NCBI GenBank assembly: GCA_016927285.1 | Contig: JAFGMZ010000032.1 | Span: forward strand, 1 to 33,984 | DNA: 33,984 nt | DNA from: Chlorobiaceae bacterium | GTDB lineage: Bacteria > Bacteroidota > Chlorobiia > Chlorobiales > Chlorobiaceae | Direction: 5' to 3' | Shown here: positions 1 to 33,984 of the stretch, one piece after another | Layout of the letters: each line of letters starts with the position of its first letter | How positions within the stretch are numbered: the stretch's first letter is position 1 | Program-made: the position numbers and the translations under genes | The notes under the pieces: generated by a model | The model's input: the letters and a program-made list of their open reading frames with translations, nothing else | Database searches by the model: none | Told to the model about the DNA's origin: nothing

Positions 1-555
1 GATGAGCAGCAGGAGCTTGTTGGTCAGTTGCTTTCGCAGGAGAAAAAGATTCTGCAGCAGTTCGATCCCATCCGCTCAGAGAAGATCGATACGCTGAAAG
101 TGCGTATTCATGGCGATTACCATCTTGGTCAGGTACTCTACACCAATGGAGATTTCGTTATTATCGATTTCGAAGGCGAACCGGCCAGGCCGCTTTCGGA
201 GCGAAAGATCAAACGCTCGGTATTCCGCGATGTAGCCGGTATGATGCGTTCGTTCGATTATGCCGCGTTCAACGTGCTTCTTCAGAACAATCCGGTCATC
301 AGGCCTGAGGATGTCGCATCGCTCGAACCCTGGGCAGAGCTGTGGAGCTACTATATAGGAAGGCATTTTGTCGACTCCTACTATCAGGCATCGGAAGGCC
401 AGGGCATTATTCCCGTAACGGGCGCTCAGCGAGAGCATCTGCTGCAGGGTTACCTGATGAACAAGGCAGTCTATGAGCTGAACTACGAACTGAACAGCCG
501 GCCTGACTGGGCATCTATACCTCTGCGAGGGATCCTGAGGCTCATCGGGTCGTAA
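1..555 (+). CDS. Maltokinase domain, C-terminal part (likely of a trehalose synthase/maltokinase protein); 5' end outside window
   Basis: Translation RIHGDYHLGQVLYTNGDFVIIDFEGEPARPLSERKIKRSVFRDVAGMMRSFDYA is typical of maltokinase/Mak; ORF open to window start. Confidence 0.85.
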   Translation, partial: DEQQELVGQLLSQEKKILQQFDPIRSEKIDTLKVRIHGDYHLGQVLYTNGDFVIIDFEGEPARPLSERKIKRSVFRDVAGMMRSFDYAAFNVLLQNNPVIRPEDVASLEPWAELWSYYIGRHFVDSYYQASEGQGIIPVTGAQREHLLQGYLMNKAVYELNYELNSRPDWASIPLRGILRLIGS

Positions 556-575
556 ACGGGTTATTTTGTCAGCCA

Positions 576-609
576 CCTGACCGGAGTTCCAGCCTGGGCT
601 CCGGTCAGG
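576..609 (+). terminator. Perfect 11-bp inverted repeat (CCTGACCGGAG/CTCCGGTCAGG, 12-nt loop) after the maltokinase stop; terminator-like but lacking a T-tract
   Basis: Read directly from sequence: arms 576-586 and 599-609. Confidence 0.5.
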
Positions 610-630
610 CAACGTTATCTCCTTATTTCC

Positions 631-1374
631 ATGAATGCTGTTTCTGAGCTCACCCTCAAGACTTCCATTCAAGGGCGTTGCCTGCTTCGCCCTTCTTATG
701 GAGATTTGTCAGGGCCGCTGCTTGTAGGGTTTCATGGCTACGGCGAAACCGCTGAAGACGAAATGCAAAGACTTTCCGGTATTCCCGGCTCATCCCGATG
801 GAGCCACTGCTCTATCGAGGCGCTGCACCACTTTTACAATGCAAAAGGGGCGCCAGGCGCAAGCTGGATGACTTCCCGTAACCGTAACGGACGGGTTGCC
901 GAAAATATCCGGTATGTCGAGGAGGTCATTTCTCGTGCTCTCGGTACCTGCGGGTCAGATGGAGTTATTGTGCTGCATGGCTTTTCGCAGGGCGCAGGTA
1001 TGGCCTGCCGTTTGGCTGCGAAGGGCTCGTACCGGGTTTCGGGCGTGATGCTGCTCGGCGGCGATATTCCGCCGGAACTCGAAGGACTGGAAAGGATGAG
1101 CGCCGTGCATCTGGCTCGGGGAAACCGCGACCCAATCTATGCGCAGGATCTGTTCATGCGCGATACCGGAAGGCTCAGTGATGCGGGGGTGCCGTGCAGC
1201 GCCGTTACCTTCGCCGGCAGCCACGCGGCGAACGAAGAGTATTTCCGTTCTGCAGGGGAGTTTCTCGGAAAGTTCAGCGATGATCGCTTTTCGCCTTGTT
1301 CCATAGCACGTCGAGATCTTCCGGGCTATACTCCTGCCAGGGTCGTCCCGAGGCCTGCACCTCCCGCTCCATAG
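631..1374 (+). CDS. Alpha/beta hydrolase, phospholipase/carboxylesterase-like
   Basis: GFHGYGE, HGFSQGAGMA nucleophile elbow, GGDIPPE, and GSHAANEE near the C-terminus. Confidence 0.75.
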   Translation: MNAVSELTLKTSIQGRCLLRPSYGDLSGPLLVGFHGYGETAEDEMQRLSGIPGSSRWSHCSIEALHHFYNAKGAPGASWMTSRNRNGRVAENIRYVEEVISRALGTCGSDGVIVLHGFSQGAGMACRLAAKGSYRVSGVMLLGGDIPPELEGLERMSAVHLARGNRDPIYAQDLFMRDTGRLSDAGVPCSAVTFAGSHAANEEYFRSAGEFLGKFSDDRFSPCSIARRDLPGYTPARVVPRPAPPAP

Positions 1375-2083
1375 CGGCAAAACGCGACATGAACTTGCCG
1401 GTAGCCTTACGCAGCGAATCCTCGGGGTTGACGCCGATGAAGCGGCTGTAGTTTACGATGGTAAAAAGCAGATCGCCGAATTCATCCTCGCGCTCTTCTT
1501 TCGTTGATGCATCGTTCAGCTCGGCGATCTCTTCGGCAAGCTTGTCGAGCACCTCGTCGCCGGTTTTCCAGTCGAATCCTACGCCAGCCACTTTTTTCTG
1601 AACCCGGTAGGCGCGAAGCAGTTCCGACATGGCTTTCGGCACGCCATCGAGCAGACTTTTACGACCCTCCTTCATTTTCAGCGTTTCCCAGTTCTTCAGT
1701 ACCGCCTGTTCGGTTTCAGCCACGGTTTCGCCGAACACATGCGGATGGCGGCTGATAAGCTTTTCGCACAGGGTATTGAAGACCTCATCAAAACCGAACG
1801 AGCCGCTCTCTTCAGCAAGTACCGCCTGAAAGCAGATGTGCAGAAAGAGGTCGCCAAGCTCCTTTTTCAGTTCGCTCTCGTCACCTTCATCGATGGCGTG
1901 AACCAGTTCGTAACTCTCCTCGAGCAACAGATGCGCCAGCGACTTGCGGGTCTGCTTCCGGTCCCATGGGCACTCGCTCCGCAGCACCCTGACAAGATTT
2001 ACTGCTCGCAGGAAACTCTCGGAGAGATCCCTCCTTTGCGGGTTAATGATGGATGCTTTCAGCGATTCGATGGAGTTGGTCAT
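1274..2083 (-). CDS. mazG: Nucleoside triphosphate pyrophosphohydrolase MazG
   Basis: LRSECPWDRKQTRKSLAHLLLEESYELVHAIDEGDESELKKELGDLFLHICFQ; two MazG-like halves. Confidence 0.93.
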   Translation of the reverse strand: MTNSIESLKASIINPQRRDLSESFLRAVNLVRVLRSECPWDRKQTRKSLAHLLLEESYELVHAIDEGDESELKKELGDLFLHICFQAVLAEESGSFGFDEVFNTLCEKLISRHPHVFGETVAETEQAVLKNWETLKMKEGRKSLLDGVPKAMSELLRAYRVQKKVAGVGFDWKTGDEVLDKLAEEIAELNDASTKEEREDEFGDLLFTIVNYSRFIGVNPEDSLRKATGKFMSRFAAMEREVQASGRPWQEYSPEDLDVLWNKAKSDHR

Positions 2084-2196
2084 AGTATTTACGGTCAGTC
2101 ATTTGACGTTTGCTGTGTGCCAAAGTTACCATTTCTTCTCTATATTTCTACTGTATTGTCAGAGCAGGCTTTCCTCACATTCAACCATATTCCGGC

Positions 2197-2868
2197 ATGA
2201 ACCTCCAGAACCGTATCGCAGTTGTTACCGGAGCGAGTTCCGGAATCGGCCTCTGCCTCTCCGAAACTCTGCTTGAAAAAGGCGCAGTGGTCTACGGTCT
2301 CTGCCGCAGGGAGCCGACGCTTTCGCATGAGAGCTTCCGATGGATTCGGACCGATCTCTCCCTTGCCGGCGATATTTCGCATGCATTCCGCTCCATCCGG
2401 GAGGGTGCCTTGCAGATCGATCTGCTTGTGAACAATGCCGGATCAGGTCTTTTCGGCAATATCGACACGCTCACGCCGGAAGCATGGGCCGCGGTTATCG
2501 GCGTCAACCTGACCGCAGCCTTTCTCTGTACTCGCGAGGTTGTGCCGCAGATGAAGCTGCAGCGTTCCGGCACTATCGTGAACGTCGCTTCCGTCGCAGG
2601 CAAGCGGGGATTCAAGGGCGGAACAGCTTATTGCGCGTCGAAATTCGGTCTGAACGGCTTCTCCGAAGCGCTCATGGAGGAACTTCGCGAGTACGGCATC
2701 CGCGTATGCGCAATCAATCCCGGCTCCACCGATACCGCCTTTTTCGACCGAGCGGGCATATCGTCACCAAAACGCATGGATCCGAACCAGATCGCGCGGA
2801 TCATCGTCCAGACTGTCGAATTGCCGGACGATATCCTTGTCGATCAGATCGTCGTTCGCCCGTTGTAA
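2197..2868 (+). CDS. Short-chain dehydrogenase/reductase
   Basis: VVTGASSGIG, NNAGSG, YCASKFG motifs; start placed at MNLQNRIAV. Confidence 0.88.
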   Translation: MNLQNRIAVVTGASSGIGLCLSETLLEKGAVVYGLCRREPTLSHESFRWIRTDLSLAGDISHAFRSIREGALQIDLLVNNAGSGLFGNIDTLTPEAWAAVIGVNLTAAFLCTREVVPQMKLQRSGTIVNVASVAGKRGFKGGTAYCASKFGLNGFSEALMEELREYGIRVCAINPGSTDTAFFDRAGISSPKRMDPNQIARIIVQTVELPDDILVDQIVVRPL

Positions 2869-2897
2869 TTTTCTTCACCACCCATCACCATAGCGAC

Positions 2898-4322
2898 ATG
2901 CCAGACCAGCATCAGCAACCCGTCATCCAGGAAGATCCGATAGCGGCCATAGCAACCCCTTTAGGAATAGGCGCGCTTGCCGTTATCCGCGTGAGCGGCC
3001 GGGGGGCGCTCGACATTGCCGGCAAGGTGTTCAGGAAAGCCGTAGACCCCGATTTCCGGTTCGGGGATTCCAAAGGCTTCGTGGCTCATTTCGGCAGGGT
3101 TTACGATCGCGACGGGCTGGTCGACGAGGTGGTCGCGCTGGTTTTTCGTTCGCCCGGCTCCTTTACGCGCGAAGATATGGTGGAGTTCAGCTGCCACGGC
3201 GGGCCGGTGGTCGTGCGCCATCTCCTGCAGGCACTCTACGAAGCAGGCTGTCGACCGGCGGAACCCGGCGAGTTTACCCGCAGGGCGTTCATGAACGGAC
3301 GCATCGACCTGCTGCAGGCCGAGGCTATCGGGGAGATGATCCATGCGCGATCTGAATCCGCCTACCGCACGGCAGTCAACCAGATGCAGGGCAACCTCTC
3401 GCTCAAGCTCGATCAGTTGCGCCAGAGGTTGCTCGAATCCTGTGCTTTGCTCGAACTCGAACTCGACTTCAGCGAGGAAGATGTGGAATTCCAGAGCCGA
3501 GGAGAGCTTAAAGAACAGCTTATGCAGCTTAAGGAGGAAGTGCAGAAACTCGTGGACTCTTACCAGCACGGACGCCTGCTCAGCGAAGGGGTCGCTACCG
3601 TGATCGTCGGCAAGCCAAACGCCGGAAAATCCACCCTGCTCAATACCCTGCTCGGCGAGGAACGCGCCATCGTGAGCCACATGCCGGGCACCACGCGCGA
3701 TTATATCGAGGAGTGTTTCGTGCACGAAAAGACCATGTTCCGCCTCACCGACACGGCAGGGCTGCGTGAATCGGACGAGGAGATCGAGCGCGAAGGCATC
3801 GGCAGAAGCTACAGAAAGATCGGCGAAGCAGACCTGATTCTCTACATGCTCGACATAAGCCAGCCGGATTATCTGCAGGAGGCGGAGGTTGTGCGCGAAT
3901 TCCGCGACACCTACGGCCGGGCCAAACTTATAGTCATCGCCAACAAGACCGATCTTGTTCCGGATGCCGAAGAGCGTATCTGCAAGATTCAGGAAGAGAC
4001 CGGTTGCGACGTCGTGGGTCTCTCGGCGAAGCAGGGAGAGGGAATGGAAACTCTTCTGAAACAGATGAGCAATATGGTCGAAGGGCTCGACAAACTGCAC
4101 GATGCCAGCGTGCTCGTCACCAGCCTTCGCCACTACGTTTCGCTGCGCAACGCATCCGATGCCGTCGGCAACGCCCTCTCTCTTCTCGGAGCATACGCCG
4201 GCACCGAACTCATCGCCTTCGAACTCCGTTCAGCCCTCGACTACGTCGGTGAGATCACCGGCAAGGTGGTCAGCGAGGAGTTGCTCAATGTAATCTTTGA
4301 TCGTTTCTGCATCGGAAAGTGA
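2898..4322 (+). CDS. mnmE: tRNA uridine-5-carboxymethylaminomethyl(34) synthesis GTPase MnmE (TrmE)
   Basis: EDPIAAIATPLGIGALAVIRVSG N-terminus, GKPNAGKSTLLNTLLGEERAIVSHMPGTTRD, DTAGLRE, C-terminal FDRFCIGK; start placed at MPDQHQQP inside the longer ORF. Confidence 0.97.
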   Translation: MPDQHQQPVIQEDPIAAIATPLGIGALAVIRVSGRGALDIAGKVFRKAVDPDFRFGDSKGFVAHFGRVYDRDGLVDEVVALVFRSPGSFTREDMVEFSCHGGPVVVRHLLQALYEAGCRPAEPGEFTRRAFMNGRIDLLQAEAIGEMIHARSESAYRTAVNQMQGNLSLKLDQLRQRLLESCALLELELDFSEEDVEFQSRGELKEQLMQLKEEVQKLVDSYQHGRLLSEGVATVIVGKPNAGKSTLLNTLLGEERAIVSHMPGTTRDYIEECFVHEKTMFRLTDTAGLRESDEEIEREGIGRSYRKIGEADLILYMLDISQPDYLQEAEVVREFRDTYGRAKLIVIANKTDLVPDAEERICKIQEETGCDVVGLSAKQGEGMETLLKQMSNMVEGLDKLHDASVLVTSLRHYVSLRNASDAVGNALSLLGAYAGTELIAFELRSALDYVGEITGKVVSEELLNVIFDRFCIGK

Positions 4323-4328
4323 TGGGTG

Positions 4329-4404
4329 AGGGACATAAAGGTCGGAAAGTGCCAGAGGCAGAATAGTTGAGATATTCAGGTCTCTTATTGTTCTTTATGT
4401 CCCT
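4329..4404. repeat. 12-bp perfect inverted repeat AGGGACATAAAG ... CTTTATGTCCCT with 52-nt spacer
   Basis: Arms 4329-4340 and 4393-4404 read from sequence, just after mnmE stop. Confidence 0.6.
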
Positions 4405-4471
4405 GATAGACATTCCTTTTTTTCCTTGGGGTTTTTTTGATTATTAACTATCGTTAACAATGTTGTACCCT

Positions 4472-4492
4472 TTCCGGATCCTCTCCGGAAAA
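4472..4492. promoter_or_regulatory. 8-bp perfect hairpin TTTCCGGA-TCCTC-TCCGGAAA in the leader of the YceI-like gene
   Basis: Arms 4472-4479 and 4485-4492. Confidence 0.4.
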
Positions 4493-4525
4493 ACAGAAGT
4501 CTCGATAATCAAAACATGCAGGACT

Positions 4526-5122
4526 ATGAAAAGGTTTGTGAGGATTTGCGCGCTCGGCATCGCGCTTATGATACCGGATTTTGCCTTGGCTTCGACCTGG
4601 AAGATCGATCAGGACCATTCGAGCGTCGGGTTTTCTGTGAAGCACCTGATGGTTTCCAACGTCAGGGGCAGTTTTACGCGCTTCAGCGGAACGGTCGATC
4701 TCGACGACCGGGATATCACGGCCGCGAAGGTTTCGGCGACAATCGACGCTTCGTCGATCAATACAAATGTTCAGAAGCGCGACGACCATCTGCGAGGAGC
4801 GGATTTTTTCGATGTTGCAAAATATTCGAACATAACGTTCGTTTCGAAGAAATGGAGCCGGATTCCAGATGGCAAAATGAAGGTTACCGGTAACCTTGCC
4901 ATGCATGGGATAACAAAGCAGGTTGTGCTGAACGTGGAGCCGTTTTCAAAGGAGATTCGTGACGCATGGGGGAAAACAAGGCGAGCGACAACGGCAACGG
5001 CCAGAATCAACCGTCAGGATTTCGGGATTACCTGGAACAAGGCGCTGGATGCCGGGGGCCTGACGATCGGCGATGAGGTCGATATCGTGCTTGAGATGGA
5101 GTTGATCAAGTCAGATACATAA
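4526..5122 (+). CDS. YceI family periplasmic protein
   Basis: Signal peptide MKRFVRICALGIALMIPDFALA; STWKIDQDHSSVGFSVKHLMVSNVRGSFTRFSGTVDLDD. Confidence 0.92.
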   Translation: MKRFVRICALGIALMIPDFALASTWKIDQDHSSVGFSVKHLMVSNVRGSFTRFSGTVDLDDRDITAAKVSATIDASSINTNVQKRDDHLRGADFFDVAKYSNITFVSKKWSRIPDGKMKVTGNLAMHGITKQVVLNVEPFSKEIRDAWGKTRRATTATARINRQDFGITWNKALDAGGLTIGDEVDIVLEMELIKSDT

Positions 5123-5321
5123 CAATCCTAGATGAACCCGTTTTGCAGGCTTTAGAAGCATTCTGAAGCAGCGGGCGCTCTCTTCCGGTGATCGATAGTT
5201 GTTCCTTTTTTCAGGTCGCATGACCTTTTCTATCCTTTATGTGCTGACAGTGCTGATATAAGTCAGGATATTTCATCCCGAAGGGCTGTTATACGGTACA
5301 ATGAAAATGCTTTTCTTGGTA

Positions 5322-5363
5322 AGCAGGCGCTCGGTGATCCCCTGAGGGGATATCTTGCCTGCT
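5322..5363 (+). promoter_or_regulatory. Two-tier stem-loop (AGCAGGC/GCCTGCT outer, ATCCCC-TGA-GGGGAT inner) upstream of SDR gene
   Basis: Complementary arms 5322-5328/5357-5363 and 5337-5342/5346-5351 by eye. Confidence 0.4.
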
Positions 5364-5415
5364 GCTTGCTATGAACAAAACCATAACAATATAGAATTCG
5401 GTAGAGAGTGGTGAT

Positions 5416-6177
5416 ATGAGTGGTCAGTATGAAAGGATAGCTATCGTTACCGGTGCCACATCTGGTATCGGAGAGGCAACGGCAAGGCTTTTTGCCGCTT
5501 CGGGCTACGGAGTCATAGGGGGTGGGCGCAATGCGGAAAAACTTGCGGAACTTGAATGCGAGCTTGGCGACACTTTTGCCTGCGTGGCCGGGGATGCTTC
5601 CGAAGAAGCGGTGATTGACCGGCTGTTCGCAGCTGCGGTGGAGCGATTTGGCCGGGAGGCGGATATCGTTGTGGCAAATGCCGGGAGAGGGCTCGGTGGT
5701 TCGGTGAAGGATGCCGATCTTCAGGAGTTCCAGGAGGTATTCGATATCAATGTGAAGGGGGCTCTTCTGCTGCTGCAGAAAGCAGCTCGCCGGATGGTTG
5801 CAATGCAGGAAGGGCGGTTTCCGGAAAAAGCCGCCGACGTCGTGGTTGTCGGATCCACGGTGGGCCGGAACATTTCGCCTTTCAGCGCGGTCTACGGGTC
5901 AACGAAATTTGCTGTTCATTCGCTTTCAGAGGGACTTCGCCGTGAAATCGGCCCTAAAGGCGTACGGGTTTCGCTTGTCGAACCGGGTATTGTCGTGAGC
6001 GGGTTTCAGGATGTGGCGGGTTATTCGGATGAGCTGGTGGACACCTTTCATGAGCGGTTCGGTCCTCTTCTCTATGGCGAGAATGTAGCGACTGCCATTC
6101 ATGCGATCGTTTCACAGCCGCCGCATGTGCATTTGAGCGATATTGTTATAAGGCCGACCTGTCAGGATTATCCGTAA
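5416..6177 (+). CDS. Short-chain dehydrogenase/reductase
   Basis: AIVTGATSGIGEATARLFA, VVANAGRG, YGSTKFAVHSLSEGLR. Confidence 0.9.
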   Translation: MSGQYERIAIVTGATSGIGEATARLFAASGYGVIGGGRNAEKLAELECELGDTFACVAGDASEEAVIDRLFAAAVERFGREADIVVANAGRGLGGSVKDADLQEFQEVFDINVKGALLLLQKAARRMVAMQEGRFPEKAADVVVVGSTVGRNISPFSAVYGSTKFAVHSLSEGLRREIGPKGVRVSLVEPGIVVSGFQDVAGYSDELVDTFHERFGPLLYGENVATAIHAIVSQPPHVHLSDIVIRPTCQDYP

Positions 6178-6182
6178 TCGCC

Positions 6183-6902
6183 ATGTCGTTCTATTCCCGA
6201 TTCGCCCCTTATTATGAGCAGGTTTTTCCGTTCAGGGAGGAGGTATTCGTGTTTCTGAAGGAGATGGCAGGACCTGTCGGCAGCGTCGTGCTCGATATCG
6301 GGTGCGGGCCAGGGCATTACTGCGGAAGATTTGCCCGCGAGGGTTTTATTGCCCATGGGCTGGACCTCGATAGCCGGATGATCGATGCTGCAACTGCATC
6401 CTATCCCGATGCGTCGTTTCGATGTATGGACATGGAGGACATCGAGCGTCTGCAGGGGTCTTCGTTCAATCTGGTTTATTCTATCGGGAATGTGCTTTCC
6501 CATCTTTTTCCCGACAAACTGGTACGGTTTGTCGCTGCAGTGAACGCCCTTCTTGTACCGGGAGGATGCTGGCTGTTTCAGGTCGTCAACCGGGAGGCTA
6601 TTCTTGGGTTGAGCGAGTTCGATTTTCCTGTAAAAAGGCTCGAAGGTGGTGATATGGCGTTTCATCGCCGTTACACGGATATAGCAAAGGAGAAGGTATT
6701 GTTCCGATTTTCGCTCACGAAAGGGGATTCGATGCTGTTCGGCGAGCAGTTCACGCTTTATCCAGGGACTTTCGGAGAATACAGCAAGATTCACGAAGAT
6801 TCGGGTTTTACCGCTGTCGGACTCCATGGCGGGCTCGACGGAGGTGGGTTCAGTCCCGAAAATTCGTCAGCGCTGGTGATGGTTTTCAGAAGAGGAGAAT
6901 AA
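6183..6902 (+). CDS. Class I SAM-dependent methyltransferase
   Basis: VVLDIGCGPGHYCGRFAREGFIAHGLDLDSRMI; 5 nt after the SDR stop. Confidence 0.87.
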   Translation: MSFYSRFAPYYEQVFPFREEVFVFLKEMAGPVGSVVLDIGCGPGHYCGRFAREGFIAHGLDLDSRMIDAATASYPDASFRCMDMEDIERLQGSSFNLVYSIGNVLSHLFPDKLVRFVAAVNALLVPGGCWLFQVVNREAILGLSEFDFPVKRLEGGDMAFHRRYTDIAKEKVLFRFSLTKGDSMLFGEQFTLYPGTFGEYSKIHEDSGFTAVGLHGGLDGGGFSPENSSALVMVFRRGE

Positions 6903-6903
6903 T

Positions 6904-7305
6904 TCAGTTCATCGCCTCGATACGTACGTGCGTGGTGCCTTTTCCCAAAAGCCCGAGTTCCTTTGCCGCTGCCGGCGAGACGTCGATGATCCGGTTCCTG
7001 AGATGCGGTCCCCGGTCGTTAATCCTGACTGTTACATTTCTTCCGTTATCGAGATTCGTTACCCTGACGGTTGTTCCGAACGGAAGGGAACGGTGTGCGG
7101 CCGTGTATTCCAGCAAGCTGAACTTTTCTCCGCTTGCCGTTCTTTTGCCATGGAAGCGGTCTGCGTAATAGGATGCGCGGCCTTCTGCGATATGGAAGGT
7201 CGTCCCTGAATCCGCTTTTTCCTTACCCATCGCATGATAGGGGCTTCCGGCTGCGAGAAAAATCGCTATCAGCACCGCCGAAATCATATGCATACGTATC
7301 TTCAT
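6904..7305 (-). CDS. RlpA-like double-psi beta-barrel secreted protein
   Basis: EGRASYYADRFHGKRTASGEKFSLLEYTAAHRSLPFGTTVRVTNLDNGRNVTVRINDRGPHLRNRIIDVS. Confidence 0.9.
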   Translation of the reverse strand: MKIRMHMISAVLIAIFLAAGSPYHAMGKEKADSGTTFHIAEGRASYYADRFHGKRTASGEKFSLLEYTAAHRSLPFGTTVRVTNLDNGRNVTVRINDRGPHLRNRIIDVSPAAAKELGLLGKGTTHVRIEAMN

Positions 7306-7422
7306 GATCGGTCAGGATTGCGTTTTTGTGCTCAGCAGCCGGAATGGCTTCTTTGCAGGTGATATCTCCGGGCGAACAGCCCCGGTACGACGTGCAGTGA
7401 ACAGGACGATGCTATGGAGCGC

Positions 7423-7917
7423 TTAACCGGGATGCTCTTCTGATGACGGATCGATAGCTTCTACGCGTACGTTGGCGGTTCCTGCCTTCATAAGGCCGAT
7501 CTCTTTGGCCGCCTGTTTTGACAGGTCTATGACGCGCCCTTTGATGAAAGGTCCTCGGTCGTTAATACGAACAATGACATCTTTTCCGTTCCGCAGGTTG
7601 GTAACTCTTACCCATGTTCCGAAGGGCAGCGTACGGTGTGCGGCAGTCATCTCGTTCATGTTGAAGGTTTCTCCATTTGCCGTTTTCCGTCCGTGGAACT
7701 GGTTAGCATAATATGACGCCTTTCCTTCCGACACGAGCATTAAGTCGTTGCCGACTGTCCGGTCGTTTCCGGATGCGGCATGAGCTATCGAAAGAAACGT
7801 TGCGTCAGTAAGTTTTGTTATTCCTGAAATGGTTAAGTTAGGCTGACAGATGGCGCAAATGAGCCCGGTCAGTACAGAAAGGAGCGTGAGTGAGAAAAAA
7901 CGATTTCTATGTCTCAT
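7423..7917 (-). CDS. RlpA-like double-psi beta-barrel secreted protein (second tandem copy)
   Basis: EGKASYYANQFHGRKTANGETFNMNEMTAAHRTLPFGTWVRVTNLRNGKDVIVRINDRGPFIKGRVIDLS; start placed at MRHRNRFFSLTLLSVL. Confidence 0.88.
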   Translation of the reverse strand: MRHRNRFFSLTLLSVLTGLICAICQPNLTISGITKLTDATFLSIAHAASGNDRTVGNDLMLVSEGKASYYANQFHGRKTANGETFNMNEMTAAHRTLPFGTWVRVTNLRNGKDVIVRINDRGPFIKGRVIDLSKQAAKEIGLMKAGTANVRVEAIDPSSEEHPG

Positions 7918-8193
7918 AATGCTAAGGTTTAGAACACTGTCCCTTAAACAACTTCGACAAACAAGAACAGGCGTATTGGATAAATATTCATTGATTATTC
8001 GGTAAGTCAACACCGATAAAGATACTAAATAATTTATTGAATATGCAAATAAGGCGCTAAAGCCCCTTCTTGTAGTAGTTTCCGGGCCCGTTTGCAGGTT
8101 TTTTCCTGATAGAGTTGCGGGTATTTTATTTGCCTCATTCTCTATTATTTGTTCCGGTACGGTGTATTTTATTGGTTTTATTATTGGTATTGC

Positions 8194-9120
8194 ATGAATA
8201 TTATTCATCGGCTATCCATTCTTACTGTTTTGCTTGCATTTGTTGGTATTACGGCAGGATATGCGCAGAGCGCGCAGGATTATATGGATTTCGGTATCGA
8301 TCAGGGGCGTAGCGGACGTGTTCAGGAGGCTGTCGATTCATTCAGCAAAGCGATCCTGCTTGATCCGGGTAATGCGGGGGCATATTACAACAGGGGGTTG
8401 GCAAAATCTCTCGGAGGAGATGCGCATGGAGCCATTTCAGATTATACCAGAGCTATCGAACTGGATTCCTTGTTGCTTGGAGCTTACAATAACCGGGGTT
8501 TTGCCCTTGCGGCGCTTGGGGATTTCAAGAGCGCGGTAAAGGATCTTTCGGTGGCGATCGAGCTTGATCCGACTGTTCCTGAATTCTACAATAACAGGGG
8601 AACGGCTAAATCGGCGCTTGGGGACTACAGTGGCGCAATAGCAGATTACTCGCGTTCCATCGAGATCAATCCGTATCTTGTCGGAGCCTACAATAACAGG
8701 GGACTGGCTAAGAGCCTTGCCGGCGAGCTGCAGGGCGCCATCACTGATTTTTCGCACGCACTCGATCTGGACCAGCGATATGATGCGGCGTGGTATAACC
8801 GAGGCAATGCACGGATTGCAATCGGCGATGCAAAAGGGGCAATCGATGATTATGACAAGGCGCTGATTCTGAATGCAGGGTTGGTTGAGGCTTATAACAA
8901 TCGGGCTTTTGCAAAAGCCGCTATTGGCGATTACAGGGGTGCGGTAGATGACATGAACATGCTGATTGGTTTTTTGCCTGCTAACCCGGGAGCGTATTAT
9001 AATCGGGGTGTAGCGAAAAAAAATCTTGGGGATCTGCGAGGCGCTGCTGATGACTTCCGAAAAGCCGCTGCTCTTGGCGATGCGCTTTCTGAAAAAGCTC
9101 TTAAGGAGCTGATTCCTTGA
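8194..9120 (+). CDS. Secreted tetratricopeptide-repeat protein
   Basis: Signal peptide then tandem 34-aa units such as YNNRGLAKSLAGELQGAITDFSHALDLD. Confidence 0.92.
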   Translation: MNIIHRLSILTVLLAFVGITAGYAQSAQDYMDFGIDQGRSGRVQEAVDSFSKAILLDPGNAGAYYNRGLAKSLGGDAHGAISDYTRAIELDSLLLGAYNNRGFALAALGDFKSAVKDLSVAIELDPTVPEFYNNRGTAKSALGDYSGAIADYSRSIEINPYLVGAYNNRGLAKSLAGELQGAITDFSHALDLDQRYDAAWYNRGNARIAIGDAKGAIDDYDKALILNAGLVEAYNNRAFAKAAIGDYRGAVDDMNMLIGFLPANPGAYYNRGVAKKNLGDLRGAADDFRKAAALGDALSEKALKELIP

Positions 9121-9222
9121 GCGTTCAGGTTGCCGTTTGAGAGTCGATATGAGTGTAAGTGGATATCGTTTTTTTTGTTTACGTTTTCTATCGTATACGG
9201 CAGATGTCGGTCATGATCCGGC

Positions 9223-9849
9223 TTGGTCTGCCTTATGCCTGGCTACTATCTGATAGTTGCCATATTGCATTCCCGTGATATTGTGAATACAGCGGAGCTT
9301 ACAATTTCCGAAGGGTACCGGAAGCTCGACGATGATATCCTTTATGTGCACTCTCGCCGCTATGCCAGGAGTGAAACAACGTGCCGTTGCTGCCTGCATT
9401 TGTACTACAATCTTACCCGTCGGGCAAGAGCGATTGATGCCTTTAATGAAGCGCTGTTCGCCTACCGGCAGAAGGTCGGGTCCGGCAAACCGGTAGCAGC
9501 TGAGCAGCAGGCCTATGACAAATACTTTATTGTGAAAACACAACCCCGAAACGGGGGGCGACGATCTCTTTTCAATACCGAGGCGAGAGAACACCATAGC
9601 TGCCGGTATGCCGGATTTCAGGCGCTGCTTTCCGGTAGCAGCAAGGATTCTGTCGAGGCAATGCGGGTCTGTCAGGATAAAGGTTCAGTAGAGAACTGTT
9701 TTGATGAGCTGAAGAATACGCTCGATATGAAGCGGTTGCGCATGCATACTTTATCGTCGATCAATGGACGACAGTTTATCCGGTTCATCTCCCGGATCCC
9801 TCATCGTTATAATCTGGCAGGGAAATCAGGGTGTATCGCTGTGCTATGA
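9223..9849 (+). pseudogene. Decayed IS1634/IS4-type transposase fragment (C-terminal part)
   Basis: RRARAIDAFNEALFAYRQKVGSGKPVAAEQQAYDKYFIVKTQPRNG ... CRYAGFQALLSGSSKDSVEAMRVCQDKGSVENCFDELKNTLDMKRLRMHTLSSINGRQFIRFI; no N-terminal catalytic region found upstream, and resemblance is lost at the 3' end. Confidence 0.72.
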
Positions 9850-10087
9850 TGGTTCCATAGCCTTATAGGTTTTGTCTGTAATAATGATATACGCATTGTT
9901 TGTTTTTGTTTCTCTCGCCATTTTTTCTCTTGATTCGTCATGCCCGCACCATATATTTCTGTAGGCACAACGAAGCCGCTGCATAGCTGTATCATGTTTT
10001 TGCTTCGAGAACAATATGGGATCACATCAAAAGAATATACTGTTTTTATAATGTATGCCGGTCGAGCGCCAAGTGCTGACCGGATAG

Positions 10088-10324
10088 CGGGATGTTTCTG
10101 CATTCTTTCGATCCGAGGGGATCAGGGTAACCGTAACGCGGTTATTGCAGTTGTTGCTTGTACTGAAGAGGATACGGCCTTACCGGGATATTTTCAATGT
10201 CAGTCTGCGAGATAAAATGATGTCGGATGTTTATAATAAATATGGTGATCTGTTTTTTATAGTCCAGGCTCACTATACGGTGGGTACGGGTGCATCGGCA
10301 GAATTGGGGCCTGTCGATGTTTGA
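10088..10324 (+). pseudogene. Apparent C-terminal coding remnant of unknown family, opened by an in-frame TAG and ending at a terminator
   Basis: Manual translation RDVSAFFRSEGIRVTVTRLLQLLLVLKRIRPYRDIFNVSLRDKMMSDVYNKYGDLFFIVQAHYTVGTGASAELGPVDV*; no ATG near the 5' end, so absent from the ORF track. Confidence 0.4.
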
Positions 10325-10347
10325 GCGGCCGCCAGGCCGCTTTTTTT
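10324..10347 (+). terminator. Rho-independent terminator
   Basis: AGCGGCC-GCCA-GGCCGCT followed by a T-run. Confidence 0.85.
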
Positions 10348-10497
10348 CTTTGAGCGAAATCCTTCTCACATGGATTTTCCATCGCGCTTTGCTCTGATAC
10401 CAAAAAACTTATATGCAGCATGAACGGTTATTTCAATATAGCGCTGTTTGAACGGATAGCGCTGATTGCGTTTTTATGATCTTACGAGGGGAGGTGT

Positions 10498-11679
10498 ATG
10501 CGGCTTATTCTCATGACAGGCAAAGGCGGGGTTGGAAAGACCTCTATGGCGGCAGCAACAGGATTGCGGTGCGCGGAGCTCGGTTACAAGACCCTGGTGC
10601 TGAGTACCGATCCTGCCCATTCGCTGGCAGACAGTTTCGATATGCCTCTCGGCCATGAAGCCAAACGGATTTGCAACAATCTTTATGGAGCCGAACTCGA
10701 TGTGTTGCAGGAGCTCGAGCAGAACTGGGGATCTGTCAAGCGTTATATTACCGAGGTGCTCCAGGCCAGGGGGCTTGATGCCGTTCAGGCAGAAGAGCTT
10801 GCCATATTGCCGGGAATGGATGAGATTTTCGGGCTTGTGCGGGTGTTTCGACATCACCGGGAGGGTAATTACGATGTCCTTATCATTGATTCTGCTCCGA
10901 CAGGTACAGCATTGAGGCTTCTGAGCATCCCTGAAGTGAGTGGCTGGTACATGCGTAAATTCTATAAGCCAATGGAAAAAGCCGCGCTTTATCTTCGCCC
11001 CCTTGTAGAGCCTTTTTTCAGACCACTTGCCGGTTTTTCTCTTCCAGACAGGGAACTCATGAGCGTGCCGTATGAATTCTACGAACAAATAGCTGCTCTC
11101 GGCAGGATTCTGACAGACAGTGCTGTTACCTCGGTGAGGCTGGTAACCAATCCTGAAAAAATGGTTATCAAAGAGTCTCTGCGTGCCCATGCTTATCTGA
11201 GTCTCTATAATATTTCCGTGGATCTTATTATCGCAAATCGAATTATCCCGCCAGAGGTCAACGATCCGTATTTTACCTACTGGAAAGAAAATCAGACGCA
11301 TTACCGGCAGGAAATTATCGATAATTTCAGCCCATTACCGGTCAAGGAGGTTCCGCTTTATTCTCGTGAGATATGCGGTCTCGATACGCTGGAAAAGCTC
11401 AAATATTTACTCTATCGCGATGAGGATCCGACTCAGGTATATTACCTTCATACTACATTCCAGATAAAGCAGACAGCTGAGGGTTTCAGTCTTGAGCTTT
11501 ATCTTCCAGGTATTCCTCGGGAGCAGATCGATCTGAGTAAAAGCGGGGACGAACTCAATATCCGTATCGGGAATCATCGAAGGAATATGGTGCTTCCTCA
11601 GATGCTCGCCACCCTGCATACGACGGGCGCGGAAATGGAGGGGGAGCGACTGTTCATAAGGTTTGCTGAACGGCGGTGA
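10498..11679 (+). CDS. ArsA/Get3-family ATPase with C-terminal HSP20-like (ArsA_HSP20) domain
   Basis: [57 protein letters not shown]-terminus [47 protein letters not shown]. Confidence 0.92.
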
Positions 11680-11818
11680 TGGATGTTAAGTACAAACAGG
11701 CGACTGCGGCTTGATTCAATAAAAAAAATTGCTGTTTTGATTGGCAATTGTTAATTGTAAATTAAACGTTTTACCAATCAATTCAGATGCCGGATATTAC
11801 ACCGGATAGGAGGTCGAG

Positions 11819-12121
11819 ATGATACAGTTCAGGGTCGGTGATGCCATCGTTTACCATAAGCCGAAAAGCTCTTTTTGTCCCGGTCCCAGGGCAAAGCAGG
11901 TTTTTCCTCTTGAACATGGCGAAGAGTATCACTACGTAGTGGATAAGTTCTGGAAAGTGACCAGGGTCCACAGCGACGGTACGATAGAAGTTACTACCCG
12001 CACCGGAAAAAAACACCAGCTTGAGGCATCGGACCCAAATATCCGGAAAGCCGATATTTTTCATCATTTTGTACACCGTAAGCGGTTTCCACGGTTATCG
12101 GATCCGAAGCTCCGGCATTAA
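11819..12121 (+). CDS. Hypothetical protein (100 aa)
   Basis: Preceded by AGGAGGT-like Shine-Dalgarno (ataggaggtcgag) immediately upstream; coherent composition. Confidence 0.72.
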   Translation: MIQFRVGDAIVYHKPKSSFCPGPRAKQVFPLEHGEEYHYVVDKFWKVTRVHSDGTIEVTTRTGKKHQLEASDPNIRKADIFHHFVHRKRFPRLSDPKLRH

Positions 12122-12131
12122 CCATAGAGGT

Positions 12132-12407
12132 TCATTTCTCCTCGCTTTCTCCAACCTGTTCTGTTCCTGCGCGCAGATGACAGACCTGAGTGTCATACCA
12201 GAGCGGCGTATCATGGCGAAGCATGCTTATTACTACCTGAAATTCCGCAGGGTCTTTGAATATCCGGTTGTCAATCAGTTGGTTGTCTGCATCGTAGAAT
12301 GCTATGCGCCCTTCGTGTTCAGTCAGGTCCCATCTGCTGTAATAACTGGAGATAAGTATATTTGCCATACATGCCAAGTGTTTATTGGTATCGGAATGTT
12401 CCTGCAT
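12132..12407 (-). CDS. Hypothetical protein (91 aa)
   Basis: Coherent ORF ANILISSYYSRWDLTEHEGRIAFYDADNQLIDNRIF, convergent with the 11819 ORF. Confidence 0.6.
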   Translation of the reverse strand: MQEHSDTNKHLACMANILISSYYSRWDLTEHEGRIAFYDADNQLIDNRIFKDPAEFQVVISMLRHDTPLWYDTQVCHLRAGTEQVGESEEK

Positions 12408-12443
12408 TGATTCCCTTTTTTTCCCGGATACGTGCCTGCTGTA

Positions 12444-13778
12444 TCAGGGTTTACTGAATATCGCTCCCCGCTGTACCGCCCAGTCGGCAGTTGCTTTTTT
12501 CCCGGAAGGCAGTACGGTTTCTGCAGTGATTACGGCATTATTCAGGTTTGTATCCATCATGGTTGCATCCCTGAGCACTGCGCCAGAGAGATCGGCATCT
12601 TCAAGATCGGCATCAAATAGTGATGCGCCAGTCAGGTTTGCTCCCCGGAGGTTTGCGCCTGTCAATATGGCGCCATACAGGTTTGCTTTCGTGAGGTCGG
12701 CGCCGCTGAGATTGGCTTTTTTCAGGAATGTCCGGTCGAAGTTCGCTTTTTGCAGCTTTGCATTGTTCAGTTTTGCCCCTTTCATGTCGGCTTTCTGGAA
12801 ATTGGCCGCACTGAAATCGCCACCTTCCATGATCGCATCGTCAAGGTTCGCATCCTCGAAATCCGCTCCTGCCATTGACGCCCGTTGCAGGTTAACCCCT
12901 TTGAGTTCGACATCTTCAAGCTTCTCGGCTTTCAGGTCAACGGGCATTCCGGGATTGTTGCTTCGCATTTCGTTCCAGGACGCCACATCTTCTACCAGTA
13001 ATTCCTGTGGCTTTGGTTTTGCCGGCGGTGCTGATTTATCGGCATGCAGATGGTTTTTCGTCGAAGGCCGGGGAAGAAAGGCCGGCTCGGCCTGCACCGG
13101 GTAAACGGGCGATGTCATATCTGTTTCACGGAAAAAGCGGGCTTTATGTATCGATGCCCAGCTTCCAGTTGCTCGTTCGCCGGAAGGCGTTATGGTGTTG
13201 TTCGACACCAGGGCACCGCTCAGATCGGCCAAAGCTAAAAATGTCGCACCCTTGAAGCTCGCACCTTTAAGGTTGGCATTCTGCAGATTCGCTTCGAACA
13301 GTACTGAACCCGACAGGTTCGCTCCTGAGAGGTCGGCATCTTCCAGTACTGCCCATCTCAGGTTGACATCCTGAAGGTTTGCCATGCGGAACGACGCTCC
13401 TTTCATGAACGAGTTTTTCAGGTTCGCTTTAGCGAGCGAGGCGCCGGAGAGGTCGGCGTCTTTCAGATCGGCTTTTTTTATGAAAGCCATGGCGAGGTTC
13501 GATTGCTGAAGTTTTGCTCGGTTAAGATTCGCTCCGCTCAGTTCTGCACGTATGAGAGAGACATTCATCAGGTTTGCATCTTTCAGGTCGGCGTCCTCGA
13601 GCTTAGCCTTGTTCAGGTCAACGGTCAGCGAGGGGTCAGATTGTCGGATGGATTGCCACTCGTCTCTCTTGTCCATAAGCAGCCTCACAGCATAAGGGTC
13701 GGCGGCATAACCTGTTGCAGATAGTGCAGAGCAGGCGGCGAGCAGCATAGCGCGTAACAGTGAGCGGTTCCGGTTCAT
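12444..13778 (-). CDS. Secreted pentapeptide-repeat protein with two-fold internal duplication
   Basis: Many A(D/N)LxX units (ANLSGADLTKANLYGAILTGANLRGANLTGASL) after a signal peptide. Confidence 0.92.
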   Translation of the reverse strand: MNRNRSLLRAMLLAACSALSATGYAADPYAVRLLMDKRDEWQSIRQSDPSLTVDLNKAKLEDADLKDANLMNVSLIRAELSGANLNRAKLQQSNLAMAFIKKADLKDADLSGASLAKANLKNSFMKGASFRMANLQDVNLRWAVLEDADLSGANLSGSVLFEANLQNANLKGASFKGATFLALADLSGALVSNNTITPSGERATGSWASIHKARFFRETDMTSPVYPVQAEPAFLPRPSTKNHLHADKSAPPAKPKPQELLVEDVASWNEMRSNNPGMPVDLKAEKLEDVELKGVNLQRASMAGADFEDANLDDAIMEGGDFSAANFQKADMKGAKLNNAKLQKANFDRTFLKKANLSGADLTKANLYGAILTGANLRGANLTGASLFDADLEDADLSGAVLRDATMMDTNLNNAVITAETVLPSGKKATADWAVQRGAIFSKP

Positions 13779-13972
13779 AATGAATGTGATGAAGTGTCGT
13801 AAGCAGTACTCGATGAGCCTGTCGATTCTGCAATGAATGGAAATTTCTCTATTTCGAAAAGTAAAGAAAAGAGGGTATATGTCCGGAAACTTTCTTGGCC
13901 TGTGTTCCGTTTTCTTATTTATAATTATTCAATATAATTCCGATAATGTTCGTAAAGATGGAGTTTTCAATT

Positions 13973-14671
13973 ATGGATGCGAAATCATCATATAAAGGTA
14001 AAGTGCTTGTGGCAGGAGCAACAGGAAAGACGGGCCAGTGGGTCGTCAAGCGATTGCAGCATTACGGCGTACCTGTGAAAGTTCTGGTGCGTTCAGAAGA
14101 AAAAGCCCGGATTTTCGGGGGTTCAGTTGAAGTTGCCGTAGGCCATGTACAGGATAGCAATGCGGTTGCGGCGGCAGTCAAAGGGTGTGATGCGGTTATT
14201 TCTGCTCTGGGTTCAAGCTCGTTTTCGGGGGAGGCATCTCCATCGGAAGTTGACAGAGATGGCGTCATAAGGCTTGCCGATGAGGCCGTAAAAGCGGGAG
14301 TCGCACATTTCGGTCTGGTCAGTTCCATTGCGGTGACAAAATGGTTCCATCCGCTAAATCTGTTTGCCGGGGTGCTTTTCATGAAACATGCGGGCGAGGA
14401 GCATGTCCGCGAGCTTTTTTCCGGAGAGGGCCGGAGTTATACGATCGTTCGTCCTGGCGGATTGAAGGACGGCGAGCCTATGCAGTTCAGACTTCATGTC
14501 GATCAGGGCGACAGGATATGGAATGGTTCGACAAACCGTTCAGATGTGGCTGAATTGCTTGTGCTTTCGCTCTGGAATCCGAAAGCCAGAAACAGGACCT
14601 TCGAAGTCATCAATGAGGCGGAAGAACTTCAGGATACCCTGAATCCCTATTATGAAAAGCTTGCCGGGTAG
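13973..14671 (+). CDS. NAD(P)-binding atypical SDR (NmrA-like)
   Basis: KVLVAGATGKTGQWVVKRLQHYGVPVKVLVRSEEKA; start could also be 13946 or 13958. Confidence 0.87.
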   Translation: MDAKSSYKGKVLVAGATGKTGQWVVKRLQHYGVPVKVLVRSEEKARIFGGSVEVAVGHVQDSNAVAAAVKGCDAVISALGSSSFSGEASPSEVDRDGVIRLADEAVKAGVAHFGLVSSIAVTKWFHPLNLFAGVLFMKHAGEEHVRELFSGEGRSYTIVRPGGLKDGEPMQFRLHVDQGDRIWNGSTNRSDVAELLVLSLWNPKARNRTFEVINEAEELQDTLNPYYEKLAG

Positions 14672-14682
14672 TTGAAGCATGA

Positions 14683-14713
14683 AAAAAGCCCTCTTATCAA
14701 AAGAGGGCTTTTT
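14683..14713. terminator. Bidirectional intrinsic terminator between convergent SDR and csmE-like gene
   Basis: AAAAAGCCCTCTT-ATCAA-AAGAGGGCTTTTT. Confidence 0.92.
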
Positions 14714-14738
14714 ATATATCGATAGTATTAACCGGCCT

Positions 14739-14993
14739 TCAGTCCTTGAAGCGGGACTCAATATCTTTTGCCGGAATCGCATAACCGGACCGCTCCGGAG
14801 AAGATCCTCTGAGGCCGGCAGAAGTCCCGCCACCGTAGAGGTGAGGATAGGCGTTCTCTCCGAGGCGTTTGGTGGTTTTGCCTACATTTTCAAGAGCATC
14901 TCCGACAACCCACCAGTGGCCGTCAATGAACACTTCGAGAAACCTTCCATATGCGGCAGCTCCCTGAACAAATGCTCCTGAATTGCTGTTCAT
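14739..14993 (-). CDS. csmE: Chlorosome envelope protein of the CsmA/CsmE family, best matching CsmE
   Basis: GAAAYGRFLEVFIDGHWWVVGDALENVGKTTKRLGENAYPHLYGGG parallels the CsmA core (GRIFEVMVEGHWETVG...NAYGSMGG) with extra length. Confidence 0.82.
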   Translation of the reverse strand: MNSNSGAFVQGAAAYGRFLEVFIDGHWWVVGDALENVGKTTKRLGENAYPHLYGGGTSAGLRGSSPERSGYAIPAKDIESRFKD

Positions 14994-15101
14994 GCTCTTT
15001 TTTCTTCTGAGGCGTTGTGAGAAACCATATAAATTCTTATCTGAATTTAGAAAAATAATCGGCGATACGCAAAATGTTTCTTTTCGGCAACTGAAGATGC
15101 A

Positions 15102-15461
15102 TCACAAGCTTTTTATCACGCTCAGCAGCTCCTGCCGACCAAATGGTTTTTTCAGCGTTGCATGAGCGCCGATGGCGTCTGCAATGAGCAGGTAATTTTC
15201 CGGCCCTACTTTACCGCCTCCAGACATGGCGATGATTTTCACCATCGGCCAGTTTTTCCGGATCTCTCCAATTGTTTCTATTCCCTCCTTTTCAGGCATG
15301 ATGAGGTCAGTGATGACATGCGAGATATTTTCACTGTTATGCATTGCGGCGATTCCTTCCTTGCCGTTGCAGGCACAGATCACATTGTAGCCATCCGATA
15401 CCAGTAGTTTACAGACGAATTTACGGACGGCCTCATCATCTTCGATAACAAGAATTCTCAT
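15102..15461 (-). CDS. Single-domain response regulator (CheY-like receiver)
   Basis: MRILVIEDDEAVRKFV ... VITDLIMPEKEG ... ATLKKPF. Confidence 0.92.
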   Translation of the reverse strand: MRILVIEDDEAVRKFVCKLLVSDGYNVICACNGKEGIAAMHNSENISHVITDLIMPEKEGIETIGEIRKNWPMVKIIAMSGGGKVGPENYLLIADAIGAHATLKKPFGRQELLSVIKSL

Positions 15462-18400
15462 GGTTTCTGATTGATCAATTCGTTGATGGCTGATGCCAGC
15501 GGTTGCATTTTTACTGGTTTTTTGAGGATTTTAATAATGCCATAGTAATCGAGCGGTCTTGAATGATCAATATCTTTTCCGTAACCGGTCATGAGCATTA
15601 TGGGGAGCGACGGGTTGATGCTATGGATTTTTTTCGCTAATTCTATGCCGGTCATTTCCGGCATGGTAAGATCAGTAATAAGTATATCGAAAAAATCTGT
15701 TTTCTTTTTGAAAAGTTCAAGCGCATCAACCGGCGAATTGCAGGTTTCAGTATGATAGCCCAGTCTGGAAAGCATCAGGGCGATCATTTTTGTCGTAGCC
15801 GGTTCATCATCGATAAACAGGATGCTGCCGCTTCCTTGCGGGATCAAGTTTGCCGTTTCGATGTTTTCAACGTCTTTGTCGATGACCGGCAGGAAAATAC
15901 GGAAGGTTGATCCTGCGCCTTCATGGCTTTCTACGGTTATCGCTCCTTTACAGCTTTTGATGATCCCGTGTACGACAGGAAGTCCAAGCCCAGTCCCTTT
16001 GTTGACCGGCTTTGTCGTGAAAAACGGTTCGAACAGACGTTCCATGGTGGCGTTGCTCATGCCTGTGCCGGTATCCTTTACAGAAAGCATGATGCAATCT
16101 TCTCCCTGAAGCGATGATTCCGGATAATCAGGATGATCAGACGTAACATCTCTCAGTTCTATGGTGATGGTTCCAACTGAGTTTTCCAGGGCATGAAATG
16201 CATTGGTGCAGAGGTTCACGATTACCTGGTGCATTTGAGATGGATCGGCCAGAACATTTCTGCATGTATCGTCGATATGCTGCTGTATGGAAATTGTTGA
16301 AGGAATCGATGCCCGTAGCAGTTTGAGCGCTTCCTTGAGGATTGCCTGCAGGCAAACCGGTCCAGGATTATTTTCCTCGGGTCGGCTGAATGTCAGAATC
16401 TGCGAGACAAGGTTTTTTGCCCGTTCGGCTGCCGTCATGATTTCCTGTATATACTCAGCAACAGGGTCTTCGGCAGAAAGGCTGGTCAATGCCATTTCGG
16501 CATAGCCCAGTATCGGCACCAGAATATTGTTGAAATCGTGGGCGATTCCTCCCGCAAGGGTGCCGATTGTTTCGAGTTTCTGGTTTTTTCTCAGATTCGC
16601 TTCAAAGAGCATTTTTCTCTCATCTTCGGCTATCCGTTCGGTAACGTCGATCAGAATGCCGTCAATGCCCCGATAGTCGCCTTCGGGTGTGAATATCGAT
16701 GATCTGCGGTCCTCTATCCACCTGATAGAACCATCTTCGGTAAACATTCTGTAAATAATTACGCACGATGCCTTGTGCTCACGGAGCATTCTGTTCGTTT
16801 CCCGTACCATGTCGCGATCATCGGGATGGATGATTGTCATTGCTGTTCTCATCGGTTCCGGCGATTCGGCGACTTTCAGCAGGTACTTGTATTCAGCCGC
16901 CATACTGAGGAATCTGATTGCGCCGTTGGCTTCGATACGATAGACTGAGCCGGGAATATTGTCGATGATAGATTTGGATTCCTGGCTGATTCTTTTTTGA
17001 ACGGCGCTTTCCCTGAGGGCTTCTTCGGCTTTTTTCAGAGATGTGAGGTCAACCACGATCCCTCTTCCTCCGGTTACGACGCCGTTTTTTGTGACAGGCG
17101 AGCTATAAAGCATACCGGGGAATACCGTACCGTTCTTTCTTAGGCCCGTAAGCTCGATGGTCTCGGATTTTTCCTGCAAAATCATCCCGAGCGTTTGTTC
17201 GAGGATCTGTCTTTCTTCCGGCAAGCATAAACGGAATGCCGAAAAACCCGAGTCGAACTCATCGGCAGAATATCCGAATAAGTCAAGACTTTTCCTGTTA
17301 TGGTAGCTGATCAGCCCATTGGTATCGGTTTCCAGCACGGAGAGCGGGAGAAACTCGGTCAACTCTCTGAATCGCAGTTCGCTTTCCTTCAGGGCCGATT
17401 CGCTTTGTATTCTTTCGTTGATATCTCTGCTGATGCCGAAAAGTACAGGTTGTCCATTCCAGATTCCGGGGTTGATTTTTGTTTCTACCGGAATCAGTTC
17501 GCCTGATTTGGTCAGCAGGGGAACGAGGCAGACGGTTTGTTTTCCTGCAATCATCCGCTCGATGTTGCGCATTGCCTCATCTTTCCGGTCAGGGGGATGT
17601 GTTTTCAGGACATGCATGCCGCAGAGTTCCTGATCGGTGTAGCCGAGCGCCTCCCGACATGTATGATTGGTATGCAGAATCGTGCCGTTCGTATCGACGA
17701 TAAAGAGCATGTCGTCGATAGTATTGAATAGTGTCTCAAGGTTTCTGTTCGCAGTATTGATCAGTTCTTCATGTTCTGCCTGCACGATGGCCGCTCCAAT
17801 CTGGGATGCGACGGTTTCAAGAGCTGTCCTGGAAAATTCAGGCACCGCCTCGAGTGAGTGGGATGCGACGTTGAGGCTCGCGATCACTTTTTTTCTGCTG
17901 ACGATTGGCAGTATGGCAATCGCTTTAAGGCCTTCGCCCCGGATAATACTGACCGAATTCGCAGGTATATCGGCCATTAATGAGTACACGGCTTTGCCCT
18001 TCAGGATGAGCCGGCACTGCTCCGAATCCAAAGGGTAGGACGAGGCTGCTGTCAGGAAGCTTTCCGGCAGACCTGCGCTTGCCGCGAGTTGCATGCAGTT
18101 GTCAGTGTCCTTAAAGAGGTAGATGCCTCCGCAATCCATGCCGGATATTTCCAGTGCGGTATGCAGGCAGTTATCGAGGGTCTCCTCAATCGACGATGAG
18201 GCGCTGAGCTTCAGCGCAAGATCCAGTTGGTGCTGTATGAGCAACTCAATCTGTTTTCTTTGCAGCGCATTGGCGATGATCCCTCCGGCAAGCTTGAGCA
18301 CCGAAGCGTTTTCTTCGCTCCATTGTCGTTCTTGGGTTACGGCATCGAAACCTACATAACCGAACGGTATCGAGCCTGAGATAAGCGGGATGAGAATCAG

Positions 18401-19648
18401 GGAAAGGATATCCTGCTGTTGAAGGATATCCTTTTCGGCGCAGGCTTCATCGGGCAGTTCCGATACTCTGGGCACGATGATGATTTCATTGTTTGCGATT
18501 TTTGCCGTCGACCATGCGAAAATATTCGTGGGAAGCTGTTTAAGGATATCAATCTGCGGCTCGATGCCCGGCGCGCACCATTCATGGGTGTTGTCCATAA
18601 GCCGCAGGTTGTCGTAGTACTGGAAAATATAGCTACGGTCGGCCTGTACGAATTTTCCGATGGATTCCAGGGCATTGTTGATCATGCTGTCAATGCTGCC
18701 GGCAGGAATGTTGATGAACTGGTTGGCGAGCGATGAGATAAGTCGCTCGAACTCGCGATTATAGGCAAGTGCTGTTTCGGTGGCTTTTCTTGAAGTTATA
18801 TCAAGGATATAGCCTTCGAAATGCGTGACGTCTCCCTTTTCGTTGCGGATCATGATCGTGTAATCATAGACGCAGATAACGGAGCCATCCTTTTTGCAAA
18901 TCCGGTATTCCTGATCGAAGGATGATCTTTCTTCATCGGCGGAGAACTCGGTTATTTCCGCTATAATCCTTGACAGATCGTCAGGATGTATCAGATTGGC
19001 ATAAAGTATGCCGTGCGCACTCAGCTCTGAAGCTTCGAATCCGGTGATTTTTCCGCAATTGACCGAGGCGATTTCAATCGGCCATCCGGGACTGTTCGCC
19101 CATCTGAAAACCATGACGGGGCCGCCGGCAAAAAGGTTTCTTTCACGCAGGAGTTGCTCTTCGGCCAGCTTGGCAGCCGTGATGTCCTGATGGGAACCAG
19201 CCATCCGTAAAGGGTTGCCGTCAGGATCCCGTTCATACACTTTCCCGCGGTCGAGCACCCAGATCCAATGTCCTTTTTTATGCTTCATGCGGACCTCGGC
19301 CTCATAATAGTCGCAGTGACCCTCGAAATGACTTTTTAGCAACAGGTTCGATTTCGCAAGGTCTTCGGGATGGCAGTAGCTGGTCCATGTTTTTATGGTG
19401 ACCGGTTCAAGTTCTTCGATGGTATAACCGATCATCGCTGCCCAGTGGCGGTTGATGGTGACATCGTCTGTTTCGATCCACCAGTCCCAGTACCCGGCCC
19501 TTGTGCCATCAAGCGCCATCTCAAGACGCTTGTTTCTGTTTTCGAGATTTGTAATCTCGGCCTGTAGTTCTGCAAGCTGTTTATTTGTTTCGGGAAGATC
19601 GTTTCCCGTCTTCGTTGGTTCTGTACGATTCATCATTTCGAGTTTCAT
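15458..19648 (-). CDS. Hybrid sensor histidine kinase with multiple PAS/GAF domains and C-terminal receiver
   Basis: Repeated PAS/PAC motifs, GAF-like segments, H-box [15 protein letters not shown], HATPase [36 protein letters not shown], receiver [17 protein letters not shown]. Confidence 0.94.
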   Translation of the reverse strand: [1396 protein letters not shown]

Positions 19649-19826
19649 TAAACAGGAACCAGGGACCTCGAGAAGCGTTTATGTCGGATCAACCTGTTAT
19701 GTCCGGATCATCACTGACCGGCAGAGAGCTGGCGGGGGCTCGAGCGAAGGGAATTTAACCAATTATAACATTTCGGTTTCATTTGTCAAAAGCAGGTTTT
19801 CCGTCAGGGCAGGGAGGGTTCGGATG

Positions 19827-21230
19827 TTATCCGGATTTGGTGCGTTTCGTGATGAGCATATCCATTATGAAGGCCGTAAACAGGTTCGCGATGACGGAAA
19901 CCAGAATGTACCAGGTCCATGCGATGCCGTAAAGCTTGAGAAGAAACACGATACCCATGCTTGCCAGAAGGCCGGCGGCAAGGCTTGCCGGCTGGAAATG
20001 CCTGTTTGTTCTGGAGAGCAGGAAGAGTCCGAGCAGTCCGCCGTAGGTGAACGATGCGATTTCCAGTCCCATCATAATGATAGCCTTGTCGCTTTCGTCG
20101 AACATGAGTGCGATGCTGATGAGTACCGCCGCCCAGCCTGCACTTATGATTTTCGACATGCCAAGCGATGCCCTTCCGCCCAACAGATCGGTGACTGTCG
20201 ATGCCGCAAGCGAGTTGATCGATGAGGAAATTGTCGACATGGCTGCAGAAAGTATGCCGGCAAGCAGTACTCCCTTCAGTCCGGAAGGAAGGTAATTGAC
20301 GATGAACGTCGCGAATTCGCGGTCTTTAGCCTGCGGAATGTCATGCATGAACAGGTACATCAGCGAGCCGGCAAGCAGAAAAATCATGAATTGAAAAAAT
20401 ACAAAAAATCCGCTGCCGATCAGGGCCTTTCGCGCAGAATTGAGATCGCCGCAGCCAAGCGCTCGTTGCACCATCATATAATCGATACCATGGGATGCGA
20501 ACGACAGGAATATGCCTCCGATGAACGCGCTGCCGAAGCTCATGGGGTTAAACAGGATATTACCCTTCGTGTTCAGCATGGTGAACTTACCGGAGTCGGC
20601 AAGAGCGACAAGGGTTTCCGGCAGGCTGGTTTCAAGGTGTATCAGGATAAAGGTAATGGTGATGACCCCACCCAGAAGATAGAGTCCGAACTGGATGCTG
20701 TCAAGCCAGACAACGGTTTTCAGCCCTCCCGAAATGGTATAGGCCAGCGTGACAATGCCGATTATCATTACAGAGACAGGGAGAGACCATCCTGTCACGA
20801 CCTGCACGACGACACCCGTCGCAAGGAATCTTACGCCGTCCCCGAGGATTCTGGTGACGAGAAAGACGACGGAGGCAAGCTTCTGCATGCCGCTGCCGAA
20901 TCTTGTGCCGATGACTTCATAGATCGACGTTACGCCGTTTCTGAAATAAACCGGCAGGAGCAGGACGCTTACGAGCATTCTTCCGAATATGTAGCCAAGC
21001 GGGAGTTGCAGGAATGTCCAGTCGCCCCGATAAGCGATACCCGGAACGCTTACGAAGGTCAGTACCGATGTTTCCGTGGCGACGATGGAGAGCATTGCGA
21101 CGATCCAGGGAAGCTTGTGACCGCCGAGGAAATAGTCTCCGGTATTTTTATTGCTTTTTCCCTGCCAGAACCCCAGCAGGATACTTCCGGCCAGGAAAAA
21201 GACGATGATCGCGATGTCGAGTGCCTGCAT
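19827..21230 (-). CDS. Sodium:solute symporter (SSS) family transporter
   Basis: GDYFLGGHKLPWIVAMLSIVATETSVLTFVSVPGIAY; multiple TM segments; ISGGLKTVVWLDSIQ. Confidence 0.9.
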   Translation of the reverse strand: MQALDIAIIVFFLAGSILLGFWQGKSNKNTGDYFLGGHKLPWIVAMLSIVATETSVLTFVSVPGIAYRGDWTFLQLPLGYIFGRMLVSVLLLPVYFRNGVTSIYEVIGTRFGSGMQKLASVVFLVTRILGDGVRFLATGVVVQVVTGWSLPVSVMIIGIVTLAYTISGGLKTVVWLDSIQFGLYLLGGVITITFILIHLETSLPETLVALADSGKFTMLNTKGNILFNPMSFGSAFIGGIFLSFASHGIDYMMVQRALGCGDLNSARKALIGSGFFVFFQFMIFLLAGSLMYLFMHDIPQAKDREFATFIVNYLPSGLKGVLLAGILSAAMSTISSSINSLAASTVTDLLGGRASLGMSKIISAGWAAVLISIALMFDESDKAIIMMGLEIASFTYGGLLGLFLLSRTNRHFQPASLAAGLLASMGIVFLLKLYGIAWTWYILVSVIANLFTAFIMDMLITKRTKSG

Positions 21231-21251
21231 GGATGAAGATTGTTAACTCGA

Positions 21252-22418
21252 TTATCGGTAAAGATGGAAGCCGGCTTTCGCGGCGAGGAAGTCAGTTTCC
21301 TCCTGTTTCCAGGAGCTGATGACCGTTGCCGCGTCACGGCCATCGAGTATCGCTGAACGGATGGCGTCGTTTCCGGCGAGCAGATCGAATGCCGGAATGG
21401 TGTCATTGAATTCGTAGACTCCGTGGAGAAAATGCAGATCGAGAGGATACAGCTTGCAGATTGCTGCCGTAAGCGCAACAGCGGCAGCAAAAGGCCTGAA
21501 CCGGCGGTGATCGCAGACATGCAGCCAGAGTCCGCCTATCGTCTCTTCCCTGAATTTGTGAAATGTAGGCTTGAACCAGGTCGGACGGAGGAAAACTCCT
21601 TCGAATTCCGGCCCCTGGCACTTTTCCAGCAAATGGCCGGGGTTAATGAAAGGTGCGCCGAAGAGCTGGAAAGGCGTTGTGGTACCCCGTCCTTCAGATA
21701 CGTTCAGTCCTTCGAAAAGGCACATTCCCGGATAGACTGCCGCTGTTTCAACAGAGGGCATGTTTGGCGACGGTGGTACCCAGGGAAGACCGGTTTCAGG
21801 GAAAAGCATGGAACGGTTCCATCCCTGCATGGACAGAACGGTGAGTCTGATATCGAGTTTTTTCCAGTCGCGATAGAGCAGAGCCAGTTCGCCGGGAGTC
21901 ATACCGTGCCTTACCGGAACAGGGAAAATTCCGACGAAAGATCGGTAAGCCATGTCGAGGAGCGGTCCTTCCACAAGATCTCCTCCAAGCGGGTTGGGGC
22001 GATCGAGCACCATGATTTCCAGATCCCTGCCCGCAGCCGCTTCCATGAAGAGGGCGAGCGTGTTGACATAGGTATAGTAGCGCGCGCCTATGTCCTGGAT
22101 GTCGAACAGAATCAGGTCGAGGTCGTCGAGCATGGCGCTTTCAGGGATGAGCGTATCGGCAGAACAGCCGTACAGGCTTATCACTTCGAAATCCGGTGCT
22201 GGTTGTTGGTTTCCGACGGCGATTTGGTCCTGTTCGGTTGCGAACAGGCCGTGTTCCGGAGAAAATATCTTTCTTATCTTCAGCCCGTTTTCCCGGAGCA
22301 CGTTCCATGAGTACCTCAGGTCGGAAGTGACCGATGTCTGGTTGACTATCATGCCGATAGTCCGGTTTCGGTACCTCTCGATGTTTTCAAGAAAAATGTC
22401 AAGGCCTGTCGCTACCAT
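21252..22418 (-). CDS. DUF1343 family protein, exo-beta-N-acetylmuramidase NamZ-like
   Basis: GLDIFLENIERYRNRTIGMIVNQTSVTSDLRYS ... IFSPEHGLFATEQDQ ... LILFDIQDIGARYYTYVNTLALFMEAA ... VLDRPNPLGGDLVEGP. Confidence 0.9.
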   Translation of the reverse strand: MVATGLDIFLENIERYRNRTIGMIVNQTSVTSDLRYSWNVLRENGLKIRKIFSPEHGLFATEQDQIAVGNQQPAPDFEVISLYGCSADTLIPESAMLDDLDLILFDIQDIGARYYTYVNTLALFMEAAAGRDLEIMVLDRPNPLGGDLVEGPLLDMAYRSFVGIFPVPVRHGMTPGELALLYRDWKKLDIRLTVLSMQGWNRSMLFPETGLPWVPPSPNMPSVETAAVYPGMCLFEGLNVSEGRGTTTPFQLFGAPFINPGHLLEKCQGPEFEGVFLRPTWFKPTFHKFREETIGGLWLHVCDHRRFRPFAAAVALTAAICKLYPLDLHFLHGVYEFNDTIPAFDLLAGNDAIRSAILDGRDAATVISSWKQEETDFLAAKAGFHLYR

Positions 22419-22439
22419 AGCAGTCGATTGTTCGTTGGT

Positions 22440-23375
22440 TTATTCTGCCAGTCGAAGGGTTTCGTGTCTGTCGCGTATGCTGTTGCGGAGATGTTCCCCC
22501 ATGACTGCCTTTGCTCCTGGAAGGAGTACCGAGTTTTCAATGACAGCGCCGTTGCCGATTACGCAGCCAGATCCTATGACCGAATGGATGACGGTGGCTT
22601 CGGGGGCTATCGACGCATCCGCAGCTACGCGTCGCGGTTCTATGCCGATGGCCTCCCGAACCCTTCGGGTAAGTCTTTCCGGCAGCATGTTCGAGCCCGT
22701 GTTGGCATTGAGGTAGTTCTCAGGAGTTCCGATGTCCATCCACGAGCCGGAATGTCTGAAAGCGCCGAGGCCGCCATGATCGATCAGTCCGGTAAAACCC
22801 GTATCGACAATGCTTGAATACTCATCATTCAGGTATCGGAATATGTCAGGGCTCAAGAGGGCCGTGCCGGTATAGATCAGCGACGATGCCAGGCCGGTAT
22901 TACGCATGTTTCTGAAATCCCGGACCTGGCCGTTTTCTACTCCTACGCTGCCGATAGCATGAGCATCGGATGTTGCATAGAGCGCGAGTGTGCCAGGCAG
23001 TCCCGATTCCTGATGGCGCCGGACGAAAGCCGCAAAATCGATATCGGCGATAATGTCGCTGTTGATGAGAAGAAAGTCTCCGTCGTCGAGCAGTCGTTCG
23101 CATTTTTTCAGTCCGCCTCCGGTCCCGAGGATTGTTTTTTCTTCGGAAAAGGAAATTGACAGCCCATCCAAATCAAATGATTCGATGCTTTTACAGATGT
23201 CTGCGGCATGATGATGGATGTTGCAGATAATGTCGGTAATGCCGACCTCTTTGAGCAGGGCAAAGGTATACAGAATGGCCGGCACATTGAGTATGGGAAT
23301 CAGGGGCTTCGGAAGATGTAACGTGAACGGCCTGAGCCTGGTGCCGAAACCGGCGGCAAGTACGAATGCTTTCAT
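22440..23375 (-). CDS. Sugar-1-phosphate nucleotidyltransferase (MurU-like) with C-terminal left-handed beta-helix-type segment
   Basis: MKAFVLAAGFGTRLRPFTLHLPKPLIPILNVP; GTGGGLKKCERLL; LLINSDIIADID. Confidence 0.88.
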   Translation of the reverse strand: MKAFVLAAGFGTRLRPFTLHLPKPLIPILNVPAILYTFALLKEVGITDIICNIHHHAADICKSIESFDLDGLSISFSEEKTILGTGGGLKKCERLLDDGDFLLINSDIIADIDFAAFVRRHQESGLPGTLALYATSDAHAIGSVGVENGQVRDFRNMRNTGLASSLIYTGTALLSPDIFRYLNDEYSSIVDTGFTGLIDHGGLGAFRHSGSWMDIGTPENYLNANTGSNMLPERLTRRVREAIGIEPRRVAADASIAPEATVIHSVIGSGCVIGNGAVIENSVLLPGAKAVMGEHLRNSIRDRHETLRLAE

Positions 23376-24406
23376 CGGTTGTGTCGTGCTTCAATGATCG
23401 GCATGAGGAGTCTGCCGACTTTTTTCAGTTCATCTCTTCCGCCAATATAGTCGGCAAGATAGGCCAGTGTTGGCGCGATAGATTGGTCATAAGATTTTTT
23501 TTTCAAAACGGATGACTGGTAGCAGAAGGTGCCGATGGCCTTGATGTTTCTCTGGAATGCCATGAGATCGAATAGGTAGAGATATTCATCGAGACTCATG
23601 GCAGCGACCCCGATTTCAGAGAGTGCCGTGTAGTGGCGGGTTTTCAGTTCATAGACAAGCGCCAGGTCAAGGGTAACGTAAGAGTCCCGGAGAAGGGAAA
23701 CGGCATCATACTGAGGCAGCCCCATCCGTGCATCCTGGAAATCGATGATTACCGGTTTGCCTTCACAGACCATGATGTTTCTGCTGTGGAAATCGCGATG
23801 GTTGAGCACGAAGCGATCGGGCTGTACAAGTATTGCCGATATGATTTCGAACTCGCTGCGCACCAGTCCGGCAGCACGACTGTCGAATGATGCGGTAAAA
23901 TAGTCGAGAAGGGCATGTTCGATAAAAAAATCAAATTCGAACATCAGTTTTTCTCTGTCGAAGGCGAGATTGAACGGCAGATCGCCGGGGTTGCCCGTAA
24001 TAGACTGGATCTGAGCGAGGGTATCGATGACCGTTCGGTAGAGCTCCGCAACCGTTTCGGGGTTTGATCCTTCCTCCGCAATATCCTGGAGCTGGGTCGT
24101 TCCGCAGTCTTCGAGCAGGAGGATGCCTTTTTCTGCATCGACGGCAATCACTTCAGGAACCGGAAGATTATGAGCAGCGAAGATGTCGTGCAGCACAAGA
24201 AACGGGTAGCTGCCAAGGCCCGGGGTTTCCTGAAGCAGAGGATCATAGCAGGCGATCAGGCTTTTTCCGGGCTGTCTGATGCGATAATAACGTCGCGTTG
24301 AGGCATCGCCCTGCACCGGAGCGATGGCGAGTTGCATCTGTTCTTCAGGATTGAAAAAACCCAGAATGCTTTTTCTGATCGTAGCGTCCATAGTGAAGCG
24401 AGTCAA
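23372..24406 (-). CDS. Phosphotransferase (APH fold), AmgK-like
   Basis: VQGDASTRRYYRIRQPGKSLIACYDPLLQE; LEDCGTTQLQD; LNHRDFHSRNIMVCEGKPVIIDFQDARMG; stop overlaps the nucleotidyltransferase start; start may be 24391. Confidence 0.88.
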   Translation of the reverse strand: MTRFTMDATIRKSILGFFNPEEQMQLAIAPVQGDASTRRYYRIRQPGKSLIACYDPLLQETPGLGSYPFLVLHDIFAAHNLPVPEVIAVDAEKGILLLEDCGTTQLQDIAEEGSNPETVAELYRTVIDTLAQIQSITGNPGDLPFNLAFDREKLMFEFDFFIEHALLDYFTASFDSRAAGLVRSEFEIISAILVQPDRFVLNHRDFHSRNIMVCEGKPVIIDFQDARMGLPQYDAVSLLRDSYVTLDLALVYELKTRHYTALSEIGVAAMSLDEYLYLFDLMAFQRNIKAIGTFCYQSSVLKKKSYDQSIAPTLAYLADYIGGRDELKKVGRLLMPIIEARHNR

Positions 24407-24449
24407 AAGGCATCATGCGCCGGAATGACAGATCGGTGCGGCATGATAA

Positions 24450-24487
24450 AAAAAAAGCACCTTATCCCTCTGAGGAATAAGGTGCTT
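24450..24487 (-). terminator. Intrinsic terminator for csmB-like gene
   Basis: AAGCACCTTATTCCTCAGAGGGATAAGGTGCTTTTTTTTT on minus strand. Confidence 0.92.
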
Positions 24488-24505
24488 CAAAGATAAAGCA
24501 ATTGC

Positions 24506-24733
24506 TTATTTCTTCGGAGCGACAGCTGCTGATACGCTCTGCAATACCTGGGTGGCGGTGTTTGCGAGGTTGCCGATCAGGTCGGTTGCCGTTTTTGCAA
24601 GAGGCTCGGCAACATTGGAGATGACCTTCAGGCTGTTGTTCATGAGGTCAAGCTGAAGCTGGAAAAGTTTGCCGGCGGTTTCAACAAGATTGTTGACTGC
24701 GCCCTGCACATCGATGTTTGATCCGTTTGACAT
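24506..24733 (-). CDS. csmB: Chlorosome envelope protein of the CsmB/CsmF family (CsmB-like)
   Basis: 75-aa MSNGSNIDVQGAVNNLVETAGKLFQLQLDLMNNSLKVISNVAEPLAKTATDLIGNLANTATQVLQSVSAAVAPKK; start placed at MSNGSN. Confidence 0.83.
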   Translation of the reverse strand: MSNGSNIDVQGAVNNLVETAGKLFQLQLDLMNNSLKVISNVAEPLAKTATDLIGNLANTATQVLQSVSAAVAPKK

Positions 24734-24924
24734 GATGCTGTATGGTTTGAGTTTGAGAAAGTGTTTAAGGGAAAAATTCCAAAACGGTATTACCCTGCGA
24801 TATTTCTCTAAACTAACTAATTTTCCAATGACGAACAAATAAAAAACTGACAGGAAAACATGAAAGATCAAGGGGTTAGATCCTGCAAATCCTGTGGATA
24901 CAGCGGTTTTTCAGATACTGCCGC

Positions 24925-25050
24925 TTATCCGGTTTTTTTTGTGCCGGCATTTTTGCCGATAAATTTGTTAAGCAGCAGCACAAAAAAAATACCGCCTATA
25001 AAAAACGCGACAGGAGCAACGATGGTTGTGTAGTTGAATGATTCAGACAT
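24925..25050 (-). CDS. Putative 41-aa single-TM protein
   Basis: Manual translation MSESFNYTTIVAPVAFFIGGIFFVLLLNKFIGKNAGTKKTG*; hydrophobic helix plus basic tail; below the ORF-track size cut-off. Confidence 0.5.
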   Translation of the reverse strand: MSESFNYTTIVAPVAFFIGGIFFVLLLNKFIGKNAGTKKTG

Positions 25051-25268
25051 AAAAAGTAATGACACTGATTATCAGGAGCAATGCGAATCAAGCCTTTCTG
25101 AATGTTAACAAAAAAAGTTAACAAAAATCCTGCAAAACGAAAGGTCGCGATGGGAGGTGCACTCCTGTTCAATACGTGATGTAATCGGGAACTCTTGAAA
25201 TGGCAGTGCTGTTCCATTCAGGAAAATCAGGAAAGTCTTATTCATCATTTTAATCAGGTTGACCAGTC

Positions 25269-25880
25269 ATGGAGGTTGTCGGTAAAAGCAAAGCGAAGGT
25301 AATTCTTGAATCGTGCCTGCATGAGTCATCATCGTACTTTTGCGATCACACCAAGATCATAAAGTGCAATCCATATTGTACAAATGTACTGCACCTCAAA
25401 GATATGGGTTTGTACCAATGGATATTTCAGGTAAAGGATCCGAGAAACAATCCAATCACCGCAATATTTTTCGTTGAACAGATCGAAGAGCAACTCGAGC
25501 ATCACTCTCCTTCTCCGGTGCAGCAGGCTGGCGAGTCTTATACTCGGGCAAGGGCGAAATGCATCAGATGGGTCAATGCAAAAGAGTTGCCTCGGATAGA
25601 GATTGACAATAATCATACCTTTGTTGGTCGGGCAAACACCAGGATATGCCTTTACCATCTCGATGACGGAAAAACGGAGGTGCATTTTGAAACTGACATT
25701 GCGCTCGACTTCACGCTCTCTTTTCCCCTCAACATGATGCCTGAAGGTATTATCAAATTCATGACAGAGACCGTCATGTCGCAGATCATGCAACAGGCGA
25801 CTGAAAGCATGCTCTGTCAGGTGCAGGCCGATCTCTGTTGTTCGGATGCAGAGCTCGCCGTAGAGGGGGGAAAGCGCTGA
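25269..25880 (+). CDS. DUF1997-like protein
   Basis: 203-aa ORF with YTRARAKCIRWVNAKELPRIEIDNNHTF and DIALDFTLSFPLNMMPEGIIKFMTETVMSQIMQQATESML. Confidence 0.72.
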   Translation: MEVVGKSKAKVILESCLHESSSYFCDHTKIIKCNPYCTNVLHLKDMGLYQWIFQVKDPRNNPITAIFFVEQIEEQLEHHSPSPVQQAGESYTRARAKCIRWVNAKELPRIEIDNNHTFVGRANTRICLYHLDDGKTEVHFETDIALDFTLSFPLNMMPEGIIKFMTETVMSQIMQQATESMLCQVQADLCCSDAELAVEGGKR

Positions 25881-25924
25881 GAGGATCTTCATGTTGTTTT
25901 TTATTTTTTTTCTGCATACCTTTG

Positions 25925-25947
25925 ATACCCCAACCCCGTATAGGTAT
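25925..25947. promoter_or_regulatory. Candidate CsoR/CstR-type operator ATACCccaaccccgtataGGTAT
   Basis: C/G-rich interrupted palindrome about 70 bp upstream of the CsoR-family gene. Confidence 0.5.
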
Positions 25948-26014
25948 TGTGTGGAGCGGGTTCTCATGTTCTATAGTATAATGTTCTATGTATATTCAAT
26001 AGCCCAGGTGCAAA

Positions 26015-26245
26015 ATGGATGATGTGACGCTCAGGTTGAAGAAGGTAGCCGGACAGGTGGAGGCTCTTGTCAGAATGATCGATGGCGGGGAGAGCTGCGA
26101 CAAAGTTATTGTTCAGTTTCAGGCGGCAAAAGCGGCTCTTGACAGGACGTTTTCGCTTGTACTTGACAGAAGCCTTAAAGAGTGCATGAGTCATAACGAC
26201 TCCGAAAATGTGGGCAAGATTCTTAAACTCATTTCTAAACAGTAG
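26015..26245 (+). CDS. CsoR/RcnR (DUF156) family metal- or persulfide-sensing repressor
   Basis: LRLKKVAGQVEALVRMIDGGESCDKVIVQFQAAKAALDRTFSLVLDRSLKECM; Cys28 and Cys57, Ser53 at the usual His position. Confidence 0.9.
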   Translation: MDDVTLRLKKVAGQVEALVRMIDGGESCDKVIVQFQAAKAALDRTFSLVLDRSLKECMSHNDSENVGKILKLISKQ

Positions 26246-26251
26246 TATACC

Positions 26252-27580
26252 ATGAAGCTATACCAGGCATTGGCCGGTATCTGCCTTTTCGGAGCGCTTG
26301 CCGCTCCAGCCGGAGCCGTTGCCGGCAGCAGGACTGTCAAGCTTTCGCTCAACGAGGCATTGCGCATGGCTCGCGACAATAACTATACCATCAAGGCGGC
26401 TCGCAGCAGGGTAGATCAGGCAGACGCGAAGATTTTGCAGACTCGCCAGTCATACCTGCCGAAAGTCACGCTTTCGGAAACCGTCATGGTGACGAATGAT
26501 CCCGGCGCAGCACTGGTGTTCAAGCTGCAGCAGAACAGCGTCCGGCAGGCGGATTTCCTTCCTGAGAAGCTCAATGATGCGGCAACGATCAACGATTTCA
26601 ATACCTCAATCCAGGTGGCCCAACCGATCTACAATGCCGATGCGGCCATCGGACGAAGGGTCGCATCGACGGCAAGGAAGGCACAGGAGTATATGGCGTC
26701 GAGGACGGAGGAGTCGATCGAATTGCAGGTAAGCAAGGTCTATTACGGCCTTGTTCTCGCCCGGAAAAACATCGAATCGATCGAGCAGTCCATTATTGCT
26801 ATGCGGGAGCACAGTCGGGAAGCCGGAAAGGCTTATCAGGCGGGCATTCTTCCGAAGTCCGACAAGTTGTCGACCGAAGTCAGGCTTGCAGAGCTCAATG
26901 AGCAGAAGCTCATGCTGCACGATGCAGTCAGAAATGCTACCGATGCATTGCGAGTGATGCTCAACCTTGAGCAGGATGTTATGGTTATACCGATCGGAGG
27001 TTTCGTTATCGGCAAGGGAGCTCCGGATGTCGATGACGCACGTGTTCCCGAGAGTCGGGGCGATCTCATGGCCATGCAGACCTACAGGGAAATAGCGGCT
27101 CAGCAGGGCGATATGGCGCGCGCATCGAGGCTGCCGAGAGTAAACGGGTTTCTTCGTACCGACCTGCACAGTGACAATATTTTTGGTGGAGGTTCAAGCT
27201 GGACCATGGGGGTTAACGTTCAGTGGGATATATTCGACGGCAGGGCATCGGAAGGGCGTATTCAGGAGGCTAAGGCAATGGAGCTCGAAGCGATGTATTC
27301 GTATGAGGCGGCAAAAAACGGGAGCCTTGCTGAAATCAGAAAAGCCGCTCGCGAAATGAAAACCGCCAAAGCAAGGATTGCCGTTGCGCAACAGGCGCTC
27401 TCCGAGTCCAGAGTCAGTCTCGATTATATCAGCGAGCAGTTTAAAACAGGTATGGCCATGACGTTCGAACTGCTCATGCGCGAAGGGGCATACACCTATG
27501 CCAACCTGCGGCTCAATCAGGCAAGGCATGACTACTGTGTCGCCAGAAGCGAGTTGGATTACTACAGGGGTAAACAATAA
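26252..27580 (+). CDS. TolC family outer membrane efflux protein
   Basis: Signal peptide; KLSLNEALRMARDNNYTIKAARSRVDQADAKILQTRQSYLPKVTLS. Confidence 0.92.
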   Translation: MKLYQALAGICLFGALAAPAGAVAGSRTVKLSLNEALRMARDNNYTIKAARSRVDQADAKILQTRQSYLPKVTLSETVMVTNDPGAALVFKLQQNSVRQADFLPEKLNDAATINDFNTSIQVAQPIYNADAAIGRRVASTARKAQEYMASRTEESIELQVSKVYYGLVLARKNIESIEQSIIAMREHSREAGKAYQAGILPKSDKLSTEVRLAELNEQKLMLHDAVRNATDALRVMLNLEQDVMVIPIGGFVIGKGAPDVDDARVPESRGDLMAMQTYREIAAQQGDMARASRLPRVNGFLRTDLHSDNIFGGGSSWTMGVNVQWDIFDGRASEGRIQEAKAMELEAMYSYEAAKNGSLAEIRKAAREMKTAKARIAVAQQALSESRVSLDYISEQFKTGMAMTFELLMREGAYTYANLRLNQARHDYCVARSELDYYRGKQ

Positions 27581-27585
27581 ATTCG

Positions 27586-28035
27586 ATGCTATTTTACCCT
27601 AAAATCATTAAAGCCATGGGATCAAGAGCGATCATGCTTCAGCTTCTGGCCGTGACCTCAGGCATTCTTGGCAGTTGCAGCAGTGAAGAGCCGAAGCATA
27701 AAGGGCTTGGCGCCCCGGAGGGCCCGGTATCTGTGGTCAGCATAGTATCCGTAGCACGGCATGCCGATGCGGCAGGAACGGTTGTACTGCTTGTGCCCGA
27801 TGATGCGATTTTCCGCCAGGGCGAGCTTGCAGGAGTTTATGTTGTCGGCAGCGATGGGCATATTTCAACCCGATGGGTTCGTACCGGAAAGGTTGAAGAT
27901 GGGGATTATAGGGTTATTCTGGGTGGGCTCGATGCGGGCGAACGGGTTGTCAGCAGCTATGATCGTACGCTCAGGGAGGGTGTGCGGGTACAACAGCAGG
28001 TTTCAGTAACTAATGAGGTTCAGTCCAATGAATGA
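27586..28035 (+). CDS. Shortened RND periplasmic adaptor (MFP)-like lipoprotein lacking the central domains
   Basis: Lipobox-like ILGSC; membrane-proximal-type VLLVPDDAIFRQGELAGVYVVGSDGHISTRWVRTGKVEDGDYRVILGGLDAGERVV; only 149 aa. Confidence 0.75.
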   Translation: MLFYPKIIKAMGSRAIMLQLLAVTSGILGSCSSEEPKHKGLGAPEGPVSVVSIVSVARHADAAGTVVLLVPDDAIFRQGELAGVYVVGSDGHISTRWVRTGKVEDGDYRVILGGLDAGERVVSSYDRTLREGVRVQQQVSVTNEVQSNE

Positions 28036-31000
28036 AGGTATTGCAGGCAGGCTTGCCAAGCAGTTCATAAACTCGAAGATCACGCCGCTGCTTATGGTGG
28101 CATCTCTTCTTGTTGGTATTATGGCAACGTTCATGACCCCGCGGGAGGAAGAACCGCAGATCGTCGTGCCCCTTGTCGATATATTCATCCCCTATCCCGG
28201 GTCGACTCCTTCAGAGATCGAAGAGCGGGTAGCAAAGCCTTTCGAGCGTTCCCTGACGGAAATTCCCGGAGTCGATTTCGTCTATTCGACCTCGATGCCG
28301 GATATGGCGCTCGTGACGGTTCGCTACGATGTCGGGGCGGATACGGAGGAAAGCATGGTCAAGCTCTGGACCGCGCTGATGAAAAATATGGACAAAATGC
28401 CTGCCGGCGTTCAGATGCCTCTCATGAAAAAAGTGGCCATCGATGACGTGCCGGTACTTAACCTTACTTTCTGGAGCAAGACAAGAGATCCTTACGAGCT
28501 CAGGCGTATTGCGCTGGAAACTGCCGACAACCTGAAAAAGACCGAAAATATCGGCGATGTCGAAGTAAAGGGCGGTTTGAAGCGACAGATCAGGGTGCAG
28601 CTTGACAAAGAAAAACTCGGCAGGTTCAACGTCACCCCATTGCATATCGCCCGCCAGATACAATCGTCCAATATCCAGGCCACTGCGGGCGATTTCAAGC
28701 AGATGAACCAGGAAATTATTGTCAAATCCGGCCGTTTTCTTGAAAGTGCCGAAGACGTCGGTAATATTGTTGTCGGTGTTTATGGAGCTTCGCCGGTCTA
28801 TCTGAAAGACGTTGCTGATATCGTCGATGGCCCCGAAGAGGTTGGCAATTACACGTTTTTCGGATGGGGCGCCGCAGCGGAGTCGATTGACGGCGGAGAG
28901 TATCCGGCAGTGACCCTGACAGTAGCCAAACGAAAAGGGGCAGATGCGACAAGCGTAGCAAGGAATGTGATGACGCGGGTAGAGTCCATGAAAGGTTCGG
29001 TTATTCCCGAAGAAGTAACGGTCACAGAGACAAGGAACTACGGAGAAACAGCGTCCGAAAAAGTGTTTACCCTGCTCGAACATCTCATAGGGGCAGTAGT
29101 GGCAGTGACCATTGTTGTCAGTATTTTCCTTGGATGGCGGGGGGGCCTTGTGGTTTTTGCATCGGTTCCGATCACCTTTGCGCTGACTCTTCTGGTCTAT
29201 TATCTCTTCGATTACACCCTCAACAGGGTGACGCTCTTCGCGCTGATTTTCGTTACCGGTATCGTGGTAGATGACTCGATAATCATCGCAGAGAATATTC
29301 ACCGTCATCTTTCGATGCGAAGAATGCCTAAGATGCAGGCCGCGATTTCGGCAATCAGCGAGGTTGGTAATCCGACGATTCTGGCAACTCTTACGGTCAT
29401 TGCCTCTGTGTTGCCCATGGTGTTTGTCTCCGGCCTGATGGGCCCGTATATGAGCCCGATGCCGATTGGCGCATCGCTTGCCATGGTATTCTCTCTCTTT
29501 GTTGCGCTCATAGCGACGCCATGGCTTTCTTATCGGTTGTTGAAGGCCGATGATGCTCATGGAGAAGAAGAGTACGATATCAGGAAGTCGGCTTATTACC
29601 GATTTTACGATAAAATTCTCATGCCTTTTCTCAACAACAGGCTGTTGGCACTCGGAGCCTTTGTCTTTGTAGGTCTGTTGCTTGCCGGCTCGATCCTGAT
29701 GATTCCGTTCAAGATGGTGGAGCTCAAGATGCTCCCATTCGACAATAAAAGCGAATTTCAGGTAATCGTAGACATGCCGGAGGGTACCGGTCTGGAACAG
29801 ACCGCAAGAGTCGCCAAAGAGATATCCGCATATCTGAAAACCGTACCGGAGGTGGAAAACTACCAGTATTATGCTGGCACGAATGCGCCGATCAATTTCA
29901 ACGGTTTGGTACGGCACTACTATCTGCGACAGGCAGATAATATGGCCGATATACAGGTGAATCTCGTTCCGAAGGAGGATAGAAAGGATCAAAGTCACGA
30001 TATTGCCAAACGGGTTCGTCCGGGAGTACAGAAGATCGCTGAAAAATATGGAGCCAACGCCAAGGTTGTTGAAATTCCACCCGGGCCTCCGGTACTTTCG
30101 ACGATCGTTGCGGAAATCTACGGGCCCTCCCTGAAAGATCAGATCGCCCTTGCCGAAGAGGTGAAAAAAGCTTTTGCTGAAACGCCGGGCGTCGTGGATA
30201 TAGACTGGCTCGTCGAGGATGACCAGAAAGTATATGATCTGGTTATTGACAAGGATCGAGCGGCATTCAGGGGCATTACGACCGAGCAGATTGTTCAGAC
30301 CCTGAGGATGTCGCTCGATGGAGTAGATGTCGGACTTCTGCATACAGAAAACGAGATCGAGCCGGTTTCAATACAGCTCAGGCTTCCGCAATCAGACAGA
30401 ACCTCGATAGGAGATCTTTCAGGGATATTCGTCCAGTCCCAGGGTATGGGCAGTCTTACCACAAGGCTTCGCACAGGTCAGATGATTCCGCTATCAGAAC
30501 TGGTTACCATAAAGGAGAAAGTTCAGGACAAGAGCATCTATCGCAAAGATCTGCACCGAATCGTCTATGTGACGGCTGATGTTGCAGGAATTACGGAAAG
30601 TCCGGTATACGCAATGCTGGAGATCGACAAGAGAATTGCGAATATCAAGGTTCCTGGCGGATATTCCATTACTCCTCGCTACACATCGCCGCCACAATCC
30701 GAAAAACAGCTTTCCCTGAAATGGGACGGGGAGTGGCAGATTACTTTCGAAGTATTCAGGGATCTCGGTACGGCGTTTGCCGTGGTGCTTGTCGTCATCT
30801 ATCTTCTGATAGTTGGCTGGTTCCAGTCCTTCAAAACTCCGATCGTCATGATGATTGCCATACCGCTTAGCCTTGTCGGTATTATCCCTGGTCATTTTAT
30901 TCATGGCGCATTTTTTACCGCAACCAGCATGATCGGCATGATAGCCCTTGCCGGCATCATGGTGAGAAATTCAGTGTTGCTTATCGATTTCATACAACTG

Positions 31001-31237
31001 CGCATCGCAGAAGGCATTGCACTGAAGCAGGCTGTGGTCGAATCGGTCGCAGTCCGTACAAGGCCGATTCTGCTTACAGCGGGTACGGTAGTTATCGGTG
31101 CAGTGGTCATTCTGTTCGATCCTATATTCCAGGGGCTTGCAATATCCTTGATGTGGGGGTCGCTTCTTTCAACTGTTCTGACGCTTGGTATCGTCCCGTT
31201 GACCTATTATCTGATTGAAAAGAAAAAACACCAATAA
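28028..31237 (+). CDS. RND family efflux transporter, inner-membrane permease
   Basis: SKITPLLMVASLLVGIMATFMTPREEEPQIVVPLVDIFIPYPGSTPSEIEERVAKPFE; FVTGIVVDDSIIIAENI; start placed at MNEGIAG. Confidence 0.95.
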   Translation: MNEGIAGRLAKQFINSKITPLLMVASLLVGIMATFMTPREEEPQIVVPLVDIFIPYPGSTPSEIEERVAKPFERSLTEIPGVDFVYSTSMPDMALVTVRYDVGADTEESMVKLWTALMKNMDKMPAGVQMPLMKKVAIDDVPVLNLTFWSKTRDPYELRRIALETADNLKKTENIGDVEVKGGLKRQIRVQLDKEKLGRFNVTPLHIARQIQSSNIQATAGDFKQMNQEIIVKSGRFLESAEDVGNIVVGVYGASPVYLKDVADIVDGPEEVGNYTFFGWGAAAESIDGGEYPAVTLTVAKRKGADATSVARNVMTRVESMKGSVIPEEVTVTETRNYGETASEKVFTLLEHLIGAVVAVTIVVSIFLGWRGGLVVFASVPITFALTLLVYYLFDYTLNRVTLFALIFVTGIVVDDSIIIAENIHRHLSMRRMPKMQAAISAISEVGNPTILATLTVIASVLPMVFVSGLMGPYMSPMPIGASLAMVFSLFVALIATPWLSYRLLKADDAHGEEEYDIRKSAYYRFYDKILMPFLNNRLLALGAFVFVGLLLAGSILMIPFKMVELKMLPFDNKSEFQVIVDMPEGTGLEQTARVAKEISAYLKTVPEVENYQYYAGTNAPINFNGLVRHYYLRQADNMADIQVNLVPKEDRKDQSHDIAKRVRPGVQKIAEKYGANAKVVEIPPGPPVLSTIVAEIYGPSLKDQIALAEEVKKAFAETPGVVDIDWLVEDDQKVYDLVIDKDRAAFRGITTEQIVQTLRMSLDGVDVGLLHTENEIEPVSIQLRLPQSDRTSIGDLSGIFVQSQGMGSLTTRLRTGQMIPLSELVTIKEKVQDKSIYRKDLHRIVYVTADVAGITESPVYAMLEIDKRIANIKVPGGYSITPRYTSPPQSEKQLSLKWDGEWQITFEVFRDLGTAFAVVLVVIYLLIVGWFQSFKTPIVMMIAIPLSLVGIIPGHFIHGAFFTATSMIGMIALAGIMVRNSVLLIDFIQLRIAEGIALKQAVVESVAVRTRPILLTAGTVVIGAVVILFDPIFQGLAISLMWGSLLSTVLTLGIVPLTYYLIEKKKHQ

Positions 31238-31258
31238 CAAAAAATCGGATTGACAAGC

Positions 31259-31564
31259 ATGAAGTTTCTGGCAATTATGGGGCATGAAGAGACTCGTCCG
31301 CAGGTTCGGGAGCTTTTCAGGAAGTTCGAAGTGCTTATGTTCAGCAACATGTCTATAAAAGGCTGCTATTGCGACAAAGGCATGACTCCTCAATCCTGGT
31401 GGCCTGCCGAAAAAGGTGTCGGATCGTATTCTTCGCTCTGCTTTGCCATCCTTGACGATGCCAAGGCAGACGAGATTGTCAGGGAGCTTGAAGCTCATCC
31501 GATAGCAGTTGAGCCGGGCTTTCCCGCTCGCGCATTTGTTATGAACGTCGAAAAAATGCTTTGA
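31259..31564 (+). CDS. PII-like small protein
   Basis: MKFLAIMGHEETRPQVRELFRKF ... GCYCDKG ... CFAILDDAKADEIVRELEAH; small ferredoxin-like alpha/beta pattern; downstream of RND gene. Confidence 0.55.
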   Translation: MKFLAIMGHEETRPQVRELFRKFEVLMFSNMSIKGCYCDKGMTPQSWWPAEKGVGSYSSLCFAILDDAKADEIVRELEAHPIAVEPGFPARAFVMNVEKML

Positions 31565-31570
31565 ACGCAC

Positions 31571-32212
31571 ATGTTTGTCAAACAGTTTCGTACTGGCGGC
31601 GATCGAAATTTTGCCTACCTTGCCGCTGATGAGGCGTCAAAAGAGGCTTTTGTCGTCGACCCATCCTATGATCCCGTTTCGATCGTCCGTTACGCCATTC
31701 AGGAGGGGTTCGCGATACGCTATGTGTTTTGTACCCATGGTCATACCGATCACACGAACGGCAATGAGGAAATGGAGCGCCTGACAGGAAGGACAGCCCT
31801 GCTTTCAGGGGATATCTGCCCGGATTCCGGAATCCGGGTGGAGGACGGTGCGACCTATCCTCTTGGTTCCTCCCGGGTTCATATCCTGCATACGCCGGGA
31901 CACACGCCGGATTCGATCTGCCTTTACGCGGGCGACGCTCTTTTTACCGGGGATACTCTTTTTTCCGGCAAGGTGGGCGGTACCTCTTCAGACGAAGATG
32001 CCCGGGCCGAGTATGACTCCCTCCACAAAAAAATTCTTCAGCTTCCTGCTGATACCATCGTCTATCCGGGGCATGACTATGGCGTCCGTTCCCGGTCGTC
32101 ACTTGCCGAAGAAGCCGCATCCAATCCATTTTTGCTGCAGCCGGATTTTTCTGCGTTTCTTTACCTGAAACGCAACTGGGCCGCCTATAAAAAAACGCAG
32201 GGTATCAAATAA
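31571..32212 (+). CDS. Metallo-beta-lactamase-fold hydrolase/dioxygenase (glyoxalase II / persulfide dioxygenase-like)
   Basis: THGHTDHTNG motif, HTPGHTPDSICLY, FTGDTLFSGKVGGT, YPGHDYG. Confidence 0.9.
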   Translation: MFVKQFRTGGDRNFAYLAADEASKEAFVVDPSYDPVSIVRYAIQEGFAIRYVFCTHGHTDHTNGNEEMERLTGRTALLSGDICPDSGIRVEDGATYPLGSSRVHILHTPGHTPDSICLYAGDALFTGDTLFSGKVGGTSSDEDARAEYDSLHKKILQLPADTIVYPGHDYGVRSRSSLAEEAASNPFLLQPDFSAFLYLKRNWAAYKKTQGIK

Positions 32213-32398
32213 CGCCTTTGTCGTTCGGCAGGATTTTGTTATATTTCTTAATTATTTTTTTATGCACTATTAAGGCGAGCAAGCCTGTCCTTCCTGATTT
32301 CGGATTTTTTCAGACATAGTTCCGGCACTTCTCGGGAGATGCCTTTTTCCAATAACAGTGGGCTCTTTGTCCTTTTTTTCAATTCAGAGGAATTTGCT

Positions 32399-32845
32399 AT
32401 GGATCAGCTTATAACACTTCGGACGTTACCGGTATCGGCTTTGATGCAGAAGGATTTTCAGACGATCAAGGGCAGTTGCACGGTTGCCGAGGCGCTGCAG
32501 ATCATGAAACGCACAAAACAGAGCGGTCTGGTCGTGGAGCCGCGCAACGAAGATGACTGCTACGGTATCGTGACAGAGAAGGATATTCTCGAAAAAGTAA
32601 TCGATCCCGGTGAAGATGTCCATCGCGATCCATGGAATACACCTGTATTTCAGATTATGAGCAAGCCGATCATCAGCATCAACCCGGCCCTCAGGGTCAA
32701 GTACGCGCTACGCCTGATGAAAAGAACCAATGTCCGCCGCCTTACCGTGATGGAGAACGACAAAGTGGTAGGGGTTCTGAATATGACCGATGTGCTTCAG
32801 GCCGTCGAAGAGCTTCCCGTCCATGACGATCATATAGCATTGTAG
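32399..32845 (+). CDS. CBS-domain pair protein
   Basis: [35 protein letters not shown] ... [47 protein letters not shown]. Confidence 0.9.
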
Positions 32846-32974
32846 CTGCCGGGTCGTCATTCGGTCTTTCCTCTTTCACAAGAGACACTCATTCAATCTG
32901 CAGGGTACTGTCGTTTGCTGCCCTTCTTATATTCACTGAATCTGTTATACAGCTTCATAACGCGATAAGAACGT

Positions 32975-33984
32975 ATGAAACCATTTGATATTGTTATCGT
33001 CGGCGGCGGAGGCGCCGGATTGTATGCTGCGATGGAGGCTATGAAGACCAATCCTGCGCTGAATATTGCCGTACTTTCCAAGGTCTATCCGAACCGCTCG
33101 CATACTTCGGCAGCGCAGGGCGGCGCCAATGCCGCTCTTGCCAACAAGGCGAAGGACGATACCGTCGAACTGCATATATTCGATACTATCAAGGGCAGCG
33201 ACTATCTTGCCGATCAGGACGCCGTCGAGATACTCTGTTCCGAAGCTCCGAAAATTATTCGTGAACTTGACAATATCGGTACTCCGTGGTCAAGGCTCGA
33301 CGACAATACTATTGCGCAGCGGCCTTTCGGCGGTGCAGGGCGTCCTCGCTGTTGTTACTGTGCTGACAAGACCGGTCATACGATCCTGCAGACTCTTTAT
33401 GAACAGTGCCTCAAGAAGGGCGTTTTTTTCTTTAATGAATATTTCGCGCTTCAGCTCTCCGTTCATGATAGCCGCATGAAAGGCCTGATCGCCATGAACA
33501 TGAAAACCGGCAAAGTCGAGGCCTTTCCGGCAAGAACGGTACTTTTCGCAACCGGCGGGTACGCCAAGATGTACTGGAACCGCTCGAGCAATGCTGCCGG
33601 TAATACCGGAGACGGACAGGCGATAGCGTACCGTGCGGGTATTCCGCTGAAGGATATGGAGTTCGTACAGTTCCATCCTACAGGTCTGCGGAAGAGCGGA
33701 CTGCTTGTTACCGAGGGTGCCAGAGGCGAGGGCGGTTATCTCATCAATTCGCTTGGAGAGCGCTTCATGTCGAGATATGCGCCGGAAAAGATGGAACTCG
33801 GACCGCGCGACCTCGTTTCGCGATCGATCGAGACCGAAATTCTTCAGGAAAGAGGATTCGACAGCCCTGCCGGAAAGTATGTGCATCTCGATCTTACGCA
33901 CCTCGGCGCCGATCTCATCAAGACAAGGCTGCCACAGATTCGTGAAATGTCGATGTATTTCGAAGGTGTCGATCCTATAGAAGA
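32975..33984 (+). CDS. Succinate dehydrogenase/fumarate reductase flavoprotein subunit, 3' truncated by window
   Basis: MKPFDIVIVGGGGAGLYAAMEAMKTNPALNIAVLSKVYPNRSHTSAAQGGANAAL; FVQFHPTGL; TEGARGEGGYLIN; open to the window end, so absent from the ORF track. Confidence 0.93.
   Translation, partial: MKPFDIVIVGGGGAGLYAAMEAMKTNPALNIAVLSKVYPNRSHTSAAQGGANAALANKAKDDTVELHIFDTIKGSDYLADQDAVEILCSEAPKIIRELDNIGTPWSRLDDNTIAQRPFGGAGRPRCCYCADKTGHTILQTLYEQCLKKGVFFFNEYFALQLSVHDSRMKGLIAMNMKTGKVEAFPARTVLFATGGYAKMYWNRSSNAAGNTGDGQAIAYRAGIPLKDMEFVQFHPTGLRKSGLLVTEGARGEGGYLINSLGERFMSRYAPEKMELGPRDLVSRSIETEILQERGFDSPAGKYVHLDLTHLGADLIKTRLPQIREMSMYFEGVDPIE

Follow-up and report, generated by a model that had tools for sequence, protein, structure and literature searches.

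The locus described here raises the question of what signal is sensed by a small repressor encoded at the head of an RND efflux operon in a Chlorobiaceae bacterium. The gene lies in a stretch of 33,984 nucleotides, referred to below as the window, and an earlier note on this DNA had proposed that its product is a CsoR-family repressor that lacks the copper-ligand histidine and may respond to reactive sulfur, in the manner of CstR. We consider it likely that the protein is a CstR-type sulfane-sulfur sensor and repressor controlling a small sulfur regulon. The features of the window that bear on this question, with the evidence for each, are as follows.

25926..25946, forward strand: predicted operator TACCCCAACCCCGTATAGGTA, with one mismatch to TACCN2TACN3GTAN2GGTA (pattern search, conservation)
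26015..26245, forward strand: CsoR/RcnR-family (PF02583) repressor, CstR-like, with Cys28/Ser53/Cys57 (ORF, Pfam, alignment)
26252..27580, forward strand: TolC-family outer-membrane efflux protein (PF02321, TIGR01844, synteny)
27586..28035, forward strand: short RND adaptor-like lipoprotein of about 140–149 aa (RND_mfp, positions 240–320 of 322)
28013..31237, forward strand: RND permease (PF00873; RND_permease_2, 433.6 bits)
31259..31564, forward strand: PII-like protein, judged by eye, of about 101 aa with a conserved GCxC motif (conserved in synteny)
31571..32212, forward strand: metallo-beta-lactamase (MBL)-fold enzyme, ETHE1/persulfide-dioxygenase-like, 213 aa (PF00753, PDB profile, AlphaFold, Foldseek)

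The csoR reading frame has an ATG start and encodes 76 amino acids. Its product scores 64.1 bits against PF02583 (DUF156), for which the cut-off is 22.8, and is therefore a genuine member of this family. The AlphaFold model of the repressor (21 family members) has a pLDDT of 95.6 and consists of three helices, and the solved folds nearest to it are those of CsoR, CstR, InrS and FrmR, all of the CsoR family; the family assignment made in the earlier note is thus borne out. The top PDB profile match of the protein is CstR from Streptococcus pneumoniae. No second PF02583 protein turned up in the genome of the window, a draft that is 85.6% complete. Low-scoring NCBIfam matches to the FrmR and RcnR models could suggest a sensor of formaldehyde or of Ni/Co, yet the scores fall far under the curated cut-offs (30.8 of 133 for FrmR and 28.5 of 138 for RcnR), the FrmR and RcnR proteins form a separate clade, and formaldehyde or Ni/Co genes are absent nearby. 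We rate a sensor of this type as exceedingly improbable.

Cys28 and Cys57 are spaced by 29 residues and Ser53 lies four residues ahead of Cys57, exactly as had been read from the sequence at the outset. Alignment to CsoR, InrS, FrmR, RcnR and CstR references shows that Ser53 occupies the position at which CsoR has its His ligand, and the Cys-His-Cys ligand set of CsoR is consequently absent from the window protein. Both Cys are invariant among 21 aligned Chlorobiaceae proteins, in which the His column is occupied by Asn, Ser or Asp and never by His, a degree of conservation that takes the Cys28/Ser53/Cys57 pattern beyond chance. When the same column is read locus by locus across the genome collection (leaving out a few locus rows in which the pattern search gave another stretch), it is mostly Asn; Ser occurs in the window subclade as well as in a single Antarctic Chlorobium, Asp at one locus.

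The reference proteins give these residues a context. All of the copA-linked CsoRs in the reference set have the His ligand together with a Tyr just ahead of the first Cys, whereas the CstR-type references, whose genes adjoin those for rhodanese, TusA or TauE, have Asn in the ligand column in all cases but one (Gly) and in no case a Tyr before the first Cys. The window protein and its kin follow the CstR pattern, with the exception that the window protein has Ser in place of Asn. A sensor of Cu(I) or another soft metal, which would use the two Cys with some other third ligand and control an RND/TolC pump that exports the metal, would share the CsoR-family fold seen here. This reading has to account for the family-wide replacement of the His and for the missing Tyr beside the Cys.

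In a small first tree that held a single CstR reference the placement was left undecided, and CstR and CsoR references were then added from plasmid records. In the best tree, comprising 37 proteins, the Chlorobiaceae proteins and three Patescibacteria-type proteins group with CstR (support 95/85 with all columns), and this group is separate from CsoR as well as from FrmR/RcnR/InrS. To see whether the ligand columns themselves drive the grouping, the three of them were removed in a second tree; the CstR grouping was kept at 83/82, although the alternative in which CsoR groups with the Chlorobiaceae proteins was not rejected (p-AU 0.317), a point in favor of a metal sensor. The earlier note had named placement within a metal-sensing clade as an outcome that would speak against a sulfur sensor, and the best tree does not place the proteins in such a clade. 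The alignment has fewer than 90 columns, and we therefore take the tree as moderate evidence. Patescibacteria-type genomes encode CstR-like repressors that are 45–49% identical to the Chlorobium protein (L127:703-933, L128:9001-9231 and L133:2421-2651). These genes adjoin genes for membrane transporter-like proteins, and a csoR gene within the genus (L206) adjoins a similar transporter-like gene.

The operon runs in the order csoR, TolC-like protein, short adaptor, RND permease, PII-like protein and MBL-fold enzyme, with gaps that are short or overlapping, and a gene for a CBS-domain protein begins 126 bp past the MBL gene. This gene order is kept across the Chlorobiaceae. The short adaptor has a lipobox-like signal and aligns with periplasmic adaptor models in their C-terminal part only; similarly short adaptors are found in relatives, and an RND pump with such a minimal adaptor is unusual. 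The PII-like protein found no match in Pfam, NCBIfam or PDB searches. In two lineages (L093 and L118) the MBL gene follows csoR directly, with no pump genes between them. Chlorobium ferrooxidans carries a second csoR elsewhere, at the head of the pump genes (L093 and L105). These split arrangements tie the pump half and the MBL half of the operon each independently to this type of regulator. Tandem csoR pairs are also present at L079, L088, L092, L094 and L097, and in these the operator pattern described below is often missing for the upstream copy.

The presence of an RND efflux system next to the repressor gene counts in favor of a metal sensor, and a pump of this kind in a persulfide regulon counts against the CstR reading. 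However, the permease is nearer to multidrug-type models (RND_permease_2, 433.6 bits) than to those of CusA/CzcA (TIGR00914, 282), and no copper gene, such as copA or copZ, was found at the operon or at the operator sites inspected.

The sequence profile of the MBL-fold enzyme ranks ETHE1-type structures first in the PDB, with human glyoxalase II scoring as high as ETHE1. The AlphaFold model has a pLDDT of 90, and in a Foldseek search its first nine rows belong to ETHE1/persulfide dioxygenases or to an Arabidopsis protein interspersed with these; human glyoxalase II follows in row 10. The enzyme shares with ETHE1 and the persulfide dioxygenases the metal-site motifs THxHxDH, H, D and YPGHDYG; it differs in being shorter and in having GGT where ETHE1 has GRTDFQ. 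From profile and model, then, the fold and metal site appear nearest to ETHE1/persulfide dioxygenase, though not exclusively so, glyoxalase II being close, and persulfide dioxygenase activity is not assured because the enzyme lacks the Arg of GRTDFQ. Persulfide dioxygenases are mononuclear iron enzymes that need O2, which an obligate anaerobe would have to supply.

A 21-bp palindrome of the form TAC-N3-TAC-N3-GTA-N3-GTA is found upstream of csoR in nearly all of the Chlorobiaceae loci examined. With up to one mismatch allowed, the operator pattern gave 100 forward matches in 61 genomes of the genus, against 6 for a backward control. It had no site in 12 genomes of the same order that lack a PF02583 repressor, and none in two genomes of the genus without a PF02583 match. 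Contexts were inspected at 40 loci, mostly for sites away from csoR, and then at 20 more that included odd-looking ones, so that 64 sites out of roughly 100, among the matches listed, were covered. Most of these (54 of 64) precede genes for csoR, rhodanese, OsmC or cytochrome c. The other ten comprise eight sites within coding sequence, which were taken as chance matches, one before a gene for an ODP-type flavoprotein and one at a contig end. The OsmC and cytochrome c genes among the predicted targets adjoin genes for SQR-like flavoproteins; in the OsmC operons these flavoproteins match the type III SQR model weakly and are accompanied by a DUF2892/YgaP-type protein.

The window's genome has two operator sites, of which the first precedes csoR and the second a rhodanese gene (contig C81, L171:2122-2496). 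The rhodanese site is the only perfect one and lies 84 bp ahead of the gene, whose product (124 aa, PF00581) carries the active-site loop CRSGNRS. Operator positions and operon content together predict that the repressor controls genes for sulfur transfer and persulfide handling. The content of this predicted regulon is the strongest evidence for the CstR reading, and it is independent of the residue argument. The operator core resembles that upstream of copper CsoRs, for example Listeria csoR. Because copper CsoR promoters share a similar core, the motif cannot tell sulfur sensors from copper sensors, and the resemblance is compatible with a metal sensor. The genes behind the inspected sites, none of which is a copper gene, fit that alternative poorly. 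Given these genes and the missing His and Tyr, we judge a metal sensor very unlikely.

The earlier suggestion of a reactive-sulfur sensor of the CstR kind is accordingly supported by the grouping with CstR, the ETHE1-like MBL enzyme, the operators before rhodanese and OsmC/SQR-like genes, and the presence of DsrA in the window's genome. With DsrA present and green sulfur bacteria as its relatives, the host plausibly oxidizes sulfide. Besides the pump, the points that we count against a CstR-type sensor are the Ser in place of Asn, the CsoR grouping that was not rejected, the copper-like operator core, the absence of the Arg from the MBL enzyme and the equally high profile score of human glyoxalase II for that enzyme.

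In Staphylococcus aureus, CstR represses cstA, cstB (encoding a persulfide dioxygenase) and sqr (PMC5480029). In characterized CstR the two Cys become persulfidated and cross-linked across a subunit interface, which leads to DNA release and derepression (PMC5480029, PMC9405070), and a similar mechanism is expected here. A tetrameric dithiol repressor would sit on the 21-bp palindrome and shut off its own operon and one or two distant genes. With a rise in sulfane sulfur (persulfide or polysulfide), Cys28 of one subunit and Cys57 of the partner subunit would be persulfidated and cross-linked, the affinity for DNA would fall, and the target genes would be expressed. The genes so derepressed would encode the persulfide-dioxygenase-like enzyme, the RND efflux system and the rhodanese and, in several relatives, also the OsmC-like protein, SQR-like flavoproteins and cytochrome c.

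The two Cys would also be compatible with a thiol-based repressor that answers to another reactive signal, such as an electrophile, oxidant, quinone, nitroxyl, tellurite or selenite, the sulfur genes then being part of a wider thiol-stress response. Nitroxyl is reported to cross-link S. aureus CstR (PMC5480029), sulfite, selenite and tellurite are reported to modify the Cys of CstR (PMC5016687), and the multidrug-type RND system within the operon would suit such a role. The predicted rhodanese, SQR-like and persulfide-dioxygenase-like targets, however, point more directly to sulfane sulfur than to general oxidants, and we think it unlikely that the main signal is one of these others. If sulfane sulfur is the signal, the pump itself could be part of the response: the RND system with its minimal adaptor may export sulfane sulfur, as polysulfide or on a carrier, from the periplasm or cytoplasm under CstR-type control. 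We hold this role to be rather doubtful; if correct, it would link persulfide sensing to extracellular sulfur traffic in green sulfur bacteria.

Comparison with known systems suggests that it is the composition of the operon that is unusual, while the regulator itself probably belongs to the known CstR type. CstR of S. aureus, S. pneumoniae and Enterococcus and YrkD of Bacillus, known from B. licheniformis as the repressor of a sulfur cluster (PMC9918477), share with the window protein the family, the fold and the two Cys columns, the absence of the His ligand and of the Tyr ahead of the first Cys, and an association with rhodanese and persulfide-dioxygenase-type genes as neighbors or targets, predicted in the present case. 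The window subclade differs from them in having Ser for Asn and a C-terminus about 10 residues shorter than that of S. aureus CstR, and its system differs in that the operon includes genes for an RND efflux system and for a PII-like protein, and in the four-word 21-bp palindrome. The copA-linked CsoRs likewise share the fold, the two Cys columns and a similar operator core, but they retain the His four positions ahead of the second Cys and the Tyr before the first, and have copA as a neighbor. A further precedent is TTHA1953 of Thermus thermophilus, a CsoR-like master regulator of the Sox pathway (PMC10318464). It too is a CsoR-family repressor linked to sulfur oxidation, and its operator TACNNTACNNNNGTANNGTA is made of the same TAC/GTA words, with a spacing that gives 20 bp rather than the 21 bp of the Chlorobiaceae. 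The targets of TTHA1953 lie far from the regulator gene, whereas the Chlorobiaceae regulator heads its own operon.

No sulfur-responsive regulator of green sulfur bacteria, and no paper on this one, was found in the open-access literature searched. In one genome (L197), operator sites occur near soxB, soxA and a soxZ-like gene as well as near genes for OsmC, for SQR-like flavoproteins and for a flavoprotein of the ODP type; the sox genes are at most candidate targets. If the CstR reading is true, it would identify for these bacteria a repressor by name, its exact DNA site and a small set of targets, and would connect both an RND pump and a persulfide-dioxygenase-like enzyme with the control of reactive sulfur in a phototroph.
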